Shown one piece after another: positions 1 to 64,000 of a stretch of 64,000 nucleotides of DNA; positions within the stretch are counted from its first letter, which is position 1, and every line of letters starts with the position of its first letter. The position numbers and the translations under genes are program-made. The notes beneath the pieces are model-generated. The model was not told where the DNA came from, searched no databases, and saw nothing but the letters and a program-made list of their open reading frames with translations. Origin of the DNA: Halobacteria archaeon HArc-gm2 (lineage in GTDB: Archaea; Halobacteriota; Halobacteria; Halobacteriales; Haloarculaceae); NCBI GenBank assembly GCA_025517465.1, contig JAOPKE010000011.1, positions 62,001 to 126,000 on the forward strand, read 5' to 3'.

Positions 1-1187
1 TCCTGTTCGCGCTTCGGGGCACGGGACCGTTCGACCCGGTCGCGTTGCTTGCTCCGCTCGCGCTGTTCGCCTTCCCCGTCGCGGCGCTGGTCGCGGCGGT
101 CGCCCTCGCCTTCGAGGCGACCCCGGTCCTCCGGGGCTCGCTCGGGAACGTCCTCTACCTGGTCGCGCTCGTCGCGATTCCGGTCGTGCCGGCCGTCGAC
201 CCGCTCGGCGGGACGTTCATCGTCGAGAGCATGCAGCAGGCCATCGCGGCCCAGTATCCGGACTACACTGGCGGCGGATTCTCCTTCGGGTACATCGCCG
301 GCGAGTACCAGCGCTTCGAGTGGCAGGGCCTCCCGGTCACGGCCGACCTCCTCCTCCACCGCGTCGCGTACTTCGCCGTCGCGCCGGTCATCGTCGTCTT
401 CGCTGCGGTCCCGTTCGACCGGCTCTCCCCGGACGCGGGCTTCGGTCGCTCGCTGCCGTGGCCGTCCCGCAGCGGAGAGGAGTCGGTGTCCGACGGTGAC
501 GCGTCGGCTGACCCGATGGTCACCGTCGATCACGGCTCGAGGACGGCCGTCGAACCCGAACCGGTGACGCTCGGGACGGTCGACGCCGCGCGGACGTTCC
601 GCCCCGTCAGACTGCTCGTGGCGGAGTTGAAACTCGCGCTGGCCGGGCGCTCTCGCCTCTGGTACGCGGGGTACGTCGGACTGTTCGTCGGCGGCCTCGC
701 GGCGCCGTCCGGGCCGGCGACGCGGGTCGTGCTGACGCTCGCGTGGGTCTGGCCGCTGTTCGTCTGGTCGCAGACCGGCGTTCGCGAGTACCGCCACGGC
801 ACGCACGAACTGGTGTTCACCTCGCTGCACCCGCTGGCGCAGTTACTGGCGACCTGGGCGGCGAGCGTCGTCTGCGTCGGCGTGCTCGTCGGCCCGGCGG
901 CCGTCCGGTTCGGCCTCGCGGGCGACCTGGGCGTCGCGCTGGCGATGGCTGCCGGCGTTCTCATGGTGCCGTCGCTCGCGGCCGCCGCGGGCGTCACCAC
1001 ACGGACGGGCCGCGTCTTCGAGGTCGGCTACCTCCTCGTCTGGTACGTCGCCATCGTGAACCAGACGCCTGCGCTGGATTACGGGGGCGTGACCGGAGCG
1101 CCCTCGGCCAGCGCCGCGCTCTTCGCTGCCGTCGCCGTCGCGTCGATGGCCGTCGCCGTCGTCGGCCGCTGGCGGCTGCTCCGGTGA
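1..1187 (+). CDS. Membrane protein, ABC-2 permease-like (5' partial)
   Basis: The frame is open from base 3 at the window edge, so the gene starts upstream. The visible ~395 residues hold at least eight hydrophobic segments and one polar stretch (about residues 145-200). A short soluble loop with Arg-Glu-Tyr-Arg followed by a His-rich helix (near base 780-840) resembles the first cytoplasmic element of ABC-2 type permeases. The next two genes encode an ABC ATPase and a second permease, so it is probably a subunit or partner of that exporter. A gap of 90 bases and an own TATA-like box before the ATPase suggest separate transcription. The substrate is unknown. A generic multi-pass membrane protein is the alternative. 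Confidence 0.7.
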   Translation, partial: LFALRGTGPFDPVALLAPLALFAFPVAALVAAVALAFEATPVLRGSLGNVLYLVALVAIPVVPAVDPLGGTFIVESMQQAIAAQYPDYTGGGFSFGYIAGEYQRFEWQGLPVTADLLLHRVAYFAVAPVIVVFAAVPFDRLSPDAGFGRSLPWPSRSGEESVSDGDASADPMVTVDHGSRTAVEPEPVTLGTVDAARTFRPVRLLVAELKLALAGRSRLWYAGYVGLFVGGLAAPSGPATRVVLTLAWVWPLFVWSQTGVREYRHGTHELVFTSLHPLAQLLATWAASVVCVGVLVGPAAVRFGLAGDLGVALAMAAGVLMVPSLAAAAGVTTRTGRVFEVGYLLVWYVAIVNQTPALDYGGVTGAPSASAALFAAVAVASMAVAVVGRWRLLR

Positions 1188-1245
1188 CGGACCATCCCGG
1201 TGGGCGTGGACACACCGGGCACAATTCTGAAAATTAACTGTTACA

Positions 1246-1255
1246 TTTTATTATT
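1246..1255 (+). promoter_or_regulatory. TATA-like box for the ABC ATPase gene
   Basis: TTTTATTATT lies in an AT-rich patch that stands out from the GC-rich surroundings. Its centre is about 28 bases before the ATG at 1278, as expected for an archaeal TATA box driving a leaderless transcript. Confidence 0.55.
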
Positions 1256-1277
1256 CTCCAGTTTAATTTACACCCAA

Positions 1278-2294
1278 ATGGAGGGTAACGACTTCGGGTC
1301 GGCTTCGGCCCCGGCAGTTCGGGTGACGGACCTGACCAAGGTGTACGACGCCGAAGACGGCGAGGTAACGGCTCTCGACGGCATCTCGCTCGAGATCGAG
1401 CGTGGGACGGTCGTCGGTATCCTCGGCCCCAACGGGGCGGGCAAGACGACGCTCATCAAGTCGATACTCGACCTCGTGCGCCCGACCGACGGAGACGTGG
1501 CGGTGCTCGGAGCCGACGTCACCGCCGCTGGCGGGGAGCTGTATCGCCACGTCTCGGCCATGCTGGAGGGGGCACGGAACGTCTACTGGCGGCTCTCGCT
1601 CCGGGAGAACCTCCGGTACTTCACCAGCCTCCAGGGGATCGACCCGGACGAGGTCGCCGAAGAGAACCTCGCGTTCGTCGAGTCGCTCGGGCTGACCGAC
1701 AAGCTCGACGAACCGGTCAACTCCCTCTCGCGCGGGATGAAACAGAAGGCGACGCTCGCGTGTACGCTCGCGCGTCGGACCGACCTCGTGTTCCTCGACG
1801 AGCCGACCCTGGGCCTGGACGTCGAGGCGTCGGCCGCGCTCGTCGACACCTTCCGTGAGATGGTCGACCGCGACGAGAAGACCGTCGTCCTGAGCAGCCA
1901 CGACATGGACGTGATAGAGGACCTGTGTGACCGCGTCGTCGTCCTGAACGCCGGACGCGTCGTCGTCGACGACTCCGTGTCCGCGCTCCTCGACGCGTTC
2001 CGGACCCAGTCACACCGGCTCCGGCTGGCGGCGCCGCTCGACGACGTCGACCGGGCGGCCGTCGCGGAGGTGGCCGAATCGGTCTCGTGGTCGGGGACGA
2101 GTGACGCAGTCGAACTGACGGTCACGCTCGAAGCGCCCGACGACTACTACCGGCTGATGCGGACGCTGGAGTCGGCGGGCGCGACCATCGAGCGCGCCGA
2201 GACGACGACGCCGGACCTCGAATCGGTGTTCCTGCGCGTGACCGATCGCGCCGACCCGCCGACTGACGAACTCGCGGTCGGGGGACAGCGATGA
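1278..2294 (+). CDS. ABC transporter ATP-binding protein
   Basis: 338-residue cytoplasmic ATPase of the ABC-2/drug-export type. Walker A GPNGAGKTT lies near residues 50-58, the signature is LSRGM, and Walker B reads VFLDEPTLGLD. The D-loop and switch histidine (SSHDMD) follow. A C-terminal ~90-residue domain after the nucleotide-binding fold is typical of this exporter class. An upstream GTG at 1200 is in frame, but it would put the TATA-like box inside the gene, so I take the ATG at 1278. The stop overlaps the start of the permease gene (ATGA), indicating translational coupling and one transporter complex. The substrate cannot be read from the sequence. Confidence 0.93.
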   Translation: MEGNDFGSASAPAVRVTDLTKVYDAEDGEVTALDGISLEIERGTVVGILGPNGAGKTTLIKSILDLVRPTDGDVAVLGADVTAAGGELYRHVSAMLEGARNVYWRLSLRENLRYFTSLQGIDPDEVAEENLAFVESLGLTDKLDEPVNSLSRGMKQKATLACTLARRTDLVFLDEPTLGLDVEASAALVDTFREMVDRDEKTVVLSSHDMDVIEDLCDRVVVLNAGRVVVDDSVSALLDAFRTQSHRLRLAAPLDDVDRAAVAEVAESVSWSGTSDAVELTVTLEAPDDYYRLMRTLESAGATIERAETTTPDLESVFLRVTDRADPPTDELAVGGQR

Positions 2295-3064
2295 ACGGCC
2301 ACGCCATCCTGTTCAGGGCCACGTTCGAGAAGGCGGTCTGGCTCCTGAAGCGGTACCTGTTCAACACCGTCATGATGGTCGTCGGGATGTACCTCCTGTT
2401 CGCCCTGCTGTTTTTCGGCGGCCGGATGATGGCGCCGACGGTCGTCTCCGACTCCACCGAGGCCCTCGTCGTCGGTTACCTCGTGTGGATGATGGCGGTC
2501 AGGGCCTACCAGCAGACCTCGAGCGACGTCACCAGAGAGGCCCAGTGGGGGACGCTCGAACAACTGCACCTCTCGCCGTACGGGATCGGTCGGGTCGTTC
2601 TGTTCACCAGCGTCGTCAACGTCCTCGTGACGCTGCTCATCGGCGGGGTCATCCTCGGATCCATGGTCGTCACCACGCGCACCGCGCTGGCGATCGATCT
2701 CGTGACGATCGTCCCGGTCGCAGTCCTGACGATCCTCCCGGTCGTCGGCGTCGGCCTGTGCTTCGGCGGCCTCGCCCTGCTGTACAAACGCGTCGGCCAG
2801 GCGGCGTCGCTCATGCAACTCGGGTTCATCGTCTTCCTCGCGATGCCCCTCGACGCACACCCCCTGCTCCGGTTCGTCCCGCTCTCGCTCGGAACGGCAC
2901 TGCTCGAAGAGGCGATGGCCACGGGGACGCGGCTGTGGGAATTCCCCGTTCCGGATCTGCTCACCCTCCTCGCTGTCGCCGTCCTCTACTTGGGCGGCGG
3001 CTACCTCGTGTTCAAGGCGCTGGCCACCCGCGCGCGCAAACGCGGCGTCCTCGGCCACTACTGA
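2291..3064 (+). CDS. ABC-2 type transporter permease
   Basis: 257-residue integral membrane protein with about six hydrophobic spans. It begins with ATG overlapping the TGA of the ATPase gene. The cytoplasmic segment near residues 72-95 (REAQWGTLEQLHLSPYG) matches the usual ABC-2 permease pattern, in which a Gly-Thr-Leu-Glu stretch precedes a 'sP' motif. A full transporter would pair it with the preceding ATPase. The gene ends three bases before the end of the convergent phosphoglycerate kinase gene. The substrate is unknown. Confidence 0.88.
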   Translation: MNGHAILFRATFEKAVWLLKRYLFNTVMMVVGMYLLFALLFFGGRMMAPTVVSDSTEALVVGYLVWMMAVRAYQQTSSDVTREAQWGTLEQLHLSPYGIGRVVLFTSVVNVLVTLLIGGVILGSMVVTTRTALAIDLVTIVPVAVLTILPVVGVGLCFGGLALLYKRVGQAASLMQLGFIVFLAMPLDAHPLLRFVPLSLGTALLEEAMATGTRLWEFPVPDLLTLLAVAVLYLGGGYLVFKALATRARKRGVLGHY

Positions 3065-3067
3065 CCG

Positions 3068-4279
3068 TTACTCTCGCGCCAGTACTTCGACGCCGATCAG
3101 TTCCTGGCCGGTCAGCGCCCGGATGTAGGCGCCGCCGGCGATGGAGACGTGGCCGAACTCGTCTTCCGTCATGCCGTACATACGAATCGCTCGCGAGGTG
3201 TCGCCGCCGCCGACGACGGAGAAACAGTCCGTCGCGGCGATGGCTTCGAGCGCGCCGACGGTCCCCACGGAGAAGCGCTCGTCCTCGAACAGGCCCAGCG
3301 CGCCCTTGACGAAGACGGCCTCGGAGTCCCGGATGATCGGCGAGTAGGTCATCACGGTCTCCGAGCCGACGTCGAGAAAGCCCTGGGTCTTCTCCTCGAT
3401 CTCGTCGACGGCTATCTCGGCCCGATTTTCGTCGTCATCTTCGTAGGCGAGGTCCACCGCTAGCGAGATCTGGTCGCGGTGCTCGGCGAGCATCGACTCG
3501 ATCTTTGCCTGGTTCGCCTCCCACTGCTCGTCGAACAGGTCCATGTCGCCGACGTCGTGGCCGACGGGGTAGCCGTCCGCGCGGAGGAACAGTTCGCCGG
3601 CGATCCCACCGAGGAGAAAGTCGTCGACCTTCTCGTCCAGCGCGCTCATCACGTCGATGACGTCCGTCGCCTTGGTGCCGCCGACGACCATCGTGACGTT
3701 GCCGTCGAACTCCTTCTCGGCGATGGCGGTGTTGGCCTCGTACTCGGTCTCCATGACGCGACCGGCGTAGGCCGGGAGGACGAGCGGGAAGCCGACGAGG
3801 GAGGCGTGCGAGCGGTGGGCCGCCGAGTAGGCGTCGTTGAGGTAGGCGTCGAAGTGGGGCGCGAGCGACTGGACGAACTCCGTCTCGGCCTTGACTTCGG
3901 GCGCTTCCTCGGGGAGCTCCTCGTCGCACATCCGGGTGTTTTCGAGGAGGAGGACCTCGCCCGAATCGAGGTCGTCGATGGCCGCGATGGCCTCGTCGCC
4001 GAACGTGTCCGCGACGAACTCGACGTCCCGGTCGATGTGCTCGGCGAGGATGTCGGCGTGCTGTTCGAGCGAGACGAAGGTGTCCCGGCCGGGCCGGCCC
4101 TGGTGGGCCATGAGTGCGGTCTCGAACCCGCGGTCGGCGAGTTCTTTCACGGTCTCCGCGTGGCGGTCGAACCGGCGGTTGTCCTGGACGTCGCCGTCCT
4201 CCACGGGGCTGTTGAGGTCGAGGCGGACGAGGACGCGCTGGCCGTCGTCGAGGTCGTCGAGAGTGTTGAACGAGGGCAT
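3068..4279 (-). CDS. pgk: Phosphoglycerate kinase
   Basis: Catalyses 1,3-bisphosphoglycerate + ADP = 3-phosphoglycerate + ATP in the cytoplasm, in glycolysis and gluconeogenesis. At 403 residues it has the normal family length. Visible motifs are the N-terminal RLDLNSPVE substrate loop, HQGRPGR, NDAYSAAHRSHAS of the phosphoglycerate-binding face, and the C-terminal GGGDTS nucleotide-binding loop. The protein is strongly acidic, as in haloarchaea. The type I GAPDH gene lies 2.7 kb downstream on the same strand but separated by other genes, so it is a neighbour and not an operon partner. Confidence 0.97.
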   Translation of the reverse strand: MPSFNTLDDLDDGQRVLVRLDLNSPVEDGDVQDNRRFDRHAETVKELADRGFETALMAHQGRPGRDTFVSLEQHADILAEHIDRDVEFVADTFGDEAIAAIDDLDSGEVLLLENTRMCDEELPEEAPEVKAETEFVQSLAPHFDAYLNDAYSAAHRSHASLVGFPLVLPAYAGRVMETEYEANTAIAEKEFDGNVTMVVGGTKATDVIDVMSALDEKVDDFLLGGIAGELFLRADGYPVGHDVGDMDLFDEQWEANQAKIESMLAEHRDQISLAVDLAYEDDDENRAEIAVDEIEEKTQGFLDVGSETVMTYSPIIRDSEAVFVKGALGLFEDERFSVGTVGALEAIAATDCFSVVGGGDTSRAIRMYGMTEDEFGHVSIAGGAYIRALTGQELIGVEVLARE

Positions 4280-4430
4280 CTGTTGTCAGTTCGAACGGTC
4301 GCGCGTCGGCGAGAAAAAACCGGTTGATCGGGGCGCTGCGTCGACACTGCGTCGCGTGATGCCGAGGGCCTTGCCCCGCTTTTTCACGTGCTCTCTCAGA
4401 GTTACCAGCCGTGATAACCGCGGGGCAGTG

Positions 4431-4436
4431 TTTATC
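4431..4436 (+). promoter_or_regulatory. TATA-like box for the 4460 gene
   Basis: TTTATC is centred 27 bases before the ATG at 4460, consistent with a leaderless haloarchaeal promoter. Confidence 0.45.
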
Positions 4437-4459
4437 CGAAATTACCAGAGAGTTCGAGT

Positions 4460-4870
4460 ATGGCACAGGAAATCGTCACGGACGCAGCGAAGTACACGAT
4501 CGAGTGGGACGACGACGTCGGCGCTGTGATCCACACGTGGACGGCGTTCGCCTCGGGGGAGGCGTTCCGCGAGGGGTCGAACGAGTTGCTCGCGGCCATC
4601 CAGGAGCGGAACGCGACGAAACTGATCATCGACACGAGCGCGGTCAAGGCCCACGACAAGGCGGACAAGCAGTGGGTACAGGAGGAGTGGACGCCGAAGA
4701 CCGTGGAGGCGGGCGTCGAGGCCACGGCGATGGTCCGGTCGGACAGTGTCATCTCCGAGATGGAGATGAAGGAGATGAGCGAGAACATGCCAGACGACGC
4801 AGACGGCGGTCCCGAAGCGCTGATCACCGACGACATGGCCGAAGCCCGCGACTGGATCGCGAGCCAGTAA
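4460..4870 (+). CDS. STAS/SpoIIAA-like small protein
   Basis: 136-residue acidic soluble protein without signal or membrane segment. The pattern is a beta-strand with Trp (TIEWDDDVGAVIHTWTAF), a helix with 'F..gsneLL..i', a strand LIIDTSAV, then HDKADKQWVQEEW. This resembles STAS/SpoIIAA-like proteins, in which the Asp-Thr/Ser turn lies after the central strand. The fold is inferred by pattern only. It has its own TATA-like box and 82 bases separate it from the next gene. The role is unknown; such domains often act in partner binding or signalling. Confidence 0.75.
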   Translation: MAQEIVTDAAKYTIEWDDDVGAVIHTWTAFASGEAFREGSNELLAAIQERNATKLIIDTSAVKAHDKADKQWVQEEWTPKTVEAGVEATAMVRSDSVISEMEMKEMSENMPDDADGGPEALITDDMAEARDWIASQ

Positions 4871-4952
4871 CGCCGTCGAGACCGTTTTTCCGAACCGGCT
4901 TCGGAGCGATGGACGGGCGAACCTTCTTGTCCCCGCACGGGGATCGCCGACT

Positions 4953-6203
4953 ATGGCAAGCGCGGCGCTCTCGGAACCCCAGGTCCTGGCCCACGCCAAG
5001 GCCCGCCTGTTTCCCGACCCCGGCGAGGACGAGGCCTACGCCGTCGTCGACACCCAGTTCGCGATGGACGAGTGGCTCGCCGACCAGCGGGTCCCCGAGG
5101 CCGTCCGCGACCGCCTCGCGCCGTTCAACCACGTCCGGCTGGGCTCTGGCTACCCGGACCTCGTCGGCGTCCGGAAGCTGGAGGACGACCTGCTGGCCGT
5201 CGACCGCGTCGGCGACCAGCCGCCGCTGGTGGCCATCGAGGCCAAGGGGTACCGGGAGAACGAGGACGTCGACGTCGAGCGCGGCGTCGTCCAGGCCTAC
5301 GACCGCCTGAACGAGGCCAACGCCGCCTACGTCGCCGCGCCGCAGGCGGCCATCTCGCAGTCCGCGCGGACGCTGGCCCGCGAACTGAACGTGGGCGTCC
5401 TCGGCGTCGAGAGCGACGGCGGAGTCACCGCCGTCGAGGTCCCCCGCGTCGTCGGCAACCACACCTCTGACGACGCGACGGCCATCCGGTTCCAGGCCAC
5501 TGCCCAGGGCGTCGCCGACAGATCCTTCTCCCTGAACCACCCGAAGAACTACCTCGCCTACGCGCTGGCGGTGTACCACCCCGAGGCGACGGACGCGATT
5601 CTGTCGGAGCGCGTGGTCAACGCCGTCGACGGGGCGCGGACCGGTGCGGCGTTCCTCGGACTGGTCGAGGAAAAGCCTCACCGCGTCGACCTGACGCCGC
5701 TCGGCGAGGAAGTCGTCCGGTTCGCGCTGGACCGATATGGGTCGGCCGACGCGGCGCTGGCCGAGTTCGAACAGTGGCAGGGGTCCGTGCAGCGCTTCTA
5801 CGACCTGGCCCCCGACTGGGGCCTCCTGACCCGGCGCGTCCTCTGGGAGTATCCGGCGACCAAGCTGATCGTCGAGGAACTCCAGACGATGCACGAGGAC
5901 GACGAACCAGCCCCGTCGCTCGTCCAGTTCGTCGAGCGGCTTCATCGGCTTCATCCCACCTTCACCGTCGAACTGTTCCTCCGGGGGACCGACGACGTCC
6001 GCTCCCGGGTACTCGACGCCGACGGAGAACTGCAGGTCGACGAGCTCCGGGACGGAAACGTCTACCACTCGCCCACGGTGTTCCAGCTGAAGGCGATGCT
6101 CTACCACGCCGGCGTGCTGACTGAGCGCGGGTCGGAGCCGAACAAACTGGATCCCCCGGCCGACACGTGGGCGCTCTGCGAACCGCTGGATTACGCTCCT
6201 TGA
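4953..6203 (+). CDS. PD-(D/E)XK nuclease-like protein
   Basis: 416-residue soluble protein of unknown role. Residues ~60-105 read HVRLGSGYPDLVGV, then a variable loop, then VAIEAKGY. This is a PD...E-x-K signature of the restriction-endonuclease-like fold with a lysine two residues after the glutamate. A glutamine/alanine-rich helix follows (VVQAYDRLNEANAAYVAAP), as in nuclease domains of this fold. The C-terminal ~220 residues are helical with no motif I recognise; they could bind nucleic acid or a partner. No methyltransferase lies nearby, so a classical restriction role is not supported. Alternatives are a repair or defence nuclease. Confidence 0.75.
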   Translation: MASAALSEPQVLAHAKARLFPDPGEDEAYAVVDTQFAMDEWLADQRVPEAVRDRLAPFNHVRLGSGYPDLVGVRKLEDDLLAVDRVGDQPPLVAIEAKGYRENEDVDVERGVVQAYDRLNEANAAYVAAPQAAISQSARTLARELNVGVLGVESDGGVTAVEVPRVVGNHTSDDATAIRFQATAQGVADRSFSLNHPKNYLAYALAVYHPEATDAILSERVVNAVDGARTGAAFLGLVEEKPHRVDLTPLGEEVVRFALDRYGSADAALAEFEQWQGSVQRFYDLAPDWGLLTRRVLWEYPATKLIVEELQTMHEDDEPAPSLVQFVERLHRLHPTFTVELFLRGTDDVRSRVLDADGELQVDELRDGNVYHSPTVFQLKAMLYHAGVLTERGSEPNKLDPPADTWALCEPLDYAP

Positions 6204-6341
6204 GTCGACTGTTTCGATAAACTGTAGGCGCGCGCTGTCGCGGCCTCCGGGCCGCGACGAAACTGCGCGAGGGATGAGGAGCGCAGCGCAGCGAGCACCG
6301 CAATCGGCTGGGGAGGGTGTGGTGGTGTCGTGTGGTCCGGG

Positions 6342-6445
6342 CGGGACTGAAAGGGGCCGGTCGCTGGCGGAGCGAGAACCGTCAAGCACCGCAGTGGAAC
6401 GAGGAGCGCAGTCGCGTTCGCAGCCCGCCAGCGACCGGGGGCTTT
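6342..6445 (+). repeat. CTGAAAGGGGC hairpin repeat, copy 1
   Basis: The ends are GGGACTGAAAGGGGC and GGGGGCTTTC. The arms CGGTCGCTGGCGG (6358-6370) and CCGCCAGCGACCG (6425-6437) are perfectly complementary. The loop carries AAGCACCGCAG and GAGGAGCGCAG. Intergenic. Confidence 0.8.
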
Positions 6446-6470
6446 CCGTTCTCGTTCAACGCGAACAGCC

Positions 6471-6573
6471 TGAAAGCCCCGAGGCGTTCGTCTCGGGCGA
6501 CTCGCTGCGGTCCTCACTCCGTTGCGGTCCTTGCGTCGTCGGCCGTCGCCGAACGCCTCGCCCCTTTCAGCCC
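6471..6573 (-). repeat. CTGAAAGGGGC hairpin repeat, copy 2
   Basis: Inverted orientation relative to copy 1. The arms CGAGGCGTTCG (6480-6490) and CGAACGCCTCG (6550-6560) pair perfectly and differ completely from those of copy 1. The outer CTGAAAGGGGC / GGGGCTTTC ends are kept. Confidence 0.8.
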
Positions 6574-6720
6574 CACCCACAGCACAGCCACGTGCCTCCC
6601 CAGCCGATTCGCTCACTTCGTTCGCTCATCCCTCGCGCAATACCGTCTCCCGGCCTCACTCTCGTTCGGCCGCTCGACAGCGCCCACGATCGAAAACTGA
6701 TGCTCGGTCAATTCCGGCGG

Positions 6721-6963
6721 TCAGCGTTGATCAGCTAGTGCGAATATCGTCAAGACGGTGAGGGAAACAGCGAGTGCGCCCAGCACGGCCACGACCAGCC
6801 CGGTCAGGAACTGGGCATCGCTGACTAGTCTACTCGGCAACAGGGGACCGATACCGCCGCCAAGCGTGGCCGCTACGAGAGTTGCATATTTTCGCAGTCG
6901 GGGACGGTTCCACGCTCCTTCGCCACCCCGGATCTTCTCGAAGAGACTCGCCTGGTTCGACAT
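6721..6963 (-). CDS. Small two-helix membrane protein
   Basis: 80 residues. A charged N-terminus (Ser-Asn-Gln..., with Arg/Lys at residues 12-25) is followed by two hydrophobic segments, about residues 28-45 and 52-76. It starts with ATG at 6963, 30 bases after the stop of GAPDH on the same strand, so it may be co-transcribed with it. I recognise no family; short two-helix proteins like this are common in haloarchaea. The function is unknown. Confidence 0.6.
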   Translation of the reverse strand: MSNQASLFEKIRGGEGAWNRPRLRKYATLVAATLGGGIGPLLPSRLVSDAQFLTGLVVAVLGALAVSLTVLTIFALADQR

Positions 6964-6993
6964 TCCTGTGAAACCGACGACTCCAGCAGTGAT

Positions 6994-8004
6994 TCAGTAC
7001 TCGTGGACGTGCTGGGCGACGTCGAGCATGCGGTTCGAGAAGCCGTACTCGTTGTCGTACCAGGTGAGCACCTTCGTCATCCCGCCCACCACGTTCGTGT
7101 TCTGGAGGTCGACCAGCGTCGAGTAGGGCTGCTGGAGAATGTCGGAGGAGACGATGTCGTCGTTCGTCACGCCGAGTACGCCCTCCATCTCACCCTCGGC
7201 CGCGGCTTCGAAGGCGGCGTTGACGTCGCCCGCCGTCACGTCGGATTCGAGGTTGACGACGAACTCCGTAATCGATCCGTTGGGGACGGGGACGCGCATG
7301 GCCATGCCGTCGAGTTTCCCCTCCAGTTCCGGGAGGACTTCGGTGGCGGCCTGGGCGGCGCCGGTGGTGGTGGGGATGATGTTCTCGGCGGCGGCGCGGC
7401 GGCGGCGCGGCTTGCTGTTGGGGCCGTCGACGAGGTTCTGGGTGCCGGTGTAGGCGTGGACCGTCGTCAGCTGTCCGACCTCGATGCCGAACTCCTGGTG
7501 GAGGACCTTGGCGACGGGGGTGATGGAGTTCGTCGTACAGGAGGCGTTGGAGACCACGTCCTCGCCGTCGTACTCGTCCTGGTTGACGCCGTAGACGAGC
7601 TGTTTGACGGGCTCGTCGCCCTTCGGTGGGGCGGAGATGACGACCTTGTCCGCGCCGGCCTCCAGATGCTGACTGGCGTCCTCGTGCGAGCGGAAGATGC
7701 CCGTGGCCTCGAAGGCGACGTCGACGTCGAGTTCGCCCCATGGGAGCTTGCTCGGGTCGGTCTCGTGGAAGACGCCGGCCTCGAAGTCGGTGCCGTCGAC
7801 GGTCAGCGTGCCGTCGTCGAGCGAGGCACCGTCACATCGGCCCAGCACGGTGTCGTACTTCGCGAGGTACTCGAACTCCTCGTCCTCCATCACGTCGTTG
7901 ATCCCGACGATGTCGACGGCGTCGCTCTCGAGCGCCGCTCGGAAGACGTTCCGACCGATGCGCCCGAAGCCGTTGAGACCGACGCGGACAGGCTCGTTGT
8001 TCAT
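6994..8004 (-). CDS. gap: Glyceraldehyde-3-phosphate dehydrogenase, type I
   Basis: 336-residue cytoplasmic enzyme that oxidises glyceraldehyde-3-phosphate to 1,3-bisphosphoglycerate with NAD(P). The Rossmann motif GLNGFGRIGRNVFRA is at the N-terminus. The catalytic Cys is in SNASCTTN (Cys156) and the catalytic His in TTVHAYTG (His183). The C-terminal motif WYDNEYGFSNRM is present. This is the bacterial-like class I enzyme, not the archaeal class II form. In haloarchaea the type I gene is generally linked to sugar breakdown, which fits the maltodextrin island nearby. The product feeds the phosphoglycerate kinase encoded at 3068-4279. Confidence 0.97.
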   Translation of the reverse strand: MNNEPVRVGLNGFGRIGRNVFRAALESDAVDIVGINDVMEDEEFEYLAKYDTVLGRCDGASLDDGTLTVDGTDFEAGVFHETDPSKLPWGELDVDVAFEATGIFRSHEDASQHLEAGADKVVISAPPKGDEPVKQLVYGVNQDEYDGEDVVSNASCTTNSITPVAKVLHQEFGIEVGQLTTVHAYTGTQNLVDGPNSKPRRRRAAAENIIPTTTGAAQAATEVLPELEGKLDGMAMRVPVPNGSITEFVVNLESDVTAGDVNAAFEAAAEGEMEGVLGVTNDDIVSSDILQQPYSTLVDLQNTNVVGGMTKVLTWYDNEYGFSNRMLDVAQHVHEY

Positions 8005-8294
8005 GACGAGTATAAATTGGGTTCAGAGCGAGTAAAGGGTTTTCGAAGTCGGGGACGAATCGCTCGTTCATCAACGTGGAACGGTCGCAACTGAACGATC
8101 GTGGGAAAGTCGTCGGACTGGCGGGCTCTCTCGAACGAGTCAAACGTCCTATGGGTTCCGTGAAGGATCCCGTCCATCCGCCCGCCATGTGGTGGTCGAA
8201 TCATCCAACGAACTGTAGTGTCTCCTACACGAGAGGGTCCAGCGCTGTGGACGGCCGAAGCTTTATTCCGTGGGTCGTCATAAGCGTTCACAGG

Positions 8295-8684
8295 ATGAGA
8301 CGCGACGACCGTGACGACCCCTTCGACGAGTTCTTCCGCGAGCTAGAGCGGATGATGAACGACGTGATGGGTGCCGGTGGGGACGTCCACATCGAACAGA
8401 GTGGCGCCGACTACGGGGCGGACCTCCACCTCGACGTTCACGAGACAGACGACGCAGTCCGGGTCGTGGCCGACGTGCCCGGCGTCGACAAGGACGCCAT
8501 CGACCTCAAGTGCGACGGCGAGGTCCTCACGATCAAGGCCGCGGCCGACCAGCGCGACTACGGCGAACGGGTGCGACTCCCGGCCCACGTCGACGAGCAC
8601 TCCGCGAACGCGACGTACAACAACGGTATTCTCGAAGTAAGCTTCACGCGGAGCGAAGACGCCAGCGACATCAGCCTCGACTAG
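8295..8684 (+). CDS. Hsp20/alpha-crystallin family small heat-shock protein
   Basis: 129 residues. A short N-terminal helix (DDPFDEFFRELERMMNDVM) precedes an alpha-crystallin domain from about residue 40. That domain has the 'v.advPGvdkdaidlk..g..L.I.A' core and 'F' replaced by V in the hydrophobic C-terminal strand NNGILEVSF (the usual A/G-x-L motif position). It lacks a clear C-terminal I-x-I tail. I chose the ATG at 8295 because the upstream in-frame extension (8076 onward) has no similarity to the family. It acts as an ATP-independent holdase in the cytoplasm. An AT-containing stretch around 8260-8285 probably carries the promoter. Confidence 0.9.
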   Translation: MRRDDRDDPFDEFFRELERMMNDVMGAGGDVHIEQSGADYGADLHLDVHETDDAVRVVADVPGVDKDAIDLKCDGEVLTIKAAADQRDYGERVRLPAHVDEHSANATYNNGILEVSFTRSEDASDISLD

Positions 8685-8927
8685 CGGTCCCGTCGTCGCG
8701 CTGGCTCTCCGCCGATTTTCGTCTCTCGTCGAGACTTCTCAGTTCCACCGCCAGCTCACCAGCCGTCCTCGGCCCTCGCGTATGCACCTGAACACGACGA
8801 ATACGCTCTCGTGGCACTGACCAGTCTGTCCGTGCGCCCCGACGGAGCCGAACGGCTTCGTGGCGTCCGCCGACTCGCCGTCTGGCGATTCAGTCGATAC
8901 GGCGGGCAAATCCGCCAGACACCATGG

Positions 8928-8933
8928 TTTAAT
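8928..8933 (+). promoter_or_regulatory. TATA-like box for the CBS/CorC gene
   Basis: TTTAAT lies about 27 bases before the ATG at 8957, in an otherwise GC-rich 270-base gap. This is the arrangement expected for a leaderless transcript. Confidence 0.5.
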
Positions 8934-8956
8934 GACGTGCTGCCGTACGGCCTGCC

Positions 8957-10339
8957 ATGGTAGATGTCGCACTATCGCTCGGCCGGCTGCTGGCCGCGTT
9001 CTTCCTCGTCTTCCTGAACGGCTTCTTCGTCGCGGCGGAGTTCGCGTACGTGCGAATCCGCTCGACTGCGGTAGACCAGATGGTCGAGGAAGGGAAACCT
9101 GGAGCAGAGACGCTGCAGGGAACGCTCGCACACCTCGACGACTATCTCGCGGTCACGCAACTGGGGATCACAATCGCCTCGCTCGGCCTGGGGTGGATCG
9201 GCGAACCGGCCGTCGCTGAGCTCATCCATCCCGTGCTGGAGTCACTCCTCCCCGAGAGCGCCGTCTCGCTCGTCGCCTTCGCCATCGGCTTCGGCTTCAT
9301 CACGTTCCTCCACGTCGTGTTCGGTGAACTCGCCCCCAAGACCATCGCCATCGCCCAGGCCGAACGGATCGCGCTGTTCGTCGCGCCGCCGATGAAGATC
9401 TTCTACTACGTCTTCTACCCCGGTCTCGTCGTGTTCAACGGGACGGCGAACGCCTTCACGAGCCTGATCGGCATCCCGCCGGCCTCCGAGACCGAGGAGA
9501 CCCTCTCCGAGGAGGAGATCCTGATGATACTGACTCGCTCGGGCACCGAGGGCCACGTCGACAGGCGCGAGGTCGAGATGATCGAGCAGGTCTTCGACCT
9601 CGACGACATCAGCGTCCGGGAGGTCATGGTCCCCCGTCCCGACGTCGTGAGCGCGTCCGCCGACGCCACCGTCGCCGACCTCCGTGCGCTCGTCGTCGAG
9701 GAGGGCCACACGCGCTACCCGGTCCTCGACGCAGACGACGGCGACCAGGTCGTCGGGTTCGTCGACGTCAAGGACCTCATTCGCGTCACCGAGTCCAGTG
9801 ATGGCGAGCCCACCGCCACCGCGGCCGACCTGGTGCGCGACCTGCCCGTCATCCCCGAGACCGGCCAGGTCGATCAGCTCCTCCGCCAGTTCCAGGACGA
9901 GCAGAGCCAGATGGCCGCCGTCATCGACGAGTGGGGCTCCTTCGAGGGTATCGTCACCGTCGAGGACCTCGTCGAGGTCGTCGTCGGCGACATCAGGGAC
10001 CAGTTCGACGTGGACGCGCGCGAACCGTCGATCGAGGGGAACGGCGACGGCACGTACGCCGTCGACGGCGGCGTCGCCGTCTCGGACGTGAACGACGAAC
10101 TGGAGACGGCCTTCGAGACCGAGGAGTTCGGCACCATCGGCGGCCTCGTCCTCGACCGCCTCGGCCGCGCCCCCGAGGTCGGCGACCGCGTCACCGCCGA
10201 CGGCCACCACCTCGACGTCGATGCGGTGGACGGCGCGCGCGTCGCTCGCGTGCTGATCTCGCCGGACGAGTCGACGGTCGACGAGAGCGAAGAGGGGCCG
10301 GATGACGACTCGGAGACGCTGGACGACTCCGACGAGTGA
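8957..10339 (+). CDS. CNNM/CBS/CorC-HlyC family membrane protein
   Basis: 460 residues in the standard order. An N-terminal CNNM (DUF21) membrane domain with four hydrophobic segments spans about residues 5-190 and contains GFFVAAEFAYVRIR and the FGELAPKTIA signature. Two CBS motifs follow (about 215-350; VMVPRPDVV and MAAVIDEWGSFEGIVTVEDL). The C-terminal CorC/HlyC transporter-associated domain (about 360-440) has FGTIGGLVLDRLGR and GDRVTADG. The tail is Asp/Glu/Ser rich. Family members are proposed Mg/Co efflux or Na-coupled transport proteins; old haemolysin names are misleading. Transcribed alone. Confidence 0.92.
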   Translation: MVDVALSLGRLLAAFFLVFLNGFFVAAEFAYVRIRSTAVDQMVEEGKPGAETLQGTLAHLDDYLAVTQLGITIASLGLGWIGEPAVAELIHPVLESLLPESAVSLVAFAIGFGFITFLHVVFGELAPKTIAIAQAERIALFVAPPMKIFYYVFYPGLVVFNGTANAFTSLIGIPPASETEETLSEEEILMILTRSGTEGHVDRREVEMIEQVFDLDDISVREVMVPRPDVVSASADATVADLRALVVEEGHTRYPVLDADDGDQVVGFVDVKDLIRVTESSDGEPTATAADLVRDLPVIPETGQVDQLLRQFQDEQSQMAAVIDEWGSFEGIVTVEDLVEVVVGDIRDQFDVDAREPSIEGNGDGTYAVDGGVAVSDVNDELETAFETEEFGTIGGLVLDRLGRAPEVGDRVTADGHHLDVDAVDGARVARVLISPDESTVDESEEGPDDDSETLDDSDE

Positions 10340-10460
10340 TCAGCGGCGTGGAGCCGCTCGCGGGTGGCTCCTCTCTCGGGATTCGCGCTTTGCTCACGAC
10401 CGGCGCCGCTCGCAGTGAGGTGGCGCTTACGCACCATCCTCCCGGAGTGAATCACGCTTC

Positions 10461-10550
10461 CCGACCGTACTGCAACCGCCCGGCCGGGAGCGCGTGCCCG
10501 AACGAAGGTGAGGGTCGCGCGACCAGGGGGAGGGCAGGGCTGCGGTGCTG
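10461..10550 (+). repeat. Dispersed repeat module B, copy 1
   Basis: This stretch, including CAACCGCCCGGCCGGGAGCG and GTCGCGCGACCAGG, recurs inverted at 23810-23890 with a different short insert between conserved blocks. It lies immediately before a CTGAAAGGGGC-type hairpin, as its partner does. No coding content. Confidence 0.6.
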
Positions 10551-10563
10551 TGCTGGCCTGGCA

Positions 10564-10673
10564 GGATGAAGGGGCGAGGTGCGCTCGCGCTGGAAGGCAG
10601 TCGCTCAGCGGGCACTACCCGAACGCACGTGAGGGTATCCCGCTGAGCGACCGCGAGCGTGCCGAGGGCTTTC
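10564..10673 (+). repeat. CTGAAAGGGGC hairpin repeat, copy 3 (variant)
   Basis: The 5' end reads GGATGAAGGGGC and the 3' end GAGGGCTTTC. An inner perfect stem GTCGCTCAGCGGG (10600-10612) / CCCGCTGAGCGAC (10639-10651) is stacked on a second arm containing CGCTCGCG / CGCGAGCG. The 3' flank TTTGTTGTTGG is shared with copy 6. Confidence 0.65.
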
Positions 10674-10824
10674 CTTTGTTGTTGGTTCCGGTGTCCACTC
10701 CAGAGAGCGCGCCGAGGGCTTTCTTCGTGGTTGCTGTCACCGGTACACCCAGCGCTAACTCCCCAGAACCACGCACGCAGAACACTACCAGATCACCCAG
10801 AAAGCGACGAAAAGCGACGGAAGA

Positions 10825-11907
10825 TCAGCCTTCCATCCCGGAGAAGGAGAGGCCGCCCTCGATGTAGCGCTGGGCGAAGAGGTACACCAGCATGATGGGC
10901 GTCGCGAAGGTGAGCGCGAACGCGGAGAAGCGCGCCCACGGGATAGAGTACTCCGAGACGAGCCCGAACAGCCCGACCGGCAGCGTGTAATTATCCGTCC
11001 CCAGCAGCGTCTGGGCGACGACGAACTCCGTCCAGCCGGTGAGGAAGGTGAAGATGAACACCGTCGCCAGCCCGGCGGCCGACAGCGGGAGGATCACCTC
11101 GGTGACGACCCGCCACGGCGGCGCGCCGTCGACGACGGCAGCCTCCTCGTAGGAGACGGGGATGCCGTCCATGTAGGTCTTCAGCAGCCAGGTGTTGAAC
11201 GGGACGGCCGTCGCGGCGTAGTACACCGACAGCGCGAGTTTGCTGTCGTTGAATCCCAGCTGGACGTAGACGGCGTAGAGGCCGATCAGCAGGGCGATGC
11301 CGAGGCCGCCGCCGACCTGCGTCATCAGCACGTAGACGAAGAGTATCTTCCGGCGGAAGATGAACTCCCGGCGCGAGAGCGCGTAGGATGCCGGGACGAT
11401 CAGGCACATCGAGATGATGACCGTCGGGATGGCGACGGTGAGGCTGTTCCACAGGAACTGCTTGAAGTCCGACGGGTTCTCGACGCCGTGTGCGGAGGCG
11501 TCGAGCACGGTGAGCTGGGGCGTGTCGAACACCACGGCCAGGTCCGTCAACGGGACGTCGACCGTGACGCTGTAGGCCGGCAGTATCAGGTCGCCGACGA
11601 CCCAGACGAACGGCTGGAGGGTCGGATCCTCGGGGAACAGTGAGATGCCGCCGGAGGTGTACAGCGACGCGCCCGACCCAGACAGCGCGGCCTGGAGGAT
11701 CCAGTAGATGGGGAACATGAGCGCCGAGACGAGCAGGAGCGCGCCCAGCGTCGCGCCGACGGTCTTCAGCGGCTCGGTGGCCGGAACCTCGCCGTCCCGG
11801 ACCTGTCGTGCGGTGTAGACGGCGGCCCGGCCGCTCTCGACGGGCGCGTACGCGACGCGCCTCGCGTCCTCGGCGACCTTGCCGACGATCGCGCCGACGA
11901 AGCTCAT
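10825..11907 (-). CDS. Sugar ABC transporter permease (MalG-type)
   Basis: 360-residue inner permease of a maltose-type ABC importer. There are about six hydrophobic spans. The large N-terminal extracytoplasmic loop (about residues 80-165) is longer than in MalG. The EAA loop reads YEEAAVVDGAPPWRVVTEV, followed by ILPLSAAGL, the contact site for the ATPase. It overlaps the preceding permease gene by four bases (start ATGA), so the order is binding protein, permease F-type, permease G-type. With the divergent ATPase these make a complete importer. The glycosidases downstream suggest maltodextrin as substrate. Confidence 0.92.
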   Translation of the reverse strand: MSFVGAIVGKVAEDARRVAYAPVESGRAAVYTARQVRDGEVPATEPLKTVGATLGALLLVSALMFPIYWILQAALSGSGASLYTSGGISLFPEDPTLQPFVWVVGDLILPAYSVTVDVPLTDLAVVFDTPQLTVLDASAHGVENPSDFKQFLWNSLTVAIPTVIISMCLIVPASYALSRREFIFRRKILFVYVLMTQVGGGLGIALLIGLYAVYVQLGFNDSKLALSVYYAATAVPFNTWLLKTYMDGIPVSYEEAAVVDGAPPWRVVTEVILPLSAAGLATVFIFTFLTGWTEFVVAQTLLGTDNYTLPVGLFGLVSEYSIPWARFSAFALTFATPIMLVYLFAQRYIEGGLSFSGMEG

Positions 11908-12869
11908 TCGTCACTCACCCCGTCGGCGAGTTTGCCGCGCTTGACGTTCAGCCACATGAACGCGCCGATGAAGACGACCGCCACGATGCTGATGGCGGCG
12001 CCGCGGCCGTACTCGGAGAACTGGAACGCCTCGCGGTAGCCGTAGACGATCAGCAGTTCGTTGGCCCGCGCCGGGCCGCCCTGGTTGAACACGAAGGGGA
12101 TGAGGAACTGCTGGAACGAGGCGGCCGACGTGAGGATGGTCGCGAACAGCACCGGCCGCTTGATGGACGGCAGCGTCACGTGGAGCAGCCGCGCGAACGC
12201 GCCGGCACCGTCGACGACGGCGGCCTCGTGGAGTTCCTCCGGGACGTCCTGGAGTGCGCTCACGGTGATGATGACCATGAACGGGTACGCGAGCCACATC
12301 TCGGTGACGTTGTACGCGACGAAGGCGGTCCAGCGCCCGGAGAGCCAGGCGACGGAACTGGCGCCGACCGTGGACAGGAGCTGGTTGACGAGCCCGAAGT
12401 TGGCCGAACTGAAGATGCCGCGCCACACCGTGATGGTGAAGATGGCGGGCAGCCCCATCGGGAGGATGATGAACGAGCGCATCAGGCGCTTGCCCCTGAC
12501 GCGGTCGTTGGTGACGACGAGGGCGACGCCGATGCTCAGGAGCAGCTTCAGCGTCACGCTCGTGGCGACGAACAGCCAGGTGACGCCGAACGAGTTCCAG
12601 AACTGCGGGTCGGTGAGGACGTCCACGTAGTTCGCGAGGCCGACGAACGTCGCCTCACCGAACGTCAGCACCGAGAACGCGCCCTCGCCGGCGTAGAGGT
12701 TCGCCGGTGCGGCGTCCGTAAACGAGATGCCCAGGAGGTACAGCACCGGGAACAGCATGAACGCCGAGAAGACGAACAGTCCCGGCAGGACGAACAGGAG
12801 TCCCAGGTCACGCTTGTCGAGGAACGGCACTGCCTCGACGCGGCGAGCGACGCGTGATGCCGTGCTCAT
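11904..12869 (-). CDS. Sugar ABC transporter permease (MalF-type)
   Basis: 321 residues with about six membrane spans after a polar 20-residue N-terminus. The EAA loop is ELHEAAVVDGAGAFARLLHV followed by TLP. It starts nine bases after the end of the binding protein gene and overlaps the next permease by four bases, so the three genes are one operon. It partners the MalG-type permease to form the membrane channel. Confidence 0.92.
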   Translation of the reverse strand: MSTASRVARRVEAVPFLDKRDLGLLFVLPGLFVFSAFMLFPVLYLLGISFTDAAPANLYAGEGAFSVLTFGEATFVGLANYVDVLTDPQFWNSFGVTWLFVATSVTLKLLLSIGVALVVTNDRVRGKRLMRSFIILPMGLPAIFTITVWRGIFSSANFGLVNQLLSTVGASSVAWLSGRWTAFVAYNVTEMWLAYPFMVIITVSALQDVPEELHEAAVVDGAGAFARLLHVTLPSIKRPVLFATILTSAASFQQFLIPFVFNQGGPARANELLIVYGYREAFQFSEYGRGAAISIVAVVFIGAFMWLNVKRGKLADGVSDE

Positions 12870-12878
12870 TGGTGGTCC

Positions 12879-14162
12879 TTACTCCCAGTTCTCGCGGATA
12901 TTGGTTGCGGCCGTGGTCAGCGCCTCCTCGGCCGTGGCGTCACCGTTGAACGCGTCGATGAGCGCCGTCTCCATCGGGCCCCACACCTTGTTCATCTTCG
13001 GGTCTGTCGGCATCGGGATGCCCTGCCCGACCGTCTCGGAGTACGCCTGGACGTTCTCGGGCAGGTCGTCGCTGCCGACGAGGCTGTCGAGCACGGGGAT
13101 GGCGCCGTGTTCCTCGGCGTTCTGGAGGTGTATCTCCTCGTTGGTGGCGTACCACTCGACGAACTCGCGGCCGGCGGTGGCGTCGGCGCCGCCGTCGCTC
13201 ATCGCGTCCGCGAAGTACCACATCGAGATGCCGGTGTACGGGCGGAGTTCGCCGCCGTCGACGGCCGGCAGCGACGTCACCTCGTAGTTGACGCCCTTGT
13301 CGTTGAGCGTCGCGAGGTACCACGGGCCGTTGATCGCGAAGGCGGCGTTGCCCTCCGCGAACGCGGCGGCCTGGGGCTCGTACGTCGGGTCGTTGGGCAT
13401 GTACGGCGTGAGGTTCTCCAGGGCGAACTCGAGGCCCTGGATGGTCTCGTCGAGGTCGACGCCCAGCTGTGGGTCGGCCGTCGGGTCGAAGTAGTAGCCG
13501 CCGAAGCCCTGGAGGAACGCGCTCGTGAAGTACGGGTCGAACGGGTAGCTCAGGCCGTACTGGCCGGCGTCGGGGTCGTGGTACGAGTCCATGACCGCGA
13601 CCATGTCCGAGACCGACTCGGGGGCCTCGTCGACGACGTCCGTGTTGTAGACGAGCGTCACCGTCTCGGCCGAGTACGGGAGGCCGACGACGTTGCTCTC
13701 GTACTGGACGGCGTCGGCCGCCGCGTCGGTGAAGACGTCCAGGTCGACGGTCAGTTCGTCGCTCTGGTCGGTAACGAACCCGCGCTGGTAGTAGTCGCCG
13801 ACCCAGTCGTGGGCCCAGTCGAACACCTGCGGCCCCTGGCCGGCCGGGACGGCGCTGGTCGTCTTCTGTTCGAGGTCGGAGATGTCTGACCCCTCGACAG
13901 TGTGCCGGCTCTCGCTGGTGAACGTCTCGATGGCCTTCTCGCGGCCGGGGAGTTCCGGCTCCGGGAGCGAGTACCACGCCGTGGCCTCGCCCGCGGGACC
14001 GGCTGTCTCGGTGTCCTGGTCCGCGCTGCCGTCACTGCTGCCGTCACCGCCGTCGTCGTTCGTAGCGGTCTCGGTGTCCTGTTCCTGTACGCCGACGCAA
14101 CCCGCGAGCGCGCCGAACGCCGTCGCGGCGCTGATCTGCTCGAGGACGGTTCTGCGGTCCAT
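12879..14162 (-). CDS. Extracellular sugar-binding lipoprotein (MalE-type)
   Basis: 427 residues. A twin-arginine-like start (MDRRTVLEQ) and a lipobox LAGC about 20 residues in are followed by a Thr/Asp/Gly-rich linker. The periplasmic-binding fold comes next; it has GQGPQVFDWAHDWVGDYYQRG near residues 95-120 (first part GQGPQVFDWAHDW). A longer reading from 14192 is possible, but the TATA-like TTTAAG at about 14194-14200 is ~35 bases from the 14162 ATG, favouring this leaderless start. It captures oligosaccharide outside the cell and delivers it to the two permeases encoded next. Confidence 0.9.
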   Translation of the reverse strand: MDRRTVLEQISAATAFGALAGCVGVQEQDTETATNDDGGDGSSDGSADQDTETAGPAGEATAWYSLPEPELPGREKAIETFTSESRHTVEGSDISDLEQKTTSAVPAGQGPQVFDWAHDWVGDYYQRGFVTDQSDELTVDLDVFTDAAADAVQYESNVVGLPYSAETVTLVYNTDVVDEAPESVSDMVAVMDSYHDPDAGQYGLSYPFDPYFTSAFLQGFGGYYFDPTADPQLGVDLDETIQGLEFALENLTPYMPNDPTYEPQAAAFAEGNAAFAINGPWYLATLNDKGVNYEVTSLPAVDGGELRPYTGISMWYFADAMSDGGADATAGREFVEWYATNEEIHLQNAEEHGAIPVLDSLVGSDDLPENVQAYSETVGQGIPMPTDPKMNKVWGPMETALIDAFNGDATAEEALTTAATNIRENWE

Positions 14163-14339
14163 GTGTGGATATTGGATGAAATAGTCGTTCACGACTTAAA
14201 TCATTCGGAAAACTCACGAACGTTCATCACATTTCCCGGGTGCAGCGGCGCTCTCCGACCGAAAAGTGACGGGGTGGACCTGGCAGCGCATCCGGACCGC
14301 CACTCGGTACCACACGCCCCGGCGTAAAAAGTGCTACGA

Positions 14340-14357
14340 AATTGTACATCACAAATT
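14340..14357. promoter_or_regulatory. Candidate operator of the maltodextrin island, site 1
   Basis: AATTGTACATCACAAATT is an imperfect dyad (TTGT...ACAA) in the divergent region before the transporter ATPase gene. A close relative occurs between the two glycosidase genes at 18287-18304. Inferred from shared sequence only. Confidence 0.4.
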
Positions 14358-14405
14358 ACGAGATTTGAGAAAGACCTATGGTGGGCTAGACCGACACTCG
14401 ACCAC

Positions 14406-15554
14406 ATGGCAACAGTCACGCTCGACCACCTCACGAAGGAGTTCGACAGCGGGCGTATCCTCGCCGTCGACGACGTCTCGCTGGACGTGGCCGACGGCGA
14501 GTTCGTCACTGTCGTCGGCCCCTCGGGCTGTGGGAAGTCGACGACGCTGCGGATGCTCGCCGGTCTGGAACAACCCACATCCGGTCGCATCGCTATCGAC
14601 GGCGAGGACGTGACGGACGTCCACGCGCGCAAGCGCGACGTCGCGATGGTGTTCCAGAACTACGCGCTCTACCCCCACAAGACCGTCCGGCAGAACATGG
14701 CCTTCGGCCTCCGGATGAGCACGGACCTCTCGAAGGACGAGCGCCAGGCGAAGGTCGAAGAGACGGCCGAGATGATGGGCATCGCGGACCTGCTCGACGA
14801 CAAGCCCAGCGAACTCTCCGGCGGCCAGAAACAGCGCGTCGCCCTCGGGCGCGCCATCGTCCGCGAACCCGACGTCTTCCTCTTCGACGAACCCCTCTCG
14901 AACCTCGACGCGAAGCTCCGGACGTCGATGCGGACCGAGATCCAGCGCCTGCAGGAGGAACTGGACATCACCGCCATCTACGTCACCCACGACCAGGAGG
15001 AGGCGATGACGATGGGCGACCGGCTGGCCATCCTCGACGACGGACAGCTCCAGCAGACCGGCCGGCCGAAAGACGTCTACGAGAACCCACGCAACGAGTT
15101 CGTCGGCGGCTTCGTCGGCTCCCCCGCGATGAACTTCATGGATCTCGACGTCTCCGTCGCGAGTGACGGCGACGCCGTGACGCTCACCGGCGACGACTTC
15201 TCCTACACGCTCCGCGGCGAACGAGCCCGACGGATCGCCGACAGCGGGGCCCAGTCCGTCAGGCTCGGCGTCCGACCCGAGAACGTCACCGTCGGGACTG
15301 GCGAGGCAGGCGACAACACGAACGAGGCCGTCGTCGAGGTCGTCGAGCCTATCGGCAGCGACAACTACCTCTACCTGGACCTCGGCACCGAGGAGTTCGT
15401 CGCCCGCGTCGCGTCGGACGTCGAACCCTCGTGGGGCGACACCGTGACGGTCGCGTTCGACGAGGCTGCCGTGCACGTCTTCGACGCCGAGACCGGCGAC
15501 TCGTTGCTGTTCGAGGAGGAGGAAGAAGAGCGAGACGCGGTCGCGGCTGCCTGA
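14406..15554 (+). CDS. Sugar ABC transporter ATP-binding protein (MalK/UgpC-type)
   Basis: 382 residues. Walker A is GPSGCGKST, the signature LSGGQKQR, Walker B VFLFDEPLSNLD, and the switch region THDQEEAM. A C-terminal MalK-type TOBE/regulatory domain (about residues 240-375) contains LGVRPENV, which separates sugar-import ATPases from export ones. The ATG at 14406 follows the upstream operator-like sequence; the in-frame extension to 14331 reads through that sequence and is unlikely. It powers the importer encoded divergently at 10825-14162. Confidence 0.94.
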   Translation: MATVTLDHLTKEFDSGRILAVDDVSLDVADGEFVTVVGPSGCGKSTTLRMLAGLEQPTSGRIAIDGEDVTDVHARKRDVAMVFQNYALYPHKTVRQNMAFGLRMSTDLSKDERQAKVEETAEMMGIADLLDDKPSELSGGQKQRVALGRAIVREPDVFLFDEPLSNLDAKLRTSMRTEIQRLQEELDITAIYVTHDQEEAMTMGDRLAILDDGQLQQTGRPKDVYENPRNEFVGGFVGSPAMNFMDLDVSVASDGDAVTLTGDDFSYTLRGERARRIADSGAQSVRLGVRPENVTVGTGEAGDNTNEAVVEVVEPIGSDNYLYLDLGTEEFVARVASDVEPSWGDTVTVAFDEAAVHVFDAETGDSLLFEEEEEERDAVAAA

Positions 15555-15613
15555 GGCGCTACTCGATCAGGGATGGGAACCGATCGGTAGACATCACGAA
15601 AAAGGGGGAGTCG

Positions 15614-16015
15614 TTAGTCGTCCGCTGGCGTCGACGCCTGGCCCCTGATGTGCGCGACGATCTCGTCGGTCTCCCTGACGAAGTCGTCGTGGTCGACCTC
15701 GTTGCCGTGGAGCATCGTCGAGAAGTACGACGTCGACCCGGCGACGTTCACCGCCTCTTTGATCTCGTCGTCACTCACCTCCGCCAGCCGTGCTTCTTCC
15801 TTGTGGAAGTAGGTGCAGTAGGGACACTTCAGGACGGCTGCTGCGCCGACTCCCACGAGTGCTTTCTCCCGGCCAGTGAGTTCGGTGTCGCCGAGGAGAA
15901 GGTCCCGAAAGATCCCCCAGCTGTGGTCGCCGGCCGGTTCTGCGACGATCCCCATCCAGTCGGGGACCTGTCCCAGATACTCCTCCATCTCTCGCTGTGT
16001 TTGCGCTGATACCAT
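15614..16015 (-). CDS. Carboxymuconolactone decarboxylase / AhpD-like protein
   Basis: 133 residues, a single AhpD-like helical domain. The redox/active motif CPYCTYFHKEEA (C-x-x-C followed by His about three residues later) matches the AhpD proton-relay pattern. Members reduce peroxides through thiols or act as decarboxylases; which applies here cannot be told. I take the ATG at 16015; a TTG start at 16096 would add 27 residues without family similarity. It lies between the transporter ATPase and the glucoamylase with no evident link to sugar use. Confidence 0.85.
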   Translation of the reverse strand: MVSAQTQREMEEYLGQVPDWMGIVAEPAGDHSWGIFRDLLLGDTELTGREKALVGVGAAAVLKCPYCTYFHKEEARLAEVSDDEIKEAVNVAGSTSYFSTMLHGNEVDHDDFVRETDEIVAHIRGQASTPADD

Positions 16016-16222
16016 GGGTGGCTCCGCCTCTCCGCGGCCCTCTTTCCTCGCGTTTTCCGTGAGAGGCAATTCGATACGTTCGTCTGGAACGTACAAAGCC
16101 GTACTCCGAGCATAGTGGTCACTCCGTCGTGCTTGTTCACGCGATGAAGCGTCTTCTGTCGCTGGACAGGTACTTCGTTCGTACCCCTTCTTGTTTCGTT
16201 AGACGACGAGGCGCGACCGAAG

Positions 16223-18247
16223 CTAGTCGTCGGCTGCCACTGCCTGGGTTTCGAGCATGTCGTACTCGTCCATCAGCGCCACCGTCGCCAGCCGGAGCGC
16301 GTGGGGCCACCCCAGCGGCGTGGCGCTGTCGGGGGTGCCGTCGTCGAACACCTGCTCGGGCAGGTAGCCCGTCGGCTCACAGAGCGCGCCGCCGGGGAGC
16401 ACCAGGTCGAGCAGGTCGCGGGCCGTCCCCGCTATTTCCTCTGCCCGCTCGTCGTCGCGGTCCGCGAGCAGCGCGGCGGTCGTCGCCGCGGCGTGGGCGC
16501 CCCACGCTGTCGAGACCGTCCAGATCTTCTCGCGACCCTGGTCGCGCTGGCGCCAGCCGTCGCCCTCGTACCGGACCAGGCCGGCGACGTCGTCGGTCTC
16601 GTGATACAGCGACTCGACGACGTTCTCGACGTGGGAGACCAGCCTGTCCACGCGCTCGTCATCGACGTCACCCACCTCGGCGTAGGCCCGGTGGGCGTTG
16701 GCCAGCGCGAGCGTCCCGGAGTCGACCCGCGTGTCCAGTCCGGTCTCGTCGCTCTCGGGGCCGTATTCCCTGAGGGCGTACATCCCCTTCTCCGGGACCC
16801 AGAGGTCGTCGAGCGCCTCGTACACCTCGTCGGCGCGCCCGGCGGCCCGGTCGCTGACGCCGTCGACGTCGGTGGCGGCGAGTGTCGCGTAGGCCTCCAG
16901 GAACGTCGCGGCGGTGTGGGTGAACCGGCCGACCATGTCCTCCCAGGCGTTCTGGCAGGTGACCGGCCGGCCGTCGTCGGCCAGCGACGCGTCGAGGGCG
17001 TCGAGGGCCCGCCCCAGCAACTCGCGGTCGTCGCCCCCGGCGCGGGCGAGGAACGCCGCGACGCTGCCCGTCTGGTCGGCCTGGTAGTTGACGTCGTCGC
17101 CCGCTTCCAGCCGGCCGTTGGCCCACCCCGGCGCCAGCGACCCGTCGAAGGCCCAGACGCGGTGGGGCCACGAGCCGTCCTCGAGCTGGGTGTCGCGGTA
17201 GGCCGCGGCGCTCCGGTCGTGCCAGTCGTCGATGCCCAGGTCGAAGTGTTCGTCGGCCTCCAGCAGGAACCGCGAGATCTCCGAGTCGTCGCGGAACCAG
17301 GAGTAGCCGTAGCCGCCGGAGTAGGCGTAGAAGGGGTCGAAGTCCGGCGCGGCGATGCGGAGCCCGCTCGCGCCCGTGAGCAGCGAGACGACCCGGAGGT
17401 CGGTCGCGACGGCGTCGGCGTGGGGGAGGTCGTCGGCGACGGTCACGCCGACCTGGGCGCTCGCCACTCGTTCGAGCGCCGCCCGGTCGTACTCGGCAGC
17501 CGCCGCCCGAACCCGGTCGAGGGCGTCGCTGCGGGACGATTCGCTCCGCGTCGTGAGCAGCGTCGCCACCGTCGCGGTGCCGTCCTCGGTGGGCACGACA
17601 CCGATGACGTCGCCGCTGAGCAGGTCCTCGTCGTATGGGTTCTCCGGGCCCTCACGCGGGTAGTCGGTGGCCTCGTCGTCGAGCAGCGACTCGAACCCCT
17701 CGAACGCGTCGCCACGGACCGTCTCGAACCCCGTCGCGCTGGCGAGGTAGTCCGTCTCGTCGGCGTGGTACACCTCCACGGCGTCGCCGTGGTGGAGCTG
17801 GGCGATGCGGTCCTCGCGGCCGTCCGGCGCGAAGCCGACGCAGGCGACGACGTCGACCGGTTCCGACGCCGCGCTGGCGTCGACGTGCGTGACGTGGCGG
17901 TCGTCGAGCGTCAGGTCGTACTCGGTGACGGTGCCGAAGGGCGTCTCGTGGTCGGTGACGACCAGCGTCGTGTCGCCGTGGTAGCGCTGCTCGCTCGCGG
18001 CGGCGTCGAACCACGCCGTCTCTGCGGTGGATTCGCCGGCGGGCCTGACGCCGAAGCGGGACCGGGCGACGCCGGTCAACCCGACGAGCGGGTAGCTGAA
18101 GTCCCGGACGGCGCCGTCCGCGTCGACGTGGACGAGCCGGCCGTCGCGGCCGGAGAACAGCCCGGCCGTCGTGCGTCGTTCGCCTGGGAACCGGGAGTCG
18201 GCTCCCCGATGGCGCTTGTAGTCGTTCAGCGCGTCCCGTAGGTTCAT
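16223..18247 (-). CDS. Glucoamylase, glycoside hydrolase family 15
   Basis: 674 residues with no signal peptide, so probably cytoplasmic. It releases glucose from the non-reducing ends of maltodextrin. An N-terminal beta-sandwich domain (about 1-250) carries the 'GLFSGRDGR...DADGAVRDFSYP' pattern seen in archaeal and bacterial glucoamylases. The (alpha/alpha)6 catalytic barrel (about 270-650) has GGYGYSWFRDDSE and LEDGSWPHRVWAFDG, with candidate acidic catalytic residues in the second half (near LDTRVDSGTLA). It is divergent from the GH13 gene, with a candidate shared operator between. It acts after import through the ABC system. Confidence 0.92.
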   Translation of the reverse strand: MNLRDALNDYKRHRGADSRFPGERRTTAGLFSGRDGRLVHVDADGAVRDFSYPLVGLTGVARSRFGVRPAGESTAETAWFDAAASEQRYHGDTTLVVTDHETPFGTVTEYDLTLDDRHVTHVDASAASEPVDVVACVGFAPDGREDRIAQLHHGDAVEVYHADETDYLASATGFETVRGDAFEGFESLLDDEATDYPREGPENPYDEDLLSGDVIGVVPTEDGTATVATLLTTRSESSRSDALDRVRAAAAEYDRAALERVASAQVGVTVADDLPHADAVATDLRVVSLLTGASGLRIAAPDFDPFYAYSGGYGYSWFRDDSEISRFLLEADEHFDLGIDDWHDRSAAAYRDTQLEDGSWPHRVWAFDGSLAPGWANGRLEAGDDVNYQADQTGSVAAFLARAGGDDRELLGRALDALDASLADDGRPVTCQNAWEDMVGRFTHTAATFLEAYATLAATDVDGVSDRAAGRADEVYEALDDLWVPEKGMYALREYGPESDETGLDTRVDSGTLALANAHRAYAEVGDVDDERVDRLVSHVENVVESLYHETDDVAGLVRYEGDGWRQRDQGREKIWTVSTAWGAHAAATTAALLADRDDERAEEIAGTARDLLDLVLPGGALCEPTGYLPEQVFDDGTPDSATPLGWPHALRLATVALMDEYDMLETQAVAADD

Positions 18248-18286
18248 TGCCTCCCTATCCGAACGGCCGTGTAATAACTTTGGTGT

Positions 18287-18304
18287 AATTCTATTTCACA
18301 AATT
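18287..18304. promoter_or_regulatory. Candidate operator of the maltodextrin island, site 2
   Basis: AATTCTATTTCACAAATT lies in the 103-base divergent region between the glucoamylase and amylase genes and matches 14 of 18 positions of the site at 14340. Its position near both promoters would suit repression of both. Inferred. Confidence 0.4.
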
Positions 18305-18350
18305 TTCCGAGACCGTAACAGCCAAGCGACGCCCGGCGCTCCCTGGGGAT

Positions 18351-20411
18351 ATGCACCACCCAGGCCCACCCCGGTTCGTCCACGTCGGCGAGTCGGTGGC
18401 ACTCGCTCCCCGCGCACCGGATCCGGACGCATCCTTCGCCTGGCGACTCCGCGACGCGCCCGCCGACAGCGACGCCACCGTCGGCGACGGCGCCGTGGTC
18501 CACCTGGCGCCCGACGTTCCTGGCACCTATCGCCTCGAACTCGACGCCCCGGACGGGACCCACAGCCAGACGGTCCGCGCGTTCCCGGACCCCCGGAAAC
18601 CCGCCCGGTTCCGCGTGGACCCGGCCGACGTCGACGGCGACGTCTCCGCGGCCGAGACGGCGAGCGTCATCGGCCAGTTCAACGACTTCACGATGGGCGT
18701 CGACCGAGCGGAGTTCGAAGACGACGCGTGGGTCCTCGACGTCGAACTGCCACCGGGCGACCACGAGGGCCTCTTCGCCTTCGACGACGCGTTCGACCCG
18801 TTCGCCAGTTCCGAGGTGGCCGTCGAGGGGTCGGGCCGACCGAGAGTCCGACTCGACGGGCGACGGGAGGGCGACGACGTCGTGGTGTCTGCCACCACGA
18901 ACGCCGCCCCGGACGGGAGCGACCCCGACGTCGAGTTCCACCTCGACGACCGCGACGAAGTGGACGAGGACGACGTCGTCGTCGACGGCGACGAACTGCG
19001 AGTCCTCGTCGACGCGTTGCCGGACCTCGCCCGGGTTCACGCCGTCGCTGTCGCCGAACGCCACAGCGTCGCCGACACGCTCGAACTTTCCGTCGCTCCA
19101 GACGGCGCCGTCGCCTTCGACCGGCCCGCCGACCCGCCGGCGTGGCTCCGGGACGCGTCGATGTACGAGATATTCGTCCGCGAGTTCGCCGGCGAGACGG
19201 TCGACACCACCTTCGAGGAGATAGAGCGCCGCGTCCCCTACCTCGAACACCTCGGTATCGACGTCGTGTGGCTGACGCCGGTCCTGGAGAGCCCAACCCG
19301 CCACGGCTACCACATCACGGATATGTTCGACACCGCCGACGACCTCGGGACCCGCGCCGCGTTCGAATCCCTCGTCGACCGCCTCCACGCGGCCGGCATC
19401 CGCGTCGTCTTCGACCTGGTGATCAACCACACCTCGCGGGACCACCCCGCCTTCCAGCTCCACCGCGCCGGCGTCCCCGAGTACGCCGACCACTACGAGC
19501 GCATCCCGGCCGAACAGGACACCTCCGACGTGGACTGGGCGGGCGACGACGCTCCCGGCCACTACTTCACCTGGACCAGGATTCCCAACGTGAACTTCGA
19601 CTCGCTGGCCGTCCGCGAGTGGATGCTCGACGTCGTCGCGGAGTGGGCGCCCGTCGTCGACGGCTTCCGCTGCGACGTCGCCTGGGGCGTCCCGCACGGC
19701 TTCTGGAAGGAGGTCCGCGAGCGAGTGAAGGCCGAGGATAGCGACTTCCTCCTGCTGGACGAGACGGTCCCCAAGCGCGACGCTGCCTTCCACGAGAACG
19801 AGTTCGACTTCCACTACGACGCCGACCTCTACTTCGCCCTGCGCGACATCGGCAACGGAGACGCCCCCGCCGACGCCATCTTCGACGCCCTGGTCGACAC
19901 GCAGCGACACGGCTACCCCGACGAGGCGGTCCACATGCGCTACGTCGAGAACCACGACGAGGACCGCTACCTCGACGAGTGCGGCAGAGCGGCGCTCCCC
20001 GCCGCGGCCGCCGCGACGTTCACCCTCCCCGGCGTCCCGATGATCTACTACGGCCAGGAACGCGGCGTCGAGGACTCCCGCGGCACCATGAAGTGGTACG
20101 ACGGCGACCAGGAACTGACCGACTTCCACCGCCGCCTCGTCTCGCTCCGCGACGACCACCCCGCGCTCCGCGCCGACGGCGTCGAACCGGTCGACGTCGA
20201 CGTGACGGCCGGCGACCCCGACCGCGTCGTCGCCTACGAGCGCGCCAGCGACGACGAGCGACTCGTTGTCGTCCTGAACTTCGGTGACGAGCCCGCGACG
20301 GTCGAACCCGCCATCGCCGTCACGGACACGGACCTGCTCTCCGAAACCGACGTCGCGGATGGCGAATCCCTCTGCGTCGCGGACGCCGTCGTCGTCCGAC
20401 GCGTGGACTGA
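18351..20411 (+). CDS. GH13 alpha-amylase/neopullulanase-type hydrolase
   Basis: 686 residues, no signal peptide. N-terminal beta-sandwich modules (about 1-250) include FNDFTMGVDRAEF followed by a CBM34/48-like pattern. The TIM barrel shows the four GH13 regions: DLVINH (355-360), GFRCDVAW (nucleophile Asp442), LLDETV (acid/base Glu471) and ENHDE (Asp536). A short C-terminal beta domain follows. The extended N-terminus and intracellular location point to cyclomaltodextrinase/neopullulanase-type cleavage of imported oligosaccharides. It works with the divergent glucoamylase to convert maltodextrin to glucose. Confidence 0.93.
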   Translation: MHHPGPPRFVHVGESVALAPRAPDPDASFAWRLRDAPADSDATVGDGAVVHLAPDVPGTYRLELDAPDGTHSQTVRAFPDPRKPARFRVDPADVDGDVSAAETASVIGQFNDFTMGVDRAEFEDDAWVLDVELPPGDHEGLFAFDDAFDPFASSEVAVEGSGRPRVRLDGRREGDDVVVSATTNAAPDGSDPDVEFHLDDRDEVDEDDVVVDGDELRVLVDALPDLARVHAVAVAERHSVADTLELSVAPDGAVAFDRPADPPAWLRDASMYEIFVREFAGETVDTTFEEIERRVPYLEHLGIDVVWLTPVLESPTRHGYHITDMFDTADDLGTRAAFESLVDRLHAAGIRVVFDLVINHTSRDHPAFQLHRAGVPEYADHYERIPAEQDTSDVDWAGDDAPGHYFTWTRIPNVNFDSLAVREWMLDVVAEWAPVVDGFRCDVAWGVPHGFWKEVRERVKAEDSDFLLLDETVPKRDAAFHENEFDFHYDADLYFALRDIGNGDAPADAIFDALVDTQRHGYPDEAVHMRYVENHDEDRYLDECGRAALPAAAAATFTLPGVPMIYYGQERGVEDSRGTMKWYDGDQELTDFHRRLVSLRDDHPALRADGVEPVDVDVTAGDPDRVVAYERASDDERLVVVLNFGDEPATVEPAIAVTDTDLLSETDVADGESLCVADAVVVRRVD

Positions 20412-20474
20412 CGAACGAGCCGAGTCGGCGGGGAGCCAGCCGCCGTGATTCTGCCTACTGCAGTTCCCTCGGGC

Positions 20475-20578
20475 GGGACTGAAAGGGGCCGACCGCTCGG
20501 TGAGCGAGAACCCGCAAGGACCGGAGCGAAGCGAGGAGCGCAGCGCGGTTCGCAGCCACCGAGCGGGAGGGGGCTTTC
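20475..20578 (+). repeat. CTGAAAGGGGC hairpin repeat, copy 4
   Basis: GGACTGAAAGGGGC and GGGGGCTTTC ends. The arms CCGCTCGGTG (20493-20502) / CACCGAGCGG (20557-20566) are perfect. The loop contains GCGAGGAGCGCAGCG. It sits between the amylase and the TrmB-like gene, 100 bases before the latter's start. Confidence 0.8.
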
Positions 20579-20678
20579 TGGTTGTTCTCGGCTGTGGTGT
20601 CCGTTTCGATGGTACCAACCGATGCTCCTAGCGAATCCACCGGGGCATGTAAGTAGCCACCTCGTACAACTACTCGCC

Positions 20679-21731
20679 ATGGACGACGCGTCGCTCGAGG
20701 ACCTGCTCCAGCGGTTCGGGTTCTCGGACAAGGAAGTGGACACGTATCTCACGATACTGGAACTGGGGGAGGCGAAGGCGAGCACCATCGCCGACGACGC
20801 GGGGGTGTCCAAGCGCTACGTCTACAGCATCGCCGAGACGCTCGAAGACCGGGGATTCGTCGAGGTCAACGACCACGCCGTGCCGACGACGATTCGGGCC
20901 AACCAGCCCGAGGACGTCGTCGAGGCGCTGACGGGGGACCTCCAGGAGATGCGGCCGGCCCTGGAGTCACGCTTCTCACGGACGGCGCCCCGCTCGGAGA
21001 GCTTCGAGGTGGTCAAATCCCGCGTCACCGTGCTCAAGCGCGTCGCGGAACTGGTCGACCGCGCCGAGGTGGAGGTGACGCTGGCCATCCCTTACCGGCT
21101 GCTCGACGAGGTGGCAGACGAGTTGCGCGCCGCCGTCGACCGGGGCGTGCTGGTCGTCCTGATCGTCACCGACGTCGACCCGGCGGCGGACCTGGAACTC
21201 GACGGGCTGGCGTCGGTCGCCCGCGCCTGGGAGCAGCCGATGCCGACGATGCTCACCGTCGACCAGCAGGCGGGCATCGTCGCCCCCGGGGAGATGCTCT
21301 CACGGTCCGACAGCACCGCCCAGGCCATCGTCTTCGCCCAGGAACAGCTCGGCCCAGTCATCGTCGGCTCCTTCCTGGGCAACTACCTCCCGATGTCGAC
21401 GGAGGTGTACACCGCCGACCCGACCGGCCTCCCCGCCACGTTCCAGGACTTCCGCCACGCGGTGCTGGAGGCGACCCTGCACCTCCGGGCCAACGACGAG
21501 GTCCGCGCCCGCGTGACGGGCCGGTCGGTCAGCGACGACCTGGACGTCGCGGAACTGGAGGGCCAGGTCGTGGAGGTCCGGCAGGGACTCATCGAACCCG
21601 CGACCAACGACTTCCCCGTCGAGAACACCCTCTTCGTCGAGACCGACGAGGGCACCTTCAGCGTCGGCGGCCAGGGCGCCTTCGTCGAGGACTTCGAGGC
21701 GGACGCGGTCGAACTGTTGCCCAGCGAGTGA
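20679..21731 (+). CDS. TrmB-family transcriptional regulator
   Basis: 350 residues. The N-terminal winged helix-turn-helix (about residues 5-70; FGFSDKEVDTYLTILELGEA, then KASTIADDAGVSKRYVY) is followed by a short coiled linker. A C-terminal TrmB-like effector domain extends from about residue 105 (LAIPYRLLDEVADELRAAVD). TrmB proteins sense sugars and repress or activate sugar transport and glycolytic genes. The position next to the transporter and amylase genes fits. I chose the ATG at 20679; upstream codons run into a hairpin repeat. It lacks the classical C-terminal sugar-binding motif that I could identify with certainty. Confidence 0.88.
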   Translation: MDDASLEDLLQRFGFSDKEVDTYLTILELGEAKASTIADDAGVSKRYVYSIAETLEDRGFVEVNDHAVPTTIRANQPEDVVEALTGDLQEMRPALESRFSRTAPRSESFEVVKSRVTVLKRVAELVDRAEVEVTLAIPYRLLDEVADELRAAVDRGVLVVLIVTDVDPAADLELDGLASVARAWEQPMPTMLTVDQQAGIVAPGEMLSRSDSTAQAIVFAQEQLGPVIVGSFLGNYLPMSTEVYTADPTGLPATFQDFRHAVLEATLHLRANDEVRARVTGRSVSDDLDVAELEGQVVEVRQGLIEPATNDFPVENTLFVETDEGTFSVGGQGAFVEDFEADAVELLPSE

Positions 21732-21804
21732 GCAGGTCCAGGTCCGCACGGAGTCGGCGACCCCATCGCATAATTTCTTGACAGTTGCTTTCGAAGCGCC
21801 GGTG

Positions 21805-22674
21805 ATGGAAGCAATCGAGTGGGACCGCTCGTTCGAGGACAGCCGCGGCGCGCGCCTGTTCGCCTACGTCTTCCTCGGGTCGTTCTTCGGACTGGGTCTC
21901 CTCATCGCCACTGCGCTCGTCGTTTTCCTGCCCTTCATCGTCGGGTCGCTGCTCGACGACCCGGCCACGCTCGCGGTGGTCGCCCTGCTCGCGCTGGTCG
22001 GCGGACCGATGTCGCTCCTCTACCTCTGGCCGCTGTTGACCGACCCGGAGCAACGGCAGGGGATCGCGGTGTCGTCGTGGCCCGCTTCGCTCTCCAGAGC
22101 TGGCGTGGTGGTGGCCGCCGTCCTCGGCGCGGCTGCTCACGTTATCACGGCCTGGGCGACCGGAATGGGCCCGGCGCTCCTGCTCGCCGTCGGCGGACTG
22201 GTCGGGAGCCTGGGGATGAGCCTCTTCCTCAGCGCGGGCCGGATCGACCCCGACGCCCGGACGCTCACTATCCGGCCGAACCACTGGGCCGAGCGGAGCG
22301 CGACGCGGACCGTCGACCTCGACGGCTGGACGAACCTGCGCCAGTTTCGCGTCAGCCCGGTCGTGGTCCTGTGGCCGTCCTACGCCAGGGGCAGCAGCGG
22401 GCCGCGGCCGCGGCTCCTGACGGTACCACCCTGGGCCGCCGACGCCGCCGCGCCGGTGTTCGAGGATGCCATCGACGTCCCGGCCCCGGAGCGCGAGCGC
22501 GACACCAACCCGACCGTGGCGGCCGTGCTCGTGGTCTTCGGGCTTGGAACGTTCGGCGTCGGGGCCGCGCTCTGGACACTCGACGCCGTTCCCACGGGGT
22601 TCCGAGCGTGGTTCGCCGCCCTCGCCGGCATCTTCGGCTTTCTCTTCCTGGCGGCGGCCTGGCAAGAGCGGTGA
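21805..22674 (+). CDS. Four-helix membrane protein of unknown function
   Basis: 289 residues. Two hydrophobic pairs (about residues 22-75 and 95-140) are followed by a soluble beta-rich stretch with TLTIRPNHWAERSATRTVDL, resembling a PH-like membrane-associated domain. Two more helices sit at the C-terminus. The ATG at 21805 is preferred over a TTG at 21778. No family is recognised with confidence. It begins 73 bases after the regulator gene on the same strand, and no role in sugar use is evident. Confidence 0.7.
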   Translation: MEAIEWDRSFEDSRGARLFAYVFLGSFFGLGLLIATALVVFLPFIVGSLLDDPATLAVVALLALVGGPMSLLYLWPLLTDPEQRQGIAVSSWPASLSRAGVVVAAVLGAAAHVITAWATGMGPALLLAVGGLVGSLGMSLFLSAGRIDPDARTLTIRPNHWAERSATRTVDLDGWTNLRQFRVSPVVVLWPSYARGSSGPRPRLLTVPPWAADAAAPVFEDAIDVPAPERERDTNPTVAAVLVVFGLGTFGVGAALWTLDAVPTGFRAWFAALAGIFGFLFLAAAWQER

Positions 22675-22684
22675 GCGAGAAAAG

Positions 22685-23551
22685 TCAGCTATCGTCGGCC
22701 GTCGCCCGGATCAGCCCCGCCACCCGGTCCCAGAACCCGTCCTCGTACTTCGTCGCCGCGTCGATGGTCGGCCGGGCGTTCGTCTCGTTGACCACGGCGC
22801 GGTCGTCGGTGACGAGCAGGTCGACGCCGAGGTAGTCGATATCCAGGACCTCCGCCGTCCGCTCGGCCAGCTCGCGCAACTCGCCGTCGAGGGAGATGCC
22901 CTCCGCCGCGGCGCCGCGGTGGACGTTGTGCTTCCACTGGCCGTCGGCGACCGCATCGTCGGGCAGGCGACGCTCCACCGCGCCGACCACCTCGCCGTCG
23001 ACGACCATCGCCCGGACGTCGCGGGCGTCGGGGAGGAACTCCTGGACCAGGAACGACCGGTCCGCCGTCGCGCGGTAGTCGTGGACCAGGTCGAGGTAGT
23101 CGACGACGCCGAGGAACGAGTCGAGGTCGTGAGTCTTGGCGATGCCCGTCCCCCGCGTGGTCGAGTTGGGCTTGACCACGACCGGCTCGTCGAACTGTCG
23201 GTAGGCGTCGACGAGTTCCCTTTCGTCGACAGGGTTCGACGCCATGATAGTTTCGGGCACCGGCACGTCCGCCGCCGCGAGCCGGGCGAGCACGTCGGCC
23301 TTGTTCCGCGACCGCAGCACCGCCTCGCGGTCGTTGACCCACGGAACCGAGAGCAGCGCGTCCGCGACGCCACCCTCCATGATTCGCGGCGGGAAGACGA
23401 ACCCGATGTCGACGTCGGGGAACGGCGCGTCCGTGATGTCGACCGTCCGCTCCGACGGCTGGACCGGGACGACCTCGATTCCCCTGTCGGCGAGTGGCTC
23501 GCCCATTCGCTCGTAGGTCTCCTCCTGCGTCGCCACGGCGAGCCTGAGCAT
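22685..23551 (-). CDS. RimK-type ATP-grasp ligase
   Basis: 288 residues. The N-terminal domain (1-90) precedes an ATP-grasp fold. Visible are KPNSTTRGTGIAK (ATP-binding loop), VQEFLPDARDVRAMVVDGEV and the metal-binding end DLLVTDDRAVVNETNARP (Asp...Asn-Glu-x-Asn). Relatives ligate amino acids, often glutamate, to proteins or cofactors (RimK, LysX, CofF/MptN). The exact substrate cannot be assigned. Convergent with the preceding gene; the start ATG is at 23551. Confidence 0.88.
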   Translation of the reverse strand: MLRLAVATQEETYERMGEPLADRGIEVVPVQPSERTVDITDAPFPDVDIGFVFPPRIMEGGVADALLSVPWVNDREAVLRSRNKADVLARLAAADVPVPETIMASNPVDERELVDAYRQFDEPVVVKPNSTTRGTGIAKTHDLDSFLGVVDYLDLVHDYRATADRSFLVQEFLPDARDVRAMVVDGEVVGAVERRLPDDAVADGQWKHNVHRGAAAEGISLDGELRELAERTAEVLDIDYLGVDLLVTDDRAVVNETNARPTIDAATKYEDGFWDRVAGLIRATADDS

Positions 23552-23697
23552 ACTCGGTGGTTCGTCGCTTTCGACCTTAAACTGGCGCTAGGAACTGACG
23601 CTGTTCTGTGAGTGGTTTCGACCGGTGGAGGATGGAGTGATGACGGAACAGTTTCGGTCCGTTCGTTAGCAACCGATACTGATGGTAGCAACAACTA

Positions 23698-23803
23698 GAA
23701 AGCCCTCGGCTGGCTCCGGTCCCGGGGCTTGCTGCGCTCCTCGCTCCGCTGCGGTGCTAGCGGCGCCCGGGTTCCCGGAGCCCGCCTCGCCCTTTCAGTC
23801 CTC
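23698..23803 (-). repeat. CTGAAAGGGGC hairpin repeat, copy 5
   Basis: Inverted copy. The arms GGCTGGCTCCGG (23708-23719) and CCGGAGCCCGCC (23775-23786) pair with one mismatch. Ends are GAAAGCCC and GCCCTTTCAGTCC. The loop contains CTGCGCTCCTCGCTCC. Confidence 0.75.
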
Positions 23804-23809
23804 CGAGGA

Positions 23810-23890
23810 CCGCAGCCCTGCCCTTCCCCTGGTCGCGCGCCCCTCGTGTGACTCGGGGACGCGCTCCCGGCCGGGCGGTTGCGGGGCGGT
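23810..23890 (-). repeat. Dispersed repeat module B, copy 2
   Basis: Inverted relative to 10461-10550. Shared blocks are GCAGCCCTGCCC, CCCTGGTCGCGCG and GCTCCCGGCCGGGCGGTTGC; the insert between them differs. It lies between hairpin copies 5 and 6, which face each other. Together these fill the 660-base gap before the cupin gene, and I see no gene there. Confidence 0.6.
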
Positions 23891-23984
23891 CAGGACGCGT
23901 ATCGCTCGCCGGACGGCGAGCGACCGGGGAGGTCTGGTGGTCCTAATCGCGAGCGCCTCCGTGCGCGAGCAAGGCTGTGCCTGG

Positions 23985-24093
23985 AGGACTGAAAGGGCGA
24001 GGCGGGGTCGACGAAGCACGGACCCGCAAGCACCGGAGCCGGAGGCGAGGAGCGCAGCGTGGTCCGCGCGAGTCGAGCGTGCCGAGGGCTTTC
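23985..24093 (+). repeat. CTGAAAGGGGC hairpin repeat, copy 6
   Basis: GGACTGAAAGGGC start and GAGGGCTTTC end, with AAGCACCGGAGCC and GCGAGGAGCGCAGCG in the loop. Arms are degenerate (about 10 of 15 positions pair, starting TCGAC/GTCGA). The 3' flank TTTGTTGTTGG matches copy 3. Confidence 0.65.
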
Positions 24094-24213
24094 CTTTGTT
24101 GTTGGATCCGTGGTCGACTCCAGTGGGCGTACCGAGAACTCTCTACGTCGTTACAACTCCTCTCACATTTCCCGGACCCACCACTTACAGTTCCACCAAT
24201 CCACACCTCGACC

Positions 24214-24585
24214 ATGGGCTACCACGTCGTCGACCCGGCCGACCTCGACCCGGAGCCGGACCGGCCCTCGGAGATGAAGTACGTCAGCGAAGCGGCGGGG
24301 ATGGACAACCTCGGCCTGCGGACCTACCGCGTCGAACCCGGCGAGGAGATTCCCCTCTCCGGCCTGCACTACCACGACGAGCAGGAGGAGGTGTTCTACG
24401 TCGTCGAAGGAACGCTGTCCATCGAAACGCCAGACGACCTGTACGCCGTCGCGGCAGGCCAGTTCTTCGTCGCCGAACCGGGCAGCGCCCACCGGGCGCA
24501 CAACGCCGACGACGCGAGCGAGGACGTCCACGTCGTCGGGATGGGCGCGCCGCCGGTGAGCGACGGGCACGCCTACGGGGAGTGA
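24214..24585 (+). CDS. Cupin-domain protein
   Basis: 123 residues, a single small beta-barrel. Metal-ligand pattern HYHDEQEEVFYVVEG (two His and a Glu) in cupin motif 1, and a PGSAHRAHN His in motif 2, suggest a bound metal. The N-terminus (MGYHVVDPADLDPEPDRPSE) matches a conserved haloarchaeal cupin subgroup. The substrate is unknown. Start ATG at 24214. Confidence 0.88.
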   Translation: MGYHVVDPADLDPEPDRPSEMKYVSEAAGMDNLGLRTYRVEPGEEIPLSGLHYHDEQEEVFYVVEGTLSIETPDDLYAVAAGQFFVAEPGSAHRAHNADDASEDVHVVGMGAPPVSDGHAYGE

Positions 24586-24643
24586 CGTCGACGTCGTTCG
24601 ATCGAGGCCGACCACTTGTCACGCGCGAGCCCCAACGACTGCC

Positions 24644-24847
24644 ATGGGAAGCGACGGCCTGATCGAACTCGACCAGGAGTGCTGGCTGGCGTTCGCGAAG
24701 TACAACCTGTTGCTCACGACGGCGTTCGGCGTGCTCGCCGTCGTCGCGCGGGCGACGCAACCGGCCAACGGACTGCTGGTCGTCGAGAACGCCGCGTTCG
24801 CGCTCCTGTTCGGCGCCGTCCAGACGTACGCGTGGCTCTCTGCCTGA
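24644..24847 (+). CDS. Small two-helix membrane protein
   Basis: 67 residues with two hydrophobic segments (about 15-36 and 44-65) joined by a polar turn, and an acidic N-terminus. It starts with ATG 58 bases after the cupin gene on the same strand, so may be co-transcribed. High GC at third codon positions supports coding. No family recognised. Confidence 0.5.
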   Translation: MGSDGLIELDQECWLAFAKYNLLLTTAFGVLAVVARATQPANGLLVVENAAFALLFGAVQTYAWLSA

Positions 24848-24853
24848 CCTCGA

Positions 24854-24928
24854 TCAGAACGTCACGCCGCGGATTCGGCGACGCGCGCCGCCGTCGACCG
24901 CAAACGTGGGCCCGCCCGCGTCGCCGTC
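24854..24928 (-). pseudogene. Gene 3'-end remnant, possibly short-chain dehydrogenase
   Basis: The minus strand reads in frame GGPTFAVDGGARRRIRGVTF and stop, directly after the flanking TGA of MITE copy A. The FAVDGG pattern resembles the last strand of short-chain dehydrogenases (usually 'G..i.vDGG'). High third-position GC supports former coding. Only about 24 codons remain, so the family call is weak. Confidence 0.35.
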
Positions 24929-24931
24929 TCA

Positions 24932-25010
24932 TAGTGGTGGTTGTAACTTTGTACCGCGGATGGTCGCCCCAGTCGCGACCATCACCGGTAACGGATTACA
25001 ACCACCACTA
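24932..25010 (-). mobile_element. 80-bp palindromic MITE-like element, copy A
   Basis: Terminal inverted repeats are TAGTGGTGGTTGTAA / TTACAACCACCACTA. It is flanked on both sides by TCA (TGA on the minus strand), which looks like a 3-bp target duplication. The right-hand TCA is the stop codon of the zinc-finger gene at 25011. Non-coding. Confidence 0.75.
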
Positions 25011-25157
25011 TCAGTTCCGCTTCTGCCGAACCTCGGCCTGCTCGCGGATCTTGTCTTCACAGTTCGGGCACACGCGCGGGTGGTCCATTCCCTCGGGTGC
25101 GAACACTCGCACGTACGCCGACGTCACGGACGCCTCGCAGTTCTTGCAATTCGGCAC
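25011..25157 (-). CDS. Small zinc-finger protein (DUF7563-like)
   Basis: 48 residues starting with GTG at 25157. Four cysteines in two CxxC pairs (PNCKNC and VCPNCED) bracket a conserved TSAYVRVFAPEGMDHPRV segment. This is the pattern of the haloarchaeal zinc-finger miniproteins annotated DUF7563. The highly charged tail ends in QKRN and its TGA stop coincides with the flanking triplet of MITE copy A. The zinc site is inferred. Possible roles are protein-protein or nucleic-acid contacts. Confidence 0.8.
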   Translation of the reverse strand: MPNCKNCEASVTSAYVRVFAPEGMDHPRVCPNCEDKIREQAEVRQKRN

Positions 25158-25286
25158 ACTGGATCAAGCAGGTAGAGGGGGATAATACTTCGTCTCGATT
25201 CGAGGGCTGCAGCCATCGAACTCACGGACTCGAAGTACCGGAATCCACACCACGGCTGGCGCGGAAGAACGTGGCCGTCGATTCGC

Positions 25287-25316
25287 TTATGCGATCAGCA
25301 GCTCTTCTCCCCGCTC
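25287..25316 (-). pseudogene. Duplicate 3'-end fragment of the L10e gene
   Basis: The minus strand encodes ERGEELLIA and stop, identical to the last nine residues of L10e 60 bases away but with different codons at several synonymous positions. Upstream codons do not resemble L10e. It is a remnant of a second L10e-like 3' end or of recombination. Confidence 0.6.
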
Positions 25317-25347
25317 TGCGAACGCGGTGATGAAGTTGCTAATTGAC

Positions 25348-25878
25348 TTACGCAATTAGCAGTTCCTCACCGCGTTCGACCTTGATCCGACACGGGGGCG
25401 TGATCTTGTTGTAGGCACGACGGAACGCTTCTTTGACCTCCTCGGCCTGGTTGACCTCGCAGTAGGCCGTGAAGAGACGCTCGCCCTTGTCGATGCGGGC
25501 GGCGGTGCCGACGATCTTCCCGAAGGCCTGGCGCATGCCGTCGGAGACACGGTCCGCACCCGCGCCGGTCGCCTGCTTGTTCTCGCGCAGGACCTGATGG
25601 GGGAACTTTCGCAGCGTCATCTTGTAGTTGCCCTCGCCGAACTCCTTGATGAGGTGGCGGTTGGCCGAGAGGCGCGAGGCCTCGAGCGACCCGTGACGGA
25701 GCTGACACTCCTCCTCGACGACGAGGCTGATCTGGACCGGGTAGTCCTCGGCGTCGGCCTCCTTGTCTCCCATCTTGTGCTGTGCGATCTTGGAACCGGG
25801 GATCCCCGTGATGTACTCCCGTCGGGTGTACGCGGGCTTGTCGATCTCCCGGTACATCGAGGCTGGTTTGTCCGACAT
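25348..25878 (-). CDS. rpl10e: 50S ribosomal protein L10e (uL16)
   Basis: 176 residues, normal archaeal length. It is a structural component of the large subunit near the A/P tRNA sites and peptidyl transferase centre. Recognisable blocks are [20 protein letters not shown], the [20 protein letters not shown] region and [20 protein letters not shown], all highly conserved. Single gene with ATG at 25878, followed downstream by a duplicated fragment of its own 3' end. Confidence 0.97.
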
Positions 25879-26036
25879 AGATACTCTTGGGAAATACGAA
25901 GCCGAGCGAGCCTATTAACCCTTCGAAGCGGGGCCGCTCCCGTGCGCCAGTGTCGCACGCGTCCGGTCGGTCGCTGCGTCCACGTCGCCCAGGTAAAGTT
26001 CACGTTACTACCCTCCTTTTCCCTCCGGAGTCCCTA

Positions 26037-27044
26037 ATGAGTTACATGAACATGCTCGTCGACGGCGAGTGGCGCACAGACGCCGGAGAATACACCAACG
26101 AGGACGGTGAGTTCGAACGCGGGACGACGTCGTTCAGGGATTTCGTCGAGGACGACCCGGACGCCCGGTTCCAGCCGGAGGCCGGCCGGTACCACCTCTA
26201 CGTCTCCTACGCGTGCCCGTGGGCCCACCGGACGCTCGTGACGCGCGCGCTAAAGGGCCTTGAGGAGGCAATCTCCGTCGACGTCGTCGACCCCTACCGC
26301 GACGACGACGGCTGGCAGTTCACCCCCGAGAAGGAGGGCTGCACCGAGGACTCGATCCACGGGAGCGACTACCTTCGCGAGGTGTACCAGAAAGCGGACC
26401 CCGACATGACCGGGCGCGTCACCGTCCCGGTCCTCTGGGACAGGGACGAAGAGACCATCGTCAACAACGAGTCCGCGGAGATCATGCGGATGCTCGACAC
26501 CGCGTTCGACAGTGTCGCCTCCCGCGACGTGGACCTCTATCCCGAGGGCTACCGGGACGACGTCGACCGCATCATCGAAGAGATCTACCAGCCGATCAAC
26601 AACGGCGTCTATCGCACCGGCTTCGCGAACTCACAGGCGGCCTACGACGAGGCGGTCCACGAACTGTTCGACGCGCTCGACCACTGGGACGCGGTGCTCG
26701 AAGACCAGCGCTACCTCGCCGGCGACCGCCTGACCGAGGCCGATATCGCGATGTTCACCACGCTGGTTCGCTTCGACGAGGTGTACCACACGCACTTCAT
26801 GTGCAACCACCAGCTGATCCGCGAGTACGACAACCTCTGGCCGTACCTGCGCGACCTCTACCAGACCCAGGGCGTCGCCGACACCGTCGACATGGACCAC
26901 ATCACGGAGCACTACTACACCACGCACCCGGACGTCAGCCCCAAGCGAATCGTCCCGATTGGGCCCGACCCCGAGTTCACCAAACCCCACGAGCGCAACG
27001 AACTCCCCGGCGGTCCGCCGGAAGACCTGCTGCCGCTGGCCTGA
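26037..27044 (+). CDS. Glutathionyl-hydroquinone reductase-like protein (GST superfamily)
   Basis: 335 residues. A thioredoxin-fold domain has the CPWAHR active motif (Cys near residue 62), preceded by the long N-terminal extension (W, F-R-x-F/W) typical of the ECM4/YqjG xenobiotic group. The C-terminal all-helical domain has LTEADIAMFTTLVRFDEVY. Relatives reduce glutathionyl-hydroquinones. Haloarchaea generally use gamma-glutamylcysteine instead of glutathione, so the physiological thiol may differ. Start ATG at 26037; an in-frame ATG at 26046 is also possible. Confidence 0.9.
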   Translation: MSYMNMLVDGEWRTDAGEYTNEDGEFERGTTSFRDFVEDDPDARFQPEAGRYHLYVSYACPWAHRTLVTRALKGLEEAISVDVVDPYRDDDGWQFTPEKEGCTEDSIHGSDYLREVYQKADPDMTGRVTVPVLWDRDEETIVNNESAEIMRMLDTAFDSVASRDVDLYPEGYRDDVDRIIEEIYQPINNGVYRTGFANSQAAYDEAVHELFDALDHWDAVLEDQRYLAGDRLTEADIAMFTTLVRFDEVYHTHFMCNHQLIREYDNLWPYLRDLYQTQGVADTVDMDHITEHYYTTHPDVSPKRIVPIGPDPEFTKPHERNELPGGPPEDLLPLA

Positions 27045-27084
27045 TAGCACGCCTCACACTGTCGCGGATCGATTCTCGGTCAGC

Positions 27085-27090
27085 CTTTAT
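27085..27090 (+). promoter_or_regulatory. TATA-like box for the pilin gene
   Basis: CTTTAT is centred about 33 bases before the ATG at 27121, in a GC-rich context. It probably drives a near-leaderless transcript. Confidence 0.4.
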
Positions 27091-27120
27091 GAAGCGACGT
27101 GACAAGAACAGCCCAATCAG

Positions 27121-27633
27121 ATGGTGCGAGGACGCGTTCGTCGGGAAACGAGGGGCGTGAGCCCGGTCATCAGTGTCGTATTGATGGTCGCGATAACCGT
27201 GATACTCGCGGCGACGGCGGGCTACGTGGTGTTCGGGATGGCCGACGAGACGAAGGCAGTGGCACCCCAGCCCGCTATCACCGCCACGTACGACCGGACG
27301 ACCGACGGCGACGGGCAGGCCCTGGAACTCGTGTTCGAGGGCGGCGACACACTGGAGGAGCAGAACGTCTACTTCGTGCTGCAGGGTGCCGTGGCGGTCA
27401 ATCCCTCGGGGTCGAACTCGGCAGCCGAGATAAATGGCAATCAGATCGACGCCCAGATCGGATCGGAGACCACGGCCGGAGCGACGATGACGATAGACGC
27501 CGATGCCACGACAGTGGATACTGGCGCCAACGAACATCTCGACCTGAGCGACGCCACGCTTCGGCTGGTCTGGGACCCCGCGTCCGCCGACATCCAGGAG
27601 ACCGAAACGATCTGGCGCTGGTCCGATAGCTGA
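27121..27633 (+). CDS. Type IV pilin (archaeal PilA-like)
   Basis: 170 residues. The N-terminus RRETRGVSPVISVVLMVAIT has the archaeal prepilin-peptidase site after Gly and the conserved hydrophobic 'H-domain' start (VSPVI.V.LMVAITVILA). A beta-rich extracellular domain follows (about 50-170), with little low complexity. It would be processed by a PibD-type peptidase and assembled into an adhesion pilus. No pilus ATPase is present in the window, so the assembly genes are elsewhere. Confidence 0.88.
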   Translation: MVRGRVRRETRGVSPVISVVLMVAITVILAATAGYVVFGMADETKAVAPQPAITATYDRTTDGDGQALELVFEGGDTLEEQNVYFVLQGAVAVNPSGSNSAAEINGNQIDAQIGSETTAGATMTIDADATTVDTGANEHLDLSDATLRLVWDPASADIQETETIWRWSDS

Positions 27634-27708
27634 GCCATCTTGATCGCCCGCGCTTCCCCGGTCCACCAGGCTGACGTGACCCGGCATCGACGGGAGGACA
27701 ACGGATAG

Positions 27709-28971
27709 ATGTCCACGACCACCGACCGACGACCCGTCCGGGCCGCACTCGCCGCGGGCGTCTGCTTCGGGCTGGCCTACCTCGTCGCCGTCCCGCTGTT
27801 GCGCCCTGCCCAGGTCGGCCTGGCGACGGACGTCTACTTCTTCGCCGCGGAGCGAGTGCTCGTCGGCGAGAGCCCGTACTTCGCCGCACCGCCCGGTCGC
27901 CCGGGCTACGAGTTCGTCTACCAGCCCGTCGTCGTGCTGGCGTTCGTCCCGCACGCCCTCACCGGGAGCGCGGTCGGCGCGTACGTCCTCCAGACCGCGC
28001 TGAACCTCCTGTCGGCCGGTGCCATCGCAGTCCTCTTGGTGCGATACGTCGAGCGCTCGGGGGTCACGCTCACCCGCCTCGACCGCGCGCTCGTCGCGGG
28101 GTTCGTCCTCGCCTCGGTCCACTCGATTTCGGTCTTCGTCATGGGCCAGGTGAACCTCCAGCTGGCGCTCGCGATCGCCGTCGGCGGGATACTGCTCGAC
28201 CGCGGCAGCCAGTCGCGGGCCGGCGCTGCCTTCGCCGCCGCGGCGACGGTGAAGCTGTTCCCCGCCGCTGTCGGGCTGTGGCTCCTCCGGCGTCGGGCCT
28301 GGCGCGCGGTCGCAGCCGCCGTCGCCACCGGCACCGCGCTCCTCCTCGCGGGCGTTCTCGCCTTCGGCCCGTCGCTGTTCCAGACGTACCTCGTCGAGGT
28401 GCTCGCCGGAGAATCGCACACTGCGGAGTTCGCCGGCGGGCTGGACCCGTCGACGATGTACGTCACGGTCCGCCGCCCGCTCGCCGCGCTGTTCCCCGCG
28501 ACTGACCCGACGCTCCTCACGCTGACCGCGCTCGCCCTGCTGGGTCCGGTGGTCGTCGCCGCGTCGTGGGACGTCTCCACCCGCCGCGGGCGTCTGGTCG
28601 CCCTCCTGGCGACGCTCCTCGCGACCATGCTCGTCCTCCCGCTAGAGCCCTTCTACTTTTCGCTGCTCTACTACCCACTCGTCCCGCTGCTGTATCTCCT
28701 CGAACCCGGTCGGGTCCGCGGCGTGTTCGTCGCGGGGACGGTCATCCTGTCCGCCGTGATCAGCTACCCGGCCGTCGAGGGGCTGCTCGCCATCGCGCCG
28801 GTGTCTCAAGGGCTTTCGACGACGCTCGCGGCTATCACCCGGGAAATCTTTCGATTCGCGCAACCGCCACTGGTCGGTGCGCTGCTGTTACTCGCCGGCT
28901 GCGTGCTCTTCCAGTACGAGGCGGTGAGGGAGGACGTCTCGGCGAAGGACTATGAGCTGTCAGTGGAGTAG
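27709..28971 (+). CDS. GT87-family membrane glycosyltransferase (DUF2029)
   Basis: 420 residues with about ten hydrophobic segments. The first extracytoplasmic loop has the D-x-Y-F pattern (TDVYFFAAERVLVGESPYFA), and a later AAAATVKLFPAAVGLWLL segment is characteristic of GT87 enzymes, which use polyprenyl-phosphate sugars. It may add mannose- or arabinose-like units in glycolipid or S-layer glycan assembly. It starts 75 bases after the pilin gene on the same strand, so a role in pilin glycosylation is possible but unproved. Confidence 0.85.
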   Translation: MSTTTDRRPVRAALAAGVCFGLAYLVAVPLLRPAQVGLATDVYFFAAERVLVGESPYFAAPPGRPGYEFVYQPVVVLAFVPHALTGSAVGAYVLQTALNLLSAGAIAVLLVRYVERSGVTLTRLDRALVAGFVLASVHSISVFVMGQVNLQLALAIAVGGILLDRGSQSRAGAAFAAAATVKLFPAAVGLWLLRRRAWRAVAAAVATGTALLLAGVLAFGPSLFQTYLVEVLAGESHTAEFAGGLDPSTMYVTVRRPLAALFPATDPTLLTLTALALLGPVVVAASWDVSTRRGRLVALLATLLATMLVLPLEPFYFSLLYYPLVPLLYLLEPGRVRGVFVAGTVILSAVISYPAVEGLLAIAPVSQGLSTTLAAITREIFRFAQPPLVGALLLLAGCVLFQYEAVREDVSAKDYELSVE

Positions 28972-29070
28972 CCCTCCGGGATGGTCTCGGCCAGTGGAGA
29001 AACTGCGGAATGGAACGACTGTGTTGCTCACTGGGTACTGGGACAGCTATCGATGCAGCCACCGAGAAAG

Positions 29071-29171
29071 GAAAGCCCCGGCTGGCTCCGGTCCCGCGGC
29101 TCGCTGCGCGCTCACTTCGTTCGCGTGCTTGCTTCGCCGGGGTTCCCGGAGCCAGCCGCCCCTTTCATTCC
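29071..29171 (-). repeat. CTGAAAGGGGC hairpin repeat, copy 7
   Basis: Inverted copy with perfect 12-bp arms GGCTGGCTCCGG (29080-29091) and CCGGAGCCAGCC (29146-29157). The loop has GCGCTCACTTCGTTCGCG. The left end is GAAAGCCCC; the right end is CCCCTTTCATTCCC. Confidence 0.8.
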
Positions 29172-29206
29172 CACCCGTTTCTCCTGACGAGCCAGCCGAA
29201 GTGGGT

Positions 29207-29310
29207 GGACTGAAAGGGGCCGACTGCTCGGGGAAGGCGGGCGTAGTAAGCACCGCAGCCGGAGGCGAGGAGCGCAACGAGCCCCCCGACCCGAGCAGGA
29301 GGGGGCTTTC
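29207..29310 (+). repeat. CTGAAAGGGGC hairpin repeat, copy 8
   Basis: GGACTGAAAGGGGC / GGGGGCTTTC ends with arms CTGCTCGGG (29224-29232) and CCCGAGCAG (29290-29298). It faces away from copy 7, 36 bases distant. The pair occupies the middle of the 520-base gap before the cold-shock gene. Confidence 0.8.
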
Positions 29311-29494
29311 GGGCTGTTGTTGAGCGCTCTAGTGGCAGTCGTAGCTCTGACCGATCAACACGGTAGTTCTATCCGTCACGAAGAGACAACGTAGCAACAA
29401 TATCCAGTACGACATCGAAGCGAAGCCACTGCTCGGGCGGGTCAGAAAAATCCGAAAATCAGTCTATGCCGATACGCCTGCGGAAATCACCGAC

Positions 29495-29689
29495 TTACAG
29501 TCGAGTCAGGTTCGTGGCACGCGGACCCTTGTCCGCCTGCTCGATGTCGAACTCGACTTCCGTCCCTTCCTCGAGATCCGGGCCGCCCACGTCTTCCATG
29601 TGGAAGAAAACGTCGTCGTCCGCGTCCTCAGTATCGATGAAACCGTAACCGCCTGTGTCGTTGAAGAAGTCAACCTTGCCTTCTGCCAT
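29495..29689 (-). CDS. cspA: Cold-shock domain protein
   Basis: 64 residues, one complete OB-fold cold-shock domain. RNP1-like GGYGFIDTED and RNP2-like DVFFHMEDV motifs carry the aromatic residues that stack on single-stranded RNA or DNA. Acidic surface, as in haloarchaeal homologues. It probably acts as an RNA chaperone. Monocistronic. Confidence 0.95.
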   Translation of the reverse strand: MAEGKVDFFNDTGGYGFIDTEDADDDVFFHMEDVGGPDLEEGTEVEFDIEQADKGPRATNLTRL

Positions 29690-29884
29690 TGCGAATCAAC
29701 TGAGGAGGGCATCACGGATAACCCTTCCGAGAGAGGCGGTACCACGGAGGTAGGTGGTCACTACGGCCCCATATCACCGGAATACGGCCCCCTCCGTCGC
29801 CGATTCGCCGCCGGATCGGCCGGTCCCGTCTAGCGATCGGCCGGGGGCCGTAGGTTTTTGGTCGCTGGCTGCCACGTCGACACG

Positions 29885-30625
29885 ATGACCGACGACGCGG
29901 CGTGGGTAGGCGCTCACTACTGCGGCGACGAGTGGCTGGCTGTGGCCTTCGACGCCGATGGCTACGACCACGCCGACGTCTTCGACGGCGTCGGCGACTG
30001 CTGGCTCCGGTACCAGGAGGTCGCCGACCGGTTGCTCGTCGACGTGCCGATCGGCCTCCCCGACGACGGGGACCGGGAGTGCGACCGCCTCGCTCGACGC
30101 GCGCTGGGAGCGATGGCGTCGGCCGTCGTCTCGCCGCCGGTCCCCGACGCGGTCCGCAAGCGCCGCCACGGCGTCGCCAGCAGCGTCCACGAGCGCCAGA
30201 CGGGCGAGGCCCTCTCCGAGCGGGCGTTCGCCACGAGCGACGAGATAGCGGTGCTCCGGGACGTACTCAGGGAGTTCCCGAGCGCGCCCGACGTGATCGC
30301 GGAGTCGAACCCGGAGCTGTGCTACCGCGCCATCGCCGGCACGCCGCTGGAACGTGACCCGGCCACTGCGGGTGGCTACGCCGAACGGATGCGGACGCTC
30401 GCGTCGCTCGACCGGGACGCGCCGCCGGCCGTCCAGGCCGCTGCCGAGGCGGTCGCCGGCCACGACGTCGCCGTGCGAGACGTCCTCGACGCGATGGCGC
30501 TCGCGTACTCGTCGTGGCCGGGTAGCGGCGACGTCTACTCGCTCCCGCCGGAGCCCCAGACCGACGCCGACGGGTACCCCATGCGCCTGCTCTACCGCGC
30601 CGACGGGCCGCTCGACGTCGCCTGA
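29885..30625 (+). CDS. DUF429 family predicted nuclease
   Basis: 246 residues. An RNase H-like start (AWVGAHYCGDEWLAVAFDAD; conserved Gly/Asp positions) leads to LLVDVPIGLP with the acidic Asp of DUF429 at the second strand. CDRLARRALG and a Glu-rich ESNPELCYRAIAG motif follow. The C-terminus has DVLDAMALAYSS, the third acidic cluster. The family is predicted to have an RNase H fold, but the activity is not established. ATG at 29885. Confidence 0.82.
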   Translation: MTDDAAWVGAHYCGDEWLAVAFDADGYDHADVFDGVGDCWLRYQEVADRLLVDVPIGLPDDGDRECDRLARRALGAMASAVVSPPVPDAVRKRRHGVASSVHERQTGEALSERAFATSDEIAVLRDVLREFPSAPDVIAESNPELCYRAIAGTPLERDPATAGGYAERMRTLASLDRDAPPAVQAAAEAVAGHDVAVRDVLDAMALAYSSWPGSGDVYSLPPEPQTDADGYPMRLLYRADGPLDVA

Positions 30626-30640
30626 GCGGGACGGACGCGG

Positions 30641-32062
30641 CTATCTGCCCCTCCCTGGTCCGTTCCCGTTGCCACCGGGCCCGTTCCCGTTCGCCTGCTC
30701 CGGAGGGCCCCGTTGCTCGGCCCTGCCGGCACCGTTGCCATTACCGCGGCCGAGTCCCCGACCTGGGCGGTCGTCGCGCTCGAAGAAACTCCCGCGGTCG
30801 TCCTCGAGTTCCTCGCGTATCTCCTCGATCCGCTCGCGGAGTTCCGCGATCTCCTCCCGGAGCTCCGCCGGTCCATCGCCGGCTGCGTCGGCGATCGCCG
30901 CCCGACGCTCCTGTATCTCTTCGCGTAACGCCTGGATCTGCTCGCGTTTCTCCTCGAGAAGTTCTTGGGCTTCCTCGTCGTCATCGTCGTCTTCGTCGTC
31001 GCGTTCGTCTTCTGTTTCCTGGCCCTCGTCGTCGTCTTCGCCGTCCTCCTCGTCGTCGCCTTCCTCGATTTCCTCCGATTCTTCCGTCTGTTCGGTCTCC
31101 TCAGTCTCGTCCGGCTCCTCGGTCTCGTCCGGCTCCTCGGTCTCGTCCGTGTCCCGCTCGGGGGATTCAGTCTCCGTGTCGGTCCTCGTGGACTCCGTCT
31201 CTGTCGCTTCGTCGCCGTCGTCCTCCCGCTCGTCGTCGACGCTGACGCCGGAGAGGTCTCCGTCCGGGCCGGCGACCCCGAGGTGTTCGTCGAGGGCGAG
31301 CGCGAACCGGTCCGGGTCGTCGACGGTGCCGCTGAGGAACTGCCAGTCGGTGACGTCGCCAGCGTAGTGTTCCTCGTAGAGCGTCGCCTGCTCGTTGTAC
31401 GAGGGATCGATCACGAGCGCGCTCGCGTCGTCGAGGTAACCCAGAACGCCGCCGTCGGTCGCCTCGCCGGACCACGTCCAGTCGATCCGGTGGTGGTCGC
31501 CGTCGACGTCCCAGTTGTCGAAGTTGGAGGCCGCGCGCTCGCCGGTCTCGCGGTCCCAGTACTGGTCGTCCCGGACCAGCCAGTCGGCGTTCGCCGCGTC
31601 GACGGCGACGTCCCAGGTCACCGACCCGCCGCCAGCCGACTCATCGCCGGCCGACTCACCGTCAGCCGACTCACTGTCAGACGTCGTCGTGGCCCTGCCG
31701 TGGACGGTCACGAGGCTCAGGCCGTTGGGGCCGTCGTAGAGGAACGTGATGGTCGTCGACTCCGCCTGGAGGCTATGGGTGCCGGCGGACTCGTAGTACG
31801 GGCCGCCCGCGACGTCGTGGACGCCCACGCCCTCGTACTGGTCCGGCAGCCGGTAGCTGTACAGTTCCTCGACTGGTCGGTTACCGGTCAGGGGTTCGAC
31901 GGCGAGCGTCTGGTCGGCCTGGCTGATCCGGTACGATCCGCCGTCCTCCTGGGCGGCGACGGCGCCCGTCACGCCGCCGGCCGCGAGGAGCGTGCCGAGC
32001 GCCTGGAGGGTCGAGCGGCGCGACGGCGACCGCGAGTCGTCTGACCGCTTGTCTGCTGGCAT
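30641..32062 (-). CDS. Tat-exported protein with acidic repeat and coiled-coil tail
   Basis: 473 residues. The Tat-like signal SPSRRSTLQALGTLLAAGG is followed by a soluble beta-rich domain (about 40-260). Next comes a 70-residue Glu/Asp/Thr-rich stretch with EEPDET-type repeats, then a heptad-patterned coiled coil (about 375-440; LLEEKREQIQALREEIQERR, then similar). The tail is Gly/Asn/Arg-rich and basic, ending in an NGNGPGRGR-like run. The charge reversal from acidic to basic is unusual for a haloarchaeal exported protein. I recognise no family. It could form cell-surface filaments or bind polyanion. Confidence 0.72.
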   Translation of the reverse strand: MPADKRSDDSRSPSRRSTLQALGTLLAAGGVTGAVAAQEDGGSYRISQADQTLAVEPLTGNRPVEELYSYRLPDQYEGVGVHDVAGGPYYESAGTHSLQAESTTITFLYDGPNGLSLVTVHGRATTTSDSESADGESAGDESAGGGSVTWDVAVDAANADWLVRDDQYWDRETGERAASNFDNWDVDGDHHRIDWTWSGEATDGGVLGYLDDASALVIDPSYNEQATLYEEHYAGDVTDWQFLSGTVDDPDRFALALDEHLGVAGPDGDLSGVSVDDEREDDGDEATETESTRTDTETESPERDTDETEEPDETEEPDETEETEQTEESEEIEEGDDEEDGEDDDEGQETEDERDDEDDDDDEEAQELLEEKREQIQALREEIQERRAAIADAAGDGPAELREEIAELRERIEEIREELEDDRGSFFERDDRPGRGLGRGNGNGAGRAEQRGPPEQANGNGPGGNGNGPGRGR

Positions 32063-32304
32063 GACTGTCGGACTATGCCGTCACGCCGGTTTTGTTATGG
32101 TGAGGAAATTTGGGGTAAGTCGCCGTTTCGACGTGAACGGTACTCGGTCGAGTCGTGGGCCCGCCATCGGGCCGATGCCTTCGGGCGGTTAGTTCCGCTG
32201 CAGACACTTGCCAGTGGTCGGGGATGGACGACGGTGGGAGCGCGTCGGTGAGAAGCGCTGGAGGGGTAGCGGTGTGACGTGCCAGCGTCGACAGAACAGC
32301 GTCG

Positions 32305-32595
32305 TTACGCTCGGGTTCGCAACTCGATGACGCCGTCGTCGGTGACGACGACGTCGTAGCAGAGGTACTCGAAGGACAGCGCCTTCGCGGACTCACCGCC
32401 TGCCTGGAAGAAGCTGTTCAGGACGTCGGGGTCGATACTGTCTCGTAACGGCGGCAACGAGGCTGGGTCGGTCCCGAGCTCGTCCGCGATGGTGGTCAGG
32501 ACCAGCGTCCCGAACTCGTCGTCGTCAGACGCGGAGGCGTCGATGACGACGTCGATACCACGGTCGGTGTGTGAGTTGTCCATGGGCGTGCTCAT
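32305..32595 (-). CDS. HalOD1 output-domain protein
   Basis: 96 residues from the ATG at 32595 (ATG at 32583 also in frame). It has the HalOD1 pattern: 'V..AIA.elG.DP..LPPL.dsID.d.Ln..f' (LTTIADELGTDPASLPPL) and FEYLCYDVVVTDDGVIEL. HalOD1 domains usually form the output of haloarchaeal signalling proteins; here it stands alone. The longer reading to 32700 adds a basic N-terminus without similarity. Role unknown, probably regulatory. Confidence 0.82.
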   Translation of the reverse strand: MSTPMDNSHTDRGIDVVIDASASDDDEFGTLVLTTIADELGTDPASLPPLRDSIDPDVLNSFFQAGGESAKALSFEYLCYDVVVTDDGVIELRTRA

Positions 32596-33021
32596 CTGTC
32601 GGGGTGTTCGCGTCGACGCCGGCACGCGAGACGCCGCCCGGGGTCGCGTCGCCACTCTCGCTGGGCAACGCTTATTGACTCCGGGGGAGAAGGACAGCAT
32701 GTCCTACCAGGCGTCCTTCTCCGCGCACTTGTCTCTCTAGCACTGCGCCTATCCCGTCACTCGGTTATTAGTCTTATTCTGTAAACATGACACCAGTACT
32801 GACTGTAAACGGATAGATCCGACTCCCTCGCCCGATTTCGGTGACTCGTATAACGTCTCCAGAATGTGTAATACGGGCTGAACGATTTACGGTCGCCGGA
32901 GCAACGCTCAAACGGCTGAATCCGGTGTACCGGGTCGGAGAACGGACAGAGTGCCGGAATCGACGTTCCCCAACCGGCGAGCGTTCGCTCCGACCTTCGA
33001 CGGCGAAACGCTCGCGCGCGC
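32596..33021. other. Gene-free stretch
   Basis: 426 bases with patches of lower GC (for example around 32760-32800, TTATTAGTCTTATTCTG). The largest readable frame is very short. I see no repeat, RNA structure or gene that I can support. Confidence 0.4.
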
Positions 33022-33702
33022 TCAGGAGAGGTGCGGGATAATCTCCCGCTGGAGGTAGGCGAGATACTCCTCGGCGCTCAGGTCGCGGGGCCGGTACAGT
33101 TCGACGTAGCCGCTCCGGGCGGCCGTGACCTTGACCTCGTCGCCGTCGTCGGTGTAGGTCAGCCCGAGCTGGTTCAGGCTGGATCCCGCCAGCAGGTCCT
33201 CGAGGTCGTGGCTCTCCCGGAGGTCGGTGCCGTGGAGGACGCCGCTGACGCCGTCCGCTTCTGTCCCCGAGAACCCTGCCTTCCAGGGCGCGGCGTCCCC
33301 GTGGCGCTCGAAGAAGGCGTCGAGGTCGAGTTCGCCCCGACCGATGGACGTGTTCGTGTCCTGGCCGATGAGATCGAAAGCGAACGTCCCCTTGCTCGAC
33401 CCGGCGACGACGAACTCGCCGGGGACGCCCACGAACTGCGTGTGACGAGTGGCTGTCTGGGGTTCGGCGACGACGCTGACGCCGTCGTCGGCGATGCGGG
33501 CCGACTCGCGTTCGCGGCGGTACTCGCGGGCCGCCCGTCCCGCGAAGGCCGTGTCGCCGGAGGGGAGCGAGAAGACGCGCTCGACGTCGAGCGCCCGGCG
33601 CAGTTCTTGACCGCCCTCCTCGACCGTCTCCGAGAACGAATCGACTACGTTGAACGAACCGTCGACGACCCCGATGACGCCTGCTTGCATGTAGCCGCCC
33701 AT
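33022..33702 (-). CDS. Conserved haloarchaeal protein of unknown function
   Basis: 226 residues from the ATG at 33702 (ATG at 33690 gives 222). No signal peptide. It is mostly beta-strand with a helical end; the C-terminal YLAYLQREIIPHLS is amphipathic. No enzyme motif visible; it contains EDLLAGSSLNQLGLTYTDDG. In-frame codons upstream of 33702 lack coding character. Function unknown. Confidence 0.65.
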   Translation of the reverse strand: MGGYMQAGVIGVVDGSFNVVDSFSETVEEGGQELRRALDVERVFSLPSGDTAFAGRAAREYRRERESARIADDGVSVVAEPQTATRHTQFVGVPGEFVVAGSSKGTFAFDLIGQDTNTSIGRGELDLDAFFERHGDAAPWKAGFSGTEADGVSGVLHGTDLRESHDLEDLLAGSSLNQLGLTYTDDGDEVKVTAARSGYVELYRPRDLSAEEYLAYLQREIIPHLS

Positions 33703-33865
33703 ATCACCAGCCCCCGTTTGAGGGTTTCGCGTTCCGGCGGCGGGTCCAGGTACCGGGCGGACAGATGCCAGACAATCTGGCGATGGGCGGATCGGCGACG
33801 ACGTCGCTCTCGACGGGACTGGCGCCCGAGAGCGACCGTCGCTGCCCCCGGCCGCGGCCCCCTCG

Positions 33866-33946
33866 CTACGGGTCACGCGCCACGCGTATCTCGTCGTCGG
33901 TGACGGTACTGACGGCCTCGAACGGGACGCGAACGTCACCAACGTC
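33866..33946 (-). pseudogene. Remnant of a PRC-barrel-like gene cut by MITE copy B
   Basis: The minus strand reads DVRVPFEAVSTVTDDEIRVA then RDP and stop. It matches the last ~22 residues of the intact gene at 35880-36125 (DIRVPFDAVSTVTDEEIRVP) at most positions. Upstream coding sequence is replaced by MITE copy B. It is therefore a 5'-truncated paralogue. Confidence 0.75.
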
Positions 33947-33949
33947 TGA

Positions 33950-34029
33950 TAGTGGTCGTTGTAACTTTTCACCGGCGTTCGCCGGTACCGTCCACGTCGA
34001 ACGCCGGTAAGGGCTTACAACGACCACTA
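33950..34029 (-). mobile_element. 80-bp palindromic MITE-like element, copy B
   Basis: Inverted repeats TAGTGGTCGTTGTAA / TTACAACGACCACTA, flanked by TGA on both sides. Its core is in the opposite orientation to copies A (minus-strand reading) and C. The flanking TGA on the plus strand stays the same, so the triplet behaves as target sequence. Confidence 0.75.
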
Positions 34030-34109
34030 TGAAATGGGATATTAAGTGGCCGGTGCGGGCCTTAGCGAGGTAATAGTTACTCGAATCGACGCTGAACGAC
34101 GGCGTAGTC

Positions 34110-35759
34110 GTGACTCTTTCACATTCGCGACGGACGGTCCTCGGATCGCTCAGTGCTCTCCCGCTCGCCGCTCTCGGTTTCAGCGGTGTCACCCTGGGAA
34201 GCAGTGAACGAGCAGGAACGACGGTCCCGACGGGCTGGTCACAGTACCGCGCCGGTCCGGACCGGGCCGGTGCCGTCGACGGTGCGGCCGCGCTGGACGG
34301 CCCGTTCGCCGCGGAGGCGTGGGTGGCGAGCGTCGACGATCACGTCTTCGTCGACGAGGCGATCGTCGCCGACGGGACCGTCTACCTGCCGTTCATCCAC
34401 GACGACCTGACGTTTCGCGGTGGCGTCATCGCCTTCGACGCCGAGTCGGGCACGGAGCGATGGCGACACGACGCCGAGCAGGGCGAACCCGGCATCGGGG
34501 GTGTCGGTTCGCCACCAGCGGTCGGTGACGGTCGGCTCTACCTGACCAGTAGCCCGGGGGTGGACCGCGCCCCCTACGGCGGTCTCCACGCCATCGATGC
34601 GGAGACGGGCGAACTCAGCTGGCGCAGAACGGACGGGGGATGGGTGGACGCACCGCTGTTCGCTGCGGGCACGCTCTTTGCCGAGGGCGGGCCAGACGGC
34701 GACGCTGTCAACGCGCTCGATCCCGAGACCGGCGAGATCCTGTGGCGAGACGCGACGGCGTCGAACGAGTACGTCGGGGTCGCAGACGACCTGCTCTACG
34801 GCGTTCGCTACCACTCGGACGACCAGAACGAACTGGTCGCCTGGAGATGCGAAGACGGTGAGATCGAGCTGTCACGGCCCGTTCCGAACGGTCTCGACGG
34901 CGCGGCTGCGGTGGTCGTCGACGGACGGATCTACGGGTCGCGACAGACCGACGACAGGGCGAACGTGGTCGTCGCACACGACGCGAACGGCGATAACCTG
35001 TGGCGGACGCGATTGACGCCCGCGGGCGAACTGGGCAGGCCGCTTCTCAGCCGACCGTCGGTCGCGGGCGACGCGGTCTACGTGACGACGGCGACGTCCT
35101 ACAGGGGCAACTGGGAGGCAGGGATCCAGTCGACCCTCTCTGCCGTGGACGCGAGGAGCGGTGCCGTCCGGTGGGCACGCGACGTCTCGACGCTACTGCT
35201 GGGCCCCCCGACGGTCGTTGGGGACACCGTCTACGTCGCCGGTGAGACCGGGACGACTGGGGACGCGGCCGTCCACGCCTTCGCCACCGAAGACGGGACG
35301 GAGCGATGGGGGTATCGAGCCAATACGCGGTACATCGAACCCCAGTACGCGAGGACGCCGACCGTCGCCGACGGTCGGGTCTACGTCGTGCAACACGCGC
35401 GCGGGGCCGGCGGGAAGGCCAGTCTCATCGCGCTCACTGGAACGGACGAAGAACCCGACGATTCGATGGTGCCGCCGTCCGCAAGTGGGCCGATAGCGGT
35501 GATCAGGACCGACCCCGAGGACGCGGACCATCGCTACCAGGAATACGGGTCGACCGTCACGCTCGACGCCTCGGCTTCGACGGGCGACGTTCAGACGTAC
35601 GAGTGGCGACGGGGGAACCTCGGTTCCTTCGAGCCCGCTGGTCCGATCTTCGACGTCACCTTCGAGCGGTGCGCCCCCACCGACGTGACCCTCCGCGTGA
35701 TCGACGGGGAAGGCCGTCAGGATAGTGAGACTATTTCCTTCGACGTCCGGGACCGGTAG
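34110..35759 (+). CDS. Tat-exported PQQ-like beta-propeller with PKD-type domain
   Basis: 549 residues from a GTG start. The signal is HSRRTVLGSLSALPLAALG with a twin-arginine. About eight PQQ-like propeller repeats follow, each with a 'D..tG...W' motif (AFDAESGTERWRHDAE, AIDAETGELSWRRTDG, ALDPETGEILWRDA). A C-terminal immunoglobulin/PKD-like domain (about 455-549; TVTLDASASTGDVQTYEWRR) is typical of exported haloarchaeal proteins. No catalytic residues seen. It is likely a cell-surface binding or structural protein. Confidence 0.85.
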   Translation: MTLSHSRRTVLGSLSALPLAALGFSGVTLGSSERAGTTVPTGWSQYRAGPDRAGAVDGAAALDGPFAAEAWVASVDDHVFVDEAIVADGTVYLPFIHDDLTFRGGVIAFDAESGTERWRHDAEQGEPGIGGVGSPPAVGDGRLYLTSSPGVDRAPYGGLHAIDAETGELSWRRTDGGWVDAPLFAAGTLFAEGGPDGDAVNALDPETGEILWRDATASNEYVGVADDLLYGVRYHSDDQNELVAWRCEDGEIELSRPVPNGLDGAAAVVVDGRIYGSRQTDDRANVVVAHDANGDNLWRTRLTPAGELGRPLLSRPSVAGDAVYVTTATSYRGNWEAGIQSTLSAVDARSGAVRWARDVSTLLLGPPTVVGDTVYVAGETGTTGDAAVHAFATEDGTERWGYRANTRYIEPQYARTPTVADGRVYVVQHARGAGGKASLIALTGTDEEPDDSMVPPSASGPIAVIRTDPEDADHRYQEYGSTVTLDASASTGDVQTYEWRRGNLGSFEPAGPIFDVTFERCAPTDVTLRVIDGEGRQDSETISFDVRDR

Positions 35760-35879
35760 CTGGTTCCCGGGGCAGCGTCGACGGCGCCGACGGCGGCGGG
35801 ACCACGGCTGACGGCACCCTTCTTTCGACGAGGCGACTGCCGGTGACTGACGCCAGCGGCAGGGTCGGTACCCCGCTCG

Positions 35880-36125
35880 CTACAGGTCTCGCGGCACGCG
35901 TATCTCCTCGTCGGTGACGGTGCTGACGGCATCGAAGGGAACGCGGATGTCGTCCTCGTCGGCGTCGCCGTACCCGAACCCCTCGAGCCACGCCTCGCCG
36001 ATGCCGGGGTCGGGGTCGACGTACGCGACGTTCGCGTCCGCGTCGACCTCGGTGACGATACCGATCTGTTCGTCTTCGGCGTCGACGAGGAACTTCCCTT
36101 CGTCGTCGCTCGACAGTGTTGCCAT
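35880..36125 (-). CDS. PRC-barrel-like small protein
   Basis: 81 residues from the ATG at 36125. Pattern: FLVDAEDEQIGIVTEVDADA for the first strands and RVPFDAVSTVTDEEIRVPRD at the C-terminus. It matches a haloarchaeal PRC-barrel-like family thought to bind RNA or partner proteins. A truncated relative lies at 33866-33946. Function not established. Confidence 0.78.
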   Translation of the reverse strand: MATLSSDDEGKFLVDAEDEQIGIVTEVDADANVAYVDPDPGIGEAWLEGFGYGDADEDDIRVPFDAVSTVTDEEIRVPRDL

Positions 36126-36673
36126 TGCACCACCGACTAGTCGTTCGAGCGACAAAATCCCTCGTCCCGACTGGGGGCGGGAGCGTCTCCGTCGAGGGAC
36201 AGCATATTGCTGCCCACGACTGCGGGCACCCCGTCGACGAGTTCCCTCGTGGAAACCCGTCTGGTACCGCTGACCGATGAGGAGAGTGAACCGGTCTCGC
36301 CGGTACGCCGGGCTTACGGTCGGCGCCAGTCAGCCGCCGGGTCGTCGCCGTTCCGGTTTGTCGGCCTGGGTGCGTGCGCGGAGTGGCGAGCGGAGGTCAG
36401 GAAGTCGGGGTTTCGGCGGTGTGAACGCCGTCCCTGGGCGGCGCCGCGTGGGCGAGAGCGGGGGCCAGCCGTTCACAGTTGCCTACCGTGAAATAGCGAC
36501 TCGTTAGCTCCGCGTCCCGGTCTCGCTGGCAAAGTTATACGAAATCACACATTTACTGGTGCCGACCCTGAATAGTCAAACACCGGACTCAAAAGCCGGA
36601 CGGCGGGTACTTCCGGCTTTCCCCAGGGAGGATGCTACTAACAAAAGCGATCGAGTTCCTGTCAGTATCTGCG
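36126..36673. other. Gene-free stretch
   Basis: 548 bases. A lower-GC segment at 36530-36560 (AAGTTATACGAAATCACACA) precedes the gene at 36674 by ~115 bases. I find no convincing gene, palindromic repeat or RNA gene. A long open frame on the plus strand (36207-36491) lacks haloarchaeal codon bias. Confidence 0.35.
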
Positions 36674-38236
36674 ATGGTAGAAACCAACGTGACACGACGG
36701 CGAGTGCTACAGGGAGCTGGCGCGATCGGCGTCGCGAGCCTCGGGAGTACGGTCATCTCGGCGCAGGAAGGCGGCGGGGCCGGCGACCAGGGCGCCGCCA
36801 TCCGGGTCGCGCACCTCTCTCCCGACGCACCGAACGTTGACGTCCGGCTGACCAGCCAGGACGGCGGCGTCGCGGCGGGTGCCGGGAACGAGACGGCGGG
36901 GAACGACACCGGCCTGGGCGGCGAGAACGAGACCAACGAGACCGCCGGCGGGGCTGGCGACGGCGAGACCGAAATCGGCGGTCTCGGGTTCCGGGACGTG
37001 AGCAGTTACAACGAGGTCGATCCGGGAACCTATCAGGTCGAGATCGTCCCTGCCTCCGGCGGTATCCAGGGATTCATCGAGGACATCTTCGGCGGCGGTG
37101 GCGAAGACGAGGAGACGGTGCTGTTCGACGGCGAAGTCGAAGTCGAGGAGGGGACGACCTACACCGTCGTCGCCTTCGGGGAGGTCGCCCGCGGCCCCAT
37201 CCCGGCCGAAGACGCCGGCATGGAGACCGCCGCGGCCGGGAACGAAACCGACGGGGTCGGTGTCACCGAAACCGGCGGCGGCGGGGCGAACGAGACGGGT
37301 GGCGTCGGCCTGAACGATACCGGTGGGAACGAGACGGGCGGTGCTGGCATGAACGAGACGGACGGCACCGGGGCCGGCGGCGCGCCAGCCGGTGGCGAGG
37401 CGCTGGTCGAGGAACTCGCCTTCGGGCAGTCGCAGACACTCGAACTGGACGCGGGCGACTACTCGCTCCAGATAGAGGAGACGAGCGCTGGCGGGGCCGA
37501 GGACGCGCTCGGCGGTGCCGAAGACGACTCCGTCGGCGTCGACGAGACGGACGGGACCGAAACCGACGGCATCGGAGCCGATACGGAACCTGGCCAGGAG
37601 CCGGCTGGTGAGGCCGGCGGGTCCGACCGCGGTTTCCAGGTCCAGGTCCTCGAAGACGACGTCAGCGACCCCGGCGACGGGACCGCCCGCGTGCGGATCT
37701 TCCACGCCGTCCCCGACGTCGGCGCCGTGAGCATCTCGCAGATCTCCGACGGCGGGACTCCCGCCGGCGGCGGTGCCGGCGGTGACGATGGCGCCGTCGC
37801 TGGAACCGAGGCCGACGCCGGGAACGAAACCGAGGAAATCGGTGGCACCGGCGCGGGCGAGAACGAGACGGAGGCCGTCGGCGCGGACGGTGCGGCACCG
37901 GAGGCGGGCGTTCGGCGCGTCTCCCTCTCGATCGATGGAAATACGGTCTACAGCGCCTTCGCGACGGGATACTTCGACACGCAGGCCGCCGCCAGCGCTG
38001 GCGACCAGGACGCCGGCAACGAGACGGGCGGTGAGAACGATACTGTCGGCGAGAACGTCACCGGCGTCGGGAACGAGACCGGCAACGCGACCGCCGGTGG
38101 CGACGACGAACAGGTCGCCGAAGACGCCTCGGACGCGGCGTTCGAACTCGTCACCGTCGAGACGGCACAGGGCGGCGAACGCGCCGACGGCGGTACGGGC
38201 GGCCTCCTCGACCTGGCGCCGCCGGCCGACGACTAG
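36674..38236 (+). CDS. Tat-exported DUF4397-domain protein with sequon-rich inserts
   Basis: 520 residues. Tat signal TRRRVLQGAGAIGVASLGS. Two DUF4397-like domains share the pattern 'iRvaHlSPDAPnVDV' (about 38-55) and 'aRvRIfHAVPDVGAVSIS' (about 335-355). Both are interrupted by long Gly/Asn/Thr/Glu-rich inserts with many NET, NDT and NVT motifs (N-glycosylation sequons). The domain parts look conserved and the inserts look like expanded repeats. Probably a heavily glycosylated cell-surface protein. The start at 36674 gives a proper signal; the upstream ATG at 36632 would add 14 residues. Confidence 0.82.
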   Translation: MVETNVTRRRVLQGAGAIGVASLGSTVISAQEGGGAGDQGAAIRVAHLSPDAPNVDVRLTSQDGGVAAGAGNETAGNDTGLGGENETNETAGGAGDGETEIGGLGFRDVSSYNEVDPGTYQVEIVPASGGIQGFIEDIFGGGGEDEETVLFDGEVEVEEGTTYTVVAFGEVARGPIPAEDAGMETAAAGNETDGVGVTETGGGGANETGGVGLNDTGGNETGGAGMNETDGTGAGGAPAGGEALVEELAFGQSQTLELDAGDYSLQIEETSAGGAEDALGGAEDDSVGVDETDGTETDGIGADTEPGQEPAGEAGGSDRGFQVQVLEDDVSDPGDGTARVRIFHAVPDVGAVSISQISDGGTPAGGGAGGDDGAVAGTEADAGNETEEIGGTGAGENETEAVGADGAAPEAGVRRVSLSIDGNTVYSAFATGYFDTQAAASAGDQDAGNETGGENDTVGENVTGVGNETGNATAGGDDEQVAEDASDAAFELVTVETAQGGERADGGTGGLLDLAPPADD

Positions 38237-38355
38237 CCCGGGCGGCGAGCCTGCAGCGAGGCGGCGTCGCTCTTCCGTATTTTTGCGCGAAGGATACCGC
38301 GCTGGCGGTGCTGCGTTCGACGGCGAGCTTGGCTGCTCTCTCCCGGTCGAAACTG

Positions 38356-39966
38356 TTAGCCTTCGCCGACCATCCGGTCCTCGTCCTCCCACAGCTCGGC
38401 ACGGAGTTCGTACTTCTGGACCTTCCCCGTCGCCGTCGTCGGGAGCGCCTCGACGAACGTGACGCTCCTGACGGCCTTGTAGCTCGCGAGCGCCTCGCGC
38501 GTGTACTCTATCAGGTCCGACTCGAGGGCGTCCGGGTCGTCGACGTCGTCGGCGGGGACGACGAACGCCTGCGGCGTCTCGCCCCACTCGTCGCTCGGGG
38601 CGGGGACGACTGCGACGTCCGAGACGGCCTCGTGGTCGAACAGCGCGTCCTCAAGTTCGATCGAGGAGATGTTCTCGCCGCCGGAGATGATGATGTCCTT
38701 CTTTCGGTCCTGGATGGCGACCATCCCGTGTTCGTCGACGGTCCCGAGGTCGCCAGTGTGGTAGTACCCCTCGAGACGCGCGGAGAACGCCTCTTCGGTC
38801 TCCTCAGGCTTGTTCCAGTACCCTTCCATCACCTGGTTGCCGCGGACGACGACCTCGCCGATGGTCGCGTCGTCTCGCGGGACGTCCTCGCCGTCCTCGT
38901 CGACGACCCGGACGTCCGTGCCGAGATAGCCCAGGCCCTGGCGTTTCTTGATCGCGAACCGGTCGGCGCTGTCGTCGTCGAAGTGGCGCCGGGCGTCGGA
39001 GGTGGTGATGAGCGGCCCGGTCTCCGTGGCGCCGTAGACGTGCTTGAGGTACCAGCCGAACTCCTCCTCGACCGTGCGGATGGTCGCCTCGGGCGGCGCG
39101 CTGCCGGCCGTCGCGATGCGGACGTCGTTCGCGCCGGTCGTCGCGGGGGCCTCGTTCTCGTAGTAGTCGACCAGCCTGTTCAGCACTGTCGGCGCGCCAC
39201 AGAGGTAGGAGACGTCCTCCGCGGCGACGGTGTCGAAGATCCACTCCGCGTCGACGCCGCGGCTACAGACGTGCGTCGCGCCCATCCCGGTGATGGCGTA
39301 GATGTGGCCCCAGCCGTTGACGTGGAACATCGGCAGCGTCCACAGGTAGACGTCGTCGTCGGCGATCTCCTGGTGGATCGAGATCAGGTAGGCGTGGAGC
39401 GTCTCGGTCCGGTGAGTCCGCATCACGCCCTTCGGGTCGCCGGTCGTCCCCGAGGTGTAGTTGATCGTGATGACGTCGTCCTCTGCCATCTCCGGCCGTT
39501 CGACGTCGGGGTCGACGCCCTCGATGACCTCGTCGAACGACTCCCACTCACCCTCCACCGCGTCGGTGTCGTTGGTCACGAACGTCGACGTCGGGACGTC
39601 CTCGCGGATCGCCTCGATCTTCTCGGCGTACGCGTGGTCGGCGTAGATGACGTCCACGCCGGCGTCCTCGAGGATGTACGCGAAGTCCTCCGACGTCAAT
39701 CGGTAGTTGAGCGGCGTGTGGATCGCGCCGAGCTGCATCGACCCGTAGGCGGCCTCGAGGTGGTAGTGGGTGTTGGGGTCGAGCACGGCTACCCGGTCCC
39801 CCTTCTCGACGCCGCGGTCGCGTAGCACCGCCGAGAACCGGTCGACCCGGTCGCCGAACTCGTCGTAGGTGAACCGTTCCCCCGTCGTCGCGACGACGGC
39901 CTCCTCCTCGCCGTAGTGGCGCCGGGCCCGGTCCAGGAAGTCCGTTACGAGCAGTGGTTTGTGCAT
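38356..39966 (-). CDS. Acyl-CoA synthetase (AMP-forming)
   Basis: 536 residues. Full-length adenylate-forming ligase: P-loop YTSGTTGDPKGVMRTHR, adenine motif YGATETGPL, hinge YHTGDLGTVDEHG and the catalytic lysine motif TATGKVQKYELR at the C-terminus. It activates a carboxylic acid (probably medium or long chain) to acyl-CoA through an acyl-AMP. The chain-length preference cannot be read. It stands alone; the substrate pathway is elsewhere. Confidence 0.93.
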   Translation of the reverse strand: MHKPLLVTDFLDRARRHYGEEEAVVATTGERFTYDEFGDRVDRFSAVLRDRGVEKGDRVAVLDPNTHYHLEAAYGSMQLGAIHTPLNYRLTSEDFAYILEDAGVDVIYADHAYAEKIEAIREDVPTSTFVTNDTDAVEGEWESFDEVIEGVDPDVERPEMAEDDVITINYTSGTTGDPKGVMRTHRTETLHAYLISIHQEIADDDVYLWTLPMFHVNGWGHIYAITGMGATHVCSRGVDAEWIFDTVAAEDVSYLCGAPTVLNRLVDYYENEAPATTGANDVRIATAGSAPPEATIRTVEEEFGWYLKHVYGATETGPLITTSDARRHFDDDSADRFAIKKRQGLGYLGTDVRVVDEDGEDVPRDDATIGEVVVRGNQVMEGYWNKPEETEEAFSARLEGYYHTGDLGTVDEHGMVAIQDRKKDIIISGGENISSIELEDALFDHEAVSDVAVVPAPSDEWGETPQAFVVPADDVDDPDALESDLIEYTREALASYKAVRSVTFVEALPTTATGKVQKYELRAELWEDEDRMVGEG

Positions 39967-40097
39967 AGGTGACTCGTCACGTGGAAACTATCTCGCCCGG
40001 ATCACATAAATCGGATGTTCGATAATGAACGTTTCCGCGACGGTCGGCGCCGTCCGGTCGGGGTGGGATACAAGGCCCTGTAGCCCGACGATCAGGT

Positions 40098-40433
40098 ATG
40101 GAACTCGAAGAGGACGCGACTGGTCGAGACCGCCTCGCACGGATGCTCGCCGCCGCCGGCCTGACTGTCGCCGCCGCCGCGCTGTTCCGCCGCGGCAAGC
40201 GGATCACGGGCGCCCTCGCGGGCATCGGCGCGCTCGCACTGGGATACCAGGTGACGACCGACACGCTGGAGACGGAGCCGACGGCGAGTCCGTCGGGGAC
40301 CGCCACGAGCAGTGCCCTGGTGTGTGCGATCTGCGGCGAACCGATCGTCCCCGGCCAGGCCCGCGGCCCCGACGAGAACGACGATATCGTCCACGTCGAC
40401 TGTCGCGAAGCGACCGCGGAGACCGCCGACTGA
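40098..40433 (+). CDS. Membrane protein with C-terminal zinc-binding motif
   Basis: 111 residues. Basic helix, then two short hydrophobic segments (about 17-31 and 39-50), an acidic linker, and CAICGEPI ... VHVDC (Cys-x-x-Cys and His-x-x-Cys), a likely zinc knuckle. The TGA stop coincides with the flank of MITE copy C, so the end may have been set by the insertion. No family recognised. Confidence 0.7.
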   Translation: MELEEDATGRDRLARMLAAAGLTVAAAALFRRGKRITGALAGIGALALGYQVTTDTLETEPTASPSGTATSSALVCAICGEPIVPGQARGPDENDDIVHVDCREATAETAD

Positions 40434-40513
40434 TAGTGGTGGTTGTAAGCCCGTACCAGCGCTCGACGTGGTCCGTACCGTCGAGCGCCGGTACAAAGTT
40501 ACAACCACCACTA
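40434..40513 (+). mobile_element. 80-bp palindromic MITE-like element, copy C
   Basis: Inverted repeats TAGTGGTGGTTGTAA / TTACAACCACCACTA with inner complementary blocks GCGCTCGACG and CGTCGAGCGC. Flanked by TGA at both ends; the left one is the stop codon of the 40098 gene. Confidence 0.78.
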
Positions 40514-40558
40514 TGACGCTCGAATTTCGGTTCACGACCGTTCTGGACGCCCGGGTGA

Positions 40559-41104
40559 TCAGGCGACCTGTCTTTGCTCGCTGTACCTCGCCTCCCCGCC
40601 GTCCCAGTGGACCACGGTCTCGATGGTCACGGTGCCGTCGTTTCGCTCGATCTTCGCACCGCCCACGTACCCGACGTCTATCTGCTCGGTTCGCCTCGTC
40701 GACTCGTCCGACGCGAGCGTCCCGATAGACGCCTCACCCTGCCAGACGCTGTCCTGACCCGCGTACACGGTCGTCGTGACCGAGATGTTCTCCCGTGGAT
40801 TCCCGCCGTTGTTCGTGAGCGAGACGGTCACGTCACGACAGGTCTTCCCGCAGTTCTCGATCTTCTGTACGTCGAGCGTGAACGGTCGCTCGCCCCCGCC
40901 TGACGAGTCATCGTCGCTTTCTGCCGCTCCGCCGTGGTCCGCCGTCTGCGCTGGCGTCGTGTGAGCGTCGCCTGATCCCCCGAACGTTCCCTGACCGAAC
41001 GCGACCAGTCCCCCGACGACGATGACGGTGACGACGATGCCAAGTGCCACGACCGTCGCGCTCGCTCTGCGTGACGTCCCCCGACCTGGTTTCGATCCTG
41101 CCAT
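40559..41104 (-). CDS. Membrane-anchored CARDB/BatA-like protein
   Basis: 181 residues. N-terminal helix (about 15-38), Ser/Asp/Gly linker, then a beta-sandwich with ENCGKTCRDVTVSLTNNGG and 'N..i.v....a..d..w.g....g.la' pattern seen in immunoglobulin-like DUFs. Two Cys (ENCGKTC) could form a disulfide. The C-terminus faces outside. Convergent with MITE copy C and the 40098 gene. Function unknown. Confidence 0.72.
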   Translation of the reverse strand: MAGSKPGRGTSRRASATVVALGIVVTVIVVGGLVAFGQGTFGGSGDAHTTPAQTADHGGAAESDDDSSGGGERPFTLDVQKIENCGKTCRDVTVSLTNNGGNPRENISVTTTVYAGQDSVWQGEASIGTLASDESTRRTEQIDVGYVGGAKIERNDGTVTIETVVHWDGGEARYSEQRQVA

Positions 41105-41273
41105 GCCCGCCCGTTACCGGCTATCAAGGATGCCTATTCGCCACCTAATGACAGACGCCGGACGGGCCGGTCCGGTCGAGGGTGTCGATATCGGGTTCCG
41201 GACGACCGAATCGGACGAACTGGCTTCTCCCGCCGGCAGAACAGTTTATCCTCTCACAACGACAACTAGTCGT

Positions 41274-41957
41274 ATGGTTCGAACAGCAGCCGTCGCGCTG
41301 GGTGTCGCCGGCGGAGTCGTCGCTGCGGCCGCCACCTGGACGCTCTACCAACGGTTCACGACCGAAACGGTTCCGTACACGGTCGTCGGCCGCGTCGACG
41401 ACGTCGAACTTCGGCGCTACCCGCCCGCCGTCGTCGCCGAAACGGTGGCTGACACCAGGAACGACGCGTTCCGCCGCCTGTTCCGGTACATCACCGGTGC
41501 CAACGAGGGCGGTTCGAACGTCTCGATGACGGCACCGGTCGCCGTTTCGGACCAGGGAACGCAGGTCGAGATGACCAGTCCCGTTCAGGTGGCAGAACGG
41601 GGGCGGGAAGTCCCGATGACGACGCCCGTCGAAACCGATGCGAACCGGGACCGGGACGCGGTCCGAATGGCGTTCTATCTTCCTCCCGAGTACGACCTCG
41701 ACACCGCACCGAGGCCGACCGACGAGGACGTCGCGCTCCGTCCCGTTCCGGAGCGAACGCTCGCTGTCCGTCAGTTCTCCTGGCGGCCAACCGACCGCCG
41801 CGTCGCTGCCCAGCGCCGACACCTCCTCGAAACGCTCGACCACGCACGGATCCCAACCTCGGGCGACCCGTTTTCGATGGGATACGACGCTCCCTGGACG
41901 CTTCCGTTCCTCCGGCGCAACGAGGTCGCCGTTGCGATCGAAGCGAACGGGGGGTGA
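41274..41957 (+). CDS. SOUL-family haem-binding-like protein
   Basis: 227 residues. A hydrophobic N-terminus (residues 3-22) acts as anchor or signal; then the SOUL domain: VPYTVVGRVDDVELRRYPPA (start), FRRLFRYITGAN, the MTAPV and MTSPV and MTTPV repeats, and FSMGYDAPWTLPFLRRNEV at the end. Relatives bind haem or tetrapyrrole. It lies next to halorhodopsin, though on the opposite strand. Haem binding is family knowledge and is not shown here. Confidence 0.9.
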   Translation: MVRTAAVALGVAGGVVAAAATWTLYQRFTTETVPYTVVGRVDDVELRRYPPAVVAETVADTRNDAFRRLFRYITGANEGGSNVSMTAPVAVSDQGTQVEMTSPVQVAERGREVPMTTPVETDANRDRDAVRMAFYLPPEYDLDTAPRPTDEDVALRPVPERTLAVRQFSWRPTDRRVAAQRRHLLETLDHARIPTSGDPFSMGYDAPWTLPFLRRNEVAVAIEANGG

Positions 41958-42013
41958 CGGCCCCGTGATCGGGTGTGGTCCGGAGGGCCACCGTCGGAGC
42001 CGGTAGCCGTCGT

Positions 42014-42862
42014 TCAGTCGTCGACCGCCGTTGCGCCACCGGAGAGTCCCGTGGGGCCGGTGACCGACGCCGGTTCGTCGGCGACGTACGAGAGCAACAG
42101 GTACGCGAACACGTACTTCGCACCGACGTCGAGCGCGCTGTAGGCCCAGGACGTGACGGCGACGCCGAGGACGCCGATGCCTTCGGCCCCGAGCGCCCAG
42201 AAGACCGGATACCCGAACCAGAGGATCACCGTCAGCAGCTTCAGCGTGCTGAATATCTCCGCCGTGCCCGTCTCCGCCGCGTCCTTCGGCCACTCGACGA
42301 GCAACACGTACAGCACGACCGCGAAGAACGTGCAACTCACCCCGTACCAGCCCCACCGCAGCGCGTAGGAGGACGTGGTCAGCGCGGCCGCCAGGCCCGT
42401 CACGCACATCGCGACGTCGAAGACGACCGCGGTGAATAGCTTCGTGCTATTCGAACCCGCGAGCAAACCGAGCGCCAGCAGGATCATCGGAGTCGATAGC
42501 GTCCAGGTGAGATATCGACCCCACATCGACAGCACTTCCTCGCCTGCCAGCGCGCCGCCTGGCATCTCGACGACGCTCACCGTGAGCCCGCTCGCCAGGC
42601 CGAGATAACTCGACAGGGAGACGACCGGGACGACGATCGTCGCCACGAAGATCAGCTGCGCGCGCGGGTCCTCCACGTCCCGGCCCATGTACACGAACAG
42701 GAGGATCGAGAGGCCGGCGAGCGCGACGTTCACCCAGAACGAACTCGCCAGCACGGCGTCCTCGTAGATCATGTCGAACACCTCCGCCTGGCTGACCGCT
42801 TCCTGAAGCAGCATTCCCACTTGGATGACCGTCGCGGTCGAGCCGTCTACTGTTGCTGCCAT
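42014..42862 (-). CDS. hop: Halorhodopsin (light-driven chloride pump)
   Basis: 282 residues, seven membrane helices. Helix C reads GRYLTWTLSTPMILLALG: Arg116 is conserved, the bacteriorhodopsin proton acceptor Asp85 is Thr119, Thr89 is Ser123 and Asp96 is Ala130. This T-S-A pattern defines chloride pumps. Helix G has SALDVGAKY with Asp245 and the retinal-binding Lys249. It pumps chloride inward on light, keeping osmotic balance and contributing to membrane potential. ATG at 42862. No bop, brp or crtY genes are in the window. Confidence 0.97.
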   Translation of the reverse strand: MAATVDGSTATVIQVGMLLQEAVSQAEVFDMIYEDAVLASSFWVNVALAGLSILLFVYMGRDVEDPRAQLIFVATIVVPVVSLSSYLGLASGLTVSVVEMPGGALAGEEVLSMWGRYLTWTLSTPMILLALGLLAGSNSTKLFTAVVFDVAMCVTGLAAALTTSSYALRWGWYGVSCTFFAVVLYVLLVEWPKDAAETGTAEIFSTLKLLTVILWFGYPVFWALGAEGIGVLGVAVTSWAYSALDVGAKYVFAYLLLSYVADEPASVTGPTGLSGGATAVDD

Positions 42863-42936
42863 GACACTTGGACGTACGGAATCGCGACACGTGAAGGGAT
42901 CGCCCGATATAGCAGGTGTCGCGGCCGACCGCCACC

Positions 42937-43000
42937 GCCGCCTCCCCGGTTTGAACAGATGCCAGACGTTCCGGGCGTGCGGCTCGCGGGTCGCGCTGCT
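42937..43000 (-). repeat. tRNA-tail hairpin element, divergent copy E4
   Basis: Has GCCGCCTCCCCGGTTTGAAC (copy of the tRNA-Phe 3' end), then GACGTTCCGGGCGTGCGGCT (42965-42984), the core shared with E2, E3 and the tRNA-Asn element. The distal arm is degenerate. It lies 1.2 kb from tRNA-Phe in the gap between halorhodopsin and the lipoprotein. Confidence 0.6.
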
Positions 43001-43130
43001 CCCCGCTCGCTACCCGTGGCCTCCCGTCGGTCGCCCACGCACCGATCGCCGTACCGGGGCTCCCTGCTCATTACCTTCGCTCCGGTGTCGCCGAGAGCTT
43101 TCACCTCGTTCCCCGTTCACCGACCGGCGT

Positions 43131-43565
43131 TCACTCGGCGTCCGCTTCGGCGCCCTCCGGCGTCCCCGGGTCCTCAGAGAGACCGTAGAACGCGCCCATC
43201 TCCGTATTTCGAGCGAACACCGCCACCGTCTCGTCGGCGATCGTCAACGTATCACCGCCCTCTTGCGTGGTGAGGAAATCGTCCTCGCTACCGATCCCGA
43301 ACGTCACGTCGACGGTGACGTCCGTACCGACACCGGGGTGTGGCACGACATCGACGTACGAATCCGTCTCGCCGCTCGCCAGCGTTCCGGTTTTCGTCAC
43401 AGAATCGACCGTTATCTCGTAGGCTCGTTTCTCGTCCAGGTCGTTCCGCACCCAGATGTTGAGATCGGTCGGTGACGAATTTCCAAGCGCGGAACAGCCC
43501 GCAACGCTTGCAACCGTCGCGACGCCCGCCGTAGCGAGCATCGCTCGGCGCGAGAGTTCTGTCAT
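43131..43565 (-). CDS. Tat lipoprotein of unknown function
   Basis: 144 residues. Twin-Arg SRRAMLATAG and lipobox VAGC near residue 24 mark a Tat-exported lipoprotein. The mature part is a single beta-sandwich-like domain (LNIWVRNDLDEKRAYEITVD; GDTLTIADETVAVFARN), acidic with no catalytic signature. It lies between halorhodopsin and the tRNA-Phe array. Function unknown. Confidence 0.72.
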   Translation of the reverse strand: MTELSRRAMLATAGVATVASVAGCSALGNSSPTDLNIWVRNDLDEKRAYEITVDSVTKTGTLASGETDSYVDVVPHPGVGTDVTVDVTFGIGSEDDFLTTQEGGDTLTIADETVAVFARNTEMGAFYGLSEDPGTPEGAEADAE

Positions 43566-43724
43566 GGCACCCCATCGACAAACCGATAGTTAGTCGTTTT
43601 GGTCACCGCCGAACGCGCATCCGCGCTTCGCACCGTTCGAGCCCGTCATTTCCCCGTGTTCTCTGTAGACACACCGACGACGCAGAACGATCCGTCGTCG
43701 CTCCCTCGCTTGTTCGCAGGAAAA

Positions 43725-43826
43725 TGCCGCCTCTCCCATTTGAACAGATGAGAGACGTTCCGGGCCTGCGGCCTCACTTCGTTCGGCCGTTCCGGGACTG
43801 CGACTCACGAGTTCAAATCGGCTCGG
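43725..43826 (-). repeat. tRNA-Phe tail hairpin element E3
   Basis: The 3' end mimics tRNA-Phe with three changes (TGCCGCCTCTCCCATTTGAA, plus strand). The 5' arm is GTTCAAATCGG (43811-43821); ATTTGAAC (43738-43745) pairs with it. Core GACGTTCCGGGCCTGCGGCC and distal CGGCCGTTCCGGGACTGCGA are kept. Confidence 0.75.
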
Positions 43827-43884
43827 ATAGATTTCTCCGACGGCGGGCTCCTCGCTGTCGCTCGTCGCGTTGTCGTCGGAGAAA

Positions 43885-43986
43885 TGCCGCCTCCCCGATT
43901 TGAACAGATGCCAGACGTTCCGGGCGTGCGGCCTCACTTCGTTCGGCCGTTCCGGGGCTGCGACTGGCGTGTTCAAATCGGCTCGG
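43885..43986 (-). repeat. tRNA-Phe tail hairpin element E2
   Basis: Contains an exact copy of the last 18-19 bases of tRNA-Phe, CCGATTTGAAC (43895-43905) and its perfect complement GTTCAAATCGG (43971-43981). The core GACGTTCCGGGCGTGCGGCC starts at 43914. A 58-bp spacer to E3 carries its own perfect 11-bp hairpin: ATTTCTCCGAC (43831-43841) / GTCGGAGAAAT (43875-43885). Confidence 0.8.
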
Positions 43987-44043
43987 TGTGCCATTCGCAG
44001 AATCCGCCGCGCTCGCTCCGCTCGGCGGTCGGATTCAGAAGAA

Positions 44044-44122
44044 TGCCGCCTCCCCGATTTGAACGCCGTGAGACGTGCTCGTTTCACTGCGCGCGACTCA
44101 CGAGCTCAAATCGTGTCGGGAG
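44044..44122 (-). repeat. tRNA-Phe tail hairpin element E1 (short)
   Basis: Exact 3'-end copy TGCCGCCTCCCCGATTTGAA with arms CGATTTGA (44055-44062) / TCAAATCG (44106-44113). It carries only a shortened core (GAGACGT...GCGCGACTC). The spacers on both sides (44123-44178 and 43987-44043) each form a hairpin, for example GAATCCG / CGGATTC at 44000 and 44030. Confidence 0.75.
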
Positions 44123-44178
44123 CATTTTCACTGCTCACAGTCTCGGTCGCTTCGCTCCCTCGCTGGTTCGCAGGAAAA

Positions 44179-44252
44179 TGCCGCCTCCCCGATTTGAACG
44201 GGGGACAGCTCGATCTTCAGTCGAGTGCTCTCCCAGTCTGAGCTAAGGCGGC
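44179..44252 (-). tRNA. tRNA-Phe (GAA)
   Basis: 74 nucleotides, cloverleaf complete: acceptor GCCGCCT / AGGCGGC with A discriminator, D-arm GCTCAGACTGGGAGAGC, anticodon stem and loop ACTCGACTGAAGATCGAGCT with GAA, T-arm CCCCGTTCAAATCGGGG. No intron. CCA is not encoded. The bases downstream on its strand begin an array of hairpins that repeat its 3' end. Confidence 0.95.
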
Positions 44253-44316
44253 TCGCATACGGGACGAGGCCGAGGGTATCAAAAAGGATTTCGAAAGCCG
44301 GCAGGCGGGCTCACAC

Positions 44317-44838
44317 CTAGAGGGTTCCCGCGTAGACGACCTCTGCGACCGGCTCACCGGCGATGGTGCCGGTGTCCTCCTCGACGACCGGGAACCCGTG
44401 GGCCTCGTAGAACGAGCGGCCGACGTCGTTGCCTTCGAGGACGCAGATACGGACAGCGTCGAACTCCCGCTCGCGCAAGCGGCCGAGGACGGTGTCGAAC
44501 AATCGGCTCCCGATCCCGTCGCGCCAGTAGTCGGGCGCGACGTAGATGGTGTACAGCTGTGCGACGTCCTCGGCGGCGTCGTCCGAGACCTGTTCACTCG
44601 GGCCGGCGGAGGTGAACCCGACCACGTCTCCGCCCTCGCTCGCGACCAGGTAGATCACCTGTTCGCTCCCGACGGCGTCGGCGACGACGTCGTCCCGGTA
44701 CCACTCGTCGACCTGCTCGTCGATGGCCGGGGCGCTGAGCACGTCGCCGTAGGCGGCGTGCCAGGTCGCACGGGCGACGTACTGGATGGCGGTCACGTCG
44801 TCCGCCGACGCCTCGCGGACCGTGACGTTCCGGGGCAT
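44317..44838 (-). CDS. GNAT-family N-acetyltransferase
   Basis: 173 residues, a single GNAT fold. Acetyl-CoA loop 'YVAPDYWRDGIGSRLFDTVL' (the R/Q-x-x-G-x-G/A motif as RDGIGS), then VRICVLEGNDVGRSFYEAHG and FPVVEEDT. The N-terminus VREASADDVTAIQYVARATW is the usual first helix. The acceptor substrate is unknown. ATG at 44838. Confidence 0.92.
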   Translation of the reverse strand: MPRNVTVREASADDVTAIQYVARATWHAAYGDVLSAPAIDEQVDEWYRDDVVADAVGSEQVIYLVASEGGDVVGFTSAGPSEQVSDDAAEDVAQLYTIYVAPDYWRDGIGSRLFDTVLGRLREREFDAVRICVLEGNDVGRSFYEAHGFPVVEEDTGTIAGEPVAEVVYAGTL

Positions 44839-44895
44839 ACACGCGATTCTCGTGCCAGTGAAAAAGCATTTTCTCCCCCTGCTGTCGGCGGCCCG

Positions 44896-45015
44896 CTAGG
44901 GCAAGAACAGGTCGGCGCTATCGAACTCCGTGCCGCAGTCGTCGCACTCGTAGTCGGTGCCGTTGGCCGTCGAGACGTGCCCCCCGCAGTCGGGGCACTT
45001 CGATCCGTCGATCAT
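44896..45015 (-). CDS. Zinc-ribbon miniprotein
   Basis: 39 residues, MIDGSKCPDCGGHVSTANGT then DYECDDCGTEFDSADLFLP. Two CxxC knuckles spaced as in a zinc ribbon. Complete with ATG at 45015 and TAG. Acidic, probably a protein- or RNA-contact module. Haloarchaeal genomes carry many such CxxC miniproteins. Confidence 0.8.
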   Translation of the reverse strand: MIDGSKCPDCGGHVSTANGTDYECDDCGTEFDSADLFLP

Positions 45016-45215
45016 CGTCCGTGGTATCCCGTAACAGCGCATAGGTGTTTCGGGGGTCTGTGGTCACGCAGTCGTCGACCGAACTTGAGCGTTCGAGTGA
45101 TTCGACTGGCAACCGAACCACTCTGGCTCAACATCGCTTGCGAGTAAGCCGGACCAACCGAACAGCAGTAGCAACTAGGGGCCGATGATCGACCTTTGGT
45201 AGTCTATAATCAAAG

Positions 45216-45347
45216 GTGTCGGGCGCGACGTATCTCCCGATGTGGCTTCACTACGCCCTCGCGCTGTGGGGCGTCGGCGCGACGTTCGTGTTGCTCGTTC
45301 TCTACGCGTACGGGGAACAGGAAACCGGGGAGTCTGCCGAGGGCTGA
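45216..45347 (+). CDS. Single-helix membrane miniprotein
   Basis: 43 residues from GTG. One hydrophobic helix (about residues 10-31; LHYALALWGVGATFVLLVLY) with an acidic tail ending ESAEG. An AT-rich CTATAATC lies 6-12 bases upstream. Third-position GC is high. No family recognised; it could be a subunit of a membrane complex. Confidence 0.55.
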   Translation: MSGATYLPMWLHYALALWGVGATFVLLVLYAYGEQETGESAEG

Positions 45348-45459
45348 GGACGACCGTTCACGGAGACCCGGACGCGCCGACCGCGCTGCCATTTTTCGGA
45401 AGGCCAGCGCCGGCTATCGGTTGCCGGCCGACGCGTGCGACCGGGACGTGCCCGGGCCG

Positions 45460-46710
45460 TCAGTCGCAGATCAACCGTTCGAGCGCGCTCCGGCCGGTCG
45501 CCTCGCCGTGACATTCGCAGGTGGCGTGACGGCGCTCGCTCCTGATCTCTCCCAGTCCACCGGCCGCGGCGACGGGCAGGACGACGACGTTGGCTTCCGT
45601 CCCGCCCTGGAGGAGGCCGGTCAGTTCGCCCGCTGGTTCGGCTCGCCGCTCGGCAAGCAGTTCGACGACGGGCGATTCGCACGTCTCCTTCCGTTCGAGC
45701 AGCGCGACCAGTTCCTCGCGCTCGAGCCGGCCGATCAACTCCTCGGTCAGCAGGTCACAGACCGGGGACCGCTCGGGCTTGGCCTCGGATTTCGATTCGG
45801 CCGGTGGCTCGGGAGCCTCGCGCGTGACGACGGTGCCGGCCTTGCCGACGGCGACATCCGGCGCGCCGAGGGCGAGCGCCAGCAGGTCGCTGTTCGTCGG
45901 CGGCGCCGACTCCTGCCACCGTGTTCGCCCGTCGACCGGCCGCCTGAACAGTTTGTTGTTCGCGGAGAGGACGACGACGTGGCCGTCGAGCACGTCGACC
46001 GCGCGGAGGGCGGCGCCGGTCACCTCGTTCGCGGTCCATCCCTGCTCCGCGCCGTCGTTCACGTAGAGCGTTCCGTTCGCGCCGGCGACGTATATCTGCC
46101 CGTCGGGGCCGACGGTGACGTCCCGGAGGCTCACCGACGCGGCGTCGACGCCGGTCGTCGTCCATCCCGACTTCGTCGTCTCGTACACCGTGCCGGCGGT
46201 GTCGGTTGCGAAGACAGTCCCCGCCGTGGTGGCTTCGAGCGCCGTTATCTCCGACCCACCGCCGGGCGTCGCGGGTGCGCCGTACGTCGCTTCTCGGCCC
46301 GACAGGGAGAGGGGGAGGACCTTACCAGACGTGTTGGCGACGGAGACGCGTTCGGTGCCGGCACGGCCGGCCACTGCGACCGCGGACCACGACGCCGAGA
46401 TGTCCTTCGAGTACGAGAAGTCGTACTGCTCGCCGTTCGCGACGTCGTACATCCCGATGGCGCCGGACGCGCCCGCGTACCAGACGCGGTCGCCATCCGC
46501 CGTGACGTCGATCGAGGAGAGGGCCCTGTTTTGCTTCCCGGGGCCTTCGGTGACGACTGCCTCCCAGCCGTCGCCGGTGTTCGCGACGACCGTGCCGCTT
46601 CCACCGACGGCGAATGGGCCGCGATTCGTCTGGACGACGGCGCGCAGGTCGACGTCGAACGGTGTCGTGACGCTGTTCCACTCGCGGTCTGTGGCTGCCT
46701 CGTGAGGCAT
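45460..46710 (-). CDS. Beta-propeller protein 1 (paralogue set)
   Basis: 416 residues, no signal peptide. A propeller (about 1-290) built from 'GTVV' and 'G..iy' blades opens with REWNSVTTPFDVDLRAVVQT and contains RVWYAGASGAIGMYDVANGE. The same framework is found in the genes at 46882 and 47858. The C-terminal ~100 residues are charged and Cys-containing (CDLLTEELIGRLEREELVAL; LERLICD), unlike its relatives. BNR/YCF48-like repeats are the closest pattern I recognise. Function unknown. Divergent from paralogue 2. Confidence 0.78.
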   Translation of the reverse strand: MPHEAATDREWNSVTTPFDVDLRAVVQTNRGPFAVGGSGTVVANTGDGWEAVVTEGPGKQNRALSSIDVTADGDRVWYAGASGAIGMYDVANGEQYDFSYSKDISASWSAVAVAGRAGTERVSVANTSGKVLPLSLSGREATYGAPATPGGGSEITALEATTAGTVFATDTAGTVYETTKSGWTTTGVDAASVSLRDVTVGPDGQIYVAGANGTLYVNDGAEQGWTANEVTGAALRAVDVLDGHVVVLSANNKLFRRPVDGRTRWQESAPPTNSDLLALALGAPDVAVGKAGTVVTREAPEPPAESKSEAKPERSPVCDLLTEELIGRLEREELVALLERKETCESPVVELLAERRAEPAGELTGLLQGGTEANVVVLPVAAAGGLGEIRSERRHATCECHGEATGRSALERLICD

Positions 46711-46881
46711 CACCTGCCGTTGGCCGTCACCGGAGAAAAGACACCGACACCGTCCAGAAATACCGACTGTCGCGGCGCTCGCTCCAGTGCGGATCGGAAA
46801 TGCACGGTCGCTCCGGCGTGGAATACTCCAGCGAGGCGGACCGATTCCCGTGTTTATCCGGCTCTGACCGGTATCACTGGT

Positions 46882-47823
46882 ATGTCGGAGTCCAACGAGA
46901 CGCGCCGCGGCGGCTGGAGCGTCGTCGACGTCCCGGTGACGACTTCGCTCCACGACGTCGCGACAGCGGCGACCGGCCCCGTCGCCGCCGGGAACGTGGG
47001 AACAGTCGTCGCTCGATCGGCGGACGGTGCGTGGAACGTCCTGGTCGAGAACGGTCCCGGTGCGTCTGGCGAAACGCTGTACGCCGTCGCGTCGACGGCC
47101 GACGGCGAGCGGATCTGGTTCGCGGGCACGAACGGTGCCCTCGGTGCGTACGAGGTCGGTGAGGGTCGCAGGCGCGACCATTCCGAACCCGACGGTGTCA
47201 CCGACTCCCTGTCGAGCCTGGCCGTCGCAGGTCCGCGCGGCTCTGAGAAGCTCCTCCTGGCCGACGACAACGGCGCCGTCTATACCGCGGAGGCCACCGG
47301 GACCTCTTTCGACTGGGGGCGCGAGTTTCGCCCCGCCGGCGACACCGCGCTCACAGACCTGGCGGCCTCGCCTGACGGCGTCGGCTACGCCGTCGACGGC
47401 GAGGCTAACGTGTGGCAGACGACCCCGGACGACGGCTGGGAAGCCATCGGCGTCGACGCCGCCGAGAACAGTCTCTACGCCGTCGTGGCCGGGGAAAACC
47501 GGTTGCTGGCCGGTGGTGGAAACGGGCGGGTGTATCTGTCGAGTGACGGTGGCGGGTCGTGGACGCCGTACTCGCTCGGGAGCTTCACCGTGAAAACGCT
47601 CGACGTGGCGGGCGGGCGAGCGCTCGCTGCGGGATCGAACGGCAGGCTCGTCACCAGGGGCGACGACTGGGAGACGAACGACTGGGACGGTTCGAAGACC
47701 GTCAACGGGGTCCGCCTCGGAGACGTCGACGTCGCGGTCTGCAACGACGGCGTCGTGCTGGAACGGTCGGCCAGCAGCGAGGGAACCCAGCCCGCGTCGT
47801 CCGGAACGACAGACGAGGGCTGA
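46882..47823 (+). CDS. Beta-propeller protein 2 (paralogue set)
   Basis: 313 residues, starting at ATG 46882. Propeller core only: WSVVDVPVTTSLHDVATAAT, RIWFAGTNGALGAYEVGEG, then VYLSSDGGGSWTPYSLGSF. No signal peptide and only a short Ser/Thr tail (~20 residues). It is divergent from paralogue 1, with 171 bases between, and convergent with paralogue 3. It aligns with both over the first ~290 residues by pattern. Function unknown. Confidence 0.78.
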   Translation: MSESNETRRGGWSVVDVPVTTSLHDVATAATGPVAAGNVGTVVARSADGAWNVLVENGPGASGETLYAVASTADGERIWFAGTNGALGAYEVGEGRRRDHSEPDGVTDSLSSLAVAGPRGSEKLLLADDNGAVYTAEATGTSFDWGREFRPAGDTALTDLAASPDGVGYAVDGEANVWQTTPDDGWEAIGVDAAENSLYAVVAGENRLLAGGGNGRVYLSSDGGGSWTPYSLGSFTVKTLDVAGGRALAAGSNGRLVTRGDDWETNDWDGSKTVNGVRLGDVDVAVCNDGVVLERSASSEGTQPASSGTTDEG

Positions 47824-47857
47824 TCAGGGGCCCTTCCTCCAGTTAGGCCAGGCCCGG

Positions 47858-49210
47858 TTATTTGCCGGTCGAGCCCTGATCCGTGTCGCTGCTCACCGAT
47901 CCGCTGTCACTTGACGTGCTTCCCCCAGACGCCGAACCCCCGTCGGGAGAGGAACTGTCGTCGTCGGACGAACCGTCGTCATCGACGGAGCCACCGTCGC
48001 CCGCGGAGTCATTGCCGACGGACGACCTGCCGCTACTGGCGGAACTGCCGCTCCTCGACGAATTATCCTCGCCTGACGAACTGCCGCCGGACGAAGCACT
48101 TCCGTCGCTGGACGAAGAACTTCCGTCTTCCGGCGACGAGCTGCCGCCACTGGGCGAACTGGTCTCCTGCGAATCGTCGCCCTCGGACGAGGTGTCGTCG
48201 CCGCCGGACTCACCCGGCTCCTGTTCGTCGTTGTCGAAGTACTCGCCGCGACCGTCGTAGTTGTCGGTGTCCGCGCTCGACCCGGCGTCGCGGGGTTCGT
48301 CGGGCCGTTCCAGGATAGTCCCGCTGTTGCCGACGATGACGTCCGTCTCCCCGAGCGCGACGTCGAAGAGCCTGGAACCGACGGGTGAGGGGATCTCCTC
48401 CCACCGCTCGCGACCGGCCCGCTCGTATATCGTCCCGCCGTCGCCGATGACGACCATCCGGTCCTGCTCGCCCCGCTCGATGGCAAACGCGCGGAGCGAC
48501 TTCTCGGCGACGCCGATAGGCGTCCAGTCGTGGTAGGAGTCGTCGTAGCGGTAGATGCGACCGTCGCCGGCAGCGACGTACACCCGCCCGTTCTCGCCCG
48601 CGAAGATGTCGTAGAACTTTACCTGGGCGTTGACGATGCCGATGTCCTCCCAACCGTCGTCGGCGGTGGTCCGGAAGGCGTTGCCGCTCGTGTCGACGGC
48701 GTAGCCGATGCCGTCAGGCGAGGCGGCGAGTGCGGCGACGTTCGACCCCTTGGAGGCCGGCTTCCGGACCGGCTCCCAGTCCTGGTCGAACCCGTCGACG
48801 CTGAAGGGGAGTATCTCGCCGGAGCCGTTGGCCACCAGGACCTTCTCCGAACCGGCCTGGCCGGCGACGGTGATCCCCTCCCACGTACTCGTCATCTCGT
48901 CGGGGTTCGAGTAGTCGTACTTTCGACGGCCGACGACGTCGTAACAGCCGAGCGCGCCGCTCGATCCAGCGAACCAGATCCGCTTGCCGTCGTCGGTAAC
49001 GTCCAGGCCGCGGAGCTGGTTGTCGCGCGTCCGCGGGCCATCGTCGAATATCACCTCCCAGCCGTCGCCCCGGTCGGCGATCACCGTCCCGCCGTCACCG
49101 ATGGCGTACGGCCCTTCCGCGGTGTCGACCACCCCGTAGAGTGCTTTCTCGAACGGGCTGTCCACTTCTCTCCACTCCGGTCTCTCAGCGTCGGAACCGA
49201 GTTCCCACAT
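47858..49210 (-). CDS. Beta-propeller protein 3 (paralogue set) with Ser/Asp tail
   Basis: 450 residues from the ATG at 49210 (the in-frame extension to 49261 has no similarity). Propeller of about 300 residues: WREVDSPFEKALYGVVDTAE, RIWFAGSSGALGCYDVVGR, VYVAAGDGRIYRYDDSYHDW. Then a ~130-residue Ser/Asp/Gly/Glu tail that is highly repetitive (DGSS, SGGSS, SSD). No signal peptide, although such tails are often extracellular linkers. Function unknown. Confidence 0.78.
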   Translation of the reverse strand: MWELGSDAERPEWREVDSPFEKALYGVVDTAEGPYAIGDGGTVIADRGDGWEVIFDDGPRTRDNQLRGLDVTDDGKRIWFAGSSGALGCYDVVGRRKYDYSNPDEMTSTWEGITVAGQAGSEKVLVANGSGEILPFSVDGFDQDWEPVRKPASKGSNVAALAASPDGIGYAVDTSGNAFRTTADDGWEDIGIVNAQVKFYDIFAGENGRVYVAAGDGRIYRYDDSYHDWTPIGVAEKSLRAFAIERGEQDRMVVIGDGGTIYERAGRERWEEIPSPVGSRLFDVALGETDVIVGNSGTILERPDEPRDAGSSADTDNYDGRGEYFDNDEQEPGESGGDDTSSEGDDSQETSSPSGGSSSPEDGSSSSSDGSASSGGSSSGEDNSSRSGSSASSGRSSVGNDSAGDGGSVDDDGSSDDDSSSPDGGSASGGSTSSDSGSVSSDTDQGSTGK

Positions 49211-49371
49211 TGCACCCGTCGTTACCACCCGACGGGGAAAAACCGGCAAGAAATACCACATCTGTACACTGTCTGCGTGTTCAGGCTATCCGTCCCGTGC
49301 GCCCACGCACCAAATTTAGTTCATATAAAAAATAAGTTTATTTAACCTTCAGATGGCTAATGTCGGGCTGT

Positions 49372-50367
49372 ATGACGCGATACACCAGGCGGACGGCGCT
49401 GAAGGGAATCGGTGCGGGACTCGCGCTCTCGGTCACGGCCGGCACTGCGACGGCGACGTTCGATGGCGACGACGCGGGTTCGAGCGACGTCGAGACGGTC
49501 GTCGATATCCCCGGCGACCCGGTCCCGGAGAACCTCGCCATCGACCGGGACGGAACGCTATACTTCGGTCTCACCCGCGGCGAGGTCCGGAAACTCACCC
49601 CGGAACAGACCCAGGCGACCGGTCTCGGGCTCGACGACACCGAACAGGTCGCGCGGCTCCCCGGGAGCGCCGTCGGCGTCGAACTCGTCGCCGGCGACGC
49701 GCTCTACGTGGCCTCGCAGGCCGACGCGGGCGACGGCGTCTGGCGGGTGCCGGTCGACGGCGGCAACCCGGAGCTGTTCGCCGCCGTCGGCGGGTTCCCC
49801 AACGACGTCCTCCACGACCCGTTCCACGACCGACTTCTCGTCACCGACTCGTTCGGCGGCGCGGTGTACGAGATCCCGCTGGACGCCGACGACCCCGAGA
49901 CGGCGGCCTCGCTGTGGAGCGACGACGACCGGCTGGCGACCGACAGTTTCGGCGCGAACGGTCTCACCTTCGGGAAGGGAGCTGTCTACGTCGCCGTGAC
50001 GCGCGGGACCAACGACGCCGGGGACGACGTGGGCCGCGTCGTTCGCCTCCCACTCACCCGCGGCGGTGACGCCGGCGAGGCGTCCACCTACCTGGAGAGC
50101 GAGGCCATCTACGGTGCCGACGGCGTCACCAGCTTCGGCCCGCACCTGTACGTCGCCGTCAACGCTCGCAACGAGGTCGTTCGCGTGAACCCCGGGAAGA
50201 AACGCACCGTCCTCGCCGACGGGGACGACGGCCTCGTCTTCCCGTCCGACGTCGTCCTCGGCCGGACGCGCAGGCAGCGGGGCGACCTGTTCATCTGCAA
50301 CTTCGCCAACGACACGCCCGAGGAAGGCGCCATCCTCCGGACGCGACTCCAGCCGGGGAACCGTTAG
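49372..50367 (+). CDS. Tat-exported SMP-30/ScyD-like beta-propeller
   Basis: 331 residues. TRYTRRTALKGIGAGLALSV is a Tat signal. Then a six-bladed propeller with NLAIDRDGTLYFGLTRGEV, the catalytic-site-like FPNDVLHDPFHDRLLVTD and FGANGLTFGKGAVYVAVT. Resembles SMP-30/gluconolactonase and ScyD/ScyE proteins. A calcium site is family knowledge. The substrate is unknown. ATG at 49372; the AT-rich stretch at 49318-49350 probably holds the promoter. Confidence 0.85.
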   Translation: MTRYTRRTALKGIGAGLALSVTAGTATATFDGDDAGSSDVETVVDIPGDPVPENLAIDRDGTLYFGLTRGEVRKLTPEQTQATGLGLDDTEQVARLPGSAVGVELVAGDALYVASQADAGDGVWRVPVDGGNPELFAAVGGFPNDVLHDPFHDRLLVTDSFGGAVYEIPLDADDPETAASLWSDDDRLATDSFGANGLTFGKGAVYVAVTRGTNDAGDDVGRVVRLPLTRGGDAGEASTYLESEAIYGADGVTSFGPHLYVAVNARNEVVRVNPGKKRTVLADGDDGLVFPSDVVLGRTRRQRGDLFICNFANDTPEEGAILRTRLQPGNR

Positions 50368-50475
50368 CCGGCAACAGATCCATCTGCGAAGCGGACGGGC
50401 GACACCGACGAAGCAATATTTTCCATCGATAGCGATCACCGAAAAATTATTGCCGGCGTTCGATACATCTGGGGT

Positions 50476-51303
50476 ATGGGTTTTGGGGGAAAAGCAGTGA
50501 TCGCCGTACTGATCGTGGCCGTACTGGGCGGGGCCGTCTGGGCGATGGGGCCACAGGCGGGGACACCGTCCGACGCGCCGGACCAGCACACCGACGCAAC
50601 GACGTCACCGGCGACTGACGATCCTGGGGAGTCGTCCACCGACGCCACGGAACGACAGGATACCGACGCGGACAGCGGTGCTGGCGCGGCACCACCTACG
50701 GAGGACGACGGTACTGACGACGAGGGGACCTCCGGCGGTGACGGTGACGACGCCGACGCCGATGGTGGCGACAGTAGCGACTCCGGTGGCGACGGCGGGT
50801 CGGGCGACGGGTCCGCCACCAGCGGCGCCAGCGGGAGCGGCGACGGTTCCGCCGACGGCACGGTCGGCAGTGGAGCGGCGGACGAGACCAGCCTCGCCGT
50901 CGGCTCGACGTCGGTCGCCGCGGACGGGACGGCCGAGGTTCGGCTCACGCTCGAAACGGCGCCAGAGGGGATGGCCGGCTTCCGGGCGCGTATCGCGCTC
51001 GACACCGACGTCGCGACGATCGAGGACGCCGCGCCGGCCGACGCGTTCGACCAGATTTCCAGCGTCGACGCGGCCGCGGACGGGTCGGCGGTGACGGTCG
51101 AAGCGGTCGACGACGAGCGGCTGGCCGAGCCGGGGGCCACGGACGTCCACCTCGCGACGATCACCGTCGGCGGCGTCGATGCGGGCACCTCGCCGCTCGA
51201 CCTGACGGCCGAGCGGCTGGACGACGACGACGGAACCACGATAGCCGTCGCGACGACCAGCGGCGAGGTCGACGTGGGAGCGAACGAGTCGGGTGGCCAA
51301 TGA
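50476..51303 (+). CDS. Membrane-anchored cohesin-like protein
   Basis: 275 residues. Residues 7-24 form a single N-terminal membrane helix (VIAVLIVAVLGGAVWAM). A ~110-residue Asp/Gly/Ser/Thr-rich acidic linker follows. A C-terminal domain (about 137-270) has the cohesin pattern: LAVGSTSVAADGTAEVRLTL, GFRARIALDTDVATIEDAAP, HLATITVGG and a final strand EVDV. Cohesins bind dockerin modules, and the next gene encodes a dockerin-like module 63 bases downstream. It would hold that secreted protein at the cell surface. Binding is inferred. Confidence 0.8.
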   Translation: MGFGGKAVIAVLIVAVLGGAVWAMGPQAGTPSDAPDQHTDATTSPATDDPGESSTDATERQDTDADSGAGAAPPTEDDGTDDEGTSGGDGDDADADGGDSSDSGGDGGSGDGSATSGASGSGDGSADGTVGSGAADETSLAVGSTSVAADGTAEVRLTLETAPEGMAGFRARIALDTDVATIEDAAPADAFDQISSVDAAADGSAVTVEAVDDERLAEPGATDVHLATITVGGVDAGTSPLDLTAERLDDDDGTTIAVATTSGEVDVGANESGGQ

Positions 51304-51366
51304 CGACTCGGCACACCGACGACCGCGGGCCTCACCGGTCGTGGTGGTGCGCCACGGAGGGCACCG

Positions 51367-53334
51367 ATGTCTGAGAGGGACGGTGGCGGCGAGGTCGAAC
51401 CCACCACGGAGGACCGGCCGCGAGCGAGCGCGCGCCGCGCCTTCCTCGGGGCGCTCGCCGCCGGCACTGTCACACTTGGCACCGCGATCGGGAGTGCCGG
51501 AGCCGACGCCGCGGCGACGGCCCAGACCGGCGACGCCCTGCCGTGGGCCGAGACGTTCGACCTGGCCGACGGGACGACGGTGGACGACGGCGAGACCGCA
51601 TGGACGATCGAGTCCGGCGACGGGCACCCGGCCGTCGCCGTCGAGTCGGGCGCGCTGACCGCCAGCGAGACCGCCGGCGAGGCGCGGTGGCGGAGCGAGG
51701 CCATCGACCTCTCCGGCGTCGGCGCGGTGGACGTAACCGTCTCGGTCCGGCGGACCGAACAGCCCCGGGGCGAAGACGGGGGACCACCGGCGTCGGTCGT
51801 CGGGACGGAGCCGCCGACCGATCCGGACGGCGACGGCCGCTACGAGGACGTCGACGGCGACGGCACGTTCGACCTCGCCGACGCCGTGACGCTGTTCGAC
51901 CACCTCGAGAGCGACCCGGTGACGGCGGACGCCGCCGCTTTCGACCGCAACTGCAACGGCGAGGTCGACTACGCCGACGTCGTCTCGCTCGCCAGCCGTG
52001 CCGACGGCGATGGGGGCGACTCGACCGGTGGCTGCGACGGGGGGTCACAACTGACCGTCGCGACGGTCCTCGACGGGACCGATACGGAGATAACCAGTTA
52101 CGGCGACGACCTCGGATCGGCCGGGGAGACCGTCGAAGCGACGAGTCTCACCGGCGACACCATCCGCGTTGCAGTCACGGCCCGAACGGGCGCGGGCGGA
52201 ACGGCCTACCACGTCGACGAGGTGCGCGTGACCGAACGCGACGACGCCGGGGACGCGACGCTCGTCGCCGACAGGGCGCCGGACGGGAGCCGGCTCACCG
52301 CGCGGCCCGACGGGCCGGCGTATCACACGACGGATGGATCCGTCCACCTGTTCACGTGGGACGAACCGGCCGACGGGGCTCGCGCCGTCCTCTACGACGA
52401 GTCCGGGGAGGCGGACTGGGGGTCGGGACCGGACGTTCACGTGTTCGACACGCTGGAGCGCGAGGGGGCCGGGGCGGGCGACCAACCATCGCTCCAGGCG
52501 ACCCGGGGCGAGTGGGCGAACCACCGGGGGTCGCCGGAACTCGTCGCCGACGGGCACTCCGGCGAGTACTCGATGCGCGCCCAGCGACGGAACGACGTCC
52601 ACGGCTTCGCGGCCGAGTTCCCGGCGACGACAGAGGTGTTCCTCTCCTACTGCGTGAAGATTCCCGAGGGACGCGCTATGCCCGGCGGGGAGGAACCGGG
52701 CGAGTTCCCCATGGACGAGTCGGTCTGGAAGATGAGCTGGCTCATGCACGACGACACGGGTGCCGGCGAGGACGTCGACGTCACCATCCCGACGTGGACG
52801 CCGGTGCTCGCGATCGGTGGGAACAACGTCGACACGGCCCACTGGGCCGGCAGCCAGCCGGACTGGTGGCGCTGGGGGCAGTGGATGCGCCTCTCCTTCT
52901 GGTTCGAGTGCGGTCCGGACCCCGAGCGCGACCCCGGCCGCCTCGTCTGGCAGGTCGTCACCGAGGGCGAGGAGACGCGAACGATCGTCGACAAGGGGTT
53001 CACGTTCATGGACGAGGGCACCCCGCCCTACTCGTGGAAGCGACTGGTGATCCCGGGGTGGAGCAACACCAAGTCGACGCCGGCCGAGAACGTCGAGGTG
53101 CTCTACGACGACGTCTACCTCGCCACGGGCGACGACGCGAACGCGCGCCTCGAACTGGGCGACGACGCGACCTACGGGGACTGCACCCGGCTGGGGCTGA
53201 GCGAGATCCGCTCGTGGTCCGCGAACCGAGTCTCGGCAGTGCTCAGGACGGGGTCGCTCGATTCGGTCCGCGGGTCGACGCTCCACCTGACGACCGCCGA
53301 CGAACGGCACGCCGTCTCGCTGGAGGTGCGCTGA
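51367..53334 (+). CDS. Tat-exported dockerin-containing polysaccharide lyase-like protein
   Basis: 655 residues. Tat signal SARRAFLGALAAGTVTLG. A beta-sandwich (about 55-280) is split by an insert at about 150-216 with two EF-hand-like calcium loops: DPDGDGRYEDVDGDGTFDLA and DRNCNGEVDYADVVSLASR, a dockerin type I pattern. From about 370 to 600 comes a jelly-roll-like domain with EVFLSYCVKIPEGRAMPG, WKMSWLMHDD and DWWRWGQWMRLSFWFECGP, resembling polysaccharide lyases of the PL14/PL20 type. Catalytic residues are not assigned. It is the likely secreted partner of the cohesin-like protein. Confidence 0.75.
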   Translation: MSERDGGGEVEPTTEDRPRASARRAFLGALAAGTVTLGTAIGSAGADAAATAQTGDALPWAETFDLADGTTVDDGETAWTIESGDGHPAVAVESGALTASETAGEARWRSEAIDLSGVGAVDVTVSVRRTEQPRGEDGGPPASVVGTEPPTDPDGDGRYEDVDGDGTFDLADAVTLFDHLESDPVTADAAAFDRNCNGEVDYADVVSLASRADGDGGDSTGGCDGGSQLTVATVLDGTDTEITSYGDDLGSAGETVEATSLTGDTIRVAVTARTGAGGTAYHVDEVRVTERDDAGDATLVADRAPDGSRLTARPDGPAYHTTDGSVHLFTWDEPADGARAVLYDESGEADWGSGPDVHVFDTLEREGAGAGDQPSLQATRGEWANHRGSPELVADGHSGEYSMRAQRRNDVHGFAAEFPATTEVFLSYCVKIPEGRAMPGGEEPGEFPMDESVWKMSWLMHDDTGAGEDVDVTIPTWTPVLAIGGNNVDTAHWAGSQPDWWRWGQWMRLSFWFECGPDPERDPGRLVWQVVTEGEETRTIVDKGFTFMDEGTPPYSWKRLVIPGWSNTKSTPAENVEVLYDDVYLATGDDANARLELGDDATYGDCTRLGLSEIRSWSANRVSAVLRTGSLDSVRGSTLHLTTADERHAVSLEVR

Positions 53335-54120
53335 ATGGCCGACATGGGATTCCTGGCGGGCGGCAGCGGCGCGACGGACACGTACTCGACTCAGGCGCAC
53401 CTCAACGCCCGGCCGGCACAGACCCACGTCGTCGACGACGGGGTGACGCAGGTCGTCCGCGGCGGCGTCGAGTGCGAACTCGACGGCGGGACCGTCCAGG
53501 TCGCGCTCTACGATATCACCGACGGCGTCGACGGCACGGCCGAGTTACTGTTCGTCCACGAGGAGACGCTCCCCGAGCGGCCGGCTGCGACCGGCGACGG
53601 GTACGAGGTGGCGACGCACGTCTTCCCCGTCGACCCGTTCTCGCTCCACGACCGGGTCGGCCGCAGGCTGGCCGTTGCGGTGAAACACGACGCTATCCGG
53701 AAGTGGGGGCACGACTGGAACGACCCATCCGACGCCGGCATCTACACCGCGCACGGCGACGGGTTCCCGTCGGACCCATGGCAGGGCGGTCTAGAAGACG
53801 GGTACTCGCCCCGCTCGGGGGCGCTGTTCGTCGAATCGACGGACGTCCCCGACGGGAAGGCCCAGACGGTCGTCGGGGACGCCCACGGCGACCTGTCCCA
53901 GACCGTCTTCGCCGCCTTCCCGGAGCTATCGCCCGCGGAGGGGATGACGGTGGAGTACGACGCACAGACGGCGGCCGGCGCGGCAGTCACGGTGCTCCCC
54001 AGCGGCGTGGTCGAGGTCGGGCCGGGGTCGGCAGCGACCGACTCGTTCGCCGTCCGCCTGCGCGACGCGGCGGGCGAGTGGCACGGTCCGAAGACCATCA
54101 CCCTGACAGACCGTCGCTGA
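53335..54120 (+). CDS. Protein of unknown function downstream of the lyase-like gene
   Basis: 261 residues. Starts directly at the base after the previous stop (TGA-ATG). No signal peptide. Two beta-rich parts: about 1-190 with TYSTQAHLNARPAQTHVVDD and WGHDWNDPSDAGIYTAHG, then about 190-261 with an 'AFPELSPAEGMTVEYD...TDSFAVRLRD' fibronectin-like pattern. It repeats the sandwich style of the preceding protein. Operon membership is clear, the function is not. It may be a binding or assembly factor that lacks an export signal or uses another route. Confidence 0.65.
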   Translation: MADMGFLAGGSGATDTYSTQAHLNARPAQTHVVDDGVTQVVRGGVECELDGGTVQVALYDITDGVDGTAELLFVHEETLPERPAATGDGYEVATHVFPVDPFSLHDRVGRRLAVAVKHDAIRKWGHDWNDPSDAGIYTAHGDGFPSDPWQGGLEDGYSPRSGALFVESTDVPDGKAQTVVGDAHGDLSQTVFAAFPELSPAEGMTVEYDAQTAAGAAVTVLPSGVVEVGPGSAATDSFAVRLRDAAGEWHGPKTITLTDRR

Positions 54121-54173
54121 GTGGAAGAAGGGGTATCGCGGAGTGATCGTTTCCGAGAGGGGCCGGGACGGCC

Positions 54174-54983
54174 TTAGTGGGCCGTCACCCGGAGGATCAG
54201 GACGTCCCGGAGATCGGGATAGTCGTAACCGTTGATCTCGTTGACGGGCGCGACGGTGCCGCGTTCGACGTCGCCGACGTTCTTCGCCCGCTGGCGCGGG
54301 GCCTGGTGCTCACCGACGCCGGGCTCCTGGTTGACCTCGGTGCCGGCGTCCCAGAGCACGACGGCGTCGTTGACGTTCCGGTTCGTCGGTCCGTCCTCAC
54401 CGAACAGCGGCAGGCCCGACGGCCCGCCCAGCGAGTAGAACAGGTCGTTCGACTGGACGAACATCGTCACGAGCGACAGCGAGAGCGACTCCGTGCCGTC
54501 GTAGGCATCCGTCGAGAACTCGTAGGTTCCGCCGGGAAGGAGCGGGCCGGGCCCGTCGGCGCCGACGGGGACGGCGGTCGCACCGGCTTCGACGACGCTG
54601 TCGCGCTCGCGGAGGCTCGACACCAGCTGCCCGGGGCTGCCGTCCTCGGCGAGTGCCTCCAGCCCGTTGCCGCGGGCTGGTTCGCCGTGGGAGTAGATCG
54701 GTTCGTCCTCGCGGTGGACCGCGTAGGCGACGGGCGAGAGCGGGACGGGTTTACTGCTCCCCTCGCCTTCGAGGCTGGTCGACAGCGTGTTGCCGTTCGA
54801 GTGGTTCTCCAGGTGGACAGTGAAGTAGTGATCCTGTGCTCCCTGCATGTTCCTCGCGGCGGCGCTCCCGAACCCGAGCGCGCCGACCGTCGCGGCGCCG
54901 GCGGCCGCCACGAACGACCGTCGCGAGACGACGCTGGTTTCCGCACTGTTCCGTCCGTCGACCGAGTGTTCTGCATCCGTCAT
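54174..54983 (-). CDS. Tat-exported spondin-domain protein
   Basis: 269 residues from the ATG at 54983. Tat signal SRRSFVAAAGAATVGALGF. The spondin_N-like domain covers about 50-260: FTVHLENHS, LSPVAYAVHREDEPIYSHGE, MFVQSNDLFYSLG and WDAGTEVNQEPGVGEHQAP, which carries the conserved acidic calcium-like positions. In haloarchaea such proteins are cell-surface components of unknown role. A TATA-like TTTATAG lies at about 55077-55083 on the minus strand. Confidence 0.85.
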   Translation of the reverse strand: MTDAEHSVDGRNSAETSVVSRRSFVAAAGAATVGALGFGSAAARNMQGAQDHYFTVHLENHSNGNTLSTSLEGEGSSKPVPLSPVAYAVHREDEPIYSHGEPARGNGLEALAEDGSPGQLVSSLRERDSVVEAGATAVPVGADGPGPLLPGGTYEFSTDAYDGTESLSLSLVTMFVQSNDLFYSLGGPSGLPLFGEDGPTNRNVNDAVVLWDAGTEVNQEPGVGEHQAPRQRAKNVGDVERGTVAPVNEINGYDYPDLRDVLILRVTAH

Positions 54984-55218
54984 CTGAATCAGTGTGGGGT
55001 TACCACGCCCGTCGCTGGGAGGGAGACACGCAAGAGGATTTTTCGATTTTCCTACAATATCGGCCCGAAATGAACTATAAATCCGTTCCAATTTCGTTCC
55101 AACTGTGCCGTCCACAGCGGCTTCCCCACCGACGGTGAGCCGGGCCCGGCCATCGACGCGAGTTCGTTCCGGCCGTCACCGACAGACATAATGTCCGGTG
55201 CGGCAAATCCGGCGGCCA

Positions 55219-56472
55219 ATGCCCTCCAGCAGACGTCGCTTCCTCGAACGCTCCGGGCTCGTCCTCTCCGGACTCGCCCTTGCCGGGGCGTCAGCGGAAT
55301 CTATCGTCGCCGACACCGGCAGGTTCGACGCCGACACCGATGAGTCCGGTTCCGGATCCACACACGACTGGCCCATGGCCAGATACGACCCGGCGGGCAC
55401 CGGCCACCAGCCGGCGGCGACCGGGCCGAAAGACGGCGTCGAGATCGCCTGGGCCCACGACCCACCGGAGTGGTTCCGCGGGACGACGTCACCGATCCTG
55501 CTGGACGGGACCGTCTACGCCGTCGGCGACGGGTTGCTCGCCCTCGACGCCGAGACGGGCACGAAGCGATTCGGGGTTCCAGGCCCCTATCGCTCCACCC
55601 CGGCGCGAGCGCGCGCGTCAGTCTACACGACCGAGACGCTGGCGACGACGGCCCCGACCGGCGTCTTCGGGCTCAACGCCGGCGGCGGCGTCGACGTGCC
55701 CCTCCGGGAGCGCAACGTCGGTATCGAACGGTGGGGCGGGCCACGGGGTCCCGGCGGTGGGCTCCTCGGTCCGGGCGAACCAACGACGCCCGTGGCGGCC
55801 GGCGGGACGGTGTACGTCCCGATTCCGGGGACGAACACGGTGGCGGCGGTCGATCCGAACGACGGGTCGGTCCGCTGGCGCCGTACTCACCACGCGGACG
55901 ACCCGATAAGCGGCCCGTACAACCGGCCGGCGGTCGCTGACGAGGCGGTGTTCGTCACCGCCTGGCCCCACCAGGCCACGGCCTACGACGCCGAGACCGG
56001 CAGCCAGCGCTGGCACCGCGAGATAGACGACCAGATGGTCCTGCCACCGGTCGCGACGGACGAGGGGATCGTCGTCCCGACCCGCGAATCGGTCCACCTG
56101 CTCGACGCCGGTGACGGACACACCATCTGGAAGCGAAATCTGGACGCGAACGTCACCGAGAGCGCGCCAGCGGTCGCCGACGGGACCGTCTTCGTCGTCG
56201 ACGAACTGGAATCGCTCTACGCGCTCGACCTGGCGACCGGCGAGACGCTGTGGACGGCGCCGTTCGACGGGAAGACGTCGCCGGTCGTCGCCGACGGGGT
56301 CGTGTACGCGGTCCGGTCGCAGTTCGAACTGGTCGCCGTCGACGCCGCGACCGGTGAGAAGCGCTTCGCGTACGAGCCCGATCAGATACCGCTCTCGACC
56401 CCGGTCGTCGGGGACGGCATTCTCTACGCCGCCAACCGTGAACGAGTAATCGCGCTGCGGGAGGAAGGATGA
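55219..56472 (+). CDS. Tat-exported PQQ-like beta-propeller
   Basis: 417 residues from the ATG at 55219. Signal SSRRRFLERSGLVLSGLALA. About seven PQQ-like repeats, for example ALDAETGTKRFG, AYDAETGSQRWHREIDD, ALDLATGETLWTAPFDG and AVDAATGEKRFAYE. No quinoprotein dehydrogenase residues recognised, so probably a structural or binding propeller. It overlaps the start of the next gene by four bases. Confidence 0.87.
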   Translation: MPSSRRRFLERSGLVLSGLALAGASAESIVADTGRFDADTDESGSGSTHDWPMARYDPAGTGHQPAATGPKDGVEIAWAHDPPEWFRGTTSPILLDGTVYAVGDGLLALDAETGTKRFGVPGPYRSTPARARASVYTTETLATTAPTGVFGLNAGGGVDVPLRERNVGIERWGGPRGPGGGLLGPGEPTTPVAAGGTVYVPIPGTNTVAAVDPNDGSVRWRRTHHADDPISGPYNRPAVADEAVFVTAWPHQATAYDAETGSQRWHREIDDQMVLPPVATDEGIVVPTRESVHLLDAGDGHTIWKRNLDANVTESAPAVADGTVFVVDELESLYALDLATGETLWTAPFDGKTSPVVADGVVYAVRSQFELVAVDAATGEKRFAYEPDQIPLSTPVVGDGILYAANRERVIALREEG

Positions 56473-57290
56473 CGACCGACGACGACGCCGCGGCGACGGG
56501 TGAGCGCCGAAGGCCCGCTGATTCTCGCCGGACGCCGACCGACACCCGGACCGTCCTGGGTGCCGTGTGGGCCCGCGTCCGTCGCGACCCGCCACTCCTG
56601 ATCCCATTCGCGGTCACCGGTCTCATCCTCGCACTGGCCGATGTCCTCCGAACGCGCGATCCGATCCCGATCGAGCCCACCGCGGCCCTGGACCAGACGG
56701 TTACCGTCCAGTTCTCGCTCTACCCGAGTGGCACGGCGCGAACGGCCAGGGGGGTCGGCGCACTGGTCGACCTCGAGACCCCATATCTCCTCCGGGGCGT
56801 CGGGATCGAACTGGCTGTGCCGCTCGCGGTCGGCGTCGCGGGCTGGTTGACGATCACGCGGGTGCTGGACGGCCAGCGGCGTCTCGACGCCCTCGCCAGG
56901 TACCTCTGCCTCCCGGTCGTGCTCTCCGTCGCCCCCCGACTGCTGGGCTCTCCGACGGTCGACGTCGGCTTGTCTGTCGGTCTCGTGGTCCTACTGGCCG
57001 TCTCGTTCGTCTCCGTTCGGCTGTTTCTCGTCCCCGCATTTCTCGCGACCGGCCTGGGCTTCGGTGCGGCCATCCGGAACAGCGCCAGTCGGTCTCGCGG
57101 CCAGGGCTGGACTCTGTTCGGTCTCATACTGGTGCTCGGCATCGGGTCGTGGGCACTGGCCACCGTTCCGATAGCCGGGGCCTTCCTGAGCACCGCTATC
57201 GTCGCGCCGGTACACGCCGTCGCGATGGCCGTGGTGCTGGACAGACGCTTCCCGTCGACAGACACTCCGACCGATCGCGATCGGCGCTGA
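56469..57290 (+). CDS. Multi-pass membrane protein of unknown function
   Basis: 273 residues. Charged N-terminus (about 1-35), then five to six hydrophobic segments. The start ATG overlaps the stop of the propeller gene, so the two are translationally coupled, and it may anchor or export the propeller. No family recognised. The C-terminus is short and charged. Confidence 0.75.
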   Translation: MTTDDDAAATGERRRPADSRRTPTDTRTVLGAVWARVRRDPPLLIPFAVTGLILALADVLRTRDPIPIEPTAALDQTVTVQFSLYPSGTARTARGVGALVDLETPYLLRGVGIELAVPLAVGVAGWLTITRVLDGQRRLDALARYLCLPVVLSVAPRLLGSPTVDVGLSVGLVVLLAVSFVSVRLFLVPAFLATGLGFGAAIRNSASRSRGQGWTLFGLILVLGIGSWALATVPIAGAFLSTAIVAPVHAVAMAVVLDRRFPSTDTPTDRDRR

Positions 57291-57317
57291 GGCCGGCGAC
57301 CGCCCCCTCGCTATCTC

Positions 57318-57797
57318 TCACCCGCTCATCCCGCCCTCTCGGAGCGTTATCGTGTGCTCGTTCCCATGGGGAGAACAGCTTTCGACGTGCGTCCACTCGT
57401 GGCTCTCGTTGCCATCGAGCGCTTCGAAGATCATGATGGTGACGGCACCTGATCCGCAGCCGTTCATCGTCACCGTCTCGTTCTCGCCGGAGGCAACGTG
57501 CAGGCGCGTCGTCGGGACGCCGTCGTCGGCCAGCGTCACGTTCCGAAACTCGCCGGCCCAGTACAACTGCTCGCCCGTCGCGAGCCGTCGGTCGCCGTCC
57601 CTGGTCGTCACCTCGAAGTTCATCAGCATCGCCGACTGCCTGTCTTCGGCGGCGTAGGCCGTCACGTCGTAGGGAACCGTGTCCCCGTTTTCGACCGTCA
57701 GCGTCGGCGGCGAGTCGTTACCGGAACCGAAGTACCATGCGGGTCCGGCGACGAGAGCGACGACTGCGAGGAGGGCGAGGACCTGTCGGGAGACCAT
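57318..57797 (-). CDS. Membrane-anchored protein of unknown function
   Basis: 159 residues from the ATG at 57797. Single N-terminal hydrophobic helix (about 5-20; VLALLAVVALVAGPAWYFG), then an extracytoplasmic beta-rich domain. Two Cys (NGCGSG, VESCSP) could pair. N-glycosylation sequons occur (FRNVTLA, GENETVT, DGNESHE). No family recognised. Confidence 0.65.
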   Translation of the reverse strand: MVSRQVLALLAVVALVAGPAWYFGSGNDSPPTLTVENGDTVPYDVTAYAAEDRQSAMLMNFEVTTRDGDRRLATGEQLYWAGEFRNVTLADDGVPTTRLHVASGENETVTMNGCGSGAVTIMIFEALDGNESHEWTHVESCSPHGNEHTITLREGGMSG

Positions 57798-58088
57798 ACC
57801 GGTGGGTCCAGAACCCAGGAACAAATAGGTCACGGGGTTGCGACCGAACGGAACCGGCTGCCGCGTCTGGGCAGCGCGACGACCCGGACACCGAACAGCC
57901 GTGGAGACGGAACCGCTGCCGTCACCAGCGACACTGCCGAATCAAACATGAACTTTTATTATGGTTGCTGTCTTCGGTGGACGTAGAACTCCGATGTCCC
58001 GGACGACGCGCCCCGTAGTAGCCGTACGCTGATTCTCTCCCCCAGACCGCGTCGTCCCGTTCGCCGACCGCCCACGAACCCATCGGAA

Positions 58089-58289
58089 ATGAGCACTCAC
58101 ATCGACCCAGCGCCCCGACACGCATCGCCCGCGGAACCGACTTTCGAATCCGACGCTGACCCGACCAGCGACGACGAATCGACGCCGAATCCGTCCTACG
58201 ATACCCACGACGCGGCGGCGACGTTCGACACCGGGAGCACCGTCCGACTGCCCAACACCATCGACGGCGAGAACAAGCGCGTCGGGTGA
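58089..58289 (+). CDS. Possible small acidic protein
   Basis: 66 residues, acidic and rich in Ser, Thr, Pro and Asp, without membrane segment or motif. Codon use is moderately haloarchaeal. It has an AT-rich upstream patch at 57949-57964. It could equally be a chance frame in a 590-base gap between a membrane protein and the tRNA. Confidence 0.3.
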   Translation: MSTHIDPAPRHASPAEPTFESDADPTSDDESTPNPSYDTHDAAATFDTGSTVRLPNTIDGENKRVG

Positions 58290-58390
58290 ATCGACTTGGG
58301 GTCCGGTGAAGGTGACCCCTCGCTTCGAATCAGCAGAGACGGATACTATCGACGAGAAGAATGTCGGTCACGGATCGACCAGTTACTGAA

Positions 58391-58497
58391 TGGGCCCTGC
58401 CGGATTTGAACCAGCGCTCAACCGGTCACCCATTCCACCTCGGAACCGAGCGTGGAAATATGAGCCGGTCGCTTTAACCAGGCTAAGCTAAGGGCCC
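58391..58497 (-). tRNA. tRNA with CAT anticodon, intron-containing (probably elongator Met)
   Basis: 107 bases. Acceptor GGGCCCT / AGGGCCC with A discriminator, D-arm GCTTAGCCTGGTTAAAGC, anticodon stem ACCGG / CCGGT, T-arm GCTGGTTCAAATCCGGC. The anticodon loop CTCATA is interrupted by a ~32-base intron after position 37, with TTTCCAC / GTGGAA complementarity inside it, consistent with a bulge-helix-bulge splice site. Elongator tRNA-Met introns are known in haloarchaea; tRNA-Ile2 (lysidine/agmatidine-type CAT) is the alternative. Confidence 0.88.
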
Positions 58498-58541
58498 GTC
58501 TACCCGTGGTTTCTCGATACCTCTTCTTTAGCCTGTCGGCA

Positions 58542-58994
58542 TCAGAGCAGGTGGAGTGACTCGTCCAGCAGGTAGTCGGCGTGCCAGTTTATCTGCGAGG
58601 TATTGTTGTTCTTCGCCGTCTGGTAGCGTATCGTCATGGCGTCCTTCGGCGTCTCCTCGACAGGTACTAGGTAGACGTCTCCCGTTTTCGGACTGTAGAC
58701 CACGAAAAACTCGATATGGCCGTCGTATCGTCCGCGTTCGTACCCACTGGATTTGACGCGCGTGGTTCGCGTTTCGAACCGCACCGATCCGTCGCTCGGG
58801 GCATCGTATGCAGTCTTCACCTGGATGCGAGAGAACTCACCGTCATGGTCCACGACGATATCGTACGGTTCGTTGTCCCCGACCGGTTCGAGAACGGTGA
58901 CGCCGCGAACGACGAACGCCATGCGAACGATCGCTTCAGTTGCGTCACCACGCCGCTGGGGCTCGGTGAGAGCCTCGAAATGATCCGACACCAT
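58542..58994 (-). CDS. PD-(D/E)XK endonuclease-like protein (PDDEXK_5 type)
   Basis: 150 residues. RRGDATEAIVRMAFVVRGVT gives the N-terminal Glu-containing helix. YDIVVDHDGEFSRIQVKTAY has the Asp-x(n)-Gln-x-Lys core (usual E replaced by Q, as in PDDEXK_5 members). A final part resembles group I intron endonucleases of this fold. It lies between two tRNA genes. The cleavage target and even activity are unknown. Start ATG at 58994. Confidence 0.82.
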   Translation of the reverse strand: MVSDHFEALTEPQRRGDATEAIVRMAFVVRGVTVLEPVGDNEPYDIVVDHDGEFSRIQVKTAYDAPSDGSVRFETRTTRVKSSGYERGRYDGHIEFFVVYSPKTGDVYLVPVEETPKDAMTIRYQTAKNNNTSQINWHADYLLDESLHLL

Positions 58995-59054
58995 AGAGCG
59001 GATTGTGCCGTCTTTGTTTATAAGGAAACGTCCGACTGTACGGCACGTCTTCCG

Positions 59055-59152
59055 GCCGCCGCCAGGGCTCGAGCTTGTGAGACGTTCCGGGCGTGCGGCC
59101 TCACTCCGCTCGGCCGTTCCGGGGCTGCGACTCGTCGGCTCGAGCCTGTCGG
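59055..59152 (-). repeat. tRNA-Asn tail hairpin element
   Basis: GCCGCCGCCAGGGCTCGAGC mirrors the tRNA-Asn 3' end (T-loop C for T). The other arm GCTCGAGCC is at 59138-59146. The core GACGTTCCGGGCGTGCGGCC (59081-59100) is identical to that of E2 at the tRNA-Phe locus. The spacer to the tRNA (59153-59224) has its own hairpin, GACGAGCAC / GTGCTCGTC. Confidence 0.75.
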
Positions 59153-59224
59153 GTCCCGCTTCTACCGCTCACGGAGACGAGCACACGCTACGCGGTGCTC
59201 GTCGAAGTTGTTCGCGGAAGGAAG

Positions 59225-59297
59225 CGCCGCCGCCAGGGCTCGAACCTGGGACAACCTGGGTAACAACCAGGTGCTCTACCAACTGAGCTACGGCGGC
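59225..59297 (-). tRNA. tRNA-Asn (GTT)
   Basis: 73 nucleotides. Acceptor GCCGCCG / CGGCGGC with G discriminator; D-arm GCTCAGTTGGTAGAGC; anticodon stem CCTGG / CCAGG around TTGTTAC, giving anticodon GTT; T-arm CCAGGTTCGAGCCCTGG. No intron and no encoded CCA. Followed on its strand by one tail hairpin. Confidence 0.95.
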
Positions 59298-59390
59298 TCG
59301 CATTCACGGATAGCCCGAGTTGTTGTATAGGACTTTCGCTTTCCGTCCTGCATCGACACGCTTTCACGCACGCCGGGGAAATTCCGGGCT

Positions 59391-60746
59391 ATGAGCGAGG
59401 AGTTCGACGCCGTCGTCGAGCAGGTCCGTGAGCGGGTGACGCCCGACGCCACAGAGCGGGCCAAGCTCGAAGCCGTCGCCGACGAGGTCGTCCGGCGGGC
59501 CGAGGCCGCCATCGCGGATCTCGACGTCGACGCGGAGGTCGTCAGGGTCGGCTCCACGGCCCGGGGGACCTGGACGGCCGGCGACCGGGACATCGACGTC
59601 TTCGTCTGTTTTTCACCGGATCTCGACCGCGAGCGACTGGAACGCTACGGGCTGGAGGTGGGCCACGCCGTCCTTCCCGAGGGCCACGAGGAGTACGCCG
59701 AGCATCCGTACGTCAAGGGCCCGGTCGACGGGTACGACGTCGACCTGGTGCCCTGCTACGCCGTCGACGACGCCACGGCGGCCCAGTCGGCCGTCGACCG
59801 GACGCCGTTCCACACTCGCTACGTCGAGGAGCGGATCGACGACGACCTGGCAGCGGACGTTCGGGTGGCAAAGCAGTTCGGCAAGGCGATCGGAATCTAC
59901 GGCAGTAACCTGAAGACGCGGGGGTTCTCGGGCTACCTGACCGAACTGCTCGTCCTCGAGTACGGCGGGTTCCGACCGCTCGTCGAGGCCGCCGCAGACG
60001 ACTGGCACCCGCCGGTCGTGTTCGACCCCGAGAACCACGGCCAGCAATCCTTCGACGATCCACTCGTCCTCGTCGACCCGACGGACCCCGAGCGCAACGT
60101 CGCGGCCGTCGTCGCTCCCGACGCCGTCTCCCGGTTCCAGCACTACGCCCGCGAGCTGCTGGCAGATCCGCGGGAGTCGCTGTTCGTACCGTCCGATCCC
60201 GACCCCATCGACGCGGCAGCGGTCCGCGAAGCCATCGAGCGACGGGGGACGACGCCCGTCGCGATCCGCTTCGACGCGCCGGATCTGGTCGACGACCAGC
60301 TCTGGCCCCAGCTCTACCGCTCGATCGACGGTGTCACGAGCGAACTCGACCGTCGTGGGTTCGACGTGCTCCGGGCCGCGGCGTTCGCCGACGAGTCGGC
60401 CGCGCTGTTCGTCGAACTGGAAGTCGCCAAGCGACCGGCCGTCGAGCGCCACGACGGCCCGCCGGTCCACGTCGGCGAGCACGCCCGCGGCTTCTACGAG
60501 AAGTACGCGGACACCGACGCCGCCGGGCCCTACGTCGACGGCGACCGGTACGTGGTCGAACGGGAGCGGGCGCACCCGAGCGCTCCCGACCTCCTCCGGA
60601 GCGACGCCCTCTTCGACGTCGCACTGGGTGCTCACGTCGAGTCGGCCCTGGAGGAGGGCTACGAGGTACTCGTCGGTGAGGACGTCGCCGCACTCGCAGA
60701 ATCGTTCGGCGTCGAACTGGCGCGTTACTTCGACCCGAAGCCCTGA
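59391..60746 (+). CDS. cca: CCA tRNA nucleotidyltransferase, archaeal class I
   Basis: 451 residues. It adds CCA to tRNA 3' ends without a nucleic acid template, which is essential here because none of the three tRNA genes encodes CCA. The nucleotidyltransferase motif VGSTARGTWTAGDRDIDVF has the Gly-Ser and the two catalytic Asp. A helical and tail domain follow (RVAKQFGKAIGIYGSNLKTR; GFSGYLTELLVLEYGGF). ATG at 59391. It overlaps the convergent HDAC gene by 22 bases. Confidence 0.96.
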   Translation: MSEEFDAVVEQVRERVTPDATERAKLEAVADEVVRRAEAAIADLDVDAEVVRVGSTARGTWTAGDRDIDVFVCFSPDLDRERLERYGLEVGHAVLPEGHEEYAEHPYVKGPVDGYDVDLVPCYAVDDATAAQSAVDRTPFHTRYVEERIDDDLAADVRVAKQFGKAIGIYGSNLKTRGFSGYLTELLVLEYGGFRPLVEAAADDWHPPVVFDPENHGQQSFDDPLVLVDPTDPERNVAAVVAPDAVSRFQHYARELLADPRESLFVPSDPDPIDAAAVREAIERRGTTPVAIRFDAPDLVDDQLWPQLYRSIDGVTSELDRRGFDVLRAAAFADESAALFVELEVAKRPAVERHDGPPVHVGEHARGFYEKYADTDAAGPYVDGDRYVVERERAHPSAPDLLRSDALFDVALGAHVESALEEGYEVLVGEDVAALAESFGVELARYFDPKP

Positions 60747-61732
60747 TCGAGGAGGTCGTCGATGACCCCCTGGGCACCCTCGCTCACGTCGCCCTCGGGC
60801 GGCTGTGGGTCGTAGCTCGCGATCGTCTTGTTGACCGTCGCGATGCTGTCGGCGAGCGTGTCGAGGCTGTAGCCGCCTTCGAGGACGAACCCGAGGCCCG
60901 CGTCGCACTCCTCGACCAGCTCGGTCAGTCGCTCGGTCATGAGCCCGTACCCCTCGGTCGAGACGCGCATCCGGGAGATTGGGTCGTGCTGGTGGGCGTC
61001 GAACCCGGCGCTCACGAGGACGAGGTCGGGATCGTACTCCCGTAGCGTGGGGAGGATGACCTCGTCGAAGGCGGCGAGGTAGCCGACGGTGTCCGTCCCC
61101 GGCGGGAATGGGACGTTGAGGTTCCGCATGTCGCCGTCTCCCTCGCCGGTCTCGTCGATTTCGCCGGTCCCCGGGTAGAGGCCCGATTCGTGGAACGAGA
61201 CGTTGAAGATGTCCCCACGGTCGTAGCAGATGTCCTGACCGCCGTTGCCGTGGTGGACGTCCCAGTCGACGATGGCGACCCGGTCGGCGCCGGCCTCCAG
61301 GGCCGCCTGCGCGCCGACGACGACGTTGTTGACGAAGCAAAAGCCCATGGCGTCGTCCTCGACGGCGTGGTGGCCCGGCGGCCGTCCGAGGGCGAACGGC
61401 GTCTCGCGCCCGTCGGCACCGTCGAGGGCCTCGGTGGCGGCCCAGGCGGCGATGCCGGCGCTCGCGATGGCGGCGTCCCAGGTCGCCTCGACGGCGACGG
61501 TGTCGGCGTCCCAGTCACCGCCGCCGTCGGCGCAGAACTGCTCGAACTCGTCGACGTAGTCGGCGTCGTGGACCCGCTTGACGAGGTCGGCGTCGGCGTC
61601 GGGCGGCGCGACGTAGTCGACGTCGTGACACTCCGCGAGGCGGCGCCTGATCGCCCGGAGCCGGTCGGCACTCTCCGGATGGCGTGGGCCGGTGTCGTGG
61701 TCCAGGCAGACCTCGCGGTAGCCGAAGTTCAT
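60725..61732 (-). CDS. Histone deacetylase/acetoin utilization family deacetylase
   Basis: 335 residues, full-length arginase-fold deacetylase. RHPESADRLRAIRRRL starts it; the zinc-binding and catalytic motif DWDVHHGNGGQDI is present, with the earlier PPGHHAVEDDAMGFC (tandem His) and AGFDAHQHDP (zinc Asp). It removes acetyl groups from lysine, substrate unproved. Its start ATG is one base from the stop of the histone gene, so both are co-transcribed. Acetylation control of histone or of the neighbouring RPA protein is an attractive idea but not shown. Confidence 0.94.
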   Translation of the reverse strand: MNFGYREVCLDHDTGPRHPESADRLRAIRRRLAECHDVDYVAPPDADADLVKRVHDADYVDEFEQFCADGGGDWDADTVAVEATWDAAIASAGIAAWAATEALDGADGRETPFALGRPPGHHAVEDDAMGFCFVNNVVVGAQAALEAGADRVAIVDWDVHHGNGGQDICYDRGDIFNVSFHESGLYPGTGEIDETGEGDGDMRNLNVPFPPGTDTVGYLAAFDEVILPTLREYDPDLVLVSAGFDAHQHDPISRMRVSTEGYGLMTERLTELVEECDAGLGFVLEGGYSLDTLADSIATVNKTIASYDPQPPEGDVSEGAQGVIDDLLDQGFGSK

Positions 61733-62170
61733 TCAGTAGTACTGCTGCAGTTCGTAGTAGGTCTCGACGTCCTCGGCCTTGACGGTCCGCCGGTCGGCGT
61801 GACGGGCCAGGGTGGCCGCCGCGGCCGCCACGTCGTCGGCGTACGCCTCGAGGATGTCGGCCAGCGCGACGCGCGCGTCCATCGCGACCCGATAGCGGTC
61901 GTCGATGTCGATGCGGGCGATGCGGTCGACCGGCGCGATGGGGAGTTCGATGTCGTCCTTGTCGCGCCCGCCGTCGACGCCGAAATCCTGGGGCATCAGC
62001 GTCTTTCGCCCGTCAGCCGTCGCCTCGGCGGCCGCCGCCTCGGCGAGGGTCGCCCCGTGCTCCTGGATGCGACGGGAGAGTTCCTCGACCGCTTCGGCGC
62101 TCACCCGCAAGCCCTCGGCGTTCCGCCGAATGACAGCATCCACCGGGGCAGACGGTAACTCGACGCTCAT
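61733..62170 (-). CDS. hstA: Archaeal histone with two fused histone folds
   Basis: 145 residues, two tandem histone-fold domains (about 1-65 and 75-145). First: LPSAPVDAVIRRNAEGLRVS with 'A.....L......a.......D..l....' pattern. Second: LPIAPVDRIARIDIDDRYRV. This is the pseudo-dimeric haloarchaeal histone architecture. It is more acidic than other histones. It binds DNA weakly or influences transcription in haloarchaea. Operon with the downstream deacetylase and upstream RPA gene. Confidence 0.95.
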   Translation of the reverse strand: MSVELPSAPVDAVIRRNAEGLRVSAEAVEELSRRIQEHGATLAEAAAAEATADGRKTLMPQDFGVDGGRDKDDIELPIAPVDRIARIDIDDRYRVAMDARVALADILEAYADDVAAAAATLARHADRRTVKAEDVETYYELQQYY

Positions 62171-62225
62171 ACCACAATGCGGGGCTGTTGCCGCCTTAAG
62201 GGTTTCCGTAGCGTCGCTGGGCCGA

Positions 62226-63791
62226 TTAGAACACGTCCTCGGCGTCGACCCGGCCGTCCCGCAGCTCGCCCCGGACCGTCACTTCCTGTCCGAGCGTCAC
62301 TGTCTCGCCGGTTTCGACGGTCATCGTCTCCGTCCCGTCGTCGAGGACGACCGGGTCACCGGTCTGGACGACGGTGCCCGTGAACTCGACGTGTTCGCCG
62401 TCGGCCGGGCCGTCGTCGCTGGATCCGTCGTCGCTGGATCCGTCGTCGGCAACGGCGCCGTCGTCGGCACCCTCGCCACCGCCGTCGCCACCCTCACCGC
62501 CGGCGTCGCCTGCGACAGCTGCCGCCTCCGCCGCGGCGTGGTCGTCGCTCTCGTCGCCGGTATCGCCGTCACTGCTACTCCCGCCGGCGAAGTCGTCGAG
62601 GCCGGTCGAACTGCTTCCGGATCCGCCGGCACTGGACCCGGAGCCACCGGAGCCACCGGCGCTCCCACCGGACGGCGCCGTCGCGCCGCTCTCGAGGACG
62701 GTTACGGTCGAGGCCCAGTTCGCGGAGGCCTCCACGTCGTCCTGCCAGCCGTCCTGGATCTCCACGTCGGCGACGAGCACCTCGTCGCCCGGACCGATCT
62801 CCTTGTCGGCCTTGTCGCCCCAGAGTGCGACCCGGATGTCGCCGGTGTCGTCCTGGACGCGGATGTTGCGGACCTGGCCCTCGCTCCCGTCGTCGCGGTC
62901 GAACGTCCGCTTGGGGTCGGTCGATCGGACGACGCCGGCGATGTCGACGGTGTCGTCGATTTCGACGTCGCCGATGGGGTCGGCCTCGGGTTCGAAGGCG
63001 ACCTCCTCGTCGACCTCGTCGACGGCGCCCTGGTCGCCGACGTGAAGTTCGATGCTGCCGTCGCGCTCGCGGACGTAGCCGTCGACAACCTCGACGGCGT
63101 CGCCCGGTTCGAGTTCGTCGGCGCGGTCGGCCCGCTCGTCCCACAGCGTCACCCGGATGCGCCCGGTCTCGTCCCCGAGCGTCAGGTTGGCGACCCGGCC
63201 CTCGCTCCCGTCGTCGCGGTCGAAGGTCCGGATGGAGTCGGTGTCGAGCACGAGTCCGCGGACGTCGACGTCCGACTGCCCCATCGTCAGCGCGTCGATG
63301 GAGGAGCCGTCGCCCGGTTCCACGTCGATGTCGACGTCCTCGTCGGGTTCGGCCTTGTCGACGGAGACCTCCAGCCCGTTGTACCCCTCCTTCGGCCGGC
63401 CCTTTACTCGGAGCACCTGCCCGACCTCCAGCTGGCCGTCGTCGATGGAGGCGGCCTGTTCGTCCCAGAAGGTGAGCCGGATGGCGCCGCTCTCGTCGGC
63501 GGCCTCGACGTTGAGGACGCGGCCCTCCTCGTCTTCGCCGTCGCGCTCGAAGGTCCGCAGGTCGCCGATGGCCATCACCTTCGCGAGGAACTTCACCTCC
63601 TCCATCCCCGGTTCGACGTCGGCCACCGCGTTCACCTCGTTCTCGGACAGTTCGTGGGCGAGCAACATCGCCGCCGTCTCCTCGTCGGCGAGCCCGCCCA
63701 TCTGCTCGACCTTCTCCTCGACGGCCTCCCGGAACGTCTCCTCGTCCACGTCAGTATCGAGATCCGCGTAGATGTCCTCTATCGCACCCAT
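62226..63791 (-). CDS. rpa: RPA-type single-stranded DNA-binding protein
   Basis: 521 residues with a helical N-terminus (about 1-65) and three OB folds (about 70-175, 180-275, 280-380), each with 'G.v.n..l.DetG.IrvtlWde.a' (for example RIRVTLWDERADRADELE). A Gly/Ser/Asp linker and a fourth OB-like end (TGTVVQTGDPVVLDDGTE) follow. No zinc finger is visible. It protects ssDNA in replication and repair. A TATA-like CTTAAGC at about 63821-63828 lies 30 bases upstream of the ATG at 63791, again leaderless. Confidence 0.93.
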   Translation of the reverse strand: MGAIEDIYADLDTDVDEETFREAVEEKVEQMGGLADEETAAMLLAHELSENEVNAVADVEPGMEEVKFLAKVMAIGDLRTFERDGEDEEGRVLNVEAADESGAIRLTFWDEQAASIDDGQLEVGQVLRVKGRPKEGYNGLEVSVDKAEPDEDVDIDVEPGDGSSIDALTMGQSDVDVRGLVLDTDSIRTFDRDDGSEGRVANLTLGDETGRIRVTLWDERADRADELEPGDAVEVVDGYVRERDGSIELHVGDQGAVDEVDEEVAFEPEADPIGDVEIDDTVDIAGVVRSTDPKRTFDRDDGSEGQVRNIRVQDDTGDIRVALWGDKADKEIGPGDEVLVADVEIQDGWQDDVEASANWASTVTVLESGATAPSGGSAGGSGGSGSSAGGSGSSSTGLDDFAGGSSSDGDTGDESDDHAAAEAAAVAGDAGGEGGDGGGEGADDGAVADDGSSDDGSSDDGPADGEHVEFTGTVVQTGDPVVLDDGTETMTVETGETVTLGQEVTVRGELRDGRVDAEDVF

Positions 63792-64000
63792 TTATCGTGT
63801 ACTAGGCAGTGTAGCGCCGCGCTTAAGCGTTGTCGTTGCGCGAACGACCCATCGCTGTCCGGTGGTTTCCCGATCCGTCGCCGAGTGTCTCATAGGCGGA
63901 CCTGTGCCGTCCTGCGGGATAAACCATCGGGCCGTCGGACGAGGGCTCCGGCGACGCGACTGGCGCCGTCAGTCCCGGGACGTCGTCGACACCGTCGTCG

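Follow-up and report, generated by a model that had tools for sequence, protein, structure and literature searches.

Tandem hairpin arrays with direct and inverted copies of the local tRNA arm behind haloarchaeal tRNA genes

The window, a stretch of 64,000 nucleotides of haloarchaeal DNA, contains a tRNA-Phe gene followed on its own strand by a tandem array of hairpin units, and this array is one member of a genome-wide series. Each unit has the form h-T'-c-T, where h and c are hairpins and T and T' are a direct and an inverted copy of the upstream tRNA. The units have a common anatomy, carry arms that match the local tRNA, sit only behind tRNA genes, are present across the class Halobacteria and turn over both as whole units and as modules. 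Such arrays follow about half of the haloarchaeal tRNA genes and are found in nearly every genome of the class. They appear to be undescribed in the open literature that was searched, mostly on tRNA-linked repeats, integrases and archaeal integrons, where no earlier description was found.

The tRNA-Phe array and its series in the genome

Behind tRNA-Phe the minus strand reads T0(tRNA)-h1-E1-h2-E2-h3-E3-h4, each E being a T'-c-T hairpin (Table 1). The first-pass annotation of the window had given the order as tRNA-Phe, spacer hairpin, E1, spacer hairpin, E2, spacer hairpin, E3, with spacings of 160 (E3 to E2), 159 (E2 to E1) and 135 (E1 to tRNA), and both the order and the spacings hold. E1 and E2 end, as it had stated, in the exact 21-nt tail of tRNA-Phe (GTTCAAATCGGGGAGGCGGCA), and E2 and E3 share a core with one change (GACGTTCCGGGCGTGCGGCC and GACGTTCCGGGCCTGCGGCC). 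The inverted arm that it had assigned to each element (CCGATTTGAAC) is exact in E2 and E3 but imperfect in E1 (CACGATTTGAGC). Its view that this is not simple duplication of an attachment site was right, the inverted arm and the common core being the defining parts. The E4 remnant stands 789 bp further on, beyond an open reading frame.

A covariance model of T'-c-T (R1) was built from 15 units of this genome. Its best four matches in the window were E2, E3, E1 and a single unit behind tRNA-Asn (matched at 59063-59148), all on the tRNA strand (E 1e-15 to 3e-7); the tail copy of the tRNA-Asn unit has 2 mismatches.

Table 1. Features of the tRNA-Phe array and of the tRNA-Asn unit, in window coordinates
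Feature	Position	Strand	Description and basis
tRNA-Phe (GAA)	44179..44252	-	ARAGORN and Rfam RF00005; T0 is its nt 53-73, 44179-44199
h1 spacer hairpin	44116..44178 (borders approximate)	-	starts with the T-run behind the tRNA (CATTTTC...GAAAATG); sequence and folding
E1 hairpin T'-c-T	44053..44115	-	T' imperfect, core short (CGCGCAGTGAAACGAGC); covariance model R1, E 7.9e-10
T1	44044..44064	-	exact copy of tRNA-Phe nt 53-73; sequence
h2 spacer hairpin	43983..44043 (borders approximate)	-	sequence and folding
E2 hairpin T'-c-T	43894..43982	-	exact arms, long core; covariance model R1, E 1.3e-15
T2	43885..43905	-	exact copy of tRNA-Phe nt 53-73; sequence
h3 spacer hairpin	43823..43884 (borders approximate)	-	stem GGAGAAAT/ATTTCTCC
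E3 hairpin T'-c-T	43734..43822	-	core 1 change from E2; covariance model R1, E 2.3e-10
T3	43725..43745	-	copy of tRNA-Phe nt 53-73, 2 mismatches; sequence
h4 remnant	43690..43724	-	near-identical to the start of h1; repeat search
E4 remnant	42936..42983	-	T copy 42936-42956 with 2 mismatches, and right part of the core (GACGTTCCGGGCGTGCGGC, plus strand)
Single unit behind tRNA-Asn (59225-59297)	59054..59148	-	arms match tRNA-Asn (GGCTCGAGC/GCTCGAGCC); covariance model R1, E 3.2e-7

The open reading frame mentioned above (43131-43565, minus strand, 144 aa) has a lipoprotein-like start (RRAMLATAGVATVASVAGC). It lies between the third and fourth tail copies and is the only gene-sized insert seen within an array here.

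The tRNA genes of the genome were examined together with as much as 2.4 kb of the sequence behind them. Copies of a tRNA's own tail (at most 2 mismatches, within 1 kb) numbered 33, at 18 of the 42 tRNAs. When the tails of other tRNAs were sought at the same places as a control, 0.05 copies were expected per set, and the own-tail copies are therefore not due to chance. The covariance model found 45 matches in this genome, and every chromosomal match that was traced stood behind a tRNA, of any isotype; apparent chromosomal exceptions were resolved as matches behind tRNA-Gln, tRNA-Pro, tRNA-Trp and tRNA-Leu. The series includes Phe, Tyr, Ser, Ile, Val, Lys, Gly, Arg and Asp as well as Asn, Glu, Leu, Cys, Met, Thr, Pro, Gln and Trp, and the arms are own to each.

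Other arrangements were seen at tRNA genes of the same genome. At tRNA-Leu-GAG (C1:356605, L045) there is a different tandem duplication, in which the tail and ~70 nt of downstream sequence are repeated after 193 nt. Contig C2 has a cluster of ~14 head-to-tail tRNA genes (C2:76238-79645, L079) with no tail-copy arrays, which is probably plasmid- or virus-borne. In this plasmid-like cluster the T-loop of a tRNA-Cys and of a tRNA-Gln-like gene is interrupted by a c-type hairpin, so that hairpins of the c type do enter T-loops.

Anatomy of the units and match of their arms to the local tRNA

The anatomy was read from a sample of 180 tRNAs, of which 122 had copies; 134 of these 190 copies were exact. 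T reproduces tRNA nt 52-73; on the left it begins abruptly (identity 0.29 at nt 51, 0.85 at nt 52), on the right it fades after nt 74, and a T-rich stretch lies behind each tail. T' pairs with nt 52-63 only, the near-universal GGTTCRANTCC box, and does not reach the acceptor strand; T' as a full inverted tail was ruled out, since it ends at nt 63. The units are non-coding and about 97-229 bp long (median 128), and the T'-c-T hairpin takes up ~73 nt. Its outer T'/T helix measures 11-13 bp and leads through a small internal loop to a middle stem ending AG/CT; a T.T mismatch, CG/CG and an upper part that varies come next. The c core, AGTCG...CGTCT, is conserved across all isotypes and families. 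Among 122 distinct aligned units, 93.6% of the pair cells were standard pairs and the covariation score of T'-c-T was 0.344, against 0.130 for shuffled alignments (0 of 500 shuffles) and at most 0.074 for slid controls, in an alignment that was fitted to the model and is thus biased towards the structure, and with which a MAFFT alignment of 15 units agrees.

A further hairpin module, with the ends CCTTCGCGAA...TTCGCTCAGTCCC or CCCTCGTTCACTCCGTTCACGAGGA, was seen at several loci (L118, L113, L127, L135, L143, L158 and others). With this module, T is interrupted after nt 60-63, and nt 60-73 follow a second time beyond a double hairpin. Two known structures were compared with the units and rejected. 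An archaeal bulge-helix-bulge intron has two bulges 4 bp apart, whereas the internal loop of the units lies opposite itself (2 x 3), and for a Box C/D guide to the T-loop no CUGA box was present behind T'.

The arms follow the local tRNA. T' agrees with that tRNA in 131 of the 161 cases in which it differs from the T-arm consensus (nt 57, 44 of 46; nt 59, 18 of 19). Where the T of a unit has drifted from its tRNA, T' follows the tRNA in 21 cases, T in 7 and neither in 2. A T with the tail of another tRNA was found in none of the arrays of the two congeners compared below. Taken together, the local bases in T' and the absence of foreign tails suggest that both arms are written from, or corrected to, the resident tRNA. 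The core c, unlike the arms, is common to different tRNAs.

Distribution in the class and turnover between congeners

All genome samples held one genome per species. In an exact-pattern scan of 84,980 species, the 21 loci recovered were all from Halobacteria (Haloarcula, Halorientalis, Natrinema, Halorubrum, Halobacterium and others). The covariance model had matches in 142 of 145 genomes of the class, with 1-31 matches each in ten families; in a draw from the phylum, matches were present in 23 of 24 genomes of the same order and in 0 of 124 others. The first-pass annotation had proposed a search of this kind and would have been refuted by a lack of conserved arms or core in other haloarchaeal tRNA tails; both were recovered there, so that its refuting condition did not hold, and placement downstream of tRNA genes was borne out, with 28 of the 29 best matches in other genomes standing directly behind a tRNA on the same strand. 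In those genomes, too, the tail copies match the tRNA that they follow. The core matched no record in the viral, phage and plasmid collections.

Three genomes of the class were array-less. In two of them tail copies or inverted arms were found at 0 of 41 tRNAs; both have ~47-48% GC, compared with 65%, and the absence of arrays may therefore reflect composition. Hairpins with the same tips numbered 2-7 sites genome-wide in the three array-less genomes and 34-176 in five array-bearing ones. Arrays and same-tip hairpins thus come and go together, with composition as a confounder. In array-bearing haloarchaea, extragenic hairpins that combine tandem G-A pairs with GNA loops (CGARCGAAGYGAG), for example at 10497-10637 and 29109-29125 of the window, occur at about three times the level of a reversed-pattern control, and array-less genomes have next to none.

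A comparison with a genome of the same genus (G138), in which the tRNA genes are identical at most loci, revealed that congeners sharing the same tRNAs differ by entire units, which have been gained, lost or put in a new order. Specifically, the own-tail copies in this genome and in G138 number 0 versus 2 at Lys-CTT, 5 versus 1 at Glu-TTC, 0 versus 1 at Val-CAC and 4 versus 2 at Phe. Recent exact tandem duplications were seen in the Glu array and at Lys-CTT in G138. The order of the Ser array is h1c1-h2c2-h3c3 in one congener and h2c2-h1c1-h1c3 in the other. Likewise, modules h3 and c2 are newly combined in the Phe array, where the counterpart of h3 in G138 has a different position. This reshuffling of h and c modules shows that exchange takes place at T as well as at T'.

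In G138 the unit at tRNA-Val-CAC is followed by a sequence that, in this genome, adjoins the tail directly, behind an integrated element. The locus thus gives an empty-site comparison for the precise insertion or loss of h-T'-c-T. The element itself (C1:188777-192607, L180) is 3.7 kb long, carries an integrase gene and is integrated in tRNA-Val-CAC; the G138 site is free of it. Its att block of ~35 bp starts near nt 39 and has no T' or c.

Explanations of the arrays and their significance

The best reading, to which we give an even chance, is that the arrays are tRNA-anchored DNA hairpin cassettes specific to Halobacteria, in which the local T-arm is copied both ways and which are shuffled at T and T'. 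The arms would arise at the DNA level, by copying of the resident T-arm in both orientations, and the hairpin would act as single-stranded DNA of the tRNA-sense strand during replication or recombination. Modules would be swapped where T and T' sequences meet, and paired changes in the stem may come from hairpin-templated copying. Against this reading, neither an enzyme nor an excision circle nor a fresh insertion came to light. Moreover, a c core that is conserved across isotypes and families needs dispersal or selection, so local copying alone is insufficient. More speculatively, Halobacteria might possess a dedicated recombination system for which the T-loop of each tRNA gene is the dock and folded single-stranded hairpins are the substrates, and which writes direct and inverted copies of the local tRNA into every new cassette. 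Such a system, a possibility we raise tentatively, would build arrays on a tRNA anchor in the manner of integrons or CRISPR.

A narrower proposal, which we consider unlikely, assigns the arrays to a site-specific recombinase of their own. This would most likely be a tyrosine recombinase that works, as in integrons, on single-stranded DNA in folded form. Every tRNA T-loop would be its attachment site, the c hairpin an attC-like partner, and h-T'-c-T a small, mostly gene-less cassette. The copy does start at G52/G53, immediately ahead of the T-loop, which is the result expected from an integrase crossover at that point, and the topology GAAC-hairpin-GTTC, with 57-136 nt, an internal loop and a mismatch, is attC-like. 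Integron attC arrays and CALINs are alike in their tandem cassettes in shuffled order, imperfect hairpins of 57-136 nt, GTT/AAC inner ends, unpaired spacer and mismatch. The overall architecture is similar to that of a folded attC site, but the boxes differ, with TTTGAAC/GTTCAAA in the tail hairpins and RYYYAAC/GTTRRRY as the attC consensus. Congeners also differ in cassette order, the arrays are present class-wide, and this genome has 8 Pfam Phage_integrase matches, one of which might be the tyrosine recombinase involved. However, an integron integrase reached the TIGR02249 cut-off in 0 of 97 class genomes, and a canonical integron was rejected for want of this IntI. Unlike integrons and CALINs, the tail arrays stand at tRNA genes of every isotype, their arms copy the local tRNA, and their units, at 97-229 bp, almost never come with a gene (one window ORF lies between E3 and E4). 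In addition, a cassette moved to another tRNA would carry a foreign tail, of which none was found, and h and c recombine also at T', which cassette exchange at G/TT does not predict. The main text of a survey of archaeal integrons does not name Halobacteria (PMC9668308).

Other known families were compared in the same way. CRISPR arrays and casposons resemble the tail arrays in a repeated stretch (here of 22 nt), variable spacers and a fixed anchor alongside, but the spacers of tail arrays are self-similar hairpins. Casposons use tRNA 3' ends. Duplication of the Cas1 or casposon type was rejected, as Cas1 (PF01867) is absent in the array-rich genomes G000, G138 and G086; it is present in all three array-less genomes. 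REP/BIME palindromes and IS200/IS605-derived PATEs are likewise short extragenic palindromes with DNA-type hairpins and many copies per genome, whereas tail arrays are confined to tRNA 3' ends and have locally templated arms. The Y1 transposase (PF01797) is absent in the array-rich G086 and G089 and present in the array-less G014, G054 and G129, and an IS200/IS605/REP origin was discarded on these grounds. The Small Mobile Repeats of Haloquadratum walsbyi are short non-coding haloarchaeal repeats with terminal inverted repeats; their ends are conserved and they have no reported link to tRNAs (PMC3119063), whereas the arms of tail arrays change with the tRNA. IntI, Y1 transposase and Cas1 thus do not fit as machinery, and the tail-hairpin arrays belong to none of the families tested. 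By analogy, they may work like integron cassettes in shuffling and site shape, and like target-site duplication in their T copies.

A functional RNA, rather improbable in our estimate, would be a structured 3' trailer or small RNA co-transcribed with the tRNA that regulates transcription end or processing. The strict site and orientation behind tRNAs, the strong covariation of T'-c-T and the T-rich stretch behind each tail are all what such an RNA could show. Folding pulls the same way: the sense strand folds better under RNA parameters, and c has no preferred strand under DNA parameters. G-U outnumbers A-C 82 to 32 overall and stands at 24 to 29 without nt 53/54; as the excess is confined to these two positions, the asymmetry was rejected as proof of RNA. 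In the middle stem, Watson-Crick pairs are replaced as wholes, and only 3 cells are G-U among 7 pairs x 122 sequences. The tip loops C(GNA)G, GNYA and GNAB are far above GNRA, which is nearly absent, and they lie on the tRNA-sense strand at 106:2 for c and 70:1 for h. GNA and GNNA loops closed by G-C pairs form extraordinarily stable DNA mini-hairpins (PMC4686876). About half of the tRNAs have no arrays, orthologous tRNAs gain or lose them between congeners, and Rfam gathering scores in the window were reached by tRNAs only. Where T has drifted, T' mostly follows the tRNA instead, which favours DNA, since a selected RNA helix should follow T.

Generic hairpins with the same tips are not aligned with the direction of transcription (3 sense, 4 antisense, 13 divergent and 3 convergent, in small numbers). 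Their role as transcription terminators, apparent in 6 of 6 cases in the window, failed in a larger set. As read from sequence, the evidence favours a DNA process over small RNAs, on account of a T' that tracks the tRNA, a stem poor in G-U, tips of DNA type, unoriented generic hairpins and fast-changing copies. The first-pass annotation had offered two readings, and its palindromic mobile unit targeting tRNA ends fits better than its array of small RNAs cut by RNase P/tRNase Z, although a transposase, and with it mobility in the strict sense, was not found. The small-RNA reading is lowered because T is locked in a helix with T', and so cannot form a T-arm, because compensation between T and T' is weak (7 of 30) and the stem poor in G-U, and because of the turnover between congeners.

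We think it improbable that the arrays are a neutral by-product, in which tRNA 3' ends were duplicated in tandem among hairpin-rich spacers and homogenised by recombination with no element involved. Recent exact tandem duplications occur, as described above for Glu and Lys-CTT, and adjoining T copies are perfect substrates for slippage. Nevertheless, the T copies of the Ser array are identical while its h and c are wholly different, so that these units are not simple duplicates; the same c core recurs across ten families of the order behind tRNAs that are not related, and tandem duplication yields no inverted arm that tracks the local tRNA.

A tail copy is the classical footprint of an integrase. 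Integrase att duplications at tRNA 3' ends share with the arrays a direct 3'-end copy starting at the T-loop, but the tail units are in tandem, measure 100-200 bp and have an inverted arm and a common core, behind most isotypes, and the att footprint of a mobile element was set aside as the real Val-CAC att block in the same genome has a different anatomy. That the arrays are footprints of integrated viruses or plasmids with tRNA 3' ends as attachment sites is very improbable: haloarchaeal elements do use tRNAs (PMC8371274, PMC3119063) and the tail copy looks like their mark, but the true Val-CAC block is longer and lacks T' and c, the units stand in tandem behind nearly all isotypes, and the core is in no viral, phage or plasmid record.

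The arrays form a repeat family that is found in nearly every genome of a well-studied archaeal class and is attached to the most conserved genes. As each unit has a forward and a backward copy of its tRNA, some process writes tRNA into DNA both ways. Once found, the process behind the copies would prove to be a recombination system not known before or else a clear example from nature of DNA copied from a hairpin template. Its discovery would also bear on the annotation of haloarchaeal tRNAs and integrase sites, which is confused by unfamiliar repeats, and on the questions of why tRNA 3' ends draw mobile DNA and how tRNA genes become interrupted.
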